64,000 nt of DNA, taken from NCBI GenBank assembly GCA_003164035.1, contig PLRS01000019.1, forward strand, positions 1 through 64,000, written 5' to 3'. Positions within the stretch are counted from its first letter, which is position 1. Each line of letters opens with the position of its first letter. The notes below the pieces were generated by a model. That model was not told the origin of the DNA. It saw only the letters and a list, made by a program, of their open reading frames with translations, and did no database searches. Of the stretch, positions 1 to 64,000 are shown one piece after another. Both the position numbers and the translations under genes were made by a program. Source of the stretch: Bryobacterales bacterium. GTDB taxonomy: Bacteria; Acidobacteriota; Terriglobia; Bryobacterales; Bryobacteraceae.

Positions 1-72
1 TAGCGCTAACGGGAATCGAACCCGTATTTAAGCCTTGAGAGGGCTCCGTCCTAACCGTTAGACGATAGCGCC
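1..72 (-). tRNA. tRNA-Glu (anticodon CTC)
   Basis: Read on the minus strand, the 72 bases fold into a cloverleaf. The acceptor arm GGCGCTA pairs with TAGCGCT, with a G-U pair at 1/72. The D-arm has GTC/GAC stems, the anticodon stem is GAGCC/GGCTT with loop CTCTCAA, and the T-arm loop is TTCGATT. Anticodon positions 34-36 read CTC, which decodes GAG (Glu). The discriminator base is A at position 1. A CCA end, if encoded, lies outside the window. Confidence 0.95.
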
Positions 73-386
73 GCATGGGGCAGATGTCTCTTCAATACTA
101 CCAGAAACCCCGTCGCCCAGTCCTGTGTCTCAGACAAGATGAGCCCGGAAAAGGGTCCGGGCATTCTTGCGGGCCGGCAGATCCGATTCGGAGGTTTGGC
201 ACAACACTTCGATATCACGGTACCGGCATCGGCCAGTACAAAGCCGCCTATTGAAATCGTCGCGGCCCTCGAAGATCTTCACCCTGGCAGCGCGGATGAA
301 CCCGCGATTCCTGTGTCGGCGTTCATCGCTGTACATCGGCGGCTGCGGCGTGATCGGAGCCCCGCAACCAACGCCTTCGTGATCCG
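73..386. other. No supported gene
   Basis: About 310 bases lie between the tRNA and the end of the amidase gene. Short reading frames cross it on both strands, but none has a recognisable domain, a convincing ribosome binding site, or independence from the amidase coding frame. I see nothing I can name here. Confidence 0.5.
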
Positions 387-1886
387 CTACGCAATGTTGG
401 GAGCATGCTTGCCAAAGCCGGTCGCCTGTTCGAAGGCGTGGGCGATCTGCAAAACGCTGAAGTCCTGGTTGTTGCGGCCGACTATCTGGAGGCCAACCGG
501 CAGTCCTTCAGGCGTGAAGCCCGCCGGGACCGAAGCCGCGGGATTGCCCGTCGCCGAGATATACCAGCAGGACTTCATCCAGTCGATGTAGGTATCGAAC
601 TTTACGCCGGCGATCCGGCTGGGATATGGCGTGTCGACGTCGAACGGCGGCAACTGGGTGGTGGGCAGAACGAAGTACTCGTACTTTTCGAGGAATGCCT
701 GGAAGCGCCGCCAGAGCTGAGCGTGGGCGGTCTCGGCGCGCGCCACGTCGACGCCGGTCAGGCGCAACCCTTCCTCGATTTCGCCCTTCAGTGTGTCCTT
801 AAACGCGTCCGGGTGCTCGCGCAGCAGCGCGCCGTGGCTGTTCGCCGAATTCCATGCACGCAGCACGCGAAACGCGATTTCGGCGGGAGCGAAGTCCGGC
901 TCCGCTTGCTCGACGATGCAGCCCAGAGCTTCAAATGTCCGGCGATGCCCGTCCACAATGGTGCGCACCCTGGGGTCGAAGGGCACGCCGCCGAGGTTCC
1001 GGAACCAGGCCACGCGTACATCTTTGAACCCGCGGTCGAGCGGGCGCGCGAAGCGTTCTCCGGGTTCGTGGATGGAAAGCGGCGCGCGGGAATCGGGTCC
1101 AGCGATGGTGCTGAGCACGAGGGCGAGGTCGGCCACCGAACGCCCCAGGCATCCGGAGGTGCCGAGGGTGAACCAGCCGAACGCGGCTTTGGGGTCCGGC
1201 ACGCGGCCGATGGAAGGGCGGAAACCAACCACGTTGCAGAAAGCGGCCGGATTGCGGAGGGAGCCGCCGGTATCGGAGCCATCGGCCACCGGCACGAGTC
1301 CACAAGCCAGGGCAACGGCTGCGCCCCCCGAAGATCCGCCGCAGGTCTTGGTCAGGTCGTAGGGGTTGCGAGTGGCCGCGAAGACGGTGTTGAAGGTCTG
1401 AGATCCGGCGCCGAATTCCGGCGTATTGGTCTTGCCGATCGAGATCGCGCCGGCGCGGCGGAGCCGTTCGACGATCAGATCGTCCTCGGTGGGGACGTTG
1501 TTCTTATAGAGCGGCGATCCAAAAGTGGTGCGAATACCGCGGGTTTGTATCAGGTCTTTGTGCGCGACCGGCAACCCGTGCAGCGGCCCGAGCTTCTCTT
1601 TGTGGGCCTGCTTCTCATCGGCCTTCGCGGCGGCGTCGGCGGCCATTTCCGGCACCAGAGTCACGATGGCATTGACTTTCGGATTTACCCGCCCGATCTG
1701 TGTCAGATGGGCTGCCAGGGCCTCGCGAGCCGACAGCTTTCTCGCGCGGATCAGCCGTGCCATCTCCACGGTGCTGGTCAAACAGAGAGAGGAAGCGCGG
1801 GGCTCGCCGTCCAGAGCGTTCGGGAACAGAGGCGCGGCAGCCGGCCCCAGCGGGGCTTCACGGCGGGTGGGGCGGTTCTCGCTCAT
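387..1886 (-). CDS. Amidase signature family amidase
   Basis: A 499-residue amidase of the amidase-signature family, which hydrolyses carboxylic amides with a Ser-cisSer-Lys triad. The visible triad is Lys110 (AHKDL), the cis-Ser in the GGSSGG loop (185/186) and nucleophile Ser209 in GSDTGGSLRNPA. The length fits the family. I chose the ATG at 1886 (MSENRP); a GTG at 1919 would add 11 residues, and neither start has a strong ribosome site. It lies 69 bp downstream of the decarboxylase-like gene on the same strand and may be the last gene of that run. The substrate cannot be told from sequence; GatA is unlikely because GatB and GatC are not nearby. Confidence 0.9.
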   Translation of the reverse strand: MSENRPTRREAPLGPAAAPLFPNALDGEPRASSLCLTSTVEMARLIRARKLSAREALAAHLTQIGRVNPKVNAIVTLVPEMAADAAAKADEKQAHKEKLGPLHGLPVAHKDLIQTRGIRTTFGSPLYKNNVPTEDDLIVERLRRAGAISIGKTNTPEFGAGSQTFNTVFAATRNPYDLTKTCGGSSGGAAVALACGLVPVADGSDTGGSLRNPAAFCNVVGFRPSIGRVPDPKAAFGWFTLGTSGCLGRSVADLALVLSTIAGPDSRAPLSIHEPGERFARPLDRGFKDVRVAWFRNLGGVPFDPRVRTIVDGHRRTFEALGCIVEQAEPDFAPAEIAFRVLRAWNSANSHGALLREHPDAFKDTLKGEIEEGLRLTGVDVARAETAHAQLWRRFQAFLEKYEYFVLPTTQLPPFDVDTPYPSRIAGVKFDTYIDWMKSCWYISATGNPAASVPAGFTPEGLPVGLQIVGRNNQDFSVLQIAHAFEQATGFGKHAPNIA

Positions 1887-1955
1887 GGGTGCGAGTCTAT
1901 CACGCCATAAAGCGGCCACTCTTCCGGCTACGGCGCCGCTATTACGGAACGGCCC

Positions 1956-2675
1956 TTAGCGGGAAGACCGGTGTTCCGTCCTGGCTATGTCGCCATAGGC
2001 GTGGATGCGCTCGCAGACCAGGCGGAGCTTGTCTTCCAGGTTGCCGGAGGCGGTTTTGAAGGAATCGGCATCGATGGTGAGAGGCGCACCCAGGACAACC
2101 AGCGGAGCGCCGTATTCGGGTGTGCGAACGGCCTGCTCGACCGAAAGGCCGCCGACCGCCTGAACGGGCACCTGGACGGCGGCAACCACCTCGCGCAGTT
2201 GATCGAGCGGGCTGGGGTAAGGCTTCCCGGAAGCGGCCAGACCGCGGCGTTGATCGTAGCCGATATGATGGACTACGAAGTCGCAACCGAAATTTTCCAG
2301 CCTGCGAGCCGCCGCGACCATATCTTCGGCGGCGAGGTTGTCCCCCATGACGCCGACGCCCAGGTCCTTGCCCGCCCGCACCACCATCTTGATCGTTTCC
2401 GGGTGGGCGCGCTCCATGACGACGACATGGGTGGCGCCGGCCTTGGCCATCATTTCAGCCTCCAGCCAGCCTCCGTCCATGGTCTTCAGGTCGGCGACGA
2501 TAGGGACATTTGGGAATTCGGCGCGCAGGGCGCGGACGCCATTCATGCCTTCGGCAATGATGAAGGGCGTTCCCGCTTCCAGCCAATCGACACCGCAGCG
2601 GATGGCAAGCCGCGCGGTTTCGAGCGCTTCAGGAATGGAAGTGAGATCGAGTGAGATTTGGACGATGGTTTTCAT
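1956..2675 (-). CDS. KGPDC/HPS-like (OMPDC superfamily) decarboxylase or aldolase
   Basis: A 239-residue (beta/alpha)8 protein of the orotidine-monophosphate-decarboxylase suprafamily, in the branch holding 3-keto-L-gulonate-6-phosphate decarboxylase and 3-hexulose-6-phosphate synthase. The diagnostic D-x-K-x-x-D is present as ADLKTMD (Asp62, Lys64, Asp67), with Glu33 in WLEAGTP as the expected Mg2+ ligand. Late strands carry a phosphate-binding type motif (AVGGLS). It sits 5 bp downstream of a TIM-barrel sugar isomerase. That adjacency recalls UlaD/UlaE of ascorbate catabolism, but no kinase or PTS is in view, so decarboxylase versus synthase activity is undecided. Confidence 0.8.
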   Translation of the reverse strand: MKTIVQISLDLTSIPEALETARLAIRCGVDWLEAGTPFIIAEGMNGVRALRAEFPNVPIVADLKTMDGGWLEAEMMAKAGATHVVVMERAHPETIKMVVRAGKDLGVGVMGDNLAAEDMVAAARRLENFGCDFVVHHIGYDQRRGLAASGKPYPSPLDQLREVVAAVQVPVQAVGGLSVEQAVRTPEYGAPLVVLGAPLTIDADSFKTASGNLEDKLRLVCERIHAYGDIARTEHRSSR

Positions 2676-2680
2676 GACGA

Positions 2681-3565
2681 TTACCCGGGAAAGTGAAGGT
2701 CGATCTTGGTTTTCAGAAAACGGACCGATTCGCGTAAGTCTTCCATGCCGTTCATCCCGTCTTCGATGGAAATCCAGGAATTGAATCCGACCTGGTTAAG
2801 AGTGGAGAAAATCGCGTCGTAGTCGTTCATTCCTTTTCCCACGACGCCATGGGAGAGACGGCTGGCGTAGCCGACCGAGTCTTCCTCCTTGCGTAAGTCC
2901 TCGATAGTGCCGGTTTTGAGATAGCGGTCGCTGGCGTGCATCGAGACGACCCGGTGTTTCACGCGATCGAGGAGAACCAGCGGATCCTCGCCGGCCAGAA
3001 TCGTGTTGGAGGGGTCGTAGTTGACTCCGAACCAGGGTGAGTCGATCCGGTCGACGATCTCGACGAAGACATCCATCTTTTGCGCGAACTCGGGATACTG
3101 CCAGTAGTTGTCCTTGTAATGGTTCTCCATGTTCAGGACGACGCCGTGCTTTTCGGCGAATGGCAGAAGACTCTTAATGACCCGGACGACCTGCGCCACG
3201 CCCGCCTCGCGCGTCACCTCGGGGCGCCGCTGGCCGGAGAGCACGCGGCAAAACCGGCCACCGAAAAACGCGGTGATCGCGATCATCCGTTTTTCCCGCT
3301 CGACCTCGGCTTCGAGCAGGCCCGGATCGGGCTGAGTGAAATCCGGTGAGCAGCAGAGCATCGGCATTTCGAGGCCATGCTTCTCCAGGGCTGCCTTGGC
3401 TTTATACAGGAAAGTGTCGTTCTCTTCCAGAAAGCCCGAGTAGAATTCGAGTCCGTCCACGCCGAGGGTGGCGGCCAGCTCGATCCATTCGAAAAGCGTC
3501 ATCGTGCGATCGACGCAAAGCTGGTCCATGAAGCATTTCGGGAAGGCGGCTAGTTTCGGTTTCAT
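2681..3565 (-). CDS. Sugar phosphate isomerase/epimerase, xylose-isomerase-like TIM barrel
   Basis: A 294-residue protein of the AP-endonuclease-2/xylose-isomerase-like barrel family, which isomerises or epimerises sugars using a divalent metal. Candidate metal ligands lie in NMENHYKDN, VNYDPSN, SMHASDRY and the C-terminal SIEDGMNG. It has no signal peptide, so it is cytoplasmic. Its ATG overlaps the stop of the upstream SDR gene by 4 bp, so the two are probably translationally coupled, and the next gene follows after 5 bp. Pairing with a KGPDC-like enzyme suggests a pentulose- or hexulose-phosphate epimerase. Substrate is inferred only. Confidence 0.85.
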   Translation of the reverse strand: MKPKLAAFPKCFMDQLCVDRTMTLFEWIELAATLGVDGLEFYSGFLEENDTFLYKAKAALEKHGLEMPMLCCSPDFTQPDPGLLEAEVEREKRMIAITAFFGGRFCRVLSGQRRPEVTREAGVAQVVRVIKSLLPFAEKHGVVLNMENHYKDNYWQYPEFAQKMDVFVEIVDRIDSPWFGVNYDPSNTILAGEDPLVLLDRVKHRVVSMHASDRYLKTGTIEDLRKEEDSVGYASRLSHGVVGKGMNDYDAIFSTLNQVGFNSWISIEDGMNGMEDLRESVRFLKTKIDLHFPG

Positions 3566-4347
3566 ATGTGCTTTGCCGGATTGCGGCCGATGACCGGATA
3601 TTGCGAGAGATCGAATATCGCCCCATTGACCAGCGGCGCCTCGTCGGAAAGAAAGTAGACGGCGGCCCAGGCAATATCTTCCGGCGATAAGAGCCGGCCC
3701 GAGGGCGCGTAAACTTTGGGGAGCATGGTGGGCCAGCCTTCGGGCAGTCCCTCGGTTTTCTTCAACTCATATTCGTTGGGAGTGAGTGTCCAGCCGGGAT
3801 TGATTTGATTGACGCGCAGACCCTCGGGGCCGTAAGCGTCGGCCAGGTTGCGCGTGAGGGTGGTGAGGCCGCCCTTGCTGATGGAATAGGCGAGCTGGTT
3901 GTTTTCGCCGCAGTAGGCGTTGATCGACCCGATGTTGAGCACGCGTCCGCCGCCCTGCTTGCGAAAATGGGGCAGCGCGGCCTGGATCAGTAGAAATGGC
4001 GCACGCAGGTTGATGGCGATGGTGCGGTCGAAGGCTTCGAGGCCGGTGGTGTCGAGGTTGCCGCGGCGGGTGGTGGCGGCGTTGTTGACGAGTCCGTCGA
4101 GACGTCCGTAGTGCGCCACGGTTTCGGCGATCAGCCGCGCGGGCACGGCCGGATCTTCGAGAAGACCTACCATGGCAATGGCTTCGCCGCCCTCCCGCTG
4201 AATTTCGCCGGCGACCTTTTCGGCGTCCGGCAGCGCCATGCCGTGGATGGCCACGCGCGCGCCTTCGCGGACAAACAGCCGCGCCATGCCCTCACCGATG
4301 CCGGTGGTCGAGCCGGTCACCAAAATAACTTTGTTGTTCAGGCGCAT
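3562..4347 (-). CDS. SDR family NAD(P)-dependent oxidoreductase
   Basis: A 261-residue classical short-chain dehydrogenase. The Rossmann motif TGSTTGIG is at residues 11-18, NNAA at 88-91, and the catalytic Ser141-Tyr154-Lys158 set lies in NIGSIN and YSISK. Length and motif order are standard. It overlaps the start of the isomerase gene (ATGA) and lies 17 bp after the zinc dehydrogenase, so it belongs to the same transcript. It probably oxidises a sugar or sugar-acid hydroxyl; the exact substrate cannot be read from sequence. Confidence 0.9.
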   Translation of the reverse strand: MRLNNKVILVTGSTTGIGEGMARLFVREGARVAIHGMALPDAEKVAGEIQREGGEAIAMVGLLEDPAVPARLIAETVAHYGRLDGLVNNAATTRRGNLDTTGLEAFDRTIAINLRAPFLLIQAALPHFRKQGGGRVLNIGSINAYCGENNQLAYSISKGGLTTLTRNLADAYGPEGLRVNQINPGWTLTPNEYELKKTEGLPEGWPTMLPKVYAPSGRLLSPEDIAWAAVYFLSDEAPLVNGAIFDLSQYPVIGRNPAKHI

Positions 4348-4364
4348 ATCAAACGCACCAAGAG

Positions 4365-5399
4365 TCAGGGCTTGAGGACTGCCTTGACGATCCGGCCGCT
4401 ATGCATTTCTTCAAACGCTTCATGCCATTCGTCGAGAGATGAAATCCGGTTCAGAACCGGATCGATATCGATCTTACCGCTAGCCAGCAGAGAAATGACT
4501 TTCTCCCAAATGGGCCAGTTATGCGAGTAACTGCCCTGCAGCGTGACTGCCTTTTGCACGAGCTGGTCGAGCGAAAAATTGAGCGGTTGCGGCCCCCATC
4601 CTACCTTAGTGATTTGTCCGGCGGGGCGGACGATATCGAGCGCCATTTTGAGCGAAGCGGAAACGCCCGCGGCGTCGATCACCAGGTCCAGGCCATAGCC
4701 ATCGCCAAAATTCCGAACCCAGTCCTGGACATTTTCGTTCTGCCCGCCCAGAGTCGTCTCGGCCCCGATCTTCCGGGCCACTTCGAGGCGCCGGGCGTCG
4801 GCCGGGATGCCGACAACCACTAGATGCCCCGCTCCCGCCAGTTTGGCCATGAGGGCACAGAGCAGGCCGATTGGTCCGGGTCCGATCACGGCCACCGAGT
4901 CGCCGGGACGGATGCGCGAGTTGACGCAAACCGCGTTGTAAGCTACCGAACACGGCTCTGTAAGAGCCGCCTTCTCGAAGGCCAGCGAATCGGGCAGGCG
5001 GTGCAGGCAGCGCGCCGGCACGCGGACAAACGACGCCATTGCCCCGTTGACTCCATAGCCGAATCCGGCTCGCTTCGGTTCGAGATTGTAAAGGCCGCGC
5101 CGGATGAAGGCCGAATCGGCGGGAAGCACGGCCGCCGTCTCGCTTACCACGCGGTCGCCTTCCTCAAAGCCCCTCACGCGGCTGCCGGTTTTCGCGACGA
5201 CGCCGGCGAACTCGTGGCCGAGCACGACCGGAAAATTCACCGGCCAGCTCTGGGTGCCGTAATACTGGTGCAGATCGCTGCCGCAGACGGCCACCGCCTG
5301 CACGGAAAATAGAACGTCCTCCTCGCCGATTTCGGGGACAGGCAATTCCCGCAGTTCGACTGAGTGGGCGTCTTTGGCGTAATTGACAAGACCAATCAT
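4365..5399 (-). CDS. Zinc-type medium-chain dehydrogenase lacking the structural-zinc cysteines
   Basis: A 344-residue MDR-family polyol/alcohol dehydrogenase, related to sorbitol and threonine dehydrogenases. Catalytic-zinc ligands are present: Cys39 (VCGSDLH), His62-Glu63 (GHEF) and Glu148 (TEPCSVA). The nucleotide-binding motif is VIGPGPIG at 171-178. The lobe at about residues 88-110, which in most relatives holds four cysteines for a structural zinc, has none. It is the first gene of the minus-strand catabolic run, with about 260 bp of repeat-containing spacer upstream. It probably feeds an oxidised sugar to the SDR and isomerase. Confidence 0.88.
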   Translation of the reverse strand: MIGLVNYAKDAHSVELRELPVPEIGEEDVLFSVQAVAVCGSDLHQYYGTQSWPVNFPVVLGHEFAGVVAKTGSRVRGFEEGDRVVSETAAVLPADSAFIRRGLYNLEPKRAGFGYGVNGAMASFVRVPARCLHRLPDSLAFEKAALTEPCSVAYNAVCVNSRIRPGDSVAVIGPGPIGLLCALMAKLAGAGHLVVVGIPADARRLEVARKIGAETTLGGQNENVQDWVRNFGDGYGLDLVIDAAGVSASLKMALDIVRPAGQITKVGWGPQPLNFSLDQLVQKAVTLQGSYSHNWPIWEKVISLLASGKIDIDPVLNRISSLDEWHEAFEEMHSGRIVKAVLKP

Positions 5400-5511
5400 G
5401 AAGTCCGCTCCCGGTAACCTAACGATGTGAAATCAACCAGACCCGGATTTCCGATTGGGCTCCCGGCCACAGGCGATTATAACTCCCGGACGCGGTGAGG
5501 TACTGCACCGC

Positions 5512-5585
5512 GGGCAGGCGGAACCGCCTGCCCCACCATTGAAAACAATGCACCTGCTTTGGTGGCGCAGGCGGTTCCGCCTGCG
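5512..5585. repeat. Inverted pair of palindromic repeats
   Basis: Two 18-bp near-palindromes, gcaggcgg-aa-ccgcctgc at 5514-5531 and its reverse complement at 5567-5584, lie in inverted orientation. The symmetry extends outward to about 25 bp on each side. The spacer contains a smaller cattg/caatg hairpin. A further stretch at 5610-5624 (gagggagcggttgc) matches the inner arm of the larger repeats at 25.3 and 28.4 kb. It lies between two minus-strand genes and could act as a transcript hairpin as well as a dispersed repeat. Confidence 0.7.
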
Positions 5586-5661
5586 ATTTGTGATTTTTTC
5601 ACAACTCCTGAGGGAGCGGTTGCCGGCGGTGTGACCGTAATTGCGAAGCCGGGTACTCAGT

Positions 5662-6846
5662 TTAAACGGGGTATGTCTCGGGATGGTGCGGCGTCACCCA
5701 ACCCAGGTTGAATGGCAGCTCCGTCATGGGGCCGCGCCATTGCAACTCGCGGTCGATATCGGTGTGCATGCGGTAGGGTTTCTTCACTTCGGCGACTGTC
5801 GCGCCGACGACATCGATCTTGCTTTCGTCGAACTGGCCCAGTCCGAGCGCGCCGCAGTACTTCACGTAGCCCAGCCATTCCGGGTCGACGCCCATGCATT
5901 CGGCGCCAATGCGGTCGGCGGCGACGAAATCGGCCGAAGCAATGGCCAGCCGCGAGGCTACCGGGGTTCCCGATCCGGGACCGTTTCCTTCCATTCCCTC
6001 ATAGCCGTCGATCACCGACGCGCCCCAGCTCGGCGCCAGGCGCTGCGCCGTCAGCATCATATTGTAATGGGTCTGGCGGAGGCCGACGTGGAACTTGCGT
6101 TTCTCGTTCCAAGCGGGAGTTTCCTTAGGCGCCTGGTGCAGCGGCGCGCCCAACACCATGTTCTTGATCGACAACGTGACGATGGCGGTGTTGTGGGTCT
6201 TCAACATGGCCGAGGAAATCACGAAGGCCTCCGGGTCCAGCAAACGCGCCGCCAGGCGCATCGGGACGATATGGAGGTCCTTGTCGAGCACCGCAATCCG
6301 CTCGAACTTGGCTTCGGCGTTCAGATCGATCAGTTGTACCTGTTTCTTCTTGTACTCCGCGGGCAGAGCGGTGAACTTGAAGTTTTCAAAGGCGCGCATG
6401 GTATCGCCAGCCGACGATTCGGCGACGACGACCGGCCCCTTGAAACGCTCGGACAGATAATCCAGAATTCCGCGAACGGCGTCTACGTGGTTCGCCGCCA
6501 ACTGGTTCTCGGTGCTGACGAAGTTCGGCTTAATGACTACGTACCTGCGGGTTTTCAGCTTCGGCTGAAGGTCCTTATCGACGGCCATCAAGGCGTTATA
6601 CACGTTCTTGCGGCGGTCGTCTCCATGGGTTAGCGCCACTGTTGATTTCCGGTCCAGGCCGGGGAACGGCTCGGGGTTGCCACCCCAGGACCATCCTGCC
6701 GGTCCGCGACCGGGCCTGGGTCCAGCCGGCGCTGCCGGCGCCTGGCCCGTGGTTTGCCCTGACTGGGCCGAGAGAACGCGGCTGCGCAACAACGCCGCGG
6801 CTCCAGCCAGTTGAAACAGACTCCTGCGTGGAAAACCTTTGTCCAT
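5662..6846 (-). CDS. Tat-exported DUF362 domain protein
   Basis: A 394-residue protein. The N-terminus PRRSLFQLAGAAALL is a Tat-type signal. A Pro/Gly-rich linker (about residues 30-55) follows, then a DUF362 domain with KPNFVST, HVDAVRGIL, LKTHNTAIVTLS and GYEGMEGNGP. DUF362 proteins are often iron-sulfur associated, but I see no ferredoxin cysteines here. GGAGG lies 9 bases before the ATG. It is transcribed divergently from the ferredoxin-tailed aldo/keto reductase, across an inverted repeat, so the two may be co-regulated. The biochemical role of DUF362 is not established. Confidence 0.85.
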   Translation of the reverse strand: MDKGFPRRSLFQLAGAAALLRSRVLSAQSGQTTGQAPAAPAGPRPGRGPAGWSWGGNPEPFPGLDRKSTVALTHGDDRRKNVYNALMAVDKDLQPKLKTRRYVVIKPNFVSTENQLAANHVDAVRGILDYLSERFKGPVVVAESSAGDTMRAFENFKFTALPAEYKKKQVQLIDLNAEAKFERIAVLDKDLHIVPMRLAARLLDPEAFVISSAMLKTHNTAIVTLSIKNMVLGAPLHQAPKETPAWNEKRKFHVGLRQTHYNMMLTAQRLAPSWGASVIDGYEGMEGNGPGSGTPVASRLAIASADFVAADRIGAECMGVDPEWLGYVKYCGALGLGQFDESKIDVVGATVAEVKKPYRMHTDIDRELQWRGPMTELPFNLGWVTPHHPETYPV

Positions 6847-6880
6847 AACGTTTTACCTCCCACTTACAGCCTTTTCCCTC

Positions 6881-6910
6881 GGACCTCGGGAAAATATACC
6901 GACGAGGTCC
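6881..6910. promoter_or_regulatory. Inverted repeat in divergent promoter region (candidate operator)
   Basis: A perfect 8-bp inverted repeat, ggacctcg (6881-6888) and cgaggtcc (6903-6910), flanks an AT-rich core (aaaatata). It lies in the 117-bp spacer between the divergent DUF362 and aldo/keto reductase genes. Position and symmetry suit a dimeric repressor site; no regulator gene is adjacent. Confidence 0.35.
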
Positions 6911-6963
6911 TTAACCCGGGAATACAATGAGATGTTAGCATCCTTTTCTCTTTGGAGGTACTC

Positions 6964-8115
6964 ATGAGCAACGCCCCGTCTCGCCGTAATTTTCTGGTGG
7001 CTGGCTTAACCTTACCAGCCGTAGCGTCGGCATCCCGTTCCGCGGATTCCCGGCCAGCGCAACCGCAATCGTCCGCGCCGTCGTCATCCGGCGCGCCGCT
7101 GCAATATAGGACTTTGGGAAAGACCGGTTTACGGGTCGCGACCGTGGGCTACGGCTGCATGATCACCTCCGACCCGACCGTGATTACCAGGGCCGTGGAC
7201 ATGGGTATCAATTACTTCGATACCTCCCGTAACTACCAGGGCGGCCAGAACGAGCGCATGGTGGGAGCGGCGCTGGGAGCTAAGAGGAAGGATATCTTCC
7301 TGGCCAGCAAGTGCGATACTCACACGCCAGACGGCATTCTGGCGGAGCTCGACACCAGCCTGAAGGAACTCTCCACCGACCACTTGGACGTATGGCATCT
7401 TCACGGTTACGACGACCCGGCCAAGATTACCGATGAGCTGGTCGCGGCGCAGCGCAAAGCCAAGCAACAGGGCAAGATCCGTTGCGTGGGGATGAGCACG
7501 CACAACCTGCCGGCGGTGGTGGACCGGGTGATCGAAGCCGGAATCGAAGTGGTGCAGATGCAATACAACTTCGCCTCGGATAAGAGTTACGGCCCGGCGA
7601 TCGAGAAGCTGCACCAGGCTGGCATAGGCGTGATCGCCATGAAGGTAATGGCCAAAGCCGGACGCCGCGGTGCGCCGCAGCCGCAACGGCCGGCTGGCTT
7701 TGCTCCGGCGGCACTCAAGTGGGCGATCAACAACCCCTCCATCGCCACCACCGTTCCCAGCATGACGGATATCGACCAGCTCGAGCAGAATTTCAAAGCG
7801 ATGTCCGAGCGCTTCAACGACGCCGACGCCAAGGTTTTGTCGGCCCGCCTGGAAGAAATCGGACCGTACTTCTGCCGCATGTGCGGCAAGTGCAGCGGCG
7901 AGTGTCCAAAAGGCCTGCCAGTGGCCGACATGGTGCGCTTCGTGATGTACGCGGACGGATACGGCCAGTTCCCATTGGGACGGGAGAACTTCCAACGCAT
8001 GTCCGCCCAGCACCAGAATGTCCGTTGCAGCGATTGCGCGTCCTGCGCGGTCCATTGCCCGAACGGGGTGCGTGTAGCGGCGCAGTTGAGCCGGGCCCAG
8101 GAGCTGTTTGCCTGA
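6964..8115 (+). CDS. Tat-exported aldo/keto reductase with C-terminal 2x[4Fe-4S] ferredoxin domain
   Basis: A 383-residue protein. The start is the ATG at 6964, with GGAGG 5 bases upstream; an in-frame TTG at 6952 would remove that site. SRRNFLVAGL is a Tat signal. The AKR barrel follows, with the Asp-Tyr-Lys-His tetrad in YFDTSRNY, ASKCD and HLHGYDD. The C-terminal about 90 residues hold two C-x2-C-x2-C-x3-CP motifs, CRMCGKCSGECP and CSDCASCAVHCP, typical of two 4Fe-4S clusters. Such fusions may use ferredoxin-type electron transfer instead of NADPH alone. Divergent from the DUF362 gene. Confidence 0.92.
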   Translation: MSNAPSRRNFLVAGLTLPAVASASRSADSRPAQPQSSAPSSSGAPLQYRTLGKTGLRVATVGYGCMITSDPTVITRAVDMGINYFDTSRNYQGGQNERMVGAALGAKRKDIFLASKCDTHTPDGILAELDTSLKELSTDHLDVWHLHGYDDPAKITDELVAAQRKAKQQGKIRCVGMSTHNLPAVVDRVIEAGIEVVQMQYNFASDKSYGPAIEKLHQAGIGVIAMKVMAKAGRRGAPQPQRPAGFAPAALKWAINNPSIATTVPSMTDIDQLEQNFKAMSERFNDADAKVLSARLEEIGPYFCRMCGKCSGECPKGLPVADMVRFVMYADGYGQFPLGRENFQRMSAQHQNVRCSDCASCAVHCPNGVRVAAQLSRAQELFA

Positions 8116-8125
8116 TGAACGTGAT

Positions 8126-8157
8126 GGGGCAGACCACAAAGAACGATGGTCTGCCCC
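8126..8157. terminator. Bidirectional hairpin between convergent genes
   Basis: An 11-bp perfect stem, ggggcagacca/tggtctgcccc, with a 10-base loop lies in the 58-bp space between the convergent aldo/keto reductase and GH3 genes. No long T-tract follows, so its strength as an intrinsic terminator is uncertain. Confidence 0.6.
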
Positions 8158-8173
8158 TGTCACACGCGTGACA

Positions 8174-10363
8174 TTATTGGGGCTTGGCAACCAGTGTGGT
8201 GAGCGGGGTGTTGCGTGAAGACCCGCCGACGAAGAACTTGTACTGTCCGGGCAACAACTCCCAGGCGTCCTTCTGTTCATTGAAAATGGACAGAAACTTC
8301 GGCTCCAGGGTCAAGGCTACGGTTTTCTGCTCGCCGGGCGCCAGGCGAATCTTTCGCCATGCCACCAGGCGCTTGGGGGGTTCGTTCGCGGCGGGCGGCA
8401 GTCCCACGTATACCTGGACGATCTCGGCGCCCTCCCGCTTGCCGGTGTTGCGGACGATGACGGAAACGCCGTCCATGGCGGCCTTCAGATTGGAGTAGGC
8501 GAAGCTGGTGTAGGAAAGTCCAAAGCCGAACGGGAACAGGGGCTCCTTGCCTTCGGCGTCGAACCATTTGTAGCCGACCTTCAGTCCTTCGGTGTAGTCG
8601 ATGTCGAAATCCGGCATTCGGCCGTTACCGGACGGCGGAAGCAGATTCATGCCGGGGATGGCCGGGTGGGGCAAATCGGCGTCGGCCTTGGCGAAGGTAA
8701 CGGGCAGTTTGCCGCAGGGATTAACATCGCCGAATAAGATGTTGGCCAGGGCTTGGGCCCCGCGTATGCCCGGATACCAGACTTCGATGGCCGCGCTGAC
8801 CTGCCCGATCCACGGCATGGCGGCGGGACCGCCGGTTTCGAGCACCACGATCGTGTGCGGGTTGGCCGCGGCCACCGCGCTCACCAGTTGGTCTTGGTTG
8901 CCGGGGAGGGTCAACGTGGGCAAATCGCGGCTTTCGGTGGTGGGTTGATTGACAAAAACGATGGCGACATCGGCGGCTTTGGCCGCGCTTGCCGCCGCGG
9001 CCGGATTCGAGCCCGGGTCGAAGACGACCCTGGCTTTGGGCACCTTGGCGCGAATCGCCTTGAGCGGCGAAGAGGGAAACCAGACTTCCGGCCCAGCCCA
9101 GGGGGTGGGGCCGGCGCCGGGCGGGTCCACTTGGGCCGAGCCGCCTCCGGAAAGCACGCCGGTATCCGAGTGCGACCCGATAACTGCCACGGACTTCAGC
9201 GCCGCGGCGTTCAATGGTAACTGCGCGCCCGAATTCTTCAGCAGGACCGAAGCCTGCTCGGCGATCTGCTGGGCGGTATCGGCTCCGGTGAATGGATCGA
9301 CCACCCGGCCAAGCGGAGGATTGTCCACCACACCCATGGCAAACTCCGTCCGCACGATGCGATGCACCATATCGTTGAGACGGGCCATGGGGACCTCGCC
9401 CGCTTCCACCGCTTTCTTCAAGGCGTCACCCAGGTAGCGGCTGCCGGGTTCTTCATTATCGAGCCCCGCCAAAGCGGCTTTGGCGGTAGAATGCGTCGCC
9501 TCCCAATCGGAAATCACAAAGCCCTGAAATCCCCAGGCTTTCTTTAGCACATCGGTCAGCAGGTAACTGTTCTCGCAAGCCCAATCCCCATTTACTTTGT
9601 TGTAGGAGCACATCACCATCGCCGGCTGCCCTTCAGTTACGGCAATCTCAAATGCCAGCAGATCGGTTTCCCTCATGGCACGTTTGCCCAGTAGCACATT
9701 TCCGATGTTGCGGCCGGTCTCCTGGTCGTTGAAGGCGTAATGCTTCACGTCGCCGATCACCTGGTTGCTCTGCAGCCCGCGAACGAACTGGGCCGCCATT
9801 TTTCCGGCCAGGATCGGGTCTTCGCCGAGGTATTCGAAATTGCGTCCGTTGCGCGGCTCGCGGGTGATATCCATACCGCCGCCCAGCGAGACGTCGTACT
9901 GCTGGTCGCGCAATTCGCGGCCGATCAGGTCTCCGTAGCGATGGGCCAACTCGAGGTCCCAGGTGGCGGCCTCGCCGATGCTGGAGGGCAAAAGGGTGGC
10001 GTAGCGGCCACGCTCGGCCGCCGCCCTCACTCCCACCGCGGAATCGGCCAACTGGAGATCGGGAAGTCCCAGCCGCGGAATGCCTTCGACCACGCCGGCT
10101 CCTCCGTTCGATCGCGGTCCGGAAAGCGCGAAACCGCCGGTCCCGTGGAGCAATCGGATTTTTTCGTCGAGAGTCATCCGCTCCATCAGCAGGTCGGCTC
10201 TCCGGTCGGGTGACAAACTCCGATCGTTCCACGGACCTTTGAGAGTTTCAGGCTGTGGTGGCCCTTGCGCCGGTACCGGGGTGGCATCCAGCCCCACCAG
10301 GATTACGGCGGCCGCGACGGCGAAGGTCATTCCCACACTACGCAGGTGCAAGTTATGCTTCAT
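8174..10363 (-). CDS. Glycoside hydrolase family 3 beta-glycosidase, secreted
   Basis: A 729-residue GH3 enzyme. I start it at the ATG at 10363 because MKHNLHLRSVGMTFAVAAAV begins a signal peptide; an upstream in-frame start adds 14 residues. The N-terminal barrel carries the KHY-x2-N motif (VKHYAFND), and the nucleophile Asp lies in VISDWEATHS. A C-terminal GH3 sandwich and a final fibronectin-III-like domain (IVRNTGKREGAEIVQVYV) follow. It probably releases glucose or xylose units from plant-type oligosaccharides outside the cytoplasm. It is the last gene of the TonB receptor/enolase/RraA run. Confidence 0.93.
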   Translation of the reverse strand: MKHNLHLRSVGMTFAVAAAVILVGLDATPVPAQGPPQPETLKGPWNDRSLSPDRRADLLMERMTLDEKIRLLHGTGGFALSGPRSNGGAGVVEGIPRLGLPDLQLADSAVGVRAAAERGRYATLLPSSIGEAATWDLELAHRYGDLIGRELRDQQYDVSLGGGMDITREPRNGRNFEYLGEDPILAGKMAAQFVRGLQSNQVIGDVKHYAFNDQETGRNIGNVLLGKRAMRETDLLAFEIAVTEGQPAMVMCSYNKVNGDWACENSYLLTDVLKKAWGFQGFVISDWEATHSTAKAALAGLDNEEPGSRYLGDALKKAVEAGEVPMARLNDMVHRIVRTEFAMGVVDNPPLGRVVDPFTGADTAQQIAEQASVLLKNSGAQLPLNAAALKSVAVIGSHSDTGVLSGGGSAQVDPPGAGPTPWAGPEVWFPSSPLKAIRAKVPKARVVFDPGSNPAAAASAAKAADVAIVFVNQPTTESRDLPTLTLPGNQDQLVSAVAAANPHTIVVLETGGPAAMPWIGQVSAAIEVWYPGIRGAQALANILFGDVNPCGKLPVTFAKADADLPHPAIPGMNLLPPSGNGRMPDFDIDYTEGLKVGYKWFDAEGKEPLFPFGFGLSYTSFAYSNLKAAMDGVSVIVRNTGKREGAEIVQVYVGLPPAANEPPKRLVAWRKIRLAPGEQKTVALTLEPKFLSIFNEQKDAWELLPGQYKFFVGGSSRNTPLTTLVAKPQ

Positions 10364-10396
10364 GCTCGTAACCTTACTATCATGACAAAGACAAAC

Positions 10397-10428
10397 GGCC
10401 CCCACCGTACAATGTGCCGGTGGAGGCC
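10397..10428. terminator. Hairpin between RraA-like and GH3 genes
   Basis: Stem ccaccg (10402-10407)/cggtgg (10418-10423), extended by ggcc on both outer sides, in the 127-bp gap upstream of the GH3 gene. It could attenuate transcription from the RraA-like gene into the GH3 gene. There is no T-run. Confidence 0.3.
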
Positions 10429-10490
10429 ATTTGCGAGAGTCAGAGCCGATTGGGGCTCAATTCAAGCTGTTAGGACGCGCACGCTCGAGC

Positions 10491-11495
10491 TTACTTCGGG
10501 TTGCTCTTGCGGATCTCTTCCAGGCGCTTGGCGAGATAGTCCTGGTATTCCTTGATCAATGCCGGGTCGTGCGGACTGCCGTAGATATCGGTGGACTTGT
10601 ACTTACCTTCGTCGAACTTCTTCTTAGTCCACTCGTCGTGAACGTGGATGGTGTCGGCCCGGTCCACGATCCCCTCAAGCAACTGCGGCGGGACGAAAGT
10701 GACGCCCTCGGGATCGCCGATCGCCACATCGCCAGGCATTACGGTCACGTCGCCGATGCGAACCGGAACGTTCACCGCGGCCACGGTGGCGCCGCCAATG
10801 GCGCTCGGATGCACGCTGCGGAAGTAGGCCGGCATCTCGATCTCGCGGATGCCTTCCAGGTCGCGTATGGAGCCATCCACTACCAGGCCGCCACCCTTGG
10901 TAGCCTTCATGATGTAGTAAAAGAGATTGTCGCCGACGATGGTGCCGCCTTCTTTCTTTCCGTAGAGGTCCACCACCAGCACATCGCCGGGCTGCAGCAT
11001 ATCGATCACGGTCTGGTTCCCCAGCCGGTCGATGCCCTTCGCCTTAGCCTTGGCGTTCGTTACCGCATCCAGGTCGGGGCGCGCCGGCAGGAAAGCCATG
11101 GTGACCACGCGGCCCACCATCTTCTTGTCGGGATGCGGAACCATCCAGTCGCCAACGTATTGGCTGTAAGGGTTACCACGGCCGAAACCCATGCCGGGGA
11201 TGCCGTTACCGCCTCTTCCCGCCGCCGGCCCTCCGCCCGCCGGTGCGGCGCCGGGGGGAGCAAAACTGATGATGATCTCTTCGCTCGACAGGCCGCGGGC
11301 CCGTTGCAGCAAACCATCGGAGACCTTGGGCCGCCCGTCGGCAAAGCGCTCCCCGGACCAGTTTGGCGTGTAATCGATCATCTGCTCGCGGGTCCAGGTC
11401 CACAGTTGGGCGTGGGCGGGCGCGGGCGCAAGAACGGGCAAAGTCCAGGCGCCCAGAGCGAGCGCCATGTAGCCGAAATCTCGTTTCCGAATCAT
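10491..11495 (-). CDS. Exported RraA-like / HMG-CHA aldolase fold protein
   Basis: A 334-residue protein. A signal peptide (residues 1-29, ending AHA-Q) precedes an RraA-like domain, recognised from GDNLFYYIMKATKGGG, the conserved DGSIRD and the GDVAIGDPEGVTFVP strand. Relatives are 4-hydroxy-4-methyl-2-oxoglutarate/4-carboxy-4-hydroxy-2-oxoadipate aldolases and RNase E regulator RraA. A Gly/Pro-rich insertion (about residues 80-108) is not usual in the family. Export argues for an aldolase or sugar-acid role over RNase control. It lies 24 bp after the enolase-superfamily gene on the same transcript. Confidence 0.82.
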   Translation of the reverse strand: MIRKRDFGYMALALGAWTLPVLAPAPAHAQLWTWTREQMIDYTPNWSGERFADGRPKVSDGLLQRARGLSSEEIIISFAPPGAAPAGGGPAAGRGGNGIPGMGFGRGNPYSQYVGDWMVPHPDKKMVGRVVTMAFLPARPDLDAVTNAKAKAKGIDRLGNQTVIDMLQPGDVLVVDLYGKKEGGTIVGDNLFYYIMKATKGGGLVVDGSIRDLEGIREIEMPAYFRSVHPSAIGGATVAAVNVPVRIGDVTVMPGDVAIGDPEGVTFVPPQLLEGIVDRADTIHVHDEWTKKKFDEGKYKSTDIYGSPHDPALIKEYQDYLAKRLEEIRKSNPK

Positions 11496-11519
11496 GGTGA
11501 GTGTTATCCTCCTTCCGGA

Positions 11520-12926
11520 TCAAGCTCGACGGCTGGCTGCTGCTTCTTCCGCCTTGATCATGCTCCAGAGCCAGTCACCGGAGCGCTCGTGGTCCCATTG
11601 CGGAGTGGGCTCAAAATAACCGGTACCGGGCGCCAGATGCTGCTTCACCACTTCGTCGTTCAAAGTGATGCCGAGGCCGGGCTTGTCCGGAACCTTGATA
11701 AATCCCTTGTTGATGATGGGCTTCTCGATGCCTTCCACCAGGTCCTGCCAGAAGGGCACGTCCAGGGAGTGGTTTTCGCACGCCAGGAAGTTCTCCGTGG
11801 CGGCGGCGCAGTGAACGCTCGCCATGGCGCCGACGGGAGTGCCGGCATAGTGCATGGCCATGGGCACACCCAACTCGAAAGCCGCGTCGCCGATCTTGTG
11901 CGTCTCCAGGATTCCGCCGGAAGTGGAAATATCCGGGTGAATCTTGCTGACGGCGTGCTTCTCACACAGGTTGATGAAGCCTTCCTTAAGATAGATGTCT
12001 TCACCGGTGTTGATCGGAGTAGGACTCTCGGCGGTGATGTGCGCCAGCATGTCCGTGTACTGCCACGGGATCACGTCTTCCATCCAGGAAAGGTTGTATT
12101 TTTCATAGGCCTTTCCAAGCCGGATGATGGAATTGACGCCCAAATGGCCGAGGTGGTCCATGGAAAGGGGAATCTCCATGCCGACAGCCTCGCGGATGGC
12201 CGCCACGTAGCTGCAAAGCATGTCGATACCTTTGTCCGTCACCTCGTTGGCGATGAATGGATGCGGCAAGGCTCGCCTTTCCCACTCAGTCTGCTCCGAG
12301 GGATGGGTCAGCGTGCCGGGAGTCTTGGCGACAAATTCAATCCCCAGGTCCATCTTCAGCCACGTCAGGCCCATCACTTCCTTGCGCTCTTTCATACGCT
12401 GCGCATAGATCTTGGGGTCGTCCGATTCCGTGGTGTCGGCATAAATCCGGATGCGGTCGCGGAACTTGCCGCCCAGCATCTGGTAGATGGGCACGTTGTA
12501 CACTTTGCCGGCGATGTCCCAGAGAGCCTCTTCCACCGCCACTACGCCGCCGGCCTGCCGGCCATGGAAACCAAACTGTTTGATCTTCTGCCAGAGATAA
12601 GTGATGTTGAGCGGGTTCTCATTCAATAAACGGCTTTTCAGAAACAGGGCGTAAGTGGGGCTGGCGCCGTCGCGGACTTCCCCAATTCCATACACGCCCT
12701 GGTTGGTGTCTATGCGGATGAGGGGGCAAGGGCTTGGCCCGGGTTTCACGACGACGCAGACTCGAAGGTCGGTGATCTTGAGCGCCGACGGGCTCGAGTT
12801 CATATTGACATTCTTTTGAGCCGCCTGCTCGGCCGCAGCTTCCCGCGATAACAGCGCTCCACCCATGATCCCGGCCGAGGCCTTGAACAGGTCCCGCCGT
12901 CCCAGCTTTTCGTTGCGTTTAAACAT
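11520..12926 (-). CDS. Tat-exported enolase-superfamily (mandelate racemase/galactonate dehydratase-like) enzyme
   Basis: A 468-residue protein starting at MFKRNEK, with the Tat motif GRRDLFK. Enolase-superfamily metal ligands appear as Asp257 (SMDHLG), Glu283 (WMEDVIPW) and Glu309 (TGEDIY), with Lys191 (KMD) and His359 (AMHYAGTPVG) as likely acid/base residues. This pattern resembles the MR-subgroup acid-sugar dehydratases. Family members are normally cytoplasmic, so the Tat signal is unusual, though other genes here share it. It is co-directional with the TonB receptor-like gene upstream and the RraA-like gene downstream, suggesting breakdown of an imported or periplasmic sugar acid. Confidence 0.88.
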   Translation of the reverse strand: MFKRNEKLGRRDLFKASAGIMGGALLSREAAAEQAAQKNVNMNSSPSALKITDLRVCVVVKPGPSPCPLIRIDTNQGVYGIGEVRDGASPTYALFLKSRLLNENPLNITYLWQKIKQFGFHGRQAGGVVAVEEALWDIAGKVYNVPIYQMLGGKFRDRIRIYADTTESDDPKIYAQRMKERKEVMGLTWLKMDLGIEFVAKTPGTLTHPSEQTEWERRALPHPFIANEVTDKGIDMLCSYVAAIREAVGMEIPLSMDHLGHLGVNSIIRLGKAYEKYNLSWMEDVIPWQYTDMLAHITAESPTPINTGEDIYLKEGFINLCEKHAVSKIHPDISTSGGILETHKIGDAAFELGVPMAMHYAGTPVGAMASVHCAAATENFLACENHSLDVPFWQDLVEGIEKPIINKGFIKVPDKPGLGITLNDEVVKQHLAPGTGYFEPTPQWDHERSGDWLWSMIKAEEAAASRRA

Positions 12927-13081
12927 GATCGTCTTCCCCGACCTCTCTGCCGGATTGCTCCGGCCGCCTTCCGACTGCACAACTCGCCCTTTCGAACAAC
13001 CTGATGATACTCCGTTTGTCTCCGGAATGAGTTCCGGCGGACCAGCCATGGCCGGCCCACCGGAGAATCGACTTGATTCGA

Positions 13082-16000
13082 TTACCAGTAGAGCTTCAAC
13101 GAAACCTGCTGGCGGCGCGGGGAGTTCGCCTGCGAAGCCCAGTTACCGAAGTTGGCGTTCTGCAGCGAAACGGAGCCGCTGCTGACGGGGCCGAACTGGG
13201 TCCGATTCAGGATGTTGAACGTCTCCCATCGAAACTCCAGGCGCTTCTGCTCTTTCAGGCTGAAGCTCCTGGCGAGCGACAGGCTCTCATTGTAATTCGG
13301 GAAGTAACGGCAATCGGGGTTGTACCGCGTGTCGGTGCCAAGGGCGGTGGTGGGTTGCGTGCCGAACCACGAAACCGGTTGGAAGAAGCTATCCTTCGCG
13401 GGATCGAATTTTCCCGAGTAAGTGCCGCGCCAGCCCTGGTTAGTGGCTACCGTGGGCCGATTCCCTCCGTTGAAAATGGGGAAGCTAATGGTAGTGGTCA
13501 GACCGATGGGCGTGCCGCTGGAGTATCCATCGATTCCGCCGAAGCGCCAGCCGCTCAGGACGGCGGAAGCCACACCGCCGCTGGCCAGGTACTTTCTGCC
13601 CTTCCCGAATGGCAGCGAGTACAAATAGTTTATCTTCAGTACGTGCGTCTGGTCGTAGGAGGAAATCGACTTTTCCAGCGCGCGGTCGTATTGGTTCTCC
13701 GGCTCGCTGCCGCCGCTATCCGCGTCGGTCAGAAGCTTGGAGAACACGTAGGAGGCCTGTATGGTCAGACCGGAGGCATACCGCTTGGTGAACTTCGCTT
13801 CCAGGGAGTTATAGGTGGAGTGGCCGATGCGGTCTCCCTGGCCATTGACAGTATCGACGGTGGAATACTGCGGGAAGGGACGCAGGGACTGCGCCACGGT
13901 CGCCCCGGTGCCCCAGAGCGTGTTGAAGCCCGACCAGGGTGCAACCACTCCGGCGGCGTTGGCGGCGGTTCCACCCACCAGCGAGTTCAACAAAGTGCGC
14001 CCCGATGCCGTGAACGGACTTTCGTTCGCCGGTAGATCGTTGAAGTTGATCTGGTTATACGCCAGAATCGCGGATTGGATGTGGGAGGCGAACATGGCCG
14101 AGTAGCCTATCTCCACCACCGAACTGTTCGTTACCTGGCGTTGGATATTGAAGACGTAATTCAGGTCGTCGGACGGTGTGACCGCCGCCTTCCCATTGTA
14201 ATAAGGGACGTTGGAGCCGTTGCCGACCGAGGCGTTGATATCGGGCACCTGTGCCCATGCCGGCGCGCCATTCTGCAATACCCAAAGCGGGTTCAGACCT
14301 TGGCTTTGGTCGGTAACCGTGAGCCGCTGCACGATTCCCAGGTTGTGCGACGAACTACCGACGTACGTGATTGGCCCGTAGCTGCGAGTGGCGGCGGCGC
14401 GAATGGTCGTCTTATTATTCAACGAGTAGGCGAGGCTGAGCCGCGGTCCATAGCCCTTCCAGCCAGGCACCAGCGTGTCGCTGCCGGTCCTCCCCGCACC
14501 GTGACCGGCGAAAATCAGCGCGCCCGGAATCCCGCCCGCGCCCGGATTCGCCAAGCCCGGAGCAAAATCGCTGGCATCGCCGTTGGCTACCAGCGGCGCT
14601 CCGTTCATTTCCACGCGCACGCCAAGATTCAAGGTAAGTTTCTGCGTTACGCGCCAATCGTCCTGGATATAAAACTGGTTGGTTCGGAACTGAGTGGCCA
14701 GGAATCGCGGCGTGTCGAGCGAATAGCTGGAAACCTGCCCCAACAGGAAGGAGGCAAACGCGCTGCCGCCAGCGACGCTCTGGTTGGTGTTCAGCGGGAT
14801 GCCGGTATTCAAATCCTGGAAAGTCACGTTGCCGGCGATATTCTGTTCCCCGAAACCGTCGTAGTGGGTGGTGTTGTAGAAGTAGCCGCCCTTAAAGGTG
14901 TGTTTGCCGAAGCTCTTGGTCAGGTCGTCATGGAACTCGACGACGATGTTATCGGAACCGTTGGGAGCGGCCACGCCCCAGGCGGTGAACTCGCTGTTGG
15001 TGAAGGTAAGTTGCGGAAAGTCGTCGCCGCAGGCGGGATAATTCGGGATGCAGATGCCCTTGCTCTGCCAACTGGTCGGATAGAGGTTGGTAAGTCCCCC
15101 GGTTTGTCCGGCCCCTTTCCAGGTGGCGAACGAGCCGTGGTTCTGCGACCAGTTATTGCCGCCCGCGTAGAATCGGTTCAGCAAGGTCGGCGTAATGGTG
15201 TAATCGTAACTGAGGCGATACACGTCGGACCCGTTATAGCCGGGGTTGCCAGCCAGCGGGTTGGGCAGGCCGGGAGCGCCGGTCGGGCCAAACAGGTCAT
15301 GCTCCAGGGTGTGCTCGTAAAAAAATGAAATCCTCTGTTTGGAGGTGAGTACCTGGTCGCCCTTGATGCTGAACTTGTTGTTGGGCGAGATGGTGCTGCC
15401 GGCGGAAATATAGTTGTTGCGAACGTAGGTCGAGGTCCCCGGCTGGGCCGCCACGTTGGCTTTTAGCAACGGCTGCACAAAGTTGTCGATCGACTGCGCG
15501 ACCGGGTCGATCCGCGACGTCGGAACCATATTATTGGCGAAAGGCGTCCTGACGTACGAGCCGTTCACCAGGGTGGTGGTGGCCGGGTCGTAGATCTGGT
15601 AGGGCACCCCGGTGGCATTCACAAAGTACTGAAAGTTACCGCTGTACATTTCCTGCGACGGTACGCTATACGGACTCACCGTGGCGCCGATGCGGTTGCG
15701 AAACCCCTCGTAGGAAAAGAACCAGAAAGTCTTATTCTTGCCGTTGTAGAGTTTGGGAATAAATACCGGCCCGCCCGCCGTGCCTCCAAAGTCGTTCTGC
15801 TTGTAGACCGGCTTGGTGGCGCCGTAGTACCCCTTGGCGTCCAGATCCTGGTTGCGCAGAAACTCATATAAGTCGCCGTGAAACTCGTTGGTTCCCGACT
15901 TGGATACGAAACTCATCGCGCCGCCGGATGCGTGGCCCACCTCGGCCTTGAAGCCGCCGGATACCACGCTGAATTCCGTGAGCGCGTCCACCGAAGGCGT

Positions 16001-16636
16001 GTTGTACGCCGTCCAGGTGACTCCGTTGCTGTCCAACTGGCCCGCGGTGGTAACCGTAGTACCGTCCAGCGTCATGCCATACGCGCCGCCGTGACCGCCG
16101 CCCACGCGATATTCGCTGGTGCCGTTCTGCACCGTGACGTTGTTCACCTCCGCCGTGGTGGCCGATAGATCGAACGGGCTGCGCACGCCGCCATTGACCA
16201 GCACCGGCAGCTCGTCCACCATCTGGTTCGATACCTCGGTGGCCACGCGAGCCGATTCGGACTCGAGCAACTGCGCGTTGGCCACAACCTCCACGGTCTG
16301 CTGCGCCGTGCCTACCTCCAGCGTCGCGTTCACCAACAACGTCGAGCCGGGTTGGACGTCAACATCGTCCGCCACATATGCCTTGAAGCCCGAACTCTCG
16401 ACCCGGACCCGGTAGGTGCCCACCGGCAGCGACGGTATCGTGTAATCTCCCGCCGCGGTCGTAGTCGATTTGAAGGCGGTGTTGGTAGTGATCTGTACGG
16501 CGGTAACGCTCGCGTTGGGCACAACCGCCCCGCTGGCGTCCTTAACAGTGCCGGTAATGACACCGCGATCGGTCTGCGCCATAAGCGAGGCGACAGCCGC
16601 GATGAATAATAGGAAAAGCCGGATTCTGCTCGACAT
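13082..16636 (-). CDS. TonB-dependent receptor-like outer-membrane protein with carboxypeptidase-regulatory domain
   Basis: An 1184-residue protein. The start at 16636 is supported by GAGGAG 7-8 bases upstream; an in-frame ATG 15 bases earlier is less likely. A signal peptide is followed by a Cna-B/carboxypeptidase-regulatory domain (residues about 25-110, VITGTVKDASGAVVPNA), a plug-like region, then a long beta-barrel ending in ...SLKLYW with a terminal aromatic residue. Acidobacteria carry many such proteins for uptake of large oligomers. It heads the enolase/RraA/GH3 run and probably imports its substrate. No cognate TonB/ExbBD is in view. Confidence 0.9.
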   Translation of the reverse strand: MSSRIRLFLLFIAAVASLMAQTDRGVITGTVKDASGAVVPNASVTAVQITTNTAFKSTTTAAGDYTIPSLPVGTYRVRVESSGFKAYVADDVDVQPGSTLLVNATLEVGTAQQTVEVVANAQLLESESARVATEVSNQMVDELPVLVNGGVRSPFDLSATTAEVNNVTVQNGTSEYRVGGGHGGAYGMTLDGTTVTTAGQLDSNGVTWTAYNTPSVDALTEFSVVSGGFKAEVGHASGGAMSFVSKSGTNEFHGDLYEFLRNQDLDAKGYYGATKPVYKQNDFGGTAGGPVFIPKLYNGKNKTFWFFSYEGFRNRIGATVSPYSVPSQEMYSGNFQYFVNATGVPYQIYDPATTTLVNGSYVRTPFANNMVPTSRIDPVAQSIDNFVQPLLKANVAAQPGTSTYVRNNYISAGSTISPNNKFSIKGDQVLTSKQRISFFYEHTLEHDLFGPTGAPGLPNPLAGNPGYNGSDVYRLSYDYTITPTLLNRFYAGGNNWSQNHGSFATWKGAGQTGGLTNLYPTSWQSKGICIPNYPACGDDFPQLTFTNSEFTAWGVAAPNGSDNIVVEFHDDLTKSFGKHTFKGGYFYNTTHYDGFGEQNIAGNVTFQDLNTGIPLNTNQSVAGGSAFASFLLGQVSSYSLDTPRFLATQFRTNQFYIQDDWRVTQKLTLNLGVRVEMNGAPLVANGDASDFAPGLANPGAGGIPGALIFAGHGAGRTGSDTLVPGWKGYGPRLSLAYSLNNKTTIRAAATRSYGPITYVGSSSHNLGIVQRLTVTDQSQGLNPLWVLQNGAPAWAQVPDINASVGNGSNVPYYNGKAAVTPSDDLNYVFNIQRQVTNSSVVEIGYSAMFASHIQSAILAYNQINFNDLPANESPFTASGRTLLNSLVGGTAANAAGVVAPWSGFNTLWGTGATVAQSLRPFPQYSTVDTVNGQGDRIGHSTYNSLEAKFTKRYASGLTIQASYVFSKLLTDADSGGSEPENQYDRALEKSISSYDQTHVLKINYLYSLPFGKGRKYLASGGVASAVLSGWRFGGIDGYSSGTPIGLTTTISFPIFNGGNRPTVATNQGWRGTYSGKFDPAKDSFFQPVSWFGTQPTTALGTDTRYNPDCRYFPNYNESLSLARSFSLKEQKRLEFRWETFNILNRTQFGPVSSGSVSLQNANFGNWASQANSPRRQQVSLKLYW

Positions 16637-16703
16637 GGAACAACTCCTCACCCATTTAGCGATACAAATCCCTGAATATCGTGAAAGCGAGATTCCGTGG
16701 TCA

Positions 16704-16732
16704 AAAGTACCTCACGGCAATGCTTCTGTCAA
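16704..16732 (-). promoter_or_regulatory. Candidate sigma70 promoter for TonB receptor-like gene
   Basis: On the minus strand a perfect TTGACA (16732-16727) is followed after 17 bases by TACTTT (16709-16704), which is a weak -10. It lies about 70 bp upstream of the receptor start codon. The -35 and the spacing are good. Confidence 0.4.
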
Positions 16733-16871
16733 GGGGTACCGTGCGTTTGGCCCTTGGAATTAGCGTTATATCCCGCACGGGGAACTACCGTATCAGGACT
16801 CTCGCGTGTTGTTTTCGGCCGGCGGCGGGGCGGATCTTTCGGCCGAAATAAGAGCTATACTTGCGCGTTAA

Positions 16872-18347
16872 GTGGGGGAGACGGGCAAGCGGCGGAGGCT
16901 GCGCGAGGAGTCACACCCAGCCGGCACGCGGGGCTACGCGCCTCGGGGAACCACCCGGACTTGGCGCGGGCATCGGTTAGGGCTACTGGCGGTTGGGGCC
17001 CTAGTCCTGGTTGCCAATTCCAATTCCTTCAGCAGTGCCCTGGTATTCGACAATGCTTCGGTGATTGGGGCGGATCCCCGTATCCGCCAGGCAACGCCCG
17101 AAAATGCCGCGTTTATTCTGACTGGAAGGTATTGGTATGTCAACACCACGGCGGGGCTCTATCGGCCATTCACCACTTTCTCCTACCTGCTGAACTACGC
17201 GGTGCTCGGCAATGGCCCGCGTCCGGCGGGTTACCACATCGTCAATCTCGCGCTGCACGAGGTGAACGTGGCGCTGGTGTATGCGCTGGGCGTCCTGGTA
17301 CTTGGAGAAACCGCGCCGGCCCTGGCGCTGGCCGCAATTTGGGGATTACACCCGCTGCTCACCGAATCGGTCACCAATATCGTGGGGCGCGCGGACCTGC
17401 TGGCGGCCTTGGGTGTACTGGCGGGTCTTTTGTGCCATGTGCGAGGCGCCTCGGCCCAGGGGCGGCGCAGGATGGCGTGGATGGCAGGCCTCGCCGCCGC
17501 CCAGGCGGTGGGAGTTTTTTCGAAGGAGAGCGCCGCCGTCCTGCCGGGCATCATGCTGTTATACGACGTGACGTGGCGCGAACGCGCGGGGTGGCGCCAG
17601 CGGGCGCCAGGCTATGCCGCCGTGGCGCTCCCATTGGCCGCCTTTTTCTGGCTGCGCAGCGGCTTCGATACGCGCATGCTGATCGACTTCAGCGAGAACC
17701 CGCTGGTAAGCGCGAGTCTCTGGACGGCGCGGTTCACGGCCGTTGAAGTGGTCGGCAATTACCGTTGGCTGTTCCTCTGGCCGGCCCATTTGTCGGCGGA
17801 TTATTCCTATAACGGGGTGCCGTTGTTCGGCTGGAGGGCGTCGAACTGGGAGGAGGCCAAGGCGCTTTTCGCGCTGGCGGCCGCGCTCGGCGCCGCGCTC
17901 CTTGCCGTGCTGGCGGCCATCGGCCCGCGCCGTACGGGGAAGCCGCCGCTCTTTTCCCTGGTTCTGTTTTTCGTCGCGTTATTACCGGCTTCGAACCTGA
18001 TCGTCCTCATCGGCAGCATCATGGCCGAGCGGTTTCTGTACCTGCCCTCGGTGGGCCTGGCCGGCGCGGTGGTTGCCGTCGCTTGCGCGCTTGCCCGGCT
18101 GCGCTTCTTCGATCGTTCCGCGACTCGGCCCGTTGTTTGGGCCGCGCTGGGAGTGTTGTGCGTGGTGTACGCGGCGCGCACCTACGCCCGCAACTTCGAC
18201 TGGCGGGACGACTTCAGTCTCTGGACCAGCGCCGTGAGCGTCTGTCCGGGAAGCGCCCGGCCACACTACAACCTGGCACGGGAATTGGAGCGCATCCCCG
18301 GCCGCCTGCCCGAGGCCATTGCCGAAATAACCTGGGGAACGCGCTGA
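16872..18347 (+). CDS. TMTC-like polytopic membrane protein, TPR tail lost by frameshift
   Basis: A 491-residue integral membrane protein resembling the TMTC/GT-C-type O-mannosyltransferase-like family. About ten hydrophobic segments are seen, with family phrases LYRPFTTFSYLLNYA, HPLLTESVTNIVGRADLLAAL, FSKESAAVLP, LSADYSYNG and ERFLYLPSVG. The first luminal acidic motif is FDN, where relatives usually have an Asp pair. The start (GTG, 16872) is uncertain. The frame enters a TPR (RIPGRLPEAIAE) and then ends abruptly. The next TPR (NNLGNALMRTPGRLPEAIAE) continues at once in another frame, so an out-of-frame deletion within the repeats has truncated the protein. Confidence 0.8.
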   Translation: MGETGKRRRLREESHPAGTRGYAPRGTTRTWRGHRLGLLAVGALVLVANSNSFSSALVFDNASVIGADPRIRQATPENAAFILTGRYWYVNTTAGLYRPFTTFSYLLNYAVLGNGPRPAGYHIVNLALHEVNVALVYALGVLVLGETAPALALAAIWGLHPLLTESVTNIVGRADLLAALGVLAGLLCHVRGASAQGRRRMAWMAGLAAAQAVGVFSKESAAVLPGIMLLYDVTWRERAGWRQRAPGYAAVALPLAAFFWLRSGFDTRMLIDFSENPLVSASLWTARFTAVEVVGNYRWLFLWPAHLSADYSYNGVPLFGWRASNWEEAKALFALAAALGAALLAVLAAIGPRRTGKPPLFSLVLFFVALLPASNLIVLIGSIMAERFLYLPSVGLAGAVVAVACALARLRFFDRSATRPVVWAALGVLCVVYAARTYARNFDWRDDFSLWTSAVSVCPGSARPHYNLARELERIPGRLPEAIAEITWGTR

Positions 18348-18586
18348 TGCGCACACCCGGCAGGCTGCCGGAAGCGATTGCCGAGTTTGAGGCCGCCTTG
18401 CGGAGCGAGCCCGATTTCGCCGAAGCGCACGTCAACCTGGGGAGGGCGCTGGCGCAGACGCCCGGCCGGCTGCCGGAGGCGATTGCCGAGTATGAAGCGG
18501 CCCTGCGCATCCGGCCCGACCCCCAGTTACGGCAAGCACTGGACCAATTACGGGCGGGTTTGCAACCGGCAACCCCCTTCCGTTGA
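18326..18586 (+). pseudogene. Out-of-frame C-terminal TPR tail of the TMTC-like gene
   Basis: Eighty-six residues in a frame different from the 491-residue ORF begin NNLGNALMRTPGRLPEAIAE and contain two TPR units of about 35 residues, with the near-identical phrase TPGRLPEAIAE(F/Y)EAAL. They would directly continue the upstream TPR. The segment has no start of its own that I trust. I read it as the detached end of the same gene after repeat contraction; a sequencing indel is the alternative. Confidence 0.75.
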
Positions 18587-18640
18587 ACGGGCGACGAGAG
18601 GAAACCTGCGCGCCGATCCGTCCCGGCGATCGACTGTCGG

Positions 18641-18684
18641 GTAAGTCTTCAGTGCATTTAACTCCCCCAGATCGGCTAAGCACC
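18641..18684 (+). repeat. Degenerate copy of the TIR-bearing palindromic repeat
   Basis: The sequence ending cccccagatcggctaagcac closely matches the right end of the repeats at 25281-25418 and 28402-28565 (ccccagatcggttaagcac), with the gtaagt element at its left. The inner palindromic arms are gone. It is a truncated copy in the about 240-bp gap between the TMTC-like gene and the histidine kinase gene. I see no other feature in that gap. Confidence 0.6.
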
Positions 18685-18828
18685 TGCCTTAGATGGGGAT
18701 GGAGCTCGCATCGACGCGAATCGGTTATGATTGAGAGAGTATAAGCTTGTGGCTCACTGCTGGTTGCCGTGCCTGGCCCGGTTCGATCGAGTTTGAGGCG
18801 GCACTGGATTTGGGTTCGCCGGCGCACG

Positions 18829-20937
18829 ATGCGGAAACATAGCAGTGCGGGTCACGCGCCGACGTGGTGGGCCGAACATGCCGGCGAGTCTTGCCGGGCA
18901 ATGGTCGATTGTCTTAACCGCCATCGGCATGTTTATCTTGTCTCCTTAGACTCCAGCGGCCACATAGTCGCGTGCAACGATGCCATGGCGCACCTGGTTG
19001 GTCTGAGTCCGGACCACCTCGAGAACGAGAGTATCTGGGATAAACTCGTCGAGTCCGACGCTGCCAGGCTCAGCGAGCGATTACAGCCGGCCCAGACCGG
19101 CGACGGCTCATTCCCGCTCAATTTTGTAACGCCGGGCCATGTGCCGTCGACACTCGATTGCACTCTCGCACCGATGTCTTGCGGGCATTTTGCGATGATC
19201 GGCGTGCCCGCGCGAAGCTCTTCGGAGGACTCCGAAACTGCATGGCTCCGGTTGAACAATTCCTTCGCGACGCTCAGCCGTGAGAACGCCAGAAAGAGCA
19301 AGCAACTGGAGCTTAACAACTCCGAACTGCTAAGAACTACCGAGGAGTTGAAGAGGGCCAACGAGGCCCTTGCGGAAGCCCGCACCGCCGCGCTAGAGGT
19401 CGCCCAGGCAAAATCCGACTTTCTCCGCAACATGAGCCACGAGATCCGGACCCCGATGAACGGCGTACTGGGAATGGTTCAGTTGCTGCTGGCAACCGAC
19501 CTCTCGCCGGAGCAGCGGCGTTACGCCGCCATTTCCCAGGCCAGCGGGCGGACCCTGCTGGCCCTTATCGACGATATCCTCGATCTTTCCAAGATCGAAG
19601 CGCGGAAGATCGTGCTCGAGAATCTGAACTTCGACATACGCCACACCGTCGATGGCGTCGTCGAGCTCTTGGGTGTCCTGGCCGCCGCGAAGGGGCTCCA
19701 CATCCATGCGCGCGTATCGGAGGAAACGCCGCGGCTGGTGCGCGGCGATGCCAACCGCCTGCGACAGGTGTTGACCAATCTCGCCGGTAATGCCATCAAG
19801 TTCACCGAGCGGGGAGAAGTGGTTCTGGATGCCGCGCTCGAGCGCCGGGGGGACGGCACCGCGACGGTTCGCTTCGCCGTCGCCGATACGGGAATCGGAA
19901 TACGGCCGGACCGCGCCCAGGCGTTGTTCTCGCCGTTCGTTCAGGCGGACGCATCCACCACACGCAGATACGGCGGCACCGGCCTGGGATTGGCCATTTC
20001 CAAGCAACTGGTCGAGTTGATGGGCGGGAAGATTGGGGTCGAGAGCCGGGAAGGCAACGGTTCCACCTTCTGGTTCACCGCGGTGTTTGAGACGCCGCCC
20101 GAGGTCTCGTCGTTCCCGGCGGAACCGGCGGCCGGAGAGGGCATCGCGGTGCCGCGCGGCGTAAGCGCTACGGGGCATGCGGAACGAATCCTGATAGCCG
20201 ACGATAATCCGACGAATCGGGCGCTGGCGCTGGCGCAATTGGAAAAGCTGGGCTACCAGGCCGACGCGGTCGCCAATGGCGCCGAAGCCATGGAAGCGCT
20301 GCGGCAGCGCGGCTACGATCTGGTTCTGATGGACGCCGAGATGCCGGCGATGGACGGTTACGAAGCCACGCGGCGTGTTCGCGAATCCGGCAATTCGCGC
20401 CTTCCAATCATAGGGATGACGGCCCATACGGCGCCTGGTGACCGGGACAGGTGCATGCGCGCGGGGATGAACGGCTTTCTCTCGAAACCCGTGGACCTCG
20501 AGATCCTTGCCGCGGCGCTTGCCAAGTGGCTTCCCGCGCCCGATCCCCGCATCCAGGTCCAATCCGCCGAACCTGCCGCCGCCCAGCTTTCTTCAGCGAT
20601 TTTCGATTCGGAAGCTCTGCTGAAGCGGCTCATGGGAGACAGACAGCTTGCCGGCACCATCGTCGAAGAGTTCTGCGGCACCGTTCCGGCGCAGTTCAGC
20701 AATCTGCGGCAGCGGTTCGTCGAGGGGGATCGGCCCGGCGCCCGGTCGCAGGCGCATGCGCTCAAAGGATCGGCGGCAACCGTTTCCGCGGGCGGTCTGG
20801 CCGCAATTGCCCGGGAGATGGAGCGGACCGCCGTCGCCGGCCGGTTGGATCGTTTCGGCGAGTTGCTGCCCCGTGCGGCGGAAGAATTCGAGCGCTTCAG
20901 GAGTGTACTCCAGCGCACCGGGTGGCTCTCGCCATGA
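18829..20937 (+). CDS. PAS hybrid sensor histidine kinase with receiver and HPt domains
   Basis: A 702-residue soluble hybrid kinase with no membrane segment. From the 18829 start: PAS-like sensor (about 25-125), coiled coil (about 140-190), HisKA with phosphoacceptor His204 in [11 protein letters not shown], HATPase with [17 protein letters not shown] and GTGLGLAIS. The receiver domain has phosphoacceptor Asp502 ([11 protein letters not shown]) and Lys in LSKPVD. The HPt domain has His643 (AHALKGSA). An in-frame ATG at 18769 would add 20 residues. Its stop overlaps the ATG of a 49-residue ORF, which overlaps a cobalamin-binding protein gene. A complete internal phosphorelay ending in HPt implies a partner response regulator elsewhere. 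Confidence 0.93.
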
Positions 20938-21083
20938 TCGTCGCCATGTCACGCTTCCGCGTTCTCCATCGCCGCGAGTTGGATGTCCGGCAGGCATTTG
21001 CGCTGCTGGGCGAGCCGATTTCCATCGCCGGAGAAGCGGCTGCCGGCGCGAATGGCACGCTGAAGGGTGGGGCGGCGGAGTGA
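20934..21083 (+). CDS. Small ORF bridging kinase and B12-protein genes
   Basis: Forty-nine residues, [20 protein letters not shown] at the start. The ATG overlaps the kinase stop (ATGA) and the stop overlaps the GTG of the next gene (GTGA), so ribosomes could pass from one gene to the next. I recognise no domain. It may be a real small protein or only a coupling leader; its frame was probably not selected strongly. Confidence 0.35.
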
Positions 21084-22186
21084 ACGACTCGCCTCAACGC
21101 GATTTGCCTCCATACGACAGAACGGCGCTGGGCGACCGATTGCAGCAACTCACCCCTGAGATCGCCGAACAGGTTACCCGGGCGTTTCTGGAAAGACATC
21201 CCGAATGGCTGTCGAAATACGGCGAGAGAGCCCGGAAGTTCGGCATCGAGGACGCGCGGTTTCATATCGATTTCCTGAGAGGCGCCGTGGAAGCGGGCAG
21301 CGTCCAGGCGTTTGAGGATTACTGCGAGTGGGCGGCCCGCCTGTTGCAGTCTCGCGCCGTCGCCAGCCGCTTCCTGGTCGAAAATCTCATGCAGATCGAG
21401 ACTGCCCTCGGCGCCGGACTGTCTCCGGAGGAGCAGGCGGTGATCGCCCGTATGATGGAGGCCGGCCGCGCGGCGTGCGACCGGGACAAGGCCCGCCCCG
21501 CCTGCCCCGACACTCCCCTGTCTCTGACCCGGGCCGTTTATCTGCAATCCATTCTGATCGGGGCGAGAGCCGGCTCGGTCCGCATCGTGGAAGAGGCGCT
21601 CAAAAACGGCGCCGGCGTTTTCGATATCTATGCCCAAGTTTTCCAGGAGTCTCTATACGAGGTCGGCAGATTGTGGCAAGAGGGCAAGATATCGGTAAGC
21701 GTCGAACACCGGGCTACCGCGATCACTCAGTTCGTGATGGCCGGGATATACTCCCGCGCCATGCCTGCGCGGCCATCGGCTCCGCCACGCCAAGCCATTG
21801 TCACCGGCGTCGCGGGCGAACTGCATCAGATCGGCGCGAACATGGTGGCCGATGTGCTTGAAAATGCCGGATGGAACGTGGAGTTTCTTGGCACCGATGC
21901 CCCGCATGCCGGCATCGTCGATGCGGTTCGGGCGCAGGATTCGGATCTGCTGTGCATATCGGCTACCATGCTCTCCAACGTGCCGAATGTAGTCAGTCTG
22001 ATTCGGGATCTTCGTCCCCATTCGTCAAGACTGCGCGTCCTGATAGGCGGCTCGGCATTTCGTTCAAAACCCGAGCTCTGGATGGCCATCGGCGCGGACG
22101 GTTTCGCGGCGGACTTGAGCGGCGCAGTCGAGGTTGCCAACCGGCTGTCTCCACGGCGGGCTGACAGGGAAACTCCCGGGGCGTAG
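21080..22186 (+). CDS. Cobalamin-binding protein with CarH-type Wx9EH photosensor motif
   Basis: A 368-residue protein starting at GTG 21080 (the frame is open upstream, but only this start avoids the kinase). Residues 1-130 are a helical N-terminal domain I cannot name. Residues 150-225 form the four-helix cap seen in methionine synthase and CarH. Residues 238-355 are a B12-binding Rossmann domain with the lower-ligand motif ELHQIG (His249) and later GGSAF. The cap has Trp199, exactly nine residues, then Glu209-His210. This is the Wx9EH signature of light-sensing adenosylcobalamin domains. The residue after the Trp, His132 in Thermus CarH, is Gln here. There is no MerR DNA-binding domain, and the gene is translationally coupled to a histidine kinase. 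Confidence 0.85.
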   Translation: MNDSPQRDLPPYDRTALGDRLQQLTPEIAEQVTRAFLERHPEWLSKYGERARKFGIEDARFHIDFLRGAVEAGSVQAFEDYCEWAARLLQSRAVASRFLVENLMQIETALGAGLSPEEQAVIARMMEAGRAACDRDKARPACPDTPLSLTRAVYLQSILIGARAGSVRIVEEALKNGAGVFDIYAQVFQESLYEVGRLWQEGKISVSVEHRATAITQFVMAGIYSRAMPARPSAPPRQAIVTGVAGELHQIGANMVADVLENAGWNVEFLGTDAPHAGIVDAVRAQDSDLLCISATMLSNVPNVVSLIRDLRPHSSRLRVLIGGSAFRSKPELWMAIGADGFAADLSGAVEVANRLSPRRADRETPGA

Positions 22187-22235
22187 CGCTCAAGGGCGCC
22201 TTGTTTCGATTCACAATCGACCGCCCCGCGGTGGC

Positions 22236-24875
22236 TCAGCCTTCCTCGCGAAGCGTTGTGACCGGGTCGATGCGCGCCGCGCGGTTGGCTGGAAGGAATC
22301 CCGCCACCAGGCCGATCAGCGTCATCGAGAAGCATGCCACCGTGAGCGCGACGGGATCGAGCGGCGACACTTCAAACAACAGGCTCTTCATGACTCTCGT
22401 CAGCGCAAAAGCTCCGGCGAGTCCCAGCACCAGCCCCACCATGACCATGCGCAGCGCGTTCCACAGCACGTGTGCGAGCACGTCGGACGGCCGCGCGCCC
22501 AGCGCCATGCGAATGCCGATTTCCCGGCGCTGATGCGTCACCGCCTGAGACAGTACGCCGTACAGACCGATCGTTGCCAGCAGAACCGCGATGGCGGCAA
22601 ACACGCCGATGACCCACGCCGGCCGGCTGGCGCCCGAGAGCGTACGCTCCCGGACCTGTTCCATCGTGGCCACGTCTCCCAGCGGCAGCCTGGGGTCGAT
22701 TTCGCGAACGGCTTCGCGGATGGCCGGCATGACTACGGCGGTGCTGGCTTCGGTGCGAAGGACGATTTTGACCTCTGGCGCGGGCGCCTGCGCCAAGGGT
22801 GCATACACGACGGGCGGATCGGCGTTGCCGGGCGATGATACGCGCTCGCTGCGAATCACGCCGGCGATCTCCACCTCCGGGATGAATTCCTTCTTCTCCA
22901 CGTAGGCCGGATAGCTCACGCGAACCACCTTGCCCACCGGATCTTTCATGCCGGCAACCTCCGCCAGCCGCGCGGCCAGAGCCTGGTTGATGACGACCAC
23001 GCGCGGGCTTCCCATGCGGTCCCGGCTGGCGATGCCGCGGCCGGCCACGACGGGAATTCCGAATGTGCCGAAGTAGCCGGGGTCCACGCGCTTGAACCGC
23101 ACCCTCACTAATTGTTCCATTCCCGCCAGTTCGATCGCCTCTCCGTTGCCGATCCACTGAAGGGGCAAATGCGTCGAGATCCCCACTTGCGAGACCCCCG
23201 GAACGGCTCGCAGCCGCTGGGCAATGGCTTGGTAGAAGAGGGCGGCCTTCTCGGGCGTCGGGTAGGCGCCCACCGGAAGCTCCGCCGACATGGTAATCGT
23301 GTTTTCGATGCGCACGCCGGTATCGAGCTGCTGAAGCTTGAGCAGGCTCTTCAACAGCAGCAGAGCGCCGCACACCAGCACGAGCGAGAGCGCCACTTCG
23401 CCGATGACTATGGCGCGCCGCGTACCGGCGTGTGCCCTGGAAGATCCGCGAGCCGACCGGTTCAACGGCTCCGCCAGGCTGCCACGCGAAGCCCGCAGAG
23501 CCGGCAGCGTGCCCGCCAGCAGCGCCACTCCCAGGGCGGCGGCCGCGGCGAACGAAAGCGTGCGAAGATCCAGGCCGACCTCCGCGGTAAAGGGGAGAGA
23601 ATCCGACAACATCGGTGTCGCCAGGCGGATCAGCAGCCACGCAGTCGCGATTCCCGCGGCGCCTCCCAGCAGGCACAACACCGCGCTCTCGGTGAACAGT
23701 TGCGCCATCAGGCGGCCGCGGCCGGCGCCGAGCGCGGCTCGGACCGCAAGCTCCCTGCCGCGCCAGGCGCCTTTCGCCAGCAGTAGATTGGCCACGTTCG
23801 CACACGCGATCAGCAGCACCACCGCGACCGCACCGAAAGCCACGTACACCGACCGCTGCAGATTGGCGCCGACCAGCAGGCGGGCCAGCGGCTCGACGAC
23901 GATCGCCGCTTCCCGGTCGTCGATGGGCCTCGACTGCGCCAGCGCACCGTGAATGGTCTGCATTTCCCGATTGGCCCGGGTCAGGCTGATGCCGCGGCGA
24001 AGCCGCCCGTATACGGTGAGCCAATGGATGTCTCGCGACTCCCGGCTAAGATTGACGGTCAGCGCCTTCCAGAACCTGGTCTCGTCACGATCGAACGCGC
24101 CCGGCGCGAGAACGCCGATGACTTGATACGCCTCGCCGTCCAGAACCGGCCGCCGGCGCAGGATGTCGGGATCGCCGCCAAAGTCGTTTTGCCAGGCGGC
24201 GTAACTGAGAACGGTCGCGGGCGCGGCTCCCGGCCGGTCCTCTCCCGGCGCGAAAGTCCGGCCGAGGCGGACACCGGTGGCGAACACCTGGAAGTACTCG
24301 GCCGTTACGGCTTTGCCTGGCAGCCGCCGCGGCGAACCCGTGTCGGTCAGCGCCGCCGAGAGATCCACCTCCGCCGAGAGCGCTTCAAACGCGGTGGAAA
24401 GGCGCCTCCAATCGAAAAAGTCCGGAGCGCTGGTCGCGTTAACGATCCCCGGCCGCGGCGCTTCCCATACGCAAACCATGCGGTCGGGTTCCGGAAACGG
24501 AAGGGGCTTGAACAGGACGGCGTCGACCACGCTGAACATCGCTACGTTGGCGCCAATCCCCAGCGCCAGCACGCCCACCACAACGGCGGTGAAGCCGGGC
24601 GCGCGCCGCAGGGCCGCCAGACCGTACCGAACGTCGGTGACGAGCGTTTCGATCCACCGAAAGCTGCGCCGGTCGCGATGCGCTTCTTTCACTTGTTCGA
24701 TTCCTCCGAAGCTGCGCCGCGCCGCCCGGCGGGCTTCATCCGGCGGCAAACCGCGCGCCATCGCGTCCCTTTCGGCCAACTCCAGATGGGCCAGGATCTC
24801 GCCGTCCAACTCCGCGTCCAGATGCCGCTTCCGCACCAGCGCCAGCAGACCCTCCCACACCCTTCGAACGGTCAT
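22236..24875 (-). CDS. MacB/FtsX-type ABC permease of the PadR-linked (ADOP-like) family
   Basis: An 879-residue permease. The start is the ATG at 24875, overlapping the PadR stop by 4 bp; the frame stays open further upstream but without sense. Residues 1-60 are the acidic helical prefix common in acidobacterial permeases. A MacB periplasmic core and two FtsX units follow, with transmembrane helices near residues 90, 360-480 and in the C-terminal 150 residues. No ATP-binding subunit is adjacent. Acidobacteria carry many such orphan permeases behind PadR genes; substrates are not known, and efflux or envelope stress roles are plausible. Confidence 0.9.
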   Translation of the reverse strand: MTVRRVWEGLLALVRKRHLDAELDGEILAHLELAERDAMARGLPPDEARRAARRSFGGIEQVKEAHRDRRSFRWIETLVTDVRYGLAALRRAPGFTAVVVGVLALGIGANVAMFSVVDAVLFKPLPFPEPDRMVCVWEAPRPGIVNATSAPDFFDWRRLSTAFEALSAEVDLSAALTDTGSPRRLPGKAVTAEYFQVFATGVRLGRTFAPGEDRPGAAPATVLSYAAWQNDFGGDPDILRRRPVLDGEAYQVIGVLAPGAFDRDETRFWKALTVNLSRESRDIHWLTVYGRLRRGISLTRANREMQTIHGALAQSRPIDDREAAIVVEPLARLLVGANLQRSVYVAFGAVAVVLLIACANVANLLLAKGAWRGRELAVRAALGAGRGRLMAQLFTESAVLCLLGGAAGIATAWLLIRLATPMLSDSLPFTAEVGLDLRTLSFAAAAALGVALLAGTLPALRASRGSLAEPLNRSARGSSRAHAGTRRAIVIGEVALSLVLVCGALLLLKSLLKLQQLDTGVRIENTITMSAELPVGAYPTPEKAALFYQAIAQRLRAVPGVSQVGISTHLPLQWIGNGEAIELAGMEQLVRVRFKRVDPGYFGTFGIPVVAGRGIASRDRMGSPRVVVINQALAARLAEVAGMKDPVGKVVRVSYPAYVEKKEFIPEVEIAGVIRSERVSSPGNADPPVVYAPLAQAPAPEVKIVLRTEASTAVVMPAIREAVREIDPRLPLGDVATMEQVRERTLSGASRPAWVIGVFAAIAVLLATIGLYGVLSQAVTHQRREIGIRMALGARPSDVLAHVLWNALRMVMVGLVLGLAGAFALTRVMKSLLFEVSPLDPVALTVACFSMTLIGLVAGFLPANRAARIDPVTTLREEG

Positions 24876-25210
24876 CGGGAAGCCTCCAGAAAACGGGCCA
24901 CCAGGGCCGTGGCCTTCTCCCAGCTTGCAACCTCGGCCAGCAACTGCTTCCGCCCGGTCCTGGTCAGCGAATAAAACTTGACCTTTCGATTGGTCTCCGA
25001 AATCCCCCACTCCTCGCGAATCCAGCCCTCTTGCTCCAGGCGGATCAGGGCGGGATAAACCGAGCCCTGGCTCAACTGCAGGGTCTCTCCGGAAACCTGC
25101 TCGATGCGACGCGCGATGGCGTAGCCGTGCATCGTCCCCATCGTTTCCAGGGTTTTCAGGATCAGAAGATCCAGCGTGCCGTAAGGCACCTCTGATTGTT
25201 GTTTCGACAT
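24872..25210 (-). CDS. PadR family transcriptional regulator
   Basis: A 112-residue PadR winged-helix repressor, with the family phrases YGTLDLLILKTL, HGYAIARRIEQ, LSQGSVYPALIRLEQEGWI and YSLTRTGRKQL. Its stop overlaps the start codon of the permease gene (ATGA), so the pair is coupled and the regulator probably controls its own operon, relieved by the transported or stress compound. Confidence 0.95.
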   Translation of the reverse strand: MSKQQSEVPYGTLDLLILKTLETMGTMHGYAIARRIEQVSGETLQLSQGSVYPALIRLEQEGWIREEWGISETNRKVKFYSLTRTGRKQLLAEVASWEKATALVARFLEASR

Positions 25211-25280
25211 GTAGACTACCGACAGCTAGATGGTACGGCTTCTTGCCGCGCCCTGTCAAGCCCTGCAACCTCGATTCCCT

Positions 25281-25418
25281 GGGGTGTTTAACCGATCCGG
25301 GGGAATCCGTTCCCGCGGTAAGTGACTGCAAACGCGCGGCGCCCGTAACCGAGCCGCGACCGTGAGGGAGCGGTCTCCGCACCTAAACTGCGAAATCCCC
25401 AGATCGGTTAAGCACTCC
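25281..25418. repeat. 138-bp palindromic repeat with terminal inverted repeats
   Basis: The left end (ggggtgtttaaccgatccgg) is the imperfect inverted complement of the right end (ccagatcggttaagcactcc). Inside are gtaagtgactgca and the arm accgagccgcgacc...gagggagcgg, both shared with the copy at 28402-28565. The inner left arm is mostly deleted here. It lies between divergent PadR and UroD-like genes, so promoters must lie within or beside it. It resembles a REP-family or MITE-like non-coding element. Confidence 0.75.
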
Positions 25419-25490
25419 ATTTCCTGGTTTCCCGACCGGCCCGGGATTAGAATGGAAACCATACCCGCTCGTCTGGTTGCGGGAACCAAT

Positions 25491-26582
25491 ATGAGACACA
25501 GAGAACGAGTAGCCGCCGCGCTGGACCACCGGGAACCGGACCGTTGTCCCATGCAGGTCAGCTTCACCCCGGAGTTTGCCGCCCGCCTGCGCGCCGACCT
25601 TCGGATCCAGGGAAGGAACGTCCATAACCCGCACGGAGGCGGCAACACGTATGAGCTGGAACGGGCTGTCGATGAAGACATGTTACTCACTTCCGTCGGT
25701 TGGGCTAACTCCTACTATCTGGCCGGAGAAACCTATACCGACGAGTGGGGCGTCACCTGGAAACCGTTCCGTTACGATACCCGGTTTGGGCCCGGTCACT
25801 ACACCGAAATGATCGCCCGGCCCCTGGCCGACAGCGCCCGGCTAAGTACTTACCAAGCGCCCGATCCCGGCCGCCCGGAGCTCTATGCGGAGGCGGACCG
25901 GCTGATTCGCGATTTTCAGGACGAATATTGGATCGTCGGCGTCACCGTCACCACCATCTTCGAGACCGCCTGGGCCCTGCGCGGATACGAGCAACTGATG
26001 ATGGACTTTGTCCAGGATCCCGCCCTCGCCGACGCCATCCTGGACATTCCTTATCGCTACCACCTGGCCGCCGCCGAGAGACTGACTAAGATGGGCGTCG
26101 ACATGATCTGGACGGGCGATGACGTGGGCACGCAGAATGCCATGCTCATCTCGCCCAGACACTGGCGCCGCTACCTGAAGCCGCGCATGGCCGATTTCGT
26201 GGCCGCCCTGAAAGCCATTAACCCGCGTCTCAAGATTGCCTACCATTCCGACGGCTGTATCTATCCCATTATTCCGGAGCTGATCGAAATCGGCATCGAT
26301 GTCTTGAACCCGATCCAGCCCGCCTCCATGGATCCCGCCAGGGTGAAGCGCGAGTACGGCGGCCGGCTGTGCTTCTGGGGATCCATCGATGAACAGCACA
26401 CCTTGCCGTTCGGCAGCCCCGAAGACGTGCGCAACGAAGTGCGGACCAGGCTCCAAACAACCGGCGCCGGCGGGGGCCTGATCCTCGGACCTACGCATCA
26501 CGTGCAGTTGGACACACCCATGGAGAATTTCTGGGCGATGATTCACGCCATTACCGAAACACCCTGCGGCGGACCGCGCTGA
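25491..26582 (+). CDS. Uroporphyrinogen-decarboxylase-family (methyltransferase-like) protein
   Basis: A 363-residue cytoplasmic barrel of the UroD superfamily, which includes MtaA/CmuA-type corrinoid methyltransferases. The start MRHRERVAAALDHREPDRCP matches the usual family opening; an in-frame ATG at 25452 would add 13 residues. Other family phrases are GDDVGTQNAMLISP, YHSDGCIYPIIPELIEIGID and the closing GGGLILGPTHHVQLDTPMEN. It lacks the short heme-pathway context, so a role in demethylation of methoxylated or quaternary amine compounds is more likely than heme synthesis. Confidence 0.85.
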   Translation: MRHRERVAAALDHREPDRCPMQVSFTPEFAARLRADLRIQGRNVHNPHGGGNTYELERAVDEDMLLTSVGWANSYYLAGETYTDEWGVTWKPFRYDTRFGPGHYTEMIARPLADSARLSTYQAPDPGRPELYAEADRLIRDFQDEYWIVGVTVTTIFETAWALRGYEQLMMDFVQDPALADAILDIPYRYHLAAAERLTKMGVDMIWTGDDVGTQNAMLISPRHWRRYLKPRMADFVAALKAINPRLKIAYHSDGCIYPIIPELIEIGIDVLNPIQPASMDPARVKREYGGRLCFWGSIDEQHTLPFGSPEDVRNEVRTRLQTTGAGGGLILGPTHHVQLDTPMENFWAMIHAITETPCGGPR

Positions 26583-26643
26583 CCGCTCATCCGCCTCCAG
26601 CGTTCACCTGAAATATCCCGCCGGTCCTGCTCCAGGCGCCTAT

Positions 26644-27594
26644 CTATGGTTCCGCCAGCGACAGCACGGTGAGCGGGGCGTTGCCTTCCAGGCGGTTGTT
26701 CACGAACAGGAAGAGGAACTGGCGGTCTTCGCGGGCGCGGCCGATCAACAGGCGCATGGACTGGCGGGCTTCCGGATTGGGATCCTGGGTTTCGGTGTAA
26801 GGGGCGAACTTGTCCACGGCCTCCTGGTAGGCGCGGCCGCGCCGCAGCAGGGCGCGGCAGACGGTGAATTCCGCGGTAACCGAATCGGGCAGCGCGATTT
26901 GCACGGCCAGCTCCGGCATTTTCGACCACGCGTTAAAGACGTGGGCGACGCGGCGGGCGCGCAGGCCGCGGAAATACTCCGGCGCCAGGTAATCGGGGTT
27001 GCGGATCTCGACGGCGTAGCGGAATTCGGGGGGCAAGGCGGCCAGAAACGGATCGAGGCGGTCGAGGAAGGCGGGCAAGCTGGGAAAGCTGCGCCGGCTG
27101 AAGGCACCGAATTCGAAGATCAGCACCGCCACCTGGCGGTGGTAGGGCCAGAGCGGACGCAGGAACATCTGCTTGAGCAGTTCGGCATCCAGAAAACCTT
27201 CATTCTCCTTGCCGGCCGTCGAGCCGTAGCGCGGGTGAGTGGGGAAGATCTTGCAGGTGATTTGTTCCGGCACTTTGAAAGCGAATTGAAAACCGGGCGG
27301 CACCTGGGCGAACAGGCGGCGCCAGAATTCCGGTTCGGGGAATTGGTAGAAGGCGAAATCGCCGCACACGATGGGGAAGGTTTCGGCATACTCGCGCAGG
27401 CATTCGGTCTCAAAACGGCGCTTGGAAAACCGGCCGCGCTCGAAATAACGCTCGCGGGCATAGATCTGTCCGAACCAGCCTTCATACTTCCAGGAACTGG
27501 TGCCGATCAGGACTTTTTCGGCGGCCATGGCGCCCAGCCGCTCCGCCAGGGCCGGCCGGTCGAAGGACGGTGAATCGAACAGCGGTCCCAGCAT
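26644..27594 (-). CDS. DUF72 (YecE-like) protein
   Basis: A 316-residue TIM-barrel-like DUF72 protein, recognised from IGTSSWKYEGWFGQIY, FYQFPEPEFWRRL, FQFAFKVPEQIT, LPPEFRYAVEIRNPDYL and the C-terminal LFLFVNNRLEGNAPLT. Function is unknown for the family. It starts 3 bp after the stop of the TauE/SafE gene, so they are co-transcribed. A second in-frame Met at residue 23 is possible. Confidence 0.9.
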   Translation of the reverse strand: MLGPLFDSPSFDRPALAERLGAMAAEKVLIGTSSWKYEGWFGQIYARERYFERGRFSKRRFETECLREYAETFPIVCGDFAFYQFPEPEFWRRLFAQVPPGFQFAFKVPEQITCKIFPTHPRYGSTAGKENEGFLDAELLKQMFLRPLWPYHRQVAVLIFEFGAFSRRSFPSLPAFLDRLDPFLAALPPEFRYAVEIRNPDYLAPEYFRGLRARRVAHVFNAWSKMPELAVQIALPDSVTAEFTVCRALLRRGRAYQEAVDKFAPYTETQDPNPEARQSMRLLIGRAREDRQFLFLFVNNRLEGNAPLTVLSLAEP

Positions 27595-27597
27595 GGG

Positions 27598-28398
27598 TCA
27601 GTGCGCTTTCAGAAACAACGATACGGCCATTAGCAGGCCGACGGCCACCACCACGCGGCGCACCGCGGTGCGGCCCATGCGGCGGGCGGTACCGGCTCCT
27701 CCCACGCCGCCCAGGATCGCGGCCACCGCCATGATCAGCACGTAAGGCCAATGGACCATCCGTTCCCAGATGAAATAGACGGTGGCGATGCCGTTCACCG
27801 AACCGCCCAGGATCACCTTGAGGGCGTTCATTTCGTGGATGTCGTCCAGGCCCAGAATACTGAGGGCGGCCAGCATGAGGATGCCGATGCCGGCACCGAA
27901 ATAACCGCCGTACAGGCCGACTACGAACTGGAAGAGCAAGCTGCCGACGAACCACCGCCGGGAACGATGGCGCGCCCCATCGGCGGTCTTGAGCAGCCGC
28001 TGCAACGGCTCCTGGACCATGAACAGCAGGGTTGCGGACAGAATCAGGTACGGGACCAGGAGGTCGAACAATGCCGGCGGGGTGAACCGCAGCAGCCAGG
28101 CGCCCAGCAGCCCGCCGGCCAGGCTGGGCACCACCATGGCCAGAAAACGCGGGTCGGCGCCGCGCAACTCCTTGCGATAACCCCAGGCACTGCCCACCGT
28201 GCCGGGCCAGATGGCGACCGTGCTGGTGGCGTTGGCCCCCACCGAATCGAGCCCGAGCCAGATCAATGTGGGAAAAGAGATCAGCGTGCCGCCGCCGGCC
28301 ACCGAATTGATCGCTCCGGCCAGGAAGGAGGCTCCGAAAGCGGCGGCGGCGTGCGGGAAGTCGAGTGCGGCGTACAAACTTCGAGGATAGCGCAGCAA
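27598..28398 (-). CDS. TauE/SafE family sulfite/anion exporter
   Basis: A 266-residue polytopic membrane protein with about eight hydrophobic segments. The family motif GAINSVAGGGTLISFPTLIW lies near residues 29-48, and GGYFGAGIGILMLA in the second half is the repeated half-motif. It probably exports sulfite, sulfoacetate or another organic anion. It is upstream of DUF72 on the same transcript. Its start lies beside the palindromic repeat at 28402, leaving little room for an ordinary promoter outside the repeat. Confidence 0.9.
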   Translation of the reverse strand: MLRYPRSLYAALDFPHAAAAFGASFLAGAINSVAGGGTLISFPTLIWLGLDSVGANATSTVAIWPGTVGSAWGYRKELRGADPRFLAMVVPSLAGGLLGAWLLRFTPPALFDLLVPYLILSATLLFMVQEPLQRLLKTADGARHRSRRWFVGSLLFQFVVGLYGGYFGAGIGILMLAALSILGLDDIHEMNALKVILGGSVNGIATVYFIWERMVHWPYVLIMAVAAILGGVGGAGTARRMGRTAVRRVVVAVGLLMAVSLFLKAH

Positions 28399-28401
28399 CG
28401 T

Positions 28402-28565
28402 GAGTGCTTGATTAACCGATGTGGAGAGTTAGCCCCTGGCAACCGCTCCCTCGCGGTCGCGGCTCGGTAAGTGACTGCCAACACGCGGCACCCTTTACCG
28501 AGCCGCGACCGCGAGGGAGCGGTTGCACGCCTAAACCGCAAAATCCCCGGATCGGTTAAGCGCCC
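28402..28565. repeat. 164-bp palindromic repeat with a perfect 32-bp inverted repeat core
   Basis: Terminal inverted repeats (gagtgcttgattaaccgat on the left, atcggttaagc on the right) bound a perfect inverted repeat of 32 bp, 28439-28470 against 28495-28526, with a 24-base loop. The core stem contains ctccctcgcggtcgcggctc. It is the most complete of at least three related copies in this window. It sits between the divergent TauE/SafE and PmoA-like genes. It has no coding content. Confidence 0.85.
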
Positions 28566-28611
28566 ACCGCCGGCTTTCAGGCCACCGGCCTCGTGGGATT
28601 ACGATAGAAGG

Positions 28612-29571
28612 GTGCGAAAAGCCTTCTATCCCCTCGTTGTAGTGGCGGCCCTGGCAGTGCCGGCGGTGGGCCAGGTCAAAATCACAGCGGCGGCCGAAAC
28701 CATCGCCATCGACATCGGCGGCAAGCCGTTCACCACCTTTTATATGGCGGGTAAGGACGTGACCAAACCTTACCTGCATCCGTTGCGGGCGGCCACCGGC
28801 ACTTACGTCACGCGTATGTGGCCGATGGAGAAAGTGGCCGAGGAAGCTTCCATTGCCAAGCCCGATCATCAGCACCAGCGCGGCCTGTGGTTCGCCCACG
28901 ACAGCGTCAACGGGCTGGACTTCTGGAACAACGAAGCCTCCTACACCACGCCCAACCGCGGCAAGATCGTGCTGGCGAAGGTGGATTCTGTAAGGAACGG
29001 CAAAAAGAGCGGGTCCATCGCGACGACCTTCGATTGGACCAACCTGGAGGGCCACAAGCTGCTCACCGAATTTCGGGTGATGACCTTCTACGGCGGCGAA
29101 AAGGTGCGAGTCATCGATTTCGACATCACCCTGACGGCGGCGGAAAACGTGGTTTTCGGCGACACCAAGGACGGCGCATTCGGCATCCGCATGCGCCCGG
29201 TGCTGCAGGAAGACAAGGGCACCGGCCACATCGCCAATGCCGACGGGCTCACCGGCGAAAAGCAACTGTGGGGCAAGCCCAGCGACTGGTGCGACTACTG
29301 GGGCACCATCGGGGACGAGAAAGTCGGCATCGCCATCCTGGATCACCCCGATAACCCGCACCACCCGGTGCGCTGGCACGCGCGCGCCTACGGCCTGTTC
29401 GCCGCCAACCCGTTCGGCGTTTCGGTGTTCGATCCGTCGCTACCGAAGAGCCCCACCACGGTGGAAGCCGGCCAGAAGCTGCGCTTCCGCTATCGGGTTA
29501 TTGTCCACCCGGGCGACACCGCGAGCGCGGATATCGCGACCCGCTGGAAGCAGTACGTCGCGGGCAAGTAG
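28612..29571 (+). CDS. PmoA-like exported protein
   Basis: A 319-residue protein starting at GTG 28612, since the codons that follow give a signal peptide (RKAFYPLVVVAALAVPAVGQ). The frame is open upstream only through the repeat at 28402-28565. The body matches the PmoA-like (methane-oxygenase-misnamed) family: TFYMAGKDVTKPYLHPL, DHQHQRGLWF, GDTKDGAFGIRM, WCDYWG and ILDHPDNPHHPVRWHAR. It is an all-beta protein found in sugar-degrading bacteria; the reaction is unknown. It is not a methane monooxygenase subunit. Confidence 0.85.
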   Translation: MRKAFYPLVVVAALAVPAVGQVKITAAAETIAIDIGGKPFTTFYMAGKDVTKPYLHPLRAATGTYVTRMWPMEKVAEEASIAKPDHQHQRGLWFAHDSVNGLDFWNNEASYTTPNRGKIVLAKVDSVRNGKKSGSIATTFDWTNLEGHKLLTEFRVMTFYGGEKVRVIDFDITLTAAENVVFGDTKDGAFGIRMRPVLQEDKGTGHIANADGLTGEKQLWGKPSDWCDYWGTIGDEKVGIAILDHPDNPHHPVRWHARAYGLFAANPFGVSVFDPSLPKSPTTVEAGQKLRFRYRVIVHPGDTASADIATRWKQYVAGK

Positions 29572-29656
29572 CTCGCGCTAGTGTTTTCGTGGCGCGGACC
29601 CCCGGTCTACCGCACCGGGACTCATCCCGGCGCTCTTGGTTGCGTTCCGCTGTGGG

Positions 29657-29693
29657 GCAGCCAATCATGGCTGCAGCCGCCTTTCAGGCGGCT
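29657..29693. terminator. Two adjacent hairpins between convergent genes
   Basis: Hairpin gcagcc-aatcat-ggctgc (29657-29674) is directly followed by agccgcct-ttc-aggcggct (29675-29693) in the 164-bp space between the PmoA-like gene and the BrnA gene, which converge. The second stem is followed by a short pyrimidine run. It probably terminates transcription from the left. Confidence 0.5.
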
Positions 29694-29735
29694 CTTCCCT
29701 TCGCGCGCCTGCCCACCTATTTTGTGGACACTGCG

Positions 29736-29978
29736 CTAGCGATTCGTCGCGGCGCTTCTTGGCGGCATGGCGGCGACCAGCGCTCGCAAAACTGTGTTGA
29801 CAGCCTCCGCGCTCTTGAACACCCGCGCCACATCCGGATCGAGCAGGATCGCGATCGATCCCGGCCGGGTGCGCTCGGCAAATCGGTTTGGCTTCGCCTT
29901 GGCGTAGTCGAAGCGGTATTCGGCTCGAAGTTCAGCGGTTCGCTTCGCCTTGGGCTTAGGTTGTGAGGTGCTCTTCAT
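29736..29978 (-). CDS. brnA: BrnA-like antitoxin
   Basis: An 80-residue protein starting at the ATG at 29978, inside the 3' end of the toxin gene (23-bp overlap). The C-terminal half, with IAILLDPDVARVFKSAEAVNTVLRAL, resembles the ribbon-helix-helix DNA-binding part of BrnA antitoxins. The N-terminal half is basic and Ala/Lys rich. Toxin-first order with overlap is typical of brnT-brnA. It should neutralise the toxin and repress the promoter. Confidence 0.72.
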   Translation of the reverse strand: MKSTSQPKPKAKRTAELRAEYRFDYAKAKPNRFAERTRPGSIAILLDPDVARVFKSAEAVNTVLRALVAAMPPRSAATNR

Positions 29979-30246
29979 AATCGTGCCGTTCTGCCTTCGT
30001 GGCGCCGCGAGCGCCAATGATGCGAATCCGGCCTGTATCCGTCTCCGTAAAGGAGACGAGCAGGAGGTGCTTTGCCGCGGAGTATCCAATTATGATCTCG
30101 CGCGATTCTTCTCCGGAGTGCTCCTCGTCCGGGAAAATTCGCGCCATCGGATTGCTGAATACCGAAGTGGCCTCGGCAAAGCTTATACCGTGCTTGCTGA
30201 GGTTGGATCGAGCTTTGCGCGGGTCCCATTCGAACGCCAACGGCAT
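29956..30246 (-). CDS. brnT: BrnT family toxin
   Basis: A 96-residue BrnT (RelE-fold ribonuclease) toxin, with the family opening FEWDPRKARSNLSKHGISFAEA, then REIIIGYS, LLLVSFTET and RIRIIGARGATKAERHDYE. It is the first gene of the pair and overlaps the antitoxin. An AGGAAGG stretch lies just upstream of the ATG. The length and motifs are complete, so the toxin is probably functional. Confidence 0.9.
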   Translation of the reverse strand: MPLAFEWDPRKARSNLSKHGISFAEATSVFSNPMARIFPDEEHSGEESREIIIGYSAAKHLLLVSFTETDTGRIRIIGARGATKAERHDYEEHLTT

Positions 30247-30361
30247 GGTGCCTTCCTACAGGATACTGAAGTTGCGGCAACGACGATAATTTGGGGTACG
30301 CGCGGCCGTGGCTACGGGACTGCGGTCTTCCGGATCTCGCGACTGAGGCGAACCGCCCGCT

Positions 30362-30862
30362 TCATTCCGGCAGCTTGGGAAAGAAGACCGGGTCGAGGAT
30401 GCGGCGGGTGAGGTCTTCCATATTGAGATATCGGTCGCCGTCGCGATAGGAAGGCGTGGCGCCGGAGAAAATGTCGACCCGGATTTCGAGCGAGCCGGAG
30501 CCATGGTGGACCATGAAGCCGGGGATCTTAGCGTCGATGACGACTTCCACCTGGAGCGCGGGCGTGGTGCCGGCTTTATTGGGCCTGCCCTCCGCCACCG
30601 CGATTCGGATTTTCGACGCCAGGAACGAAATCTCGGCGGACTCCGGACCGAACGCGTCCCGATAGGTTTCCACGCAGCGGCAAAGAACCTCGTACAGCTC
30701 GCGGAGCGCCTCGGGCAATCGGTCTTGAATCTCGGTTTCGCGGCGGCGGCGTTCCCGCTCCTCGCCAATGCGCGTGGTCAGCCATTGGAAAGCCGCGGGA
30801 GGGCCGGTGGTAACGGACGGCGGCTCGGGGACGGCGGTTCTTTTTCGGGTGTGTTCCAGCAT
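30362..30862 (-). CDS. Hypothetical protein
   Basis: A 166-residue soluble protein I do not recognise. It has a basic N-terminus, an Arg/Glu-rich helix (GEERERRRRETEIQDRLPEAL), then a mixed alpha/beta part ending YLNMEDLTRRILDPVFFPKLPE. AGGAGAGG lies upstream of its ATG, and the stop of the M20 peptidase gene is 18 bp before it, so the two are probably co-transcribed. Confidence 0.6.
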   Translation of the reverse strand: MLEHTRKRTAVPEPPSVTTGPPAAFQWLTTRIGEERERRRRETEIQDRLPEALRELYEVLCRCVETYRDAFGPESAEISFLASKIRIAVAEGRPNKAGTTPALQVEVVIDAKIPGFMVHHGSGSLEIRVDIFSGATPSYRDGDRYLNMEDLTRRILDPVFFPKLPE

Positions 30863-30880
30863 GGGCCTCTCCTGGTTGTA

Positions 30881-32113
30881 TTATCGCGCCAGCGCTACCG
30901 CCAGCAGCAGCGCGCGCTGGGTGCCGCGCCAGGAATCCCTGGTATCGAAAGTCTCGTTGAGCGAGTGGGCGCCGCTGCCGGCGCCGCCGCCGCTGATGGT
31001 GATCGCCGGGATGCCGAGATTCATAGGCACGTTGGCATCGGTCGAACCTTCGTGCAAACTCTCGGCGATATCGAGGGCGCGCGAGACGGCCAGCGCGGTC
31101 TGCACGATGGGACTCTCCTTGGGCGTCTGGCCGGCGGGGCGGAGACCTACCAGTTCGGCGGAAACCGAAATCGGCCCGCGATTGTGCCAGCGCTGATTCT
31201 CTTCCTCCACGGCGGCATGGAGAGCCGCCTGAAACTTCTCGTCGACCGCCTTCAGCGCAGCCGGATCGGCCGATCGCATATCCACCTCCATCCAGGCTTC
31301 AAACGGAATGGCATTGACCGAGGTGCCGCCGCCCACGCGGCCCACGTTGAAGGTGGTTTTGGGCTGGGCGGGCACTTCGAAGGCGTCGATCTTGGCGATG
31401 GCCCGGCCCATGGCCTGAATCGGATTGGCCATTCCGAAAGCGCCGTAGCTGTGGCCGCCGGGGCCTTTGAATGTGACCCGGTAGCGGTTGCTGCCGACGC
31501 CGATGTGGGTGAGCCCCAGGCCGATGCCGTCGATGGAAACGAACTTGTCGATCTGGCCCTTCAGGGTGGCCCCGAACAGCTCTTTCATGCCGCGCAAGTC
31601 GCCCAGGCCTTCTTCGCCGACGTCGGCCACGAAGGTGATGGTGCCGGGCGTCTCCACGTGGGCTTCGTCAAGCGCGGCGATCATGCCGAGCAGCACGGCC
31701 AAGCCGCGGCAATCGTCGCCGATGCCGGGCCCCTTCAGCACCGTGCCGTCGCGCGTCACCTGGACGTTGGTGCCTTCCGGAAAAACTGTGTCGAGATGGG
31801 CCGCAAATACCAGGTTGGGGTGGGCGGAGCGGCCGGGGCGAACGCCGATGACGTTGCCGGCGCGGTCGATGCGGACGTCCTTTAGGCCAGCGCTTCGGAA
31901 GAGGCGCTCGAACTCGCGGCCGCGGACTTCTTCGTGGAACGGCGGCGCGGCAATCTGGCACACCCGTATCTGTTCCTCGACCATGCGCGGTTCGTTGCGC
32001 TCGATGGCGGCAAAAGCCGCCCGGATGGACGGGTCGTTGACCAGGCCGGCGGGATTCTGGGCCAGTCCGATGGCGCAGACCGGAAAGAGCAATACGGTTC
32101 GGAAGCAGTTCAT
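30881..32113 (-). CDS. M20 family metallopeptidase, exported
   Basis: A 410-residue M20/ArgE/DapE-type peptidase. The start at 32113 gives a signal peptide (MNCFRTVLLFPVCAIGLAQ); the frame is open upstream but without homology. Di-zinc ligands lie in AAHLDTVFP, GIGDDCRG and DVGEEGLGD (with the catalytic Glu), plus the C-terminal GAHSLNE. A dimerisation domain is marked by GPGGHSYGAFG. It probably hydrolyses a peptide or N-acyl amino acid in the periplasm. This is the last intact gene before the remnant region. Confidence 0.9.
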   Translation of the reverse strand: MNCFRTVLLFPVCAIGLAQNPAGLVNDPSIRAAFAAIERNEPRMVEEQIRVCQIAAPPFHEEVRGREFERLFRSAGLKDVRIDRAGNVIGVRPGRSAHPNLVFAAHLDTVFPEGTNVQVTRDGTVLKGPGIGDDCRGLAVLLGMIAALDEAHVETPGTITFVADVGEEGLGDLRGMKELFGATLKGQIDKFVSIDGIGLGLTHIGVGSNRYRVTFKGPGGHSYGAFGMANPIQAMGRAIAKIDAFEVPAQPKTTFNVGRVGGGTSVNAIPFEAWMEVDMRSADPAALKAVDEKFQAALHAAVEEENQRWHNRGPISVSAELVGLRPAGQTPKESPIVQTALAVSRALDIAESLHEGSTDANVPMNLGIPAITISGGGAGSGAHSLNETFDTRDSWRGTQRALLLAVALAR

Positions 32114-32412
32114 AAGCTTCCAGCATACGCCAGAGAGCCAGATCCGCCCGCCTCTCACTTTACGTGGTTTCGAAATTACGATTGCGCACTCTCGATACGT
32201 GTGTGCCACCGCTCCCGGGCGGAGGTCTACGCGCCTGGAGTTCCGATGGACACTGAACGGGGCCACGGCATGCTCAACCGCCTCTACTTTCTCTACGAAG
32301 CGTACGACAATTACTGGGACTTCCCGTCGTTGATCGATATCTACCACCGCGATGTCTGGAGGCCCGAAGCGGTCGGCCGGGCGCGCTCGGCGATCGACCC
32401 GCGCATCGAGGA

Positions 32413-32436
32413 AGCGCCGAGACGAATCTCGGCGCT
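32413..32436. repeat. 10-bp-stem hairpin repeat with a second copy at 57122-57152
   Basis: Perfect stem agcgccgaga/tctcggcgct with loop cgaa. The surrounding 31 bases (32410-32440) match 57122-57152 at 28 positions. It lies between an unrecognised segment and the amidohydrolase fragment, inside the remnant region, so it may mark an insertion or recombination point. Confidence 0.6.
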
Positions 32437-32440
32437 GCAG

Positions 32441-32569
32441 GCGAATTACAACGCCGCCATCATGCAGAAGAAGGGTGTACTGGTGAGCCTGAACAGCGAC
32501 AGCGAGAACGGCGAATTGATGGGACGCCTGAATACCGAGGCGGCCAAGGCGATCAAATACGGCGGTCTC
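32441..32569 (+). pseudogene. Amidohydrolase (imidazolonepropionase-like) C-terminal fragment
   Basis: About 43 residues, ANYNAAIMQKKGVLVSLNSD then GELMGRLNTEAAKAIKYGGL, are the strongly conserved late segment of imidazolonepropionase-like amidohydrolases, including the metal-binding Asp in NSDS. The metal-binding HxH part and the C-terminus are absent. The same open frame extends on both sides with protein-like sequence I cannot assign (for example GMLNRLYFLYEAYDNYWDF upstream and VDTNEVGEFLPQVRALIAV downstream). Confidence 0.7.
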
Positions 32570-32673
32570 TTTGGATTGAGCGAAATTGGGGCGGAGCGCG
32601 TCACGGTCGACACCAATGAGGTCGGAGAGTTCCTGCCGCAGGTCAGAGCCCTGATCGCTGTGAACCCGGACAG

Positions 32674-33678
32674 CGCCAGTTTCGCAAGCTGGCAAATCTC
32701 GAAGGCGGCGAGGATGCACTTTGCTTCGCCAGTGGAATGGCGGCAGCCTCGGGCCTGCTGCTTGGCACACTGCGCGCCGGCGACCATCTGGTGTTGAGCG
32801 ATGTCTGCTATGCGGGAATGGCCGAACTCGGCCGCGACACGATCCCCGGCTTCGGCATCGAGGTGACTACGGCGGACTTCTCGAACCTGGATGCGGTGCA
32901 ATCCGCGGTCCGGCCGAATACGCGGCTCCTATGGGCCGAATCGCCGTGCAATCCGATCCTCCGGTTGACCGATATCGCCGCGGTCGCACAGATCGCCCGC
33001 CGAGCCGGCGCGGCGCTGGTAGTGGATTCCACCCTCGCCACTCCAGTTGTTACTCGCCCGCTTGCGTTGGGCGCGGACTGGGTGGTGCATTCTCTCACCA
33101 AATACCTGAATGGGCACGGCGATGCTCTTGGAGGAGTCGTGATCGGAGAGCGCGCCGGATTGGCGAAGCTGCGCCAGCACGCACTGATTCACTTCGGCGG
33201 CGCCCTCAGCCCGTTCAACGCCTGGCTGATCCGCCGTGGAATTCACACGCTGAGCTTTCGCATGCGTGCCCACGCGGAAGGGGCCATGGCTGTGGCGGCC
33301 CACCTGGAATCTCACCAGCGCGTCCACCGCGTGATCTATCCTGGACTTCCTTCGCACCCGCAATATGAATTGGCCCGCCGGCAGATGACGAGTTTCTCCG
33401 GGATGCTCACTTTTCAAGTGAAAGGCGACGGAGCCGAAGTGGCTCGCCAATTCGCGTGTCGTGCGCGGGTTTTCACCTGTGCCGTTTCACTCGGCAAACA
33501 GCGCAGCCTGGTATTCTATCTGCCCACCGAGGACCTGCTTCGCAGTTCCTTCACGCTATCGGGGCCGGCACTCGAGAGCTGCCGTAGCTTCGCCGGCGAC
33601 GGGATTTTTCGTGTATCGGTCGGGCTGGAGGATCCCTACGACCTGTGTCGCGACCTTGACCGTATACTCGACGCGTGA
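32674..33678 (+). pseudogene. Trans-sulfuration PLP enzyme (cystathionine gamma-synthase-like), N-terminus missing
   Basis: About 334 residues of a Cys/Met-metabolism PLP enzyme. The recognisable sequence begins mid-domain at FRKLANLEGGEDALCFASGM, so the first 60-80 residues are lost. The PLP lysine is present in VVHSLTKYLNGHGD, with DSTLATP and a complete C-terminus (GIFRVSVGLEDPYDLCRDLD). An internal ATG at 32737 could start a shorter product, but it would lack the substrate-binding N-terminus. I count it as a remnant, though it is the best preserved one in the region. Confidence 0.75.
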
Positions 33679-33964
33679 CATCTCGCCGGCCCGGCCGGGT
33701 CGACGGTTGGTCGCTTTCCCTGGCGCCGGAACAAACGTTCCCGTGTGGCTTTTGGGGTCGTGCACCATTGCGCATCAAAAACACCGCTTGTCGCGCCACG
33801 CCTGCGCAGCAACCCTCCTCACCCGTTTTTCTCCCGCGTTGAAACTAACAGCGAAGGCCGTGTCGGTCCCCCCAGTCTGACAGGTTTCTTCCGGGCCGCG
33901 GTTCGCGCGAGTCGGTCAAGCGGGCCGGCGAAGAGGTGAGATCGGCCCGGCCCGAGGCGCTTGC

Positions 33965-34405
33965 CGAAGCCTTCAGCGTCGCGCGCATCCAGTCCTCATC
34001 CTCCCAGTCGGAATGGAAGGCTTCGCCCGCGCCCAAGCGCTTCGCTACGGCGCCCCAGATGGCGATATCGGACCGGCATTCGTACATCGGCTCTATGCAC
34101 TTTTCGCTATAAACAATGGCATGACCCGCCTGACCGTAGAAACCGCAATCGTGGCCCTCGAAGACCGTGGTGGCGGGCAGGAGCAGGTCGGCGTAACGGG
34201 AAAACGGGGTGGGGAATTGGTCGGCGCAGATGATGTAGTCGAGCGAATCGAGCGCGCGGGCGATCTTGTTGGAATCTCCCGCCTGATTGACAACACTCGC
34301 GCCATGGCCGATCAGCAGGCGGATCGAGACGGGTGTCACATTCCCGTCCGGTTGCGGCGCTTTGCCTGAAAGGATGGCGTCAGCGATGCGGCATTCATTC
34401 ACGTG
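33965..34405 (-). pseudogene. Molybdopterin oxidoreductase fragment (central domain)
   Basis: About 147 residues with NECRIADAILSGKAPQPDG, GHGASVVNQAGDSNKIARAL, DQFPTPFSRYADLLLPATT and CIEPMYECRSDIAIWGAVAK are the central domain of a DMSO-reductase family catalytic subunit. N- and C-terminal parts are missing. The piece at 38350-39360 contains an equivalent of its last portion (SDYEFWIDLGVRMGYG), so the two come from different, paralogous genes. About 160 bp without a recognisable gene separates it from the trans-sulfuration remnant. Confidence 0.8.
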
Positions 34406-34499
34406 CACCCGTACCTTGCTGCTCCGGGTGGCGCCGAGATCGCCAATGCACGAACCCGGCCAGGCGGCGCTCGGCCTCGCTCGACTCCCGCGCGCGACA

Positions 34500-34940
34500 T
34501 CAGCAGTCCCGCCGCGCCATACTTCCAAACGGCCAGGCGGTGCGCGAACTCGGCGCCCCCGGAGGCGAGCACGATCTTGCCCTTCACGTCCTTGCCGGCG
34601 TAGTCGGAATCGCCGACGCCTTCGCCGACATCGATGACTTCGCTGGTGACATCGGCGCTGGTGCTGTAGCGCCCGAGCACCTGCCGCGCGACGGCGAAAT
34701 CGGCGATGCGCTGGCCGTGCGGTTTCACCATGTCCAGGATGCCGACTTCGCCTTCCCATGCGGGTTCGCCGACGAACGCCCAGTAGTATTTTCGGCCGTC
34801 GGCTGGAAAGCCCTCGATCTTCACGTCCGTCAGCCCGTTCGAGCGCAAACGGCCGGCAATGTACTCCGCCACGTCGTCCTCGCCTTTCGAGGGGGTGAAG
34901 CCCGTGTATTTCGTCACGATGTTGCGGAAATCGATGAGCG
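34500..34940 (-). pseudogene. M28-type peptidase N-terminal fragment
   Basis: About 145 residues, from LIDFRNIVTKYTGFTPSKGE to LAVWKYGAAGLLMS, look like the N-terminal and PA-domain part of an M28 aminopeptidase. The catalytic zinc domain is absent. The segment is in a frame different from the pieces on both sides, and its coding sequence is read through in another frame by a long chance ORF. Confidence 0.6.
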
Positions 34941-35029
34941 GCTCTTCGCCCGGGCTCTCGTCGCGAATAGCATGAAACACGGAGGTTGGCAGCAGCGTGT
35001 TCCGCTGACCGAACGAAGCGGTCGATGTT

Positions 35030-35554
35030 TTCCGCGCGGTTGAACCCCGCAAACAGGAACGATTTCAACACGCGCGCCGTCTGCGACGATCCCGAGGCGA
35101 TGGCCCGACGGATCGCCCCCGCCAGGGGATTGGGCGTCCCGGCCTTGTCCGCCGTCTCGAAACGCAGAAAGGCGGCGAAATCGCGAATCGCCGCGAATCC
35201 CACGGCGAGCAGCGGGGCCGGTTTGCCGCCGGCTCCCGGATAAGTGGGAAGGCGGATTCCGTGGCCGTCTTCCCAGTGGATGCTGACGACGGTGTAACCG
35301 TTGTCTTCGAGAAATCCGTTTCCGATATCCGGCTGAGGCCCCGCGGGATCGACGGGCGTGTTGTACAACCCGTTGGTGACCGGGTGGCCGCGGTTCTCAA
35401 CGTCGAAGAGCAAGACGCGATTGCCCGCCGATGGTTGCTCCGGTGCCAGGATCTCGAATTCGCTGCCGTATTCGATGCGCCCGTCGGCGCGCCTGGCGGC
35501 TTGGGCGAGATTGGGAATCGGTCCCGCTTCGCGATGCCAAGCCACCGGCCACAC
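35030..35554 (-). pseudogene. Alpha/beta hydrolase domain protein fragment
   Basis: About 170 residues with RVLLFDVENRGHPVTNGLYN, NGYTVVSIHWEDGHGIRLP and the nucleophile-elbow-like GSSQTARVLKSFLFAGFN are typical of the large secreted alpha/beta-hydrolase domain family of acidobacteria. Both the N-terminal and the C-terminal half, with the remaining catalytic residues, are gone. It starts immediately beside the formamidase fragment. Confidence 0.65.
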
Positions 35555-35557
35555 CGT

Positions 35558-36145
35558 TCAGTTTCGCGATTGGAAAAGACTATTGGGAATCAGGCTGTGG
35601 ACGCCTAGAGTGCCATCCACGCACTGGGTGATCACAAAGTCCACGCCCACGCTCGCCAGAACGTAAGCGTCATCGTGGCTCATCTTCTTTTCGGTCATGA
35701 GGAAGTCGATCGTCTCCAGGATCGCCAGTTTGGCCGCCTCGTTGAGATCCGGGTCGAGTCCCATGGCGATATAGTGCGTAGGAGTTTCGGCGCGCGGCCA
35801 TTTGAGGTGCATATCGTGGCGCACGATGAACTGGAATGTTCCGGTGAGCGAGGTTTCGAGCGCGTGGCGGTCCACCTCGCCCTCGCCCTGTGCCGCGTGT
35901 CCATCCCCCACCTGGAAGAGCGCGCCGGCCACGTGGACCGGAATGTAAAGGGTCGATCCTTCCGCCAGGTCGCGGTTGTCGAGGTTTCCGGCGTGAATTC
36001 CCGGCGGACCGCTGCGGATCTTCCCCATCGAGGGCGGAGGCGCCACACCCATCCCGCCGAAGAACGGCCGGAGCGGGACATCCACGCCCGGAGCGACGTG
36101 CCCGATCCTGCGCTCGCGGTCGAGCGGCACGATCCTGGCGCCGCG
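35558..36145 (-). pseudogene. Acetamidase/formamidase C-terminal fragment fused in frame to a TonB receptor remnant
   Basis: About 195 residues are the C-terminal half of an acetamidase/formamidase: RPFFGGMGVAPP, GNLDNRDLAEGSTLYIPVHV, the signature FQVGDGHAAQGEGEV, then MSHDDAYVLASVGVDFVITQ and an apparently natural C-terminus. The same open frame continues upstream into a TonB receptor barrel (ending SVSLFKS), so a deletion has joined two unrelated genes in frame. The N-terminal half of the amidase is missing. Confidence 0.85.
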
Positions 36146-38345
36146 CTGGAAATCCTTGGACTTGAACAGCGAAACCGAGACCGACTGGGTTCCCGGACCG
36201 ACCACCGCGCCCACCGGCGAATCAGGATCGCGGCCAATGTTGTTGGGAGGCACGGCAAAGGCCGCCTTGTTGATCCACAGGCTGGCGCTTTGAACCGATG
36301 GATAGAGCGGGACGCCCGAGACGATATCGGCCCGCCCGCTGCCCACGCCGCCTCCTCCGCTGCCGATGCTGTTATCGAAGTTGTTCCCCGCAGGATCGGC
36401 TCCCGGCACGGTCACGGTGAGGAACGGCCCGGTCTGGAAGAGCAGAACTCCGGCCAGTTCCCAACCGCCCACGATGCCGTCGAGCGCCCGGTTGGCGCGG
36501 TTCAGCACGCCGCGGCCTTTCCCGAACGGCAGGTCATACAAGAAGTTCGCCTGGAACCGGTCGCGGCGCGTGAACGCCACGTTGCCGTAATCGAGATTGA
36601 TGTTGTACCGGTCCGAGACGCTGCCGCCGTTTTCACCCGTGAACGCGGTGGGGTTGTAACCCGCCTCGTTCGAAAGGTTCTTGGTGTAGATATAGCCCGC
36701 ATAGACTTGCAGCCCGCGCGAGAAGCGCCGGTTGGCCACCACCGTGAACGCGTCGTAATTGCTGCGCGCTCCGTTGATATTGAGCTTCACGTAGGGCCAC
36801 GAAGGATACAGCCCGGAAGCGGCCAGTGCCGAGTATCCAACCGTATTGGCGGGGATCTGGTTGCCGTCGATGTAGTAGCCCAGCTCCGAGCCGTGGCTGC
36901 CGCCGTAGGACAAGCGCACGGCGGTGCTGAATCCGAGGTCGCGTTCCACGGTGAAGTTCCACTGCTGGACGTAAGGGTCTTTGTAATTCGAATCGATGCC
37001 CGCCAGGAACTGCGCCGTGCCGGGCGCCGCCGCAAGACTGGAGGGGAACGGATAGGGGAAGGTCAAAGTCGGTTTGCCGTTGACGAAGCTGTTGGTGAAC
37101 TGGCCGTTGTAACTGGTCGGAACGCCCCATTGCGAGAACATTGCGGCGCCCAACAGCGTCTCGATGTACTTGCGGTAGCCGCCGCGGATCACCGTACGGT
37201 CGTTGCCCAACGGGCGCCAGGCAAATCCGAAGCGCGGGGCGAAATCGGCCTTCTGGGAGTTGCGCAGGGTTTGCGGCAGCCCCACCTGGCTGGGTCACGA
37301 ACGGTGTGGGCGTGACGGAGTTCACCAGGTCCTCATCCAGCCCGTTGATCCGCGCGTCCGGAACTACCACCGCACCGCGCACCAGGGATCCGTTGACGAC
37401 TGACTCGTAGTCGGGTAGAAGAGTGGCGGTGTTGTGCAGGGAGTCGCTGAACATGGGATGGTATTCGTAGCGGAGGCCGAAATTCAGAGTCAGCCGCGGG
37501 CTGACCTTCCAATCGTCCTGCACGAATGCAGCGTAATGTTGCGCGTGGGCATCGGCATCGGTGGCGGTGACGGTGGCCACGCTGTCCGAGTCCGGAATCC
37601 CGAGCAGGAAAGCCGCAAAGGGATTTCCAATGGTCGAAGCGGTAACCGAGTTGTTGAAGTTAAACTGTCCCATGCGCGTGGAGGCGAAGTTGCCGTTGTA
37701 GTAACCGGTCAGGTAACGGTAGTCTCCGCCTATCTTGAGCGTGTGGCCACCGCGGGTCCAGGTGACGTTATCGATCAACTGCCGCGTGGCCGTGCGCGAG
37801 AATTGGGTGTAGGTCGCGCTGGTGGCGGTGAAGCCGGAGATATTGAAGTTCGGCACGGCCGCTCCCGGAGGCGGCGGACCCGGAAGCGGCAACCCGAGCT
37901 CGCTCTGGATCGTGGCTGCGCTCAGGCCGAAATCCGTGGAAGAGTTCGAGCCGGTATACCCGGCGCGCAGTTCGTTCACCAGGTGCGGCGTAACGACGTA
38001 GTTATAAGCGCCCGATACCGAGAAGTCGTTCTCCGGTTGGGAAATCGGGCCCGTCATCACTGTCCCGGTCGGGGCGATCTCGACGGCCCGCCGTTTGTAA
38101 GTCACGCGGGCGAAGGCCGTCTGCTTGGAATTGATGTTCTGGTCCAGGCGCAAATCCCCCTGGTTGCTCGAGATCGGCGTCGCAATGTTGGACTCATGCT
38201 GCTGATTCCATCGATGCTCACCGATAGCATGGCGGGCTTGCTGCCGGCCACCGAAAGGTTGCCGCTGTTATCGATTAATACTCCCGGCTGCGTGGTCAGC
38301 GTAGCGATGGCGCTGGTCGATCCGCTGGCCCGCGAGGCGATCGCC
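36146..38345 (-). pseudogene. TonB-dependent receptor-like remnant, frameshifted and truncated at both ends
   Basis: Barrel sequence of the same family as the intact receptors at 13-16.6 and 47.8-51.2 kb. Three damages are visible. Near 37285-37300 the frame shifts (TPFVT in one frame, VGLPQTLRNSQKADFAPRFG in the next). Near 38150-38220 a plug segment (VLIDNSGNLSVAGSKPAMLS) joins the barrel out of frame after a deletion. The last barrel strands are replaced by the formamidase fragment. The signal peptide and carboxypeptidase-regulatory domain are absent. Confidence 0.85.
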
Positions 38346-38349
38346 GGGG

Positions 38350-39360
38350 CAAATCCACCAGTTCTCTGCCGGTTGCAACAGCGCAATTCGTGCGGTGGCG
38401 ATCCTGATGGCCATCACCGGCAACCTCGACAGACCCGGCGGCGATGTCTTCAGCGAAGGAGGACGGGGCGGCGGCGGACGCGGCGCTGGAGGGCGCGGCG
38501 GTGGCGGAGCGGAGCCGCTGGGGCTGCAGGATCGCTACACCAAGGAGTGGGTGGATAAGTTGGTCGGACCGGAGTTTCCGAGGGCGCTACAGCCGGGCGG
38601 CGACTACAAGTCCGACTACGAGTTCTGGATCGATCTCGGCGTGCGCATGGGCTACGGCAGGGACTTTTGGAACGGAAGCATCGCCGAATGCATGGATGAG
38701 CAACTTAAGCCGTACGGCGTCACTCTAGCGGACCTGCGCTCCAAGCCGACCGGCATCGCGTTGCCCAAGCGCGAGCCCGTGTATGAGAAACACGAGCAGG
38801 TATTCAAATCGCCCAGTACACGGCTCTCCAAGGCGCCCTACCTGCCTCAAGGCGAAGTGGCGATCTACAACACCACTTTCGAGGAGAATGGATTCAGTCC
38901 GCTACCCGTGTGGGTCGAGCCGCCCGAAAGTCCGACTGCGACTCCGGAGTTGCTTGCCAAGTATCCACTGACGTTTTCCGACTTCCACACATCCAAAGTT
39001 TACAACGCCGGGTGGTTGCGCAACGTGCCGTATCTGCGCGAAGTCATGCCGGATCCGACGCTGCAAATCCATCCCGATGCCGCGGGATCGCGCGGGATCG
39101 CGAACGGCGACTGGGTGATCGTCGAATCGCCGCACGGCCAACTCAAGGTGAAGGCCGAGGTGAGCCCGGGCATCCGGCCGGATACGGTGATGATGCTGCA
39201 CGGGTGGCAGGGTTGCAGCGAATTGGGCAAACTGTATTATCCGCTGCTCCGCGGAGGCGCAAACGCCAACACCATGTACAGCACGGATCCCAAGAAAGCC
39301 TACGACCCGGTGGTCACGGCAATGACGAGCCGGACTCTGGTCCAGGTGAGGAAGGCATAG
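38350..39360 (+). pseudogene. Molybdopterin oxidoreductase catalytic subunit, C-terminal part
   Basis: Recognisable from NSAIRAVAILMAITGNLDRP through a Gly-rich insertion to the molybdopterin dinucleotide-binding C-terminal domain (NAGWLRNVPYLREVMPDPTL, ANGDWVIVESPHGQLKVKAE, MLHGWQGCSELGKLYYPLLR). The N-terminal half, with Fe-S and first cofactor domains, is missing, and the left edge abuts the inverted TonB remnant. A segment between the Gly-rich insertion and SDYEFWIDLG seems shortened. It is followed after 2 bp by its Fe-S partner. Confidence 0.8.
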
Positions 39361-39362
39361 AC

Positions 39363-39881
39363 ATGGCGAAGCAACTTGGCTTTCTCATCAACGCGGGGCG
39401 ATGCGTGCAGTGCCAGGCCTGCGAAGTCGCCTGTAAGGCGACGAACAGCATCGAACTCGGTCCGAAGTGGCGCCGGGTGGAGACTCACTGGGAGGGCCGG
39501 TTCCCGGACGTGACGAATATCGCGGCGTCGAAGGCGTGCATGCACTGCGCCAAACCATCTTGTATTGATGCGTGCCCGGTGCAGGCGATTTCAAAGCGCG
39601 CCGGGGACGGCATCGTAGTTTTGCGCCGCAACCTCGTGGTGAGCGGAACGGACCTGAACACGCTGATCGGGGTGGAGTTCGAACTACAAACTGTCGTCTT
39701 GCGCGGCGTGGAAGAGTGCCGCCCCTGTTACTGGATGGATCGAGCGCTTGGCCCCGGCGCGGAACGCTGGTTGCGCGGGCGTGGTGGGCTGCGATGCCAG
39801 GTTCTCACGTCGGGATGGCTGCGCGCGGAGCGGCAATTGATCCCGGCGGCCGGCTTCGAAACGGTTCAGGTGGCTGGATGA
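39363..39881 (+). pseudogene. DmsB-like ferredoxin N-terminus fused to a MOSC-domain fragment
   Basis: A 172-residue ORF. Residues 1-85 start like a four-cluster Fe-S electron-transfer subunit (CVQCQACEVACK, CMHCAKPSCIDACPVQAI). The remaining clusters are missing. At about residue 86 the sequence switches to RRNLVVSGTDLNTLIGVEFE, GVEECRPCYWMDRAL and GRGGLRCQVLTSGW, which is the C-terminal part of a MOSC (molybdenum cofactor sulfurase C-terminal) domain. The two are in frame. The stop overlaps the ATG of the MoaA remnant. Confidence 0.75.
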
Positions 39882-40198
39882 AGGCCGGCCCGCTGCGCCT
39901 CTCCGTCACAGACCGGTGCAATTTCCGCTGCCGCTACTGCATTCCGGCGGGTGGGATCCACAATTCCGCTCACTTGCCCATAGACGAACTCGCGGACCTC
40001 GCGGCGTGGCTGGCACAGTGGTTCGGCATCGAACGCGTCAAGCTGACCGGCGGCGAACCGCTGCTTTTCGATCTCGCCGACGCACGCCGCGAGCGCGGAG
40101 ACAACTCAGCCGCGGGCGAGTTGCTGGACTACCTGTCCGGCAAGCACATGCCTGGAACCATGGACAGTCCGTTCTCAATGAATGCCATTGGGGGGTAG
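39878..40198 (+). pseudogene. moaA: MoaA (GTP 3',8-cyclase) remnant with large internal deletion
   Basis: A 106-residue ORF against about 330 residues in the family. The N-terminus is normal: LRLSVTDRCNFRCRYCIPAG with the radical-SAM CxxxCxxC, and KLTGGEPLL. It then jumps to a MoaA-like C-terminus (LLDYLSGKHMPGTMDSPFSM then NAIGG), keeping the terminal Gly-Gly. The barrel and second Fe-S cluster are lost. It cannot be a working cyclase. Confidence 0.8.
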
Positions 40199-40259
40199 GG
40201 TTGAAACCAGCGACGACAGTGAGCGAGGCTATAGGGCACGCGCACCAGTCGCGGTTTCA

Positions 40260-41622
40260 TCACAGCGCCGCCGGGCCGGCAGACTCCGCCACGTTCTGGG
40301 CAAGATAACTCACACCGGACAGCAGGCGATCGATCTCCCGTGGTGTGTTGTAGAAATGCGTCGACGCACGGATCGCGTCCACGTCGCCGACTTTAACAGC
40401 CCGGACCTGTAGGTGTTCTTGTTCACGAAGGTACTTCAGCGCCTGCGCCGTTGCTGCGTTCCTGACTGTGAATACCGTAATCGCCGCCGATAACCGCGAA
40501 TCGGACGAGGTCAATTGATTTACGCCCGCGATCTGTTTTAGACCGCTGCGCAGTTGATTCGTCAATTGCCCTGCACGCGCCTGTATGTTGTCCTTGCCGA
40601 TGGCGTTCTGAAAATCCACCGCGGCCGCGACACCGAGCGATGCCGGAATGTTCACCTGCCCACCGCGTTCGTAACGATTACCGGGAGGGGAACCATGACC
40701 GCCCTCACCGTTGTCGTCGACGTAGCCGCAAAGAGGCCAGACCTTTTCATGTAGATCCTTGCGGAGATAGGAGAATCCAGTACCCGTGCCGGCCAACAGC
40801 CATTTCTGGCCCGGCGCGGCATAGTGGTCCACTCCAATCGCCTTCACGTCGAGTGGAACCACGCCGAAGGATTGCGCGCCGTCCACCGAAATCAGCACGT
40901 TGCGGTTGTGCGCCAGATCGGTCAGATCATTGGGCGGCGCCCGCAGACCGGAGGTGTACGTAACCTCGCTGACCACCAGCACCTTAGTCCGCGGGGTGAT
41001 CGCCCGGGCGTATAGCGACACGAGTTGCGCCACGCTGTCGGGTGGGGCAGGAATGTCTACCCAGACGATCCGGATGCCGTATCGCCTCTCGAGAGCCTGA
41101 TAGGCTTCATGCTCGCTGAAGCGTTCCTGGGTGCCGAGGATCACCTCTTCGCCAGCCTTCCAGTCCAGGCCGTAGGCGAACAAATTCATACCCTCGGTAG
41201 TGCTGTGTGTCAGGGCTATCTCATCCGGCGAAGCGTTCACAAATTCAGCGAGGCGTCTGCGGACGGAGGCTAGTTCGGACCTGCGGAAATTGTCACTCGG
41301 ATCGCTCGCCAACTCGCGACTGTAGCGCTCGTGTACCTCCTGAACACACTCGGCACCGGACCGCAGGTCCCGGTGTTGAGAAACGCCAGGTCGTCCCGCA
41401 AGGTGAACTGTGATCGAACCTTGCGCCAGTACGCTTCGTCGGGAGCACCGGCGGGCTTGAACCGATCAAGATCCGGCGACCGCTCCAAGCCGGCACCCGA
41501 ACCGTGCGGGCCCTGGGCGAACGCCAAAATCCCAGTTGAAACGACCCCCAGCGTTGCCGCCGAGCGAGCGAATAGTTCTCTGCGCGAACATTTCGAGCTA
41601 GCGATCGTCGAAGACTTCCTTT
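40260..41622 (-). pseudogene. Class V aminotransferase-fold protein, frameshifted and without start codon
   Basis: From the right, SRRELFARSAATLGVVSTG is a Tat signal whose start codon has been lost at the junction with the ABC gene. The frame continues to LNTGTCGPVPS, then shifts near 41355; the homologous continuation (CVQEVHERYSRELASDPSDN) is in the next frame and runs to 40260. The PLP lysine (APGQKWLLAGTGTGF), the cofactor Asp (SVDGAQSFG) and the C-terminus are intact. It resembles isopenicillin-N-epimerase-like enzymes. A single-base error could explain the shift but not the missing start. Confidence 0.8.
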
Positions 41623-42270
41623 CTCCGCCTTGATGCTCGCCGGGCGTCCACTCAGCACGATCACTCTGGAGGCCAATAGCACTGCCTCCTCGACGTCATG
41701 CGTAACCAGTAGAGCGGTAAATCCGCTGCGCCGCCATAGGCCGGCCAATTCGCCCTGCATCGTCATCCGGGTCAAGGAGTCGAGCTTTCCCAGTGGCTCG
41801 TCAAGAAGTAATAGCTTCGGTCGATTCACCAAGGCACGGGCCAACGCCACACGTTGCGCCATGCCGCCGGAAAGCTGATGAGGATAAGCACTCTCAAAAC
41901 CGTCAAGCCCCACCAACTTTAGCGCGTCGTCAACGCGATCGGAGTGGCCGCGAAGCAGGCCTCGTGCTTCAAGCCCCAACGCAATGTTATTCCATACCGT
42001 CCGCCACGGGAACAGCGTCGGATCCTGGAAAACCAAACCCCGCTCCGGATCGGGGCCTTGGATTTGCGTGCCTTCGGCCCTTAATTGGCCTGCACTTGCC
42101 GGTTCCAGACCGGCAATCAACCGCAGAAGTGTCGACTTTCCACAGCCGCTCGGTCCGAGAAGAGCGACAAATTCGCCCCGATCGACAGTTAAGCTAATGC
42201 GGTCGAGGACCGGCAACGGCGTGCCGCGAAGGTCGAACTCGTGACTAACGCCACGCAGTTCGATACGCAT
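41623..42270 (-). pseudogene. ABC transporter ATP-binding subunit (SsuB/TauB-like), 3' end lost
   Basis: About 216 residues with Walker A GPSGCGKST, Q-loop VFQDPTLFPWRTV, signature LSGGMAQRVALARAL, Walker B LLLLDEP and switch VTHD. The sequence is normal to GRPASIKAEKG, then the frame reads the following aminotransferase gene in a wrong frame, so the last 30-40 residues are replaced. ATG at 42270 is chosen; a TTG at 42318 is in frame and would overlap the permease stop. Confidence 0.8.
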
Positions 42271-42311
42271 GCCCAGCGTATGCTGGAATTGTCCCGACTC
42301 CGGTGCCGCGG

Positions 42312-42555
42312 TTACCAACGCATCAACCCCCGTTGCCAGGAAAGCAGCCGATTGCGCACCTTGAACTGGAGCGTGATCAGTCCCGAAAACAAGAGAGACA
42401 TCAGCAACAGTGCGGCGTACATGTTAGCGTAGGCAGCCCAACCTTGTGCCCACTGCAGGTAGTAGCCGAATCCGGCCTTCACGCCCAACATTTCGGCGAC
42501 CACCAACACCGCGAACGAACTGCCGAGCCCCATAAACAATCCGACGAATAACTCG
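42312..42555 (-). pseudogene. ABC permease C-terminal remnant (SsuC/TauC-like)
   Basis: About 80 residues, ELFVGLFMGLGSSFAVLVVA through GYYLQWAQGWAAYANMYAAL to SWQRGLMRW, are the last part of a nitrate/sulfonate-type permease. The upstream two thirds are replaced at once by the tandem repeat at 42559. Its stop lies beside the ATPase start, as in an intact operon. Confidence 0.8.
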
Positions 42556-42558
42556 GGT

Positions 42559-42710
42559 GGAAACACGTAGCCTGTCACCGATTTTGTCGGAAACACGTAG
42601 CCTGTCACCGATCTTGTTTGGGAAACACGTAGCCTGTCACCGATTTTGTCCTTGTCGGAAACACGTAGCCTGTCACCGATTTTGTCCTGTCACCTGTCAC
42701 CGATTTTGTT
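42559..42710. repeat. Tandem 30-bp repeat, four copies plus a partial fifth
   Basis: The unit ggaaacacgtagcctgtcac followed by cgattttgtc occurs at 42559-42588, 42589-42617, 42621-42650 and 42657-42686, with 0-6 bases between units. A partial copy (ctgtcaccgattttgt) is at 42694-42709. Copies differ at one or two positions. It truncates the ABC permease on one side and abuts the RAYT remnant on the other. Confidence 0.9.
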
Positions 42711-42712
42711 TC

Positions 42713-43042
42713 AGCAGCGCGGAAGCGTGGTCGTGGTCGAGTGCGAGGGCGCACCTGAGCGGGCCCGAGGCCGAGGAAATCGCGCTATTAGACTGGCAAG
42801 ATTGGGGTAAGCGGGGCGGAGCAGGGAGCTGGGAAGAACTACAGCGCCAGCCGGACGATCTTCGACAATGGCAGCGACTCCAACGGGCGACCTACGCGTC
42901 GGCCCCGTCAGGAGGGATGGAGTTTGTAAAGGAAATGGAACAACGATTCGGCCGGCAGTGGCGGCGGCGAGGGCGGCCGAGCCGGGAGATGAGCAAAGCG
43001 GAAAAGGGGACGGAGCCGATTGCGCCTTTTTCGGCAGCATGA
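42713..43042 (+). pseudogene. REP-associated tyrosine transposase (RAYT) C-terminal remnant
   Basis: About 109 residues: EAWSWSSARAHLSG, ALLDWQDWGKRGGAGSWEEL, LQRATYASAPSGGMEFVKEM and EQRFGRQWRRRGRPSR. This is the characteristic C-terminal part of Y1-family RAYT proteins, where the region after the HUH/Tyr nuclease ends in a (G)GxxFVxxME-RxxGR(x)RRRGRP motif. The nuclease domain with HUH and catalytic Tyr is missing, replaced by the tandem repeat. RAYTs mobilise palindromic REP repeats, and such repeats occur in this window. Confidence 0.7.
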
Positions 43043-43126
43043 GAAAGTGCAAGTTCAGGCTGACCCGTTTTCCGCGTTTTCCGGACCCGTTTTCCCATTT
43101 TGCGTTTGACATCGCCTGTGCCCGGT

Positions 43127-43153
43127 TTGACACTCGATGCTGAAATGTATACA
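43127..43153 (+). promoter_or_regulatory. Candidate promoter for the amidohydrolase gene
   Basis: TTGACA (43127-43132) and TATACA (43148-43153) separated by 15 bases, about 14 bases before the ATG of the amidohydrolase. The hexamers are good, the spacing is short, and the implied leader would be very short. A second TTGACA-like element lies 20 bases upstream. Confidence 0.4.
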
Positions 43154-43166
43154 CTCACTCTGACCG

Positions 43167-44354
<1,188 letters not shown>

Positions 44355-44387
44355 AACTGGCATTGCGCGGCCACAAGATGCGTGCCT

Positions 44388-46196
44388 TTACCAGTTGGTA
44401 AAAAGGAATTTGCCGCCGCTTGCGGCCACCGTGTGCAGTGCCTGTTCGCCTACCAGCCTTGCCAGCCGCTGCACTTGCGGGCCCTCCACTACGATGTAGT
44501 AACGCGCGCGCCCGGTCCACAGTGTTTGAAAACCGCGGTCGTCGATAAACACGTCCCTCGGCGCGTCCGGCGCATAGGATCCGTAGACCAGGTTGTTCAC
44601 CCGGCCGTTGAGCAGCAGCGCCCTCCGATCGGTATAGAAAAACACCGACGAAAACGTGTAATACTGATCGTCCACAATCAGCGTTCCAGGCGGAGCCGCC
44701 ACCAGCGCTTCCGCCAGCGGCCGCGACGACATGTACGGATCGAACACCACCAGCGCCAGCCGTGCCGCATGGAAGAACAGGATCATCATCGCCGTCAGCG
44801 CAGCTGCCGGAATGGTCCCGCGCCGCGCCGCCAGCCACGCTCCCGCGGCTCCGATCGCGAACGCGATGCCCGCCACCGCCAGCGGCAGCCGCAAATAGGC
44901 AAATGCCCGCAACGTCAAATCGGACATGTGCCCCAGCGAAAGCGTGTACACGGAAACGTCGGCGCGCTGGTTCAGGGCCGCGGCAATATCGCCGGGCGTG
45001 GGCACCCCCCGCACCATCCACAGAATCGCCGCTACCGCGACTGCCGCCAGAGTCGCCAGCGCCGCTACCGCGTGGGTACCGTAAGCGGCCATTCGCGGGG
45101 ACCTCCCGGTAGCGCTCGCGAGACCCGATCCCAGCAGCAGCGCCAGCGCGGGATAGCAGGGCATCGAATAATACTCCTGGGTCGTCGAAAAAGTGAAAAA
45201 CACCAGAATGAAGCCCGTCCAACAGAGCGCCAGGAGCCGCACCCGCGCCGCGCGGTCCCGGCCGCGATATTTCAGCTTCGCCAGCGTGAGAAGATACACG
45301 CTCCACGGAAAAAGCCATAACAGATGAAAAATCCAGAAATAGAGCCGCGGCATGGTGTTGTAATCGCGCGGATAGCGCCGGTTCAAGAAGCGCAGTAAGT
45401 GCTCGTTGATAAAGTAAAACCAGAAAAATCCATGATAGGACCCCCGTTCGCTGTGCATGGTGAAATCGAAGTACGGAGGATTCGATAAAGTTGCCAGCAC
45501 GTGCCACGGCGCCGCGATGGCCAGCAAAAGTACCATCCCCGGGAGGGGCCGCAAGCGCCGCCATGTCTCCCGAGTCCATAACTGCCCGGTAATCGCAAGA
45601 TAGAGCAGTCCCGCCGCCACGGGAAACACTCCGGCGATCAGACCTTTCAAAAGCAGTCCGGCGCCCAACGACGCCCACATGCAAAGCGCCCATCGCGCCG
45701 GGTGCGTTTCCCCCTCTTCGAGCGCCCGCAGCAGGCTGAATAGAGCCACCGCGATCGCCAGCGTCAGCATGACGTCCGGGATCAGAACGCGGGTAAACAG
45801 GAACATTCCGACGCACGTCCCCAACGCCAGGCCCGCATACAGGCCGGCGCGGCGTCCGAACGCCCACGCCCCGAACCGCGCCGTCACCAGGCACAGCAGC
45901 ACCGCCGACAGAGCGATGGGTATCCGCGCGGCCCAATCGTGGACACCGAACAACCGGAACGACACCGCGATCGTCCAGTACTTCAGGGGCGCCTTTTCGA
46001 GATAGGCGACGCCGTCGAGGCGCGCCGTCACCCAATCGCCCGATTGCAGCATGGTGCGGGCAATCTGCGCCTGTACCGCGTCCACGTCGTCCATCAAAGA
46101 GGGTGGGCTGACGATACAGGCGAGAAAGACAAACATCGCTACCAGGGCGACAGGTATAGCATAGCCACGGCCGCCGCCCTCGATTTGTTCATCCAT
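44388..46196 (-). CDS. GT39/ArnT-like membrane glycosyltransferase
   Basis: A 602-residue GT-C fold membrane protein with about twelve hydrophobic segments. The first external loop has the acidic catalytic motif MDDVDAVQAQIARTML, followed by YLEKAPLKYW, both typical of ArnT/PMT family enzymes that use polyprenyl-phosphate sugars. The C-terminal about 110 residues are a soluble domain (GTLIVDDQYYTFSSVFFYTD). It may glycosylate lipid A, a polysaccharide or a protein; the acceptor is unknown. Confidence 0.88.
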   Translation of the reverse strand: MDEQIEGGGRGYAIPVALVAMFVFLACIVSPPSLMDDVDAVQAQIARTMLQSGDWVTARLDGVAYLEKAPLKYWTIAVSFRLFGVHDWAARIPIALSAVLLCLVTARFGAWAFGRRAGLYAGLALGTCVGMFLFTRVLIPDVMLTLAIAVALFSLLRALEEGETHPARWALCMWASLGAGLLLKGLIAGVFPVAAGLLYLAITGQLWTRETWRRLRPLPGMVLLLAIAAPWHVLATLSNPPYFDFTMHSERGSYHGFFWFYFINEHLLRFLNRRYPRDYNTMPRLYFWIFHLLWLFPWSVYLLTLAKLKYRGRDRAARVRLLALCWTGFILVFFTFSTTQEYYSMPCYPALALLLGSGLASATGRSPRMAAYGTHAVAALATLAAVAVAAILWMVRGVPTPGDIAAALNQRADVSVYTLSLGHMSDLTLRAFAYLRLPLAVAGIAFAIGAAGAWLAARRGTIPAAALTAMMILFFHAARLALVVFDPYMSSRPLAEALVAAPPGTLIVDDQYYTFSSVFFYTDRRALLLNGRVNNLVYGSYAPDAPRDVFIDDRGFQTLWTGRARYYIVVEGPQVQRLARLVGEQALHTVAASGGKFLFTNW

Positions 46197-46305
46197 GACC
46201 TATGGAATCCGGGTCGGGGCGTGGTTTGGCCCCAGTGAGGAACAGCGGGGCGGTGCCCGGCCGGACCGGTCCTCAGGTCGCCAACCCGCCCCACTAAGCA
46301 GCGCC

Positions 46306-47667
46306 TTATACCGACTCCAGAGCCGCCTGCATCATGGCCCGGGCATACGCCACGCTGTAGGTAATCCCGGTGGGGCCCCCGCCGCCGGGATAGCCGCCGA
46401 TGCGGCCGCCGGGCGCGATGCGGTCCCGGTCCGTGTCGAGCGCACGCGGGTGCTCGGGGTAAATCGTCCCGGTGTACTTGTTCCGCACCAGAGCCTTCAT
46501 CACACCGAACAGGTCGCCCATGCCCGCGTCGATGAACACTTCCTGGTATTTTTCATAGGGCTTGACTACCAGCACGTTGCGGTAGTGGCAATGGTTGATG
46601 CGCTTGCGGCTGGCGAAGTAATCCGCCACTTGCACCGGGTCCTCGCCCATCTCACGAGTAACGCCGCAATCGAAGGTGATGCCGTTGGCGGGGCTGTTGA
46701 CGATTTCAATAAGATGCTTCCAGCCGGCCACGGTTCCCATGATCTGCTGGGACCCGCGGCTGATGGGTGCCGGGGGATCGTTGGGATGGAGCGCCATGCG
46801 CACTCCCGCCTTCTCGGCCACTGGAATCACAGCCTTCAGAAAGTAAGTGATGTTAGCCCACATTTCCTGCAGGTTATGGGCGCCTTCATCGGCCAGCGGC
46901 GGCAGGTCCTTGAACTTCACTTTTCTGGCGTTGGGAAAAGCCGCCAAAGTCTCGGGAGTGATCTGGCCGCCGGCGTCGCGGTAGATGGGCTGCACCACGC
47001 GGCCGTTCTCGTCGATAAGTAATTCGAGCTCGTAGTCGAAGCCCGTGTAGCCCGCCCCGGCCCTGCCGACTGTCTCGTAATAGCCCTCGACGGCGCGGTG
47101 CGCGTAGAAGTTGTACTCCACCACGGGCAGACCGGCCTTGCCGGCGGCCTCGATCGAAGCGAGGAACGGCTCCATGTCCTTGGCCCGGCTGTCTCTGCCA
47201 TAAATGACGCTGGCCGGGAGGTTGATCATCGAGTTATAAGCCACCAGGCCGGCGTCCTTGGCGGTTTGGACCGCGCCGCGAATACTCTCTTCCGTCCAGT
47301 TTCCCACCGGTACGCCGATGACATGAGTGACACCGATCTGCCGGAGGCGCCGATAGGCGGCCGGGAGGTTTCGGACAAAGCCGCCGCGCCCTCCGGATTC
47401 GGTTTCGGCGGGCGGCGGCGGCGCGGCGGGAGTCAGAAAGCCGCCGAAGCCACCCGCGCCTCTGCCCGCCGGCGCCGCCGGCGGAGACTGCAGGCCGGCG
47501 GGCAGAGGCCCGCCGCCGTCGCCGGGCGATAAGGACAGTTTGGGCGTGTCGGGGCCTTCCTCAATCGGCCACTTTCGCGGTGCCGGCGCGGCGGCCCCAG
47601 TTGGCAGAGATTGCGCGATGGCCGCGCCCCCTACCCCTTGCATCATTCTTCTTCGTGAAAATTCCAT
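46306..47667 (-). CDS. Tat-exported mannonate-dehydratase-like TIM-barrel enzyme
   Basis: A 453-residue protein. Start MEFSRRRMMQGVGGAA is a Tat leader; the frame is open 30 codons further upstream but only this start gives a signal. Residues about 35-100 are a Gly/Pro/Ala-rich insertion. The rest resembles UxuA mannonate dehydratase and related sugar isomerases: VVEYNFYAHRAVEGYYETVG, the family phrase MALHPNDPP, FDCGVTREM, INHCHYRN and YPEHPRAL. Export is unusual for UxuA. It lies downstream of the TonB receptor-like gene, about 90 bp away. Confidence 0.8.
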   Translation of the reverse strand: MEFSRRRMMQGVGGAAIAQSLPTGAAAPAPRKWPIEEGPDTPKLSLSPGDGGGPLPAGLQSPPAAPAGRGAGGFGGFLTPAAPPPPAETESGGRGGFVRNLPAAYRRLRQIGVTHVIGVPVGNWTEESIRGAVQTAKDAGLVAYNSMINLPASVIYGRDSRAKDMEPFLASIEAAGKAGLPVVEYNFYAHRAVEGYYETVGRAGAGYTGFDYELELLIDENGRVVQPIYRDAGGQITPETLAAFPNARKVKFKDLPPLADEGAHNLQEMWANITYFLKAVIPVAEKAGVRMALHPNDPPAPISRGSQQIMGTVAGWKHLIEIVNSPANGITFDCGVTREMGEDPVQVADYFASRKRINHCHYRNVLVVKPYEKYQEVFIDAGMGDLFGVMKALVRNKYTGTIYPEHPRALDTDRDRIAPGGRIGGYPGGGGPTGITYSVAYARAMMQAALESV

Positions 47668-47708
47668 GATATCGTCCCCATCATAACGAAGTGCGTTTCC
47701 GCCGGGTG

Positions 47709-47738
47709 GAGCGGGGTTTGGGCGGGCTACCCCCGCTC
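47709..47738. repeat. Intergenic hairpin repeat
   Basis: Stem gagcgggg (47709-47716)/ccccgctc (47731-47738), with gggcgggcta in the loop. It sits between the receptor-like gene and the mannonate-dehydratase-like gene, both on the minus strand, and might attenuate read-through. The similar GC-rich motif aacccgccccac occurs near 46288-46299. Confidence 0.5.
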
Positions 47739-47757
47739 TACCGCGGCGGTCTTCCAT

Positions 47758-50700
47758 CTACCAGCTTAGCTTGAGCACGAAGTTCATCAGCGGTTCGCCG
47801 GCGAAAGAAGCCGTCGTCTGATCGCCGGTGATCTTGCCGAACAACTGCGGGTTCAGGAAGTCCACCTGCGTGCTCGGGTTGGCGAAGCCGTAATTGTGGA
47901 ACGGATTCTGCATGTCGAAGCGGAACTGCAGGTTCCAGCGCTCTCTAATCTTGAAATTCTTGGAGGCGGAAGCCTGCGAGTAAATGATCCCCGGCCCGGT
48001 CACGATATTGCGTCCCGCGTTTCCGGGTGTGAAGGCCGCCGGAGCGGTGAAGCAGTTGACCTTGAGCAGCGGGTTTTCCAGCGACTGATTGAAACGGTTG
48101 CCACCGATGGCCTTACCCAGCCCAAACTCCTTCATGGTAATGTCGCTGCAAGCCAGGTTGGGCACCCAGTTGCCGATACTGGTGGGAAACTCGTTGTTGG
48201 GGTTGTCGGTGAAGCTGAAACTCATGGGATTGCCGGTCATGAAGGTCTGGACCCAGGCAATGTTGTAGCCGCCGATGAGAAAGTCCAGAACGCGGCTGTG
48301 ATTCAGGAAGTGGCGGCCTTTGCCGATGGGAAGATTGTAAGTGGCGCTGGTGACGAAGACCTGGTGCCGGTCGTACCCGGCGCGGCCCTTATTCAGCTCG
48401 CGGTCGGTAGTGGGCGCCACACCAGTGCACGAGCCATAATCCGAGTCACAATCGTCGATCGCCTTGGACATGGTGTAAAACGTGTCCAGCACCAGCCCTT
48501 GGGAGTAACGTTTCTGGAATTGGACCGTGCCCGCGTGGTAGGTGGAGTGCCCCGTATTGGCCATTTGGGTGACGGTGCCGAACTGCGGATACGGCAGATA
48601 GTTCTGGGTCGCGGCCAGAGCGGCAGACTGCAGGGTGGGATTGCCGGCTCCGAAACTGGTCGGGAACACGTTGATATTCCAGCTCTCGATCAGGTGTACG
48701 CCGGCGGATCCCTGGTACATCAGCTTGAACAGGTTGTTGGGGCTGACCTGATATTCCGCCGTGCCGTTCCAGTTCATGACGTAACCGGGGTGCAGGTTGC
48801 CGACCATCCAATAGGCGGTCCGTGAGCTGTAGTTCGTGCCGATGTAAGTGGAGGCATCATCGGACAAAATATTATACTGGACCGGCGCCGGACCCTGGCT
48901 GAGCTGGAACAGCGGCCGCGGATCGCCCGGCGCGCGCGCCTGCGCCACCTGGGCCTGGTACTCGTCGAACTGTTGTAGCGCATTGGGGAAGCGGATATCG
49001 ATGGTGTTGATTCCGAAACCTCCGCGCAATACCAACTTGTTGAACGGATGGTACGCCCAGCCGATGCGCGGCTGGAAATCCCGGAGGCTGCGCGAACTCA
49101 GCTCACCGGTCGGGTGGACAATGGCACCCATCAGTCCGGTCAGAGGATCCACCGTGGTGGGGCTGAAGTTGCTCTCCAGGCCGTGTGCGGTGTGATAAGG
49201 GCTCTCGGTGGACCAGCGCAGGCCGACATTCAAAGTCAGGTTTTTCGAGGCTTTCCAGTCGTCCTGGACATAGAGGCTGTTGATAGCGTCCCGCGGCAGC
49301 CAGGTGGTGGTGTAGGTGGTGAAGTTGGCTTGCGCCACCGATCCCAGCTCGAACGCGGCGAGAAGGTTGCCGGGAGTGGCGGTCGCGGCCGCCCCGCTCG
49401 GCTGCAGCCCGGCCGTCATGTTGTTGAACTGGAAAATGCCGCTGGGCTGGCCCAACTGAAAGTAATTGGCCCGGAAATCGAGGACCTCATACCCCATCTT
49501 GAAGGCGTGCGTGCCGGCCATCTTGCTGAAATCGTCGCGCAGCGACAACGTCTCGCGAATATCGCGGGAGGGACCCGGGACGGTGAGGCCGTACATCGTG
49601 TTCAGCGCTGGAGCGCTGGTATAACCCGATGCCGCGGTCGAACTGAACGACGGCATCAACAGTGGGCTGTCATTCGGAATGCCAAGCTGGGAGGGCCAGT
49701 TTTCGTTGTAAGACGGCACGAAAGTGTCGTTCCGGGCCCTGTAATAGCCTACCCGGAAGTCGTTGAAGGCGGTGGGGCCGATAAGGTACGATGCGCCAAT
49801 GGAGTAGCTCTGCTCGGTGAATGGAGTGAGAGTCCCGTTAGCGCCGTCGAAGACCGGCAGAGCGACGCTGGTAGGCCGCCCATGACCGCTCTCGTGGTTG
49901 TAAGTGTAGCTGCCGAACAGCTTGAAGCTGGGATTGATCTGCTCATCGACGCGCCCGGAATAGTCTTCGTAGTAGGTGCGCGATTTCGCCTCGTAAGTAT
50001 AATTGCTCACCGGACCGGTGCTGCTCAGGGATCCGGCCTGGTTCGGAGGCACCCATGGGTTCATGGAAATGATTTTCGCCGCCACCGGATCGAACCGGCT
50101 CGTGGGGACGATATTGCCCGGTAGGGGGCTGCGGGTCCAGGTACCGTTGGCAAGCTGGGTGGTGGTGAGAGGATCGTAGAGCTGCGAGCCCAGTCCGCCG
50201 AAGGTGAAGTCGCCGCCCAATTCCGCCGGGGTGGGTGTTTGACTGGTATAGGCGGCAGCCTTTTTTTCGATCAGTTTCTGGTAGCCGACATACCAAAATG
50301 TCTTGTTGCGGCCGTTGTAGACATGGGGGATGACTACCGGGCCGCCCCCGGATCCATCCGGCTGCATGAACCACGCGGGCACGCCATCGGGCGCCCCCGG
50401 CTGCGCTTGCGAGGTCCTGTACTGGTTGAAGAACTGGCGTTCCGTCATGCTTCGTGTCCGGCCATAATCGGAAACCATGCCGTGAAAGCCGTTGGTTCCG
50501 CTCTTGTTGACTACGGTCACGATTCCGCCGGTGGAATGGCCGAACTCCGCTGGCAACGTCCCGGTCAGGACTTTGACTTCTTCCACGGAATTCTCTACCG
50601 GTTTGATGTCGTTCCCGGTGCTGGCCAGAGGATCGTTACCGAGCATGCCGTCCGAGAACACGGCCGTTCCGGTGGAGCGTTGGCCGGCGACGTTAAACCC

Positions 50701-51225
50701 GCCCAGCGACCCGCCATAAGCGTAGCCGTTCATGGTCATCCCCGGCACCAGGTCGAGCGAGTTCAGGACGTAGCGCTGGTACAACGGCACTGTGTACAGT
50801 GTGTCGCCCTCGGTCACCGTGCCGGTGGAAGACGTCTCGGTTTCGAGCAGCGTGCTCAAGGCCGAAACCTGGACCGACTCGCTCAGTTGGCCCAACTCGA
50901 GTCTCACGTTCACCGGCAGGACGTCGCCCACCTGGAGAGTGATTCCGCTCTGGACCAGGCGTTTGAAGCCGGCGGCTTCGAAGGTCAGCCGGTACGAGCC
51001 GGGGATTAGCGCCGGCACCCGATATACGCCGTCCGGATTACTGCTCACTTTGGTTTCGAAATTGGTCTCGATTTGAACCACGGTCACCTGGACGTTGGGG
51101 ACCGCGGCGCCGCTAGGATCGGTTAACGTTCCGGTAATCGTCCCCGTGCTGATCTGGCAATAGGCGACAGCGGCCGTTGTCAGACACGCCGCCCACAAGA
51201 GCAAACTCGTTCGAAACACTCGCAT
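47758..51225 (-). CDS. TonB-dependent receptor-like outer-membrane protein with carboxypeptidase-regulatory domain
   Basis: A 1155-residue protein; the start at 51225 has GGAGG 6-7 bases upstream, whereas the open frame reaches 26 codons further. A signal peptide ends near AYCQ. The Cna-B/carboxypeptidase-regulatory domain (TGTITGTLTDPSGAAVPNVQ) covers about residues 27-115. A plug-like region (SLGGFNVAGQRSTGTAVFSD, GGIVTVVNKSGTN) and barrel follow, ending NFVLKLSW with an aromatic terminus. It is intact, unlike the relative at 36-38 kb. Probably imports the substrate handled by the mannonate-dehydratase-like enzyme. Confidence 0.9.
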   Translation of the reverse strand: MRVFRTSLLLWAACLTTAAVAYCQISTGTITGTLTDPSGAAVPNVQVTVVQIETNFETKVSSNPDGVYRVPALIPGSYRLTFEAAGFKRLVQSGITLQVGDVLPVNVRLELGQLSESVQVSALSTLLETETSSTGTVTEGDTLYTVPLYQRYVLNSLDLVPGMTMNGYAYGGSLGGFNVAGQRSTGTAVFSDGMLGNDPLASTGNDIKPVENSVEEVKVLTGTLPAEFGHSTGGIVTVVNKSGTNGFHGMVSDYGRTRSMTERQFFNQYRTSQAQPGAPDGVPAWFMQPDGSGGGPVVIPHVYNGRNKTFWYVGYQKLIEKKAAAYTSQTPTPAELGGDFTFGGLGSQLYDPLTTTQLANGTWTRSPLPGNIVPTSRFDPVAAKIISMNPWVPPNQAGSLSSTGPVSNYTYEAKSRTYYEDYSGRVDEQINPSFKLFGSYTYNHESGHGRPTSVALPVFDGANGTLTPFTEQSYSIGASYLIGPTAFNDFRVGYYRARNDTFVPSYNENWPSQLGIPNDSPLLMPSFSSTAASGYTSAPALNTMYGLTVPGPSRDIRETLSLRDDFSKMAGTHAFKMGYEVLDFRANYFQLGQPSGIFQFNNMTAGLQPSGAAATATPGNLLAAFELGSVAQANFTTYTTTWLPRDAINSLYVQDDWKASKNLTLNVGLRWSTESPYHTAHGLESNFSPTTVDPLTGLMGAIVHPTGELSSRSLRDFQPRIGWAYHPFNKLVLRGGFGINTIDIRFPNALQQFDEYQAQVAQARAPGDPRPLFQLSQGPAPVQYNILSDDASTYIGTNYSSRTAYWMVGNLHPGYVMNWNGTAEYQVSPNNLFKLMYQGSAGVHLIESWNINVFPTSFGAGNPTLQSAALAATQNYLPYPQFGTVTQMANTGHSTYHAGTVQFQKRYSQGLVLDTFYTMSKAIDDCDSDYGSCTGVAPTTDRELNKGRAGYDRHQVFVTSATYNLPIGKGRHFLNHSRVLDFLIGGYNIAWVQTFMTGNPMSFSFTDNPNNEFPTSIGNWVPNLACSDITMKEFGLGKAIGGNRFNQSLENPLLKVNCFTAPAAFTPGNAGRNIVTGPGIIYSQASASKNFKIRERWNLQFRFDMQNPFHNYGFANPSTQVDFLNPQLFGKITGDQTTASFAGEPLMNFVLKLSW

Positions 51226-51606
51226 GGTGCCTCCTGAAACTAGTTTTCTGTAATAAGTATCGGACGCGGTTGGTCGCGATCTGTAAGGCGCTGGGAGCGG
51301 CATGAGTGCGGATTGTGTCGTTTGCGCGGACGAGGGATTCTCGCGAGCCGTTTGACTCTCGCGTAGGACGTGCGAACGTAACTCTCCACCCGGCGGACTC
51401 CAAAGCCGCCTCAGCGATCCGGCTATTCATCCGGTGCCCCTAAAACACAAAAAGCTAATATAGTTTGCACTTAGGGCGTGTGGTTGTCAAGCGCAAAAGC
51501 AAAGCGCAAAAGCAAAGCGCTGCAAAGGGTCGGGTGTGCCGGGAGAAAAGGAGATTGAACCCCTGATGGGGCGGAATCGGCGCCGGCCCTCCGGCCGCGC
51601 TTCCAC
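51226..51606. other. Intergenic region with short direct repeat
   Basis: 380 bp upstream of the receptor-like gene and downstream of the cytochrome gene. It holds a tandem 13-bp direct repeat (gcgcaaaagcaaa at 51491-51503 and 51504-51516). An AT-rich stretch (agctaatatagtttgca, near 51454-51470) could include a minus-strand -10. I see no gene in it. Confidence 0.5.
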
Positions 51607-53898
51607 TCAGTGCCGCACGCTTTCGAGTAACTGCCGCGCCGACGCCTTCGCCTCCGCGTCCGTGCCCTCCGCCGCGATCTCCAAATGCTCCATGGCCGCG
51701 GCCTCGTCGCCTGTGCGTTCGAGCACAGCCCCCAACTCGTAGTGGGCGCGCCAGAAGCCGGGATCGAGCCGTACGGCCGTCCGCAATTCGCGCTCGGCGC
51801 CATCCAACTCGCCTTTGACCGCCAATAGATACCCCGACAATTCGTGGGCACCGGCCAGACCCGGGTCCGCTTCCACCGCCGCCTTTACCTGAATTTCCGC
51901 CTCCGGTTTGCGATTTGTGTTGGCCAGCAGCCTGGCATAACCGAGCCGGGAACTGGCGTAACCGGGCTTCAGCCTTATGCTCCGCTCGAAGTAATAGGCG
52001 GCCTCGGCGGTCTTATTTCGCGACGCTAGCAGGTTCGCCAGGTTCGCCTGCCACTCGGCAATGCCGGGTTCGATTCGGAGCGCCGCGCGGAACTCCGCTT
52101 CCGCCTCCGCCCACTGTCCGCCGCCGGCCAGCAGCCAGCCCAGGCGATTGTGCAGGTCCGGCAGGTCGGGATCGAGCTTCAGTGCCGTCTCCCACGCCAG
52201 CCTGGCCCCGGCGATCTTGTCTTGCCGCCACAAGGCCTGCCCCAGCAGCCCCCATGCCGCCGGATCGCCAGCCCCACTCGCGGTCGCGCGCCGCAAGACC
52301 GTTTCGGCCCTTGACCACTGCTGTAACTTCACCAGCGCGTTTCCGAATCTCACCCACAGAGCTACCGAGCCGGGTGCGCGCCGCACGGCTTCCTCAAAAT
52401 AGCGTACCGCCCGGGCGCCGTCTTCCACCGCGACATACCCGTCCGCCAGGTCCGCGTAATAGCCGGCCTCCGGCGGGCGATACTTTTCGATCAGAGCCGC
52501 CAGGCGCGGCAAACCGTCCTTCAGATTGCTCCCGTCGCGAAGCTGCGCCACGGCTACATCGAGGGCATTTTCCGCCGTCTCCGGAAGCCGCGCCGGATAG
52601 AACGGAACCACCTCGCCACGATAAGCGGCGACGGGCGATTCGCGCGACGCATCCTTCGCCGCCAGCGGATCGCCCATGGCTGGCGGCGGCCGCCGGATTT
52701 CGTGATCCGCCATGACAATATGCACCGCTTCGTCGGTTCTCCGCTGGGGCATGTGACAGCTCACGCAGGCGGAATCCACCGGATGCGAACCGGCCGCAAC
52801 CGCCCGCCGGATGGCCGCCCGGTGGCAACCGAGGCAAACGCCGTTGTAGTGAGCGGCGGCGGCTTCACCGGCCAGCCCGTTGTGGGGATCGTGACAGGTG
52901 GTGCAGCGCAGATTCCCCCGGCTCTTCCGGAAGCACTGCGATTCCAGCAGCCGGTAGCCTTCGTGCGCCACTTCCAACCTTTCCCCGCTTCCCGACGCAC
53001 GGTCGAAAGACAACTGGAAATCCCCCAACGCCTGCCCCGGCTGGTAGGAAAAGGGTCCCCGATTCGGGCGCTGAACCGCATGCGGCAGCGGCAGGCTGGT
53101 GGTCTCCAGGTGGCACTGCAGGCACACCTCGATTTCCCGATCCGGGCTGAGACGCCTGGGATTGACGATTGTCCCGCGAATCTCCTCGGGCTTGGTCCCC
53201 GGCTTGCCAACCGCCGCGATGTGCCGCTGTCCGGGACCGTGGCACCTTTGACAATCGATCCCCTCGGGCAGCGGCGGCAGATACCGCGCCTCCGCGCCCT
53301 CCTCCGCATGCCCGTCCGGAATCCTCGGATAGGCGTTGTGGCAGAACATGCACTGGTAGGCCACCAGGCGGGTCGCCCCCGGAAAATCCGCCCGGTCGTA
53401 GCCCGGGTTCATTCCCCAGGAACCGCCATTTTCCGCGTACCAGGCAAGCGGCAGTTCCTCGAGCGTGTTCCGGCTCGTCAGGTGCAAATAGGCACGGGAA
53501 TGGCTGCCCGAACCCACCACGAAATCCACCTGCTTCTCTTCGAGGTTGGTTTCCTTGCCATCGAAGCCGATCTGCCAGCGGCGCTGATAATACCGGCCGC
53601 CGCGCGCGGTCATGGAAAAGTAAGTGTCCGAGGCCCGATGATAGAAGGGTTTCGCGGAGGTGAGCTCCGCCGCCGGCACCTCCCCGGACAGACGGGAGAA
53701 GGATCGCCCCATCGCGGTCTTCCGGTAATGGTCCGCAATCTCCGCATGGCATTGTGCGCACAGGGCGGAATCGACGTAGTCGCCGGCCGGCGGCGGCGCC
53801 GCGGGTTGCGGGTATGCCTGCTCCGCCTCGACGCCGGCAACCACCAGGACCGTTGCCATCGCCAGATGTGCCCCCCAGCTTCCCCGCGCTCCCCGCAT
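51607..53898 (-). CDS. Seven-heme c-type cytochrome with TPR C-terminal half
   Basis: A 763-residue protein. A signal peptide (residues 1-26) precedes a periplasmic multiheme domain with seven CxxCH motifs: CAQCH, CMFCH, CQRCH, CLQCH, CTTCH, CLGCH and CVSCH, all within residues about 45-385. Residues about 430-760 are a run of TPR units (ALRIEPGIAEWQANLANLLA and similar). Its architecture resembles the cytochrome c554/NrfB-like TPR proteins of acidobacteria. It lies 53 bp downstream of the beta-propeller-TPR gene. Likely an electron-transfer or redox-sensing scaffold. Partners cannot be named. Confidence 0.9.
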   Translation of the reverse strand: MRGARGSWGAHLAMATVLVVAGVEAEQAYPQPAAPPPAGDYVDSALCAQCHAEIADHYRKTAMGRSFSRLSGEVPAAELTSAKPFYHRASDTYFSMTARGGRYYQRRWQIGFDGKETNLEEKQVDFVVGSGSHSRAYLHLTSRNTLEELPLAWYAENGGSWGMNPGYDRADFPGATRLVAYQCMFCHNAYPRIPDGHAEEGAEARYLPPLPEGIDCQRCHGPGQRHIAAVGKPGTKPEEIRGTIVNPRRLSPDREIEVCLQCHLETTSLPLPHAVQRPNRGPFSYQPGQALGDFQLSFDRASGSGERLEVAHEGYRLLESQCFRKSRGNLRCTTCHDPHNGLAGEAAAAHYNGVCLGCHRAAIRRAVAAGSHPVDSACVSCHMPQRRTDEAVHIVMADHEIRRPPPAMGDPLAAKDASRESPVAAYRGEVVPFYPARLPETAENALDVAVAQLRDGSNLKDGLPRLAALIEKYRPPEAGYYADLADGYVAVEDGARAVRYFEEAVRRAPGSVALWVRFGNALVKLQQWSRAETVLRRATASGAGDPAAWGLLGQALWRQDKIAGARLAWETALKLDPDLPDLHNRLGWLLAGGGQWAEAEAEFRAALRIEPGIAEWQANLANLLASRNKTAEAAYYFERSIRLKPGYASSRLGYARLLANTNRKPEAEIQVKAAVEADPGLAGAHELSGYLLAVKGELDGAERELRTAVRLDPGFWRAHYELGAVLERTGDEAAAMEHLEIAAEGTDAEAKASARQLLESVRH

Positions 53899-53951
53899 GA
53901 TTCAGATTGTCGCATGCGCAAGCCGCAAGCCGTCCTCAATGGGATGCCACC

Positions 53952-56804
53952 CTACCGCGGCAATGCCGGCGGGGCCGAGCCGTGCGTGTCGCGGAACGGC
54001 GTCTTCGCCTCGTAAAGCTCCGCTCTGCGCTGGAGGGCTTCCGCCAGCGGCCGTTTTTTCTGCTCGGCGGCCAGGGCGATCGCCCGGTGAACAGTCTCGA
54101 TCGCCTCGGGAAACCGGCCAGCCTCGGCATAGGCGGCGGCCAGCGCATCCAGGATCTCGGGCTCGTGGCCACCGGTGAGCCGCCGGGCGCGCTCGGCAAG
54201 CGTCACCGCCTCGGCGCCATTTCTGGCCGACCGGTCCGGAGAGGTTGCCATCACCCAGGCGGTTTGCTTCAAAAGAGGTAAATAGTTGGGGGCTAAGCGG
54301 AGGCCGCCGGCCCAACTGGCCAGCGCTTCCCGGAGGCTTCCCCGCAGGTCGTAGGCGTTCCCCATGGCCCAATAAGCGTCGATGAATGCGGCATCGATTT
54401 TCAATGCCGCCTGAAAGTGCCGGATTGCCTCGTCGAAATTTCCTTCTTGAACCAAAGCCGCCCCGAGATTGAACTGGGCTTGGGCGTGATTCGGGTCGGC
54501 CCGCAGCACCGTTTCGAAATGGGCAATCGCTTCGGCGATTTTTCGCTGGTGAAGCAAGGCAGCGCCCAGGTTATTGTGAATCTCGATATCGCCGGGTTTC
54601 ACCTCGAGAGCCTTCTCGAAATGCGCGATGGCTTCGTCGAACTCTCTCTTTTCGGATAAGGCAACACCCAGGTTGTTCTGGACGTCGCCCAATTGGGGGT
54701 TGACCTCGACTGCCTTTCGCCAGTGCGCAATCGCCTCGTCCAGTCTTCCTTTTCGAGCCAGGCCGAAACCCAGAGACGCATGGGCATCGGCAAAGTCCGG
54801 ATAAAGCTCCACCGCCGTCCGCCACTGCGCCATTGCCTCGTCGGGCCTTCCCGCCACCGATAGCGCCTTGCCGAGATTCGAATGAGCCTCCGCGTATTCC
54901 GGCTTGAGTTCGACGGCCCTTTCCAGATGCGCAATCCCGTCCGCGAACTTTCCCGCCCTGACAAACGCGATACCCAGGTTGTTCTGCGCCTTGGGATTCT
55001 CCGGGTCGATCTTCAGAGCCTTTTTCCATTCCTCGATGGCCTCGACGTATCGGCCCTGGTTCGCCAACGCCAACGCCCCGTCGAAGAGCGCATAGAATTC
55101 CGCCGCCGGCACTTCCATCTTTATGAGGCCATCCGCCGGAATATTCACAAATTCCGGGATGTTCACCGCGCGGTTTGCCGCCGTGGCATTCTCAATCAGG
55201 ACTGCCGGGCTGTCGTTGCCATCCTGGTCCAAGTGGGTGAGAAACATCTGCGTATAGGGCGAACGGCTCTTCGAGGAAAAGACCATCCAGCGGCCGTTGG
55301 GCGAAAAACTGTGCCAGGAGTTCATCAGTGGCGTGTTGCACAGCATCCGCCGCGCGTGGCCGCCGCCGGCCGGAACGATGTTAAGCTGGCTATCGGGGCG
55401 CATCAGTTGGCCGTTGCGGCATTTGACAAACACGATCCAGCGGCCGTCGGGAGAAACCTTGGGGAACGAATTGCTCATGCCGTTGCGCGACGCCCCTTCA
55501 ATCGCCTCCGCCAGCCCGCCTTTGCCCCCGTTGAAAGCAACGCGGTACAGGTCGTACTGGATTTGAGTCTCTTTCGGATCGCCGGCATACTCGGCCAACT
55601 TCCCGCCTGCGGGGTACGGATTCCTGGCTTCCGCGCGGGCAAAAACCAGGTATTTGCCATCGGGACTCCACACGCCGTCGGTCTGGACGTAACGCGGATC
55701 GTCCGCGCCGGGGAGAGCTTTCATTTCTCCGGTCGCCCGGCTGTACCACGCCAGGATCCCCCGCGTCGGGTAAAACACCTGCAGAAACCGGTAGTCTTTG
55801 AAGTTGACGTCGTAGAGTTCTTCGTTGAGCGTGGTTACGGCGTACTGCCCGTCCGGCGAAACCTGCGACAAAAACCCGATCGTATGGTGTCCGGCCGGCT
55901 TGTCCCGAAAGGAATTCCAGGTGATCACGTCCCGGTCCCGGATCGACATGCGCGGCGCGAGGGGAGCGATGGCATAGGTGCCTTTGTCGTTCTCCGGACC
56001 ATCCACGTCCATCCCCAGCGTCTTGCCGTCGAGCGAGAAAGAATGACAGTTGGCGCACATCGGCAAGCCGTCGAGAATCAACCGGCTTTGGGGGCGATCG
56101 ATACTGCGCAGCCGCCAGGCAATCAGCCCGGATGCGTCCGGTGGTAACGGCCGGATCACGCCTCTTTCCGTTTCCGTGGGCAACAGCGGCACGTCACGGT
56201 AGAAGATGGGCGCGCCTACGGGGTCTTTGGAAGTTTCGATGGTTACCCGGCCGGCCGAAACCGCCTGGTTCGATTTGCCATCCCGGAAGCCGCTGATGGT
56301 AACCGTGGCCGGCCGCGCGACAGAGTGCTTCTTGATGCGGGCCCAGAGGTCGGCATCGGGCATCCAAGTGTGGGCCGCGGCTTCCAGTGGCGTCGGCTTC
56401 GGCGGCTCGTTTGTCTTCGAGACGCAACGCGGATCGATATCGCCGATTTTGACCGGCTCTCCACGCGACTCCGCCTCAATCGCGGGCGAACCATCCTCAA
56501 ACCGCACCTCGATCCGCCAAACGCTGGCAGCCTCGGCGGCATCGCGCCACACGAACGTGGGGGCAACGATTTCCGGAGGGAAAATCGACCCTTCCCGCGG
56601 ATAATCGATCGTGATCGGGTCCGGCGCCTGTGGACGCGCGACCGCGTGCCGGATGGTGGCCGTCGCCAGCGCGACAGCGGCAATCGCGGTGCCGCATACA
56701 AAGTGTCTGGACCCTCTTACCGTTTGGCCCTCCCCGGCCGCGACGAGTGGCAGCCTGCGGAAATCATTCTCCCCGGTTTCATCGTTCGCGTCAAAGGCTC
56801 TCAT
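53952..56804 (-). CDS. Exported PD40/TolB-like beta-propeller and TPR protein with one heme-c motif
   Basis: A 950-residue protein if started at ATG 56804; ATG at 56855 adds 17 residues and leaves only 30 bp to the divergent gene. A membrane segment or signal (GTAIAAVALATATIRHAVA) is followed by a beta-sandwich (SIFPPEIVAPTFVW). A single CANCH heme site in MCANCHSFSLDGKTLGMDVD comes next. PD40/WD40-like propeller repeats follow (SPDGQYAVTT, SPDGKYLVFA, SPDGRWIVFV, SPNGRWMVFS), then about nine TPR units. It precedes the seven-heme cytochrome on the same strand and probably works with it in the periplasm. Confidence 0.87.
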   Translation of the reverse strand: MRAFDANDETGENDFRRLPLVAAGEGQTVRGSRHFVCGTAIAAVALATATIRHAVARPQAPDPITIDYPREGSIFPPEIVAPTFVWRDAAEAASVWRIEVRFEDGSPAIEAESRGEPVKIGDIDPRCVSKTNEPPKPTPLEAAAHTWMPDADLWARIKKHSVARPATVTISGFRDGKSNQAVSAGRVTIETSKDPVGAPIFYRDVPLLPTETERGVIRPLPPDASGLIAWRLRSIDRPQSRLILDGLPMCANCHSFSLDGKTLGMDVDGPENDKGTYAIAPLAPRMSIRDRDVITWNSFRDKPAGHHTIGFLSQVSPDGQYAVTTLNEELYDVNFKDYRFLQVFYPTRGILAWYSRATGEMKALPGADDPRYVQTDGVWSPDGKYLVFARAEARNPYPAGGKLAEYAGDPKETQIQYDLYRVAFNGGKGGLAEAIEGASRNGMSNSFPKVSPDGRWIVFVKCRNGQLMRPDSQLNIVPAGGGHARRMLCNTPLMNSWHSFSPNGRWMVFSSKSRSPYTQMFLTHLDQDGNDSPAVLIENATAANRAVNIPEFVNIPADGLIKMEVPAAEFYALFDGALALANQGRYVEAIEEWKKALKIDPENPKAQNNLGIAFVRAGKFADGIAHLERAVELKPEYAEAHSNLGKALSVAGRPDEAMAQWRTAVELYPDFADAHASLGFGLARKGRLDEAIAHWRKAVEVNPQLGDVQNNLGVALSEKREFDEAIAHFEKALEVKPGDIEIHNNLGAALLHQRKIAEAIAHFETVLRADPNHAQAQFNLGAALVQEGNFDEAIRHFQAALKIDAAFIDAYWAMGNAYDLRGSLREALASWAGGLRLAPNYLPLLKQTAWVMATSPDRSARNGAEAVTLAERARRLTGGHEPEILDALAAAYAEAGRFPEAIETVHRAIALAAEQKKRPLAEALQRRAELYEAKTPFRDTHGSAPPALPR

Positions 56805-56885
56805 GCCCGCCCCGCCCGCCCGCCAAAATGCTACGCTGAAGCCGGTGAACTTCATGATCGCCACACACCCGTGGAACCGGGCTTC

Positions 56886-57065
56886 ATGAAACGGCAATTC
56901 TGGCAGTCCCTGATTGCCGTGCTGGCCGGAAATGCGATTTACTTCAGCACCCAGCAGTACCTGCCGCCGCGCGCGCAACACGGCATCTGCCGAATCGATT
57001 GGGGACTCGCGGTCGACTTCTGGATTTGCCTGGTGTGTTATGGCTTGGTTCGGTTGATTCGTTGA
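56886..57065 (+). CDS. Small membrane protein (hypothetical)
   Basis: A 59-residue protein, MKRQFWQSLIAVLAGNAIYF at the start, with two hydrophobic segments separated by a polar loop (PPRAQHGICRIDWG) and ending GLVRLIR. It has the look of a conserved small acidobacterial membrane protein, but this is from memory of the pattern only. It is divergent from the beta-propeller-TPR gene, 81 bp from its likely start. Confidence 0.6.
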   Translation: MKRQFWQSLIAVLAGNAIYFSTQQYLPPRAQHGICRIDWGLAVDFWICLVCYGLVRLIR

Positions 57066-58263
57066 CGGAACCCGCCCGGCGCGTGCAAGATCGCCGTCGG
57101 CCGAACGTACCAAACTGCCGGGGAAGCGCCCGGACGAATCTCGGCGCTGTAGCCAAGGGTGGCAGCGCCACGCGCGGCCCCCGATAGAGTGCGTACGCCA
57201 CGTCGAAATGGCATAGCCATCTCGTAATCGCGCAGCGGCTCGCCGCGCCAGTTGGACGAGATGAAGGAAAACAACCGGAAACGACTCTGTCGACGCCTGC
57301 CGAAGACTTCTCAGAAGATCTCAATGACGAACGAACAACCACGATATGGGCCCCGCTTGAAACGGATGGACATTACAGATCTTCTCTTATCGCTGGTATT
57401 ACTCCCGTGCGTTTTCTATGTGACGATCAGGGGCGATAGTGCGCTGCGAACAGTCTTGACTTGCGAGATCCCTCTGGCGCCTAAGATCGATCACCCCCTG
57501 TGAGAACAATCATGACAGATGACGATGTTGAAGACATCACTCAAAAGACTCTTGGCGAAGTCTGTCGAAGAGGGCTATTAAACAAAATCCGGCCCCTTAG
57601 ACCGCCTTGACCGGCCGCGCACTTCGCGGACAAGGAGCCCGAACGGCCGATAATGCCCCTGACCTCTTCGCCGGTAGCCTCATGCCATCACGGCACCCTA
57701 GTGGAGGTTAAATGACTGTAAAATAAGCAGCTTTGGGGCGCCGAAAGGGATTTTGGCCCGGGCCTGGAACGCGGCGCCGCACAATGGCGGCTGTGGCGGC
57801 GGAAGCGGCAGACGATCTGGCGGCTGAATACTCTCCGGCTGGCAACCAACGGCGCTTTTCATGTTCCTTTTTGTCCCCGTTTCTTCTGTGGAAAACTCCG
57901 GTAAAAGCTCAAGCTATTGACCTGCTTTGGGCTGGACGAATCGACCGGGGGCGATGACCTGCGGGCGGAGGCGCGCCAGATGGGAACCGCGGTCCAGCCG
58001 GATCCTGAACCCAAACGCAACGCGTTCATCCGCAGCGACCAGTACAACTTCATTCTCCTCGGGATTCCGTCCGTCCGTCATGGTAGCCTTCGGAAATCGC
58101 AAGCGGCGGCGCGGCGCCGGATCCGGCGGGATTGAGCCGGGCATCGTGGGAGTCGGCGTGATCCAGATCACACCGCAGATTCGCGTGCTGGTGGCGATCG
58201 AACCGGTGGATGGCAGGAAGGGCATCGACCCGCTCGCCAGATTGTGCCAAGACTGCTAGAATA
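57066..58263. other. 1.2-kb region without a supported gene
   Basis: Short open frames occur on both strands, but none has a recognisable domain. It holds a 31-base sequence (57122-57152) matching the hairpin repeat at 32410-32440. A minus-strand frame (about 57038-57274) and a minus-strand frame at 57914-58225 look like repeat-derived or decayed coding sequence. Base composition at 57300-57550 is less GC-rich than the rest. It could be remnants of mobile DNA upstream of the sigma gene. Confidence 0.5.
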
Positions 58264-58908
58264 ATGCCCACACAGATGGATGGAACTGAGATGGCTGCGG
58301 GCTCTCAAAGGGACTGGCCGTCGGCTGCGAACGCGTTTCAGCGGTTCCTTAACTGGCTCGATCAGGGCGTGGATTCCGGCGGGGAAACATATCTCGAGAT
58401 GCGCCGGAGGTTGGTGTTTTATTTTGACCGGAAGAACTGTGTCTCGCCCGACGATCTAGCCGATGAAACCCTGCGCCGGGTTGCCCGCCGGCTTGAAGAG
58501 GAAGGCGAAATCACAGGCAAATCGCCGGCTCACTACTGCTACATCGTCGCCAGCTTCCTGTTCCTGGAATACCAGCGCCGGCCGGCGCGCAAGCACGTCA
58601 GTCTCGGCAATCCGTCCGAGTTCGGCGATGTGGCCTCCCGGTTAGCAGCCCCACCCCAGGAGGCTTCCCCGACCGATGCCGAGACCGTGCGCCTCCACTG
58701 CCTGGAAAGCTGCCTGGAGGGCCTCGGCCGGGACGACCGGGACCTGATTGTGGGGTATTATCGCGGCGAGCAGCGCGTGAAGATCGAGCATCGCCGCACT
58801 CTCGCCACGCGACTCGGCCTGACGCCCAATGCCCTCAGCATTCGCGCCTGCCGGATTCGGGCCAAACTCGAAGCTTGCGTCAAAACCTGTTGTGCCCGCC
58901 ATGAATGA
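58264..58908 (+). CDS. ECF-like RNA polymerase sigma factor
   Basis: A 214-residue sigma70-family protein. Region 2 lies at about 45-95 (LVFYFDRKNCVSPDDLADET) and region 4 at about 165-210 (LATRLGLTPNALSIRACRIR), with a recognition-helix pattern. ATG at 58264 is chosen; Met codons 12 and 27 bases later are alternatives. The linker is longer than in minimal ECFs. It starts the sigma/membrane-anchor/CHAT run and probably directs its own operon together with other targets. Confidence 0.82.
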   Translation: MPTQMDGTEMAAGSQRDWPSAANAFQRFLNWLDQGVDSGGETYLEMRRRLVFYFDRKNCVSPDDLADETLRRVARRLEEEGEITGKSPAHYCYIVASFLFLEYQRRPARKHVSLGNPSEFGDVASRLAAPPQEASPTDAETVRLHCLESCLEGLGRDDRDLIVGYYRGEQRVKIEHRRTLATRLGLTPNALSIRACRIRAKLEACVKTCCARHE

Positions 58909-58940
58909 TTTTCCCAGTTCTGTCTTAACTGAGAGGAGCC

Positions 58941-59843
58941 ATGTTCCAGCCGAACACGCCCGAGCCCGATGACCAATGTATCATTCCGTACCTTCTGGGC
59001 GCTCCTGACGAACGGCTGGATGAGCTGGCCGTCGCCGACGACGATTTCGGGGCCCGGTTGGCCGCTGCCGAAAATGATCTCGTCGATGCCTATGTCCGCG
59101 GCGAGCTTAGCCCCGAGAGTCGCGAGCGCTTCGAGTCCTTCTACCTGACCAGCGAAGAACGCCGCGAAAAGGTGAGATTCGCGGAAGCGTTTCTTCTGTG
59201 GAGCAGTGCTATCCCCGCGCCCGCGGATGCGCGCCGCCGGCCGCACGGGCGTTGGCCCGTTCCGCGGTGGGCACTCGGTCTGGCGGCGTGCCTGGCGTTG
59301 CTTGTGTCGGGCGGCCTGCTCTACCGCAGCCAGCGGCTTCACGGGCCGGTGGCTCAGCCCCGGGCGGCGAGCGCGGTCTCCGAACAGGGCGGCCGGAAGT
59401 TGCAAAACCAGATCGAACCCCAACCGTCCGCTTCGGCCCCGCGACCCGTTGAACCGGTGCCGGACGAGCGGCAAAAAGGCGCCCAGCGAGCGCGCTCACA
59501 GAACCTGGTTGCGCTTGTTCTGCTACCGCAGACCCGGGGAATTGCCTCCCCGCCGACGCTCCGTCTGGAACCGCGCGGGGTGGAGGCCGCGTTCCGATTG
59601 GAACTCGAATCCAACGAGTCGCCTGCCTATCGCGTCACGCTGAAGGACCCGGCAACGAACCTGCCTGTGTGGGAGAGCCCCACGCTCAAAGCGGAGATCC
59701 ACGGAGGCTCGCCGTCGGTAACGGTCAGTCTTCCTTGGCCCCTGCTGAAAGCCCGAAACTACAGCTTCGAGCTCAGCGGGATCGCGCCCGATGGCAGCGC
59801 CGACCTCATCGGCAGCTACGCCTTCCGGGTTGTGATACGCTAG
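58941..59843 (+). CDS. Membrane-anchored regulator-like protein (possible anti-sigma partner)
   Basis: A 300-residue protein with AGGAG 4 bases before the ATG. Residues 1-90 are an acidic helical cytoplasmic domain (LVDAYVRGELSPESRERFES) similar to zinc-finger-less anti-sigma-like proteins. A single transmembrane helix lies near residues 112-130 (WALGLAACLALLVSGGLLY), then a Pro/Gln-rich linker and a beta-rich extracytoplasmic domain (TLRLEPRGVEAAFRLELESN). It follows the sigma gene by 32 bp. No CxxC zinc motif is seen, so the anti-sigma role is inferred from context. Confidence 0.72.
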   Translation: MFQPNTPEPDDQCIIPYLLGAPDERLDELAVADDDFGARLAAAENDLVDAYVRGELSPESRERFESFYLTSEERREKVRFAEAFLLWSSAIPAPADARRRPHGRWPVPRWALGLAACLALLVSGGLLYRSQRLHGPVAQPRAASAVSEQGGRKLQNQIEPQPSASAPRPVEPVPDERQKGAQRARSQNLVALVLLPQTRGIASPPTLRLEPRGVEAAFRLELESNESPAYRVTLKDPATNLPVWESPTLKAEIHGGSPSVTVSLPWPLLKARNYSFELSGIAPDGSADLIGSYAFRVVIR

Positions 59844-59892
59844 TTTCCCTACGGGGACCGCCGCCACCGCCGGCGGTCGGGGATGCGGTGAA

Positions 59893-62800
59893 TTGGCAAC
59901 TCAATCTCATGCTCCGGGTGGGCGTCTGATCCGGCCGGCGACTGGTGTGGCATTGGCCGCCGCTCTTTGCGCAATCTGGATGGCCGCCCAGGACAAGCCG
60001 GCAGCGACGCTCCTTCAGCGCGGCCAGGTGGTGCGCCGCGAAATCTCCGGCGGCCAGGAGCATGTGTACTCACTGACGCTGGGCGAGGGAGAATTCGCCG
60101 CCGTGGCGGTGAACCAGCTCGGAATCGATGTCGTGGTCAGAGCTCGCGGTCCGGACGGAAAGGCGATTGCCGATTTCGACAGGGAAAGCCGGACTCAGGG
60201 ACGCGAACTGGTCACCCTGGTCGCGGCCACGGCGGGTCGATTCGAGCTCGCCGTCCAGCCGAGGTATCCCAGGGCTCCCGCCGCCGAATATGACATCGGC
60301 ATCGTCGAAGTGAGGGCGGCCACCGAACGGGACCATGCCCTTTTCGATGCCTTGACGCTCTCCAGCCAATCGCAAGCCGCCGTGGCCGCCGGAAAGTACG
60401 ATGACGCCATTCAACTCGCCGGGCAGGCTCTGGCGCTGGAGGAAAAAGGAGCCGGACCCGACGATGCCTACACCGGACTCCTGCTCATCCGCCTGGCCGA
60501 CATCGATCGCATCAAAGGCAACTACGCGCAGGCCGTGCCGCTCATGGAGCGAGGCGTCGCCATCAGTCAGTCGGTCTTGGGCCGCGACCATCCGCAAACG
60601 GCGCTTGCGCTGCGAAGACTCGGCGCCCTCTACCGATACATGGGCCAGTATGACAAGGCCGAACCGCTCGCCGAGGAGGCGGTTGCCATTACCGAACGCG
60701 TGCTCGGCGCGAACCACCCCCTGACAGCGGCCGCCTTAATGGATCTCTCCGGTATCCACGAATATCGCCAGGATCTCGAAAAGGCACTGGCCGAACGCCA
60801 ACGGGCGCTGGATATCGCGGAGAAGACGCTCGCACCCGACGACATTTTTCTCATCGGCGCGGTCAACAATCTGGGCGATCTTTACAGTCTGATGGGAGAC
60901 AACCAGCGCGCCGAACCCCTCCTCGAACGGGCCCTGGCACTGGCCGAGAAGAAACTCGGGCCCGAGCATCCCAGCGTCAGCATTCCGCTCCAGGATCTCG
61001 GCATCGTCGCTCGCCAGACCGGCCGCTACGCGCGCGCCAGGGATTTCCTCTGGCGGGCGGAGGCCATCCGCGAGAAGAGCCTGGGCAGCCGCCATCCCGA
61101 CACCATCGCCCTTCTCATCAATATCGCCAATCTGTACCATGCCGAAGGCGATTACGGGCAGGCCCTGCAGTTGCATCGGCGTGCGCTCGATACGCTCCTC
61201 GAGGTCTGCGGACCTTACCACCGGCTGACGCTGATGGCTCTCGCCAATGTCGCGAGGACGTATGGAGCGCAGGGCAATTTCGGCCGCGCGTTGGAATATC
61301 AGACGCGTTACACCGAAGCTCTGGAGAAGAACCTTGCCTTCAACCTGACCATCGGCTCCGAGCAGGAGAATCTGGCTTACCTTCGTTCGACCTACGAACA
61401 TAGCGACCGTACCGTCACACTCCACGTGCGCGACGCTCCCGACGACCCCGCGGCGCGCGACCTGGCGGCCCTCGTGCTGCTGCGACAGAAAGGACGCCTT
61501 CTTGATGCGATGGCCGGCAGCATGTCGGCATTGCGCGGCAGACTCAGCCCAGACGACCGCAGGCTGCTCGACCAATTGCAGGAAGCCGACGCCGGCTTGG
61601 CACGGCTCGCTCTGGGCGGTCCCGGAAAGAATTCCGCCGCCGAGTTCAGCAACCAGCTCGCCGTGTTGGACCAGCGAAGGCAAAGCCTGCAGGCCGAAGT
61701 CAGCCGCCGCAGCGTCGAGTTTCGCGCGCGCGCGCAACCGGTCACCCTGGCTGCCATCGAGGACGCCATACCGCTCGATGCCGCCCTCCTCGAATACGCG
61801 GCCTGGCGTCCCTTCGACTGGAAAAAGCCGAATGAAGATCAAGCCTACGGACCGGCTCGTTATATCGTGTACGTGTTTCGTCACACGGGCGAGGTGCGAT
61901 GGGCGGATCTGGGCCCGGCGCGCGAAACCGACGACGCGGTGTCAGCTCTCCGCCAGGCCCTCCGCGACAGCCGGCGGACGGATGTGCGGGAGGTCGCTCG
62001 CGCCGTCGACCGACGAATTGTAGAGCCGGTGCTTCCGTTGGTTGGCGATGCCACGCGGCTGCTGATTTCGCCGGAAGGAGACCTCAGTCTTATCCCCTTT
62101 GAAGCATTAATCGATGCGCAAGGGCGCTACCTCGTGGAGAGCCACTCGATCTCCTATCTCACCGCCGGACGCGATCTCCTCCGGATGCGGGTTTCGCGGC
62201 AGGAGAGCAGCGGACCCGTCGTTCTGGCGGACCCCTTCTTCGGGGAGCCAGGAGTTTCTCCCGTCACCCCTGGCGCCCGCCCGACACGTACTCTCATGGC
62301 CGGCAGTCGCAGTATTCTTACAGGAGACGATCTGTCCGGGGTCTACTTTGCCCCTCTCCCTGGCACCGCCGCGGAGGCTCACAACATCCAATCGCTCTTC
62401 CCGGAAGCGAGGGTCTATACCGGCCGGCATGCCACCAAGAGCCTGCTGCTGCAGATCGAGGCTCCCGAGATTCTCCACATCGCCACGCACGGATTTTTCC
62501 TGCGGGACCTTGCCGGGGAGCAAGCCTCCTCCGGCGCACGGCCGGAAAACAACCGAACCGGCGCGACCCAAGCCGGCCGGCTGCCCGCCAATCCGTTGTT
62601 GCGATCGGGCCTGGCCCTGGCGGGCGCCAATCTCACCAAAGGCCTCAGCAACGATGGGATCCTGACCGCTCTCGAAGCCGCCAACCTGAATCTCTGGGGC
62701 ACCCAGGTCGTCACCCTTTCGGCTTGCGAGACCGGCGTTGGCGAGGCGATGAGCAGCGAAGGGGTCTATGGCCTGAGGCGCGCCTTCTTCCTGGCCGGCG

Positions 62801-63018
62801 CGGAAACCCTGGTGATGAGCCTGTGGCCGGTTAGCGACCGGGCCACGCGCGAAATCATGGCGGACTACTACCGCGGTCTGAAGAGCGGCCTGGGGCGTGG
62901 CGAGGCCCTCCGCCGGGCACAACTGCAAATGCTCCAGCACAAGGATCGCCGGCATCCCTATTATTGGGCTGGTTTCATCCAGGCCGGCGACTGGGAAAAG
63001 ATCGACACTTCACGCTGA
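59893..63018 (+). CDS. TPR-CHAT protease-like protein
   Basis: A 1041-residue protein with a putative signal or anchor at the N-terminus (GVALAAALCAIWMAAQ); the TTG start at 59893 has a poor ribosome site. A beta-rich domain (about 35-140) follows, then TPR units (about 150-500; family spacing of 42 residues as in kinesin-light-chain TPRs), a helical linker and a C-terminal CHAT caspase-like domain (about 720-1035). The catalytic pair is His866 (LHIATHGFF) and Cys945 (TLSACETGVG). It closes the sigma and membrane-anchor operon. CHAT proteases are cysteine proteases, several of which act in defence or cell-death pathways. Confidence 0.92.
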   Translation: MATQSHAPGGRLIRPATGVALAAALCAIWMAAQDKPAATLLQRGQVVRREISGGQEHVYSLTLGEGEFAAVAVNQLGIDVVVRARGPDGKAIADFDRESRTQGRELVTLVAATAGRFELAVQPRYPRAPAAEYDIGIVEVRAATERDHALFDALTLSSQSQAAVAAGKYDDAIQLAGQALALEEKGAGPDDAYTGLLLIRLADIDRIKGNYAQAVPLMERGVAISQSVLGRDHPQTALALRRLGALYRYMGQYDKAEPLAEEAVAITERVLGANHPLTAAALMDLSGIHEYRQDLEKALAERQRALDIAEKTLAPDDIFLIGAVNNLGDLYSLMGDNQRAEPLLERALALAEKKLGPEHPSVSIPLQDLGIVARQTGRYARARDFLWRAEAIREKSLGSRHPDTIALLINIANLYHAEGDYGQALQLHRRALDTLLEVCGPYHRLTLMALANVARTYGAQGNFGRALEYQTRYTEALEKNLAFNLTIGSEQENLAYLRSTYEHSDRTVTLHVRDAPDDPAARDLAALVLLRQKGRLLDAMAGSMSALRGRLSPDDRRLLDQLQEADAGLARLALGGPGKNSAAEFSNQLAVLDQRRQSLQAEVSRRSVEFRARAQPVTLAAIEDAIPLDAALLEYAAWRPFDWKKPNEDQAYGPARYIVYVFRHTGEVRWADLGPARETDDAVSALRQALRDSRRTDVREVARAVDRRIVEPVLPLVGDATRLLISPEGDLSLIPFEALIDAQGRYLVESHSISYLTAGRDLLRMRVSRQESSGPVVLADPFFGEPGVSPVTPGARPTRTLMAGSRSILTGDDLSGVYFAPLPGTAAEAHNIQSLFPEARVYTGRHATKSLLLQIEAPEILHIATHGFFLRDLAGEQASSGARPENNRTGATQAGRLPANPLLRSGLALAGANLTKGLSNDGILTALEAANLNLWGTQVVTLSACETGVGEAMSSEGVYGLRRAFFLAGAETLVMSLWPVSDRATREIMADYYRGLKSGLGRGEALRRAQLQMLQHKDRRHPYYWAGFIQAGDWEKIDTSR

Positions 63019-63121
63019 CCGGCGGCACAGTTTTCGCGGCTCGGCGCGTCATCGCGCGGCTTCTCCCTGCCCACGTGGTAATTTTCTCTACCAAAGCTCA
63101 GTACCCCTCGGCGAAGAAACC

Positions 63122-63152
63122 TTGAAATGTTTTTCCGGCAGCGTCTTATAGA
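63122..63152 (+). promoter_or_regulatory. Candidate promoter upstream of the GH75-like gene
   Basis: TTGAAA (63122-63127) and TATAGA (63147-63152) with a 19-base spacer, about 70 bases before the ATG at 63222. The gap from the CHAT gene is 203 bp, which allows independent transcription. Weak evidence. Confidence 0.35.
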
Positions 63153-63221
63153 GCTAGGGAGAGGTTGCCGGGCAGCCTGTCAAACGCGGTGCTGCCAGAC
63201 TCAGCACTCACGGGGGGAACC

Positions 63222-64000
63222 ATGCCAACGGACTCGATACTTGAAAAACTGACAGTAAACAGAGCCGAAGGTCACTTTGAGGACCGTTTCACCAAGGTTC
63301 ACGTATTCGAGGTTTTTGGGGGACCGAACAATTTCGCCGCCCTGATTTATATGTGCCGCCTCAACCTTGATCTGGACGGCGCTTCGAACAGCTACGGGTA
63401 CAACAATCCCAATTCATCCGCGCAGAACAATCTCAAGCCGCTCGAAAGCTGGCATACGGGCCGGAAGGGCGTTTCCACCGCGACGTCACAGAAAGTGGGG
63501 CTGGGAAACGCGTGTGGCGATCCCGGCGACGGTACGAAGGGCTGGAAAAACTTTCTGAGCGGGGACCGCAATTTTTATTGGGCCGGCATCAAGGCTGTCA
63601 CCAGAGAGCAAGCTCGATCCCTCGGCCTGTCGATTGATGACCGGGCTGAACTAGAAGCCGGCCGGGGAGGGCGCGGCAAGAAGGGCCAACCACCCTTACT
63701 ACCCGCGGGCAGCGGATATTTTCCGGTCGTCAACCAAAACACGGGTTATTACATCTCAGGCACGAGCGTGAGTTCCGATGGATCTCTCTCCGCCTATGAC
63801 CCGAACCGCTACCTGGACTCATCCGTCGTCCCCTACGCAGTGTGGGCGAACAATTGGGCCCATGTGAACGTCCTTGGAAAAAGGGTGCGGCAGGGAGACT
63901 TCGGCCTGGCGGTGAATCCCGCCACGGGGGCCAGCACCGGCTACGTCTACGGCGATAGCGGGACACAGGACAAGGTCGGCGAATCTTCCCAAAAGCTTCA
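63222..64000 (+). CDS. GH75-like (chitosanase-fold) protein, 5' part, runs off the window
   Basis: An open frame of 259 codons from ATG 63222, with GGGGGGAA 4-5 bases upstream, to the window edge without a stop. No signal peptide is seen. The N-terminal 100 residues are rich in Asn/Gly and not recognised (YGYNNPNSSAQNNLKPLESW). The rest resembles the GH75 fungal-chitosanase-like domain: YYISGTSVSSDGSLSAYDPN, YLDSSVVPYAVW, RQGDFGLAVNPATG and YVYGDSGTQDKVGESSQKL. It follows the TPR-CHAT gene on the same strand. Function of bacterial members is poorly known. Confidence 0.7.
   Translation, partial: MPTDSILEKLTVNRAEGHFEDRFTKVHVFEVFGGPNNFAALIYMCRLNLDLDGASNSYGYNNPNSSAQNNLKPLESWHTGRKGVSTATSQKVGLGNACGDPGDGTKGWKNFLSGDRNFYWAGIKAVTREQARSLGLSIDDRAELEAGRGGRGKKGQPPLLPAGSGYFPVVNQNTGYYISGTSVSSDGSLSAYDPNRYLDSSVVPYAVWANNWAHVNVLGKRVRQGDFGLAVNPATGASTGYVYGDSGTQDKVGESSQKL

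Follow-up and report, generated by a model that had tools for sequence, protein, structure and literature searches.

A recurrent unit of sigma factor, probable anti-sigma factor and TPR-CHAT protease genes suggests a protease-controlled switch

We found that an ECF-like sigma factor gene, the gene of a membrane protein that is probably an anti-sigma factor and a TPR-CHAT protease gene constitute a recurrent unit, and that the GH75-like gene following them is outside it. Because this set recurs in relatives, it suggests a protease-controlled switch of a kind similar to one in CRISPR defence. Computation provided the gene content, an intact catalytic dyad, the recurrent association of the genes and the matching of their predicted compartments. 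According to our best explanation, which we hold tentatively and a little short of even confidence, an exported CHAT protein would act on the outer part of the anti-sigma factor, presumably by cleavage, and free the sigma factor. The window is the whole analyzed stretch of 64,000 nt from contig PLRS01000019.1 of a Bryobacterales bacterium.

Gene content of the locus

In the window's ORF list, all four genes lie on the + strand in the order sigma factor, membrane protein, TPR-CHAT protein and GH75-like protein, just as the initial annotation described. The features are as follows.

58264..58908, + strand: ECF-like sigma factor, 214 aa from the ATG at 58264 (TIGR02989, E = 3.4e-12)
58941..59843, + strand: one-helix membrane anti-sigma-like protein, 300 aa (zf-HC2 and NCBIfam anti-sigma matches below cut-offs)
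59265..59339, + strand: transmembrane helix of the anti-sigma, residues 109-133 (AlphaFold2 model; hydropathy maximum 1.91 over 19 residues)
59508..59837, + strand: C-terminal beta domain of the anti-sigma, residues 190-299, predicted extracytoplasmic (model, block pLDDT 55-90)
59893..63018, + strand: TPR-CHAT protein, 1041 aa, TTG start, predicted exported (Pfam; AlphaFold2 mean pLDDT 80.4)
59893..59994, + strand: predicted N-terminal signal peptide, approximately residues 1-34 (sequence features, similar N-termini in relatives)
59995..60342, + strand: N-terminal conserved region of CHAT, residues 35-150 (phmmer; low model confidence)
60325..61332, + strand: TPR superhelix, approximately residues 145-480 (TPR_12, E = 2.7e-62; model; kinesin light chain and APPBP2 matches)
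61990..62991, + strand: CHAT protease domain, putative activity (PF12770, E = 2.2e-78, 264.1 bits versus a cut-off of 24)
62488..62490, + strand: putative catalytic His866 codon (kept in 26/26 and 124/125 rows)
62725..62727, + strand: putative catalytic Cys945 codon (kept in 26/26 and 124/125 rows)
63222..64000, continuing to contig base 64271, + strand: GH75-like protein, 349 aa, ATG at 63222, outside the module

The sigma factor's ORF mechanically opens at 58210, but translation more likely begins with the ATG at 58264. Its NCBIfam matches to TIGR02989 (46.6 bits, cut-off 124.55) and TIGR02937 (E = 1.3e-6, 28.1 bits, cut-off 42.9) have significant E-values and fall below the cut-offs; Sigma70_r2 of Pfam scores 13 bits against a cut-off of 24.

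The 300-aa gene begins 32 nt after the sigma factor's stop codon. Its product matches zf-HC2 (Pfam; E = 8.2e-4, 19.9 bits, cut-off 22.2) and the NCBIfam anti-sigma factor NF052375 (E = 1.1e-3, 19 bits, cut-off 100), and a single-sequence AlphaFold2 model (mean pLDDT 66.9) has a helical N-terminus, one helix at residues 109-133 and a beta domain at residues 190-299. With one transmembrane helix and an adjoining sigma factor gene, it shows two properties expected of a membrane anti-sigma factor. Against the PDB, the beta domain model had no match at E ≤ 0.001, and the anti-sigma searched alone had none at E ≤ 1. The initial annotation had an anchor that senses and a sigma factor that responds; the signaling part stands, and the "membrane anchor" is probably itself a one-helix anti-sigma factor and a putative sigma binder. 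Two features had been overlooked: the anti-sigma nature of the anchor and the predicted signal peptide of the CHAT protein.

The TTG start of the TPR-CHAT gene follows 49 nt after the anti-sigma's stop codon, and as this start is predicted, the signal peptide is too. The N-terminus has two arginines and then 18 residues (15-32) without charged or strongly polar residues, and by eye the CHAT N-termini of relatives look similar. Given this predicted signal peptide, the TPR-CHAT protein should act outside the inner membrane. Its CHAT domain scores above the PF12770 cut-off and carries a His-Cys dyad, which places it among the TPR-CHAT proteins. The dyad is intact at His866 and Cys945, the positions named earlier, and is kept in 124 of 125 aligned rows, a count that includes the window and whose sole exception is incomplete at that place. 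In the order survey, phmmer matched region 35-150 to 15 other CHAT ORFs at E ≤ 1 (13 of them at E ≤ 0.0012), and also to two ORFs of Blastocatellia L120, one being its CHAT. When the CHAT sequence alone was first searched against the PDB, the matches were all TPR proteins. Among 150 genomes, the best identity to the window's CHAT is 34%, without a close orthologue; its nearest tree row, L033, has no sigma or anti-sigma gene within the locus, where 1.9 kb of upstream sequence is present.

The GH75-like gene starts 203 nt beyond the CHAT stop codon, and a promoter and terminator scan between the two found none. Pfam lists nothing for its product at E ≤ 5, with HMMER filters that drop weak matches; tblastn aligns 25% of the query with a Vibrio aerogenes protein annotated as GH75 (E = 7e-3). 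A conserved four-gene order finds no support: a search of 149 other genomes detected a relative of the GH75-like gene in only one of them (E ≤ 1e-5), and we reject this gene as a module member. By eye, the ORF list of the 3.5-kb stretch around that relative contains no CHAT-like protein. For the part of the gene inside the window, viral contigs had no confirmed relative; the gene had one weak plasmid match, and a phage search gave no match. The 191-aa neighbor downstream of it had no Pfam match. We judge the GH75-like gene to be a bystander.

Association of the genes across genomes

We quantified the linkage of CHAT genes to sigma and anti-sigma genes by surveying 81 genomes, with 99 regions hand-picked from among the best matches listed and the window's own genome added, yielding 108 CHAT ORFs, of which 80 have at least 4 kb on both sides. 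Within 4 kb of these 80, a sigma gene is present in 53 cases, an anti-sigma in 58 and both in 46; excluding two own-genome rows, the values are 51/78 for sigma and 44/78 for both. Random placement in 40 control stretches (800 kb, free of CHAT matches) gives 9.2% for sigma, 1.0% for anti-sigma and 0.7% for both within the same distance. The anti-sigma profile was built only on CHAT neighborhoods, and the anti-sigma and joint enrichments may therefore be inflated. The sigma enrichment is safer, because sigma matches are about as dense in the control stretches (7 in 800 kb) as over the whole genome (58 in 8.0 Mb). All four CHAT genes of the window's genome adjoin sigma and anti-sigma genes, two of them sharing one pair.

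The association also appears from the sigma side. The window's sigma factor has 35 further matches at E ≤ 1e-8, spread over 28 of 149 other genomes; for 13 of these 35, the CHAT survey had already turned up the locus or its CHAT place. A CHAT ORF lies within 4 kb of 32 of the 35, counting four on the opposite strand (L096, L267, L277 and L283), several short ORFs (174-333 aa) and one, at L268, whose apparent position with respect to sigma stems artificially from an open ORF. An anti-sigma match lies within 4 kb of 32 of the 35, with a miss scored for L086, where a single ORF covers both sigma and an anti-sigma-like part. ORF starts were set mechanically, several of them too early, which accounts for overlaps of hundreds of bases between survey ORFs. 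The partnership persists among loci despite changes in gene order.

The association of the first three genes is thus strongly enriched over chance, and that of the fourth is not; the earlier view that these are signaling genes is supported, as is the grouping of the first three. A chance adjacency of unrelated genes probably explains the position of the GH75-like gene, but for the first three, enriched over random placement in both surveys, it is very unlikely, to the point of being negligible.

Other counts speak against a universal link. Among the acidobacterial CHAT ORFs with full flanks, 34 of 80 lack both partners together within 4 kb. Among the best 80 of 575 confirmed named loci (Cyanobacteria, Myxococcota, Planctomycetota, Bacteroidota, Acidobacteriota and others), many of which end early at contig ends, both partners occur within 4 kb in only four (L170, L173, L180 and L196) and sigma alone in two (L125 and L163). 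Because the profiles were built on acidobacterial CHAT loci, distant phyla may be undercounted. Exported-looking TPR-CHAT proteins without a sigma pair are common in the named loci, and this favors an explanation in which CHAT is the output: once switched on by the sigma factor, the exported protease would have other envelope or foreign proteins as its targets, and sensing would be left to the anti-sigma alone. The outer domains of the anti-sigmas differ between loci (beta or TPR-like), as expected of sensors. By itself, however, this explanation leaves unaccounted for both the pairing of soluble anti-sigmas with signal-less CHATs and the fact that DdvA unites both activities in one protein (see below), and we consider it rather unlikely.

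Predicted compartments and the candidate switch

We compared the predicted compartments of 56 CHAT/anti-sigma pairs, a set that includes near-copies and counts one own-genome anti-sigma twice. In 49 pairs an exported CHAT accompanies a membrane anti-sigma, and in seven a signal-less CHAT accompanies a soluble anti-sigma; export was judged by hydropathy and eye with 11 selections rechecked, the exported assignments of L097 and L103 (near-copies) and L025 are doubtful, and the orthologous anti-sigmas L050, L052 and L054, of low hydropathy, were assigned to the membrane by eye. The seven cytoplasmic pairs form a single clade (support 100/100), so the matching rests on few independent events. Twelve more pairs of soluble anti-sigma and signal-less CHAT occur in the phylum. 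The soluble anti-sigmas had no Csx30 relatives in NCBIfam (one protein tested) or in the PDB by profile.

Our best explanation combines these results, and in it we infer sigma binding, export, the signal, cleavage and autoregulation. The ECF-type sigma factor would be retained at the inner membrane by the one-helix anti-sigma, and the exported TPR-CHAT protein, a caspase-like protease, would work on the outer side of that membrane. The TPR superhelix, and possibly the N-terminal region, would detect an envelope or extracellular signal. CHAT would then cut or engage the extracytoplasmic beta domain of the anti-sigma, whose stepwise loss would free the sigma factor. The released sigma factor would probably also transcribe its own operon.

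A broader reading, possible but on balance doubtful, is that CRISPR-independent, protease-gated sigma switches exist across Acidobacteriota in compartment-matched cytoplasmic and membrane-crossing forms. Among the sets surveyed, the cytoplasmic form, made of sigma factor, soluble anti-sigma and cytoplasmic TPR-CHAT protein, is the closest relative of the Craspase signaling arm, whose ancestor it may resemble. In the window, the same logic would extend across a membrane, the exported CHAT making the first cut in the anti-sigma. To our knowledge, the CHAT class has no known member acting as the first-cut protease of an anti-sigma. If true, this reading would add a cysteine protease class to anti-sigma proteolysis outside the inner membrane. 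CHAT proteases are widespread and, as far as we know, have known substrates for few. If the neighboring anti-sigma is the substrate, one assay would give this large family a function, with sigma release as an easy reporter, and a source for Craspase's protease-sigma arm would be suggested.

Relation to known systems

The Craspase signaling arm of type III-E CRISPR (Csx29, Csx30 and CASP-sigma) unites a sigma factor, its inhibitor and a TPR-CHAT protein, as does the window, and in the accessible parts of its descriptions Csx29 cleaves Csx30, the inhibitor of a sigma factor (PMC10028731; PMC9729208). The CHAT similarity to Csx29 holds by profile and by model: the window's CHAT model aligns to chain 8eey_B over 484 residues (Z = 26.9, rmsd 4.2; VIA-align). 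The Csx29 model NF041237 had no match in the window's genome at E ≤ 0.001, and the cytoplasmic acidobacterial CHATs are nearer to it, reaching 76.7 bits against its cut-off of 300. The window differs from Craspase in that its CHAT is predicted to be exported and its anti-sigma is membrane-bound. In our own reading, the Craspase protease and its substrate are both cytoplasmic; consequently, we know of no proven precedent for a periplasmic CHAT step. The earlier proposal that CHAT acts on the membrane protein thus draws on the precedent of Csx29 and Csx30 only, and it needs correcting as to place: with CHAT predicted to be exported, any cut would hit the anti-sigma's outer part.

Membrane anti-sigma proteolysis has a model in RseA and DegS, where a first cut outside the membrane leads to release of the sigma factor. 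DegS is a serine protease, and the window's candidate differs in being a CHAT cysteine protease. Such regulated proteolysis, with RseA/DegS as an example, is mentioned in the available portion of PMC10028731. CalpL/CalpT/CalpS of type III CRISPR likewise combines a protease, an anti-sigma that it cuts and an ECF sigma factor, but CalpL has a Lon protease domain and a SAVED domain and is activated by the cyclic nucleotide cA4 (PMC11417357, accessible part). In another described system, ECF sigma and TPR genes lie close to the gene of a caspase-fold protein; it differs in its effector-associated domains, and the available part of its description does not mention an anti-sigma/CHAT pairing. No paper describing the present operon was found in a literature search whose coverage mostly excludes subscription papers.

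DdvS/DdvA of Myxococcus xanthus (PDB 8rot, 8rw5) is an ECF sigma factor with a transmembrane anti-sigma, like the window's pair. DdvA (8rot) combines in one chain an N-terminus resembling anti-sigma factors (E = 0.0022) with a C-terminus resembling CHAT (E = 6e-12), whereas the window has two genes, and across two surveys no ORF was matched by both the anti-sigma and CHAT profiles, as a DdvA-type fusion would be. DdvA is the first Foldseek match of the window's CHAT model (E = 1.9e-12, with TM-scores of only 0.21 and 0.25) and is absent among the 50 entries listed by VIA-align. This likeness raises the alternative of a split DdvA, where the exported TPR-CHAT protein would bind the outer domain of the anti-sigma as a sensor and exert control without cutting. 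When DdvA is inactivated its cognate sigma factor is active, and the external signal is described as unknown in the accessible part of PMC4374960. The conservation of the dyad in 124 of 125 rows argues for catalysis, however, and we regard control without cutting as improbable.

Craspase is a CRISPR system and DdvS reportedly controls an antiphage island (PMC12288465, accessible part), both of which would fit an anti-phage or cell-death module. PADLOC, however, returned a single generic TPR match among the four proteins, and the matches of six further neighbors (kinase, phosphatase-like and TPR) look generic. The defence role suggested initially is highly improbable on this evidence, and we dropped that filing for lack of support. 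A kinase about 3 kb past the end of the window has many PD-T4-6 matches, which we read as a common kinase domain.

Genes at the window end

Four genes, read as ORFs, occupy the last 6 kb of the window on a single strand, in a genome of 8.0 Mb and 169 contigs. The gaps between them are 32, 49 and 203 nt, in order.

58264-58908, + strand: sigma factor
58941-59843, + strand: 300-aa one-helix protein
59893-63018, + strand: TPR-CHAT protein, 1041 aa
63222 to contig base 64271, past the window end, + strand: GH75-like gene

The initial annotation presented these genes as one four-gene run. The first three hold as a recurrent set, according to linkage counts taken from both the CHAT and the sigma factor sides, but membership of the GH75-like gene is unsupported, as it has a single relative among 149 other genomes. 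Its GH75 label is plausible from one weak match to an annotated GH75, although the protein has no Pfam match. A 191-aa protein, also without a Pfam match, comes after it (L005:1364-1939, own genome), and a 1053-aa TPR-containing protein (53952-57113, - strand) is divergent from the sigma factor gene. Some 3 kb beyond the window end, genes for a 1723-aa serine/threonine kinase and a 246-aa protein are divergently oriented (L005:3600-9571); the latter we take, by its look, to be a PP2C-type phosphatase.

The sigma factor is divergent; its matches to TIGR02989 and TIGR02937 are significant, yet under both cut-offs. The 300-aa protein matches zf-HC2 and an NCBIfam anti-sigma factor weakly, and a single-sequence model of modest confidence is helical towards the N-terminus, then has a helix spanning residues 109-133 and a beta domain covering 190-299, in agreement with its earlier description as a one-helix membrane protein with a beta domain. 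Because of these family matches, the modelled plan and the similarly built proteins holding the same position at sibling loci, we call it an anti-sigma factor, putative as to sigma binding. At five loci (L035, L051, L056, L068 and L170), which come from relatives of the window CHAT and from a Ca. Solibacter usitatus MAG, the anti-sigma's outer part resembles TPR repeats by eye and not a beta domain, as though one sensor had replaced another. At L086:3640-5172, a sigma factor and an anti-sigma-like part read as a single 510-aa ORF with a CHAT gene adjacent.

The third protein contains a complete CHAT domain and TPR repeats. Its His866 and Cys945, annotated initially as intact, are the same in all 26 sequences of one alignment and present in 124 of the 125 rows of a larger alignment, the remaining row being truncated. 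The TPR and CHAT parts of its model (mean pLDDT 80.4) align with chain 8eey_B of Csx29, the TPR-CHAT protease of the type III-E CRISPR system Craspase (Z 26.9, 484 residues, rmsd 4.2), with three TPR-repeat chains scoring above it. The N-terminus has two arginines followed by 18 residues free of charged or strongly polar side chains; in the order survey, 15 other CHAT ORFs share the region after this hydrophobic stretch (E<=1), and N-termini look alike by eye in many relatives, some carrying a lipobox-like cysteine. We predict from these features that the window CHAT is exported. It has no close orthologue: with five candidates scored per genome, matches at E<=1e-60 come from 6 of the 150 genomes (the own genome counted), and none exceeds 38% identity, measured over a part of the protein. 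Here, order and phylum are groupings defined around the window genome by the search resource.

Linkage of the sigma factor, anti-sigma and CHAT genes

All four CHAT genes of the own genome adjoin a sigma factor and an anti-sigma; at L006:2996-10555, two different CHAT genes flank one such pair, with all four genes in a row on one strand (CHAT, sigma, anti-sigma, CHAT). We surveyed 99 regions, hand-picked among the matches listed for an 81-genome search, together with the own loci. Within 4 kb of the 108 CHAT ORFs, a sigma factor was found in 65, an anti-sigma in 70 and both in 57; restricted to the 80 whose flanks are complete, the counts were 53, 58 and 46. When 2.7-kb segments were placed at random in 40 control stretches, each 20 kb long, the corresponding rates were 9.2%, 1.0% and 0.7%; the anti-sigma and combined contrasts may be inflated because the anti-sigma profile was built from CHAT loci only. 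Sigma factors are about as dense in the controls (7 hits in 800 kb) as genome-wide (58 matches in 8.0 Mb), and the sigma contrast is therefore sound.

Starting from the window sigma factor, 35 further matches (E<=1e-8) appear in 28 of 149 other genomes. Inspection of all 35 loci revealed a CHAT ORF within 4 kb in 32 and an anti-sigma hit in 32; those without CHAT are L274 (only 354 bases of upstream sequence), L280 and L284. The CHAT gene usually lies directly upstream of the sigma relative on the same strand (the other strand in 4), whereas in the window it lies downstream of the anti-sigma. Counted within 2.5 kb on one strand, 101 CHAT rows divide into sigma, anti-sigma, CHAT (23), CHAT, sigma, anti-sigma (21), sigma, CHAT, anti-sigma (6) and neither (51). 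The window CHAT belongs to a supported eight-row set (99/93), six of which share its gene order. The partnership thus outlives changes of gene order. In three MAGs titled Zixiibacteriota, Ignavibacteriae and Eisenbacteria (L173, L180, L196), a CHAT gene likewise has a sigma/anti-sigma pair next to it.

Compartment matching and known systems

We classed the 56 CHAT/anti-sigma pairs that share a strand and lie within 2.5 kb: in 49 we judge the CHAT to be exported and the anti-sigma to be membrane-bound, and in the remaining seven the CHAT to be signal-less and the anti-sigma to lack a membrane helix. The seven signal-less CHATs form one clade (100/100) and therefore represent a single change. 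When one of them was used as the query, 19 of 247 genomes in the phylum gave a match; of the 26 loci retrieved together with their 1.5-kb flanks, 18 contain a sigma factor and 12 an anti-sigma, and hydropathy identified a membrane helix in none of these 12. In their N-terminal part, these soluble anti-sigmas have matches to RsiW, an anti-sigma (E 1.2e-6), and to DdvA (E 1.5e-5). The 12 loci with an anti-sigma, L263:1-4335 among them, represent a cytoplasmic set carried by Acidobacteriota: an ECF sigma factor, a soluble anti-sigma whose C-terminal beta-like domain is conserved, and a TPR-CHAT that lacks a signal. The genes of this set are arranged in more than one order.

Of the CHATs scored against the Csx29 model of NCBIfam, which has a cut-off of 300 bits, these cytoplasmic ones come out highest. 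The model reaches 33.9 bits or more at 14 places in 12 genomes: 12 are cytoplasmic-type CHATs examined here, and the other two (G281:C100 and C103) lie outside the examined set. The best place recognised as exported scores 32.0 bits and one cytoplasmic place 29.4; nothing in the window genome matches the model.

The module's parts and logic are already known. In Craspase, Csx30 is cut by Csx29, and binds and inhibits CASP-sigma (PMC10028731; PMC9729208). Myxococcus DdvA, a transmembrane anti-sigma by its PDB titles, matches the soluble anti-sigma profile at its N-terminus and the CHAT profile at its C-terminus, a fusion that supports a functional tie between the window's anti-sigma and CHAT genes; its sigma factor, DdvS, is reported to control an antiphage island (PMC12288465). 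The literature searched contained no description of the split exported form, the largely CHAT-dedicated sigma family or the compartment-matched cytoplasmic sister.

Proposed mechanism and its alternative

We are much more confident that the three genes constitute a functional unit than in the full mechanism. Tentatively, and with somewhat less than even confidence, we propose that the anti-sigma would keep the sigma factor at the membrane; the exported TPR-CHAT would detect an outside signal and cut or engage the anti-sigma's outer domain; and further proteolysis would release the sigma factor. The proposal carries the Csx29/Csx30 precedent across the membrane and draws on the compartment matching. 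Conversely, the CHAT protease may be the sigma factor's output rather than its input, with the anti-sigma sensing the signal by itself. Exported-looking TPR-CHAT proteins are common without the pair in other phyla (both within 4 kb in 4 of the best 80 of 575 confirmed named loci), and 34 of the 80 acidobacterial CHAT ORFs with full flanks also lack it, indicating that a CHAT can act without these partners and leaving room for the output role, which we consider less likely than the proposed mechanism.
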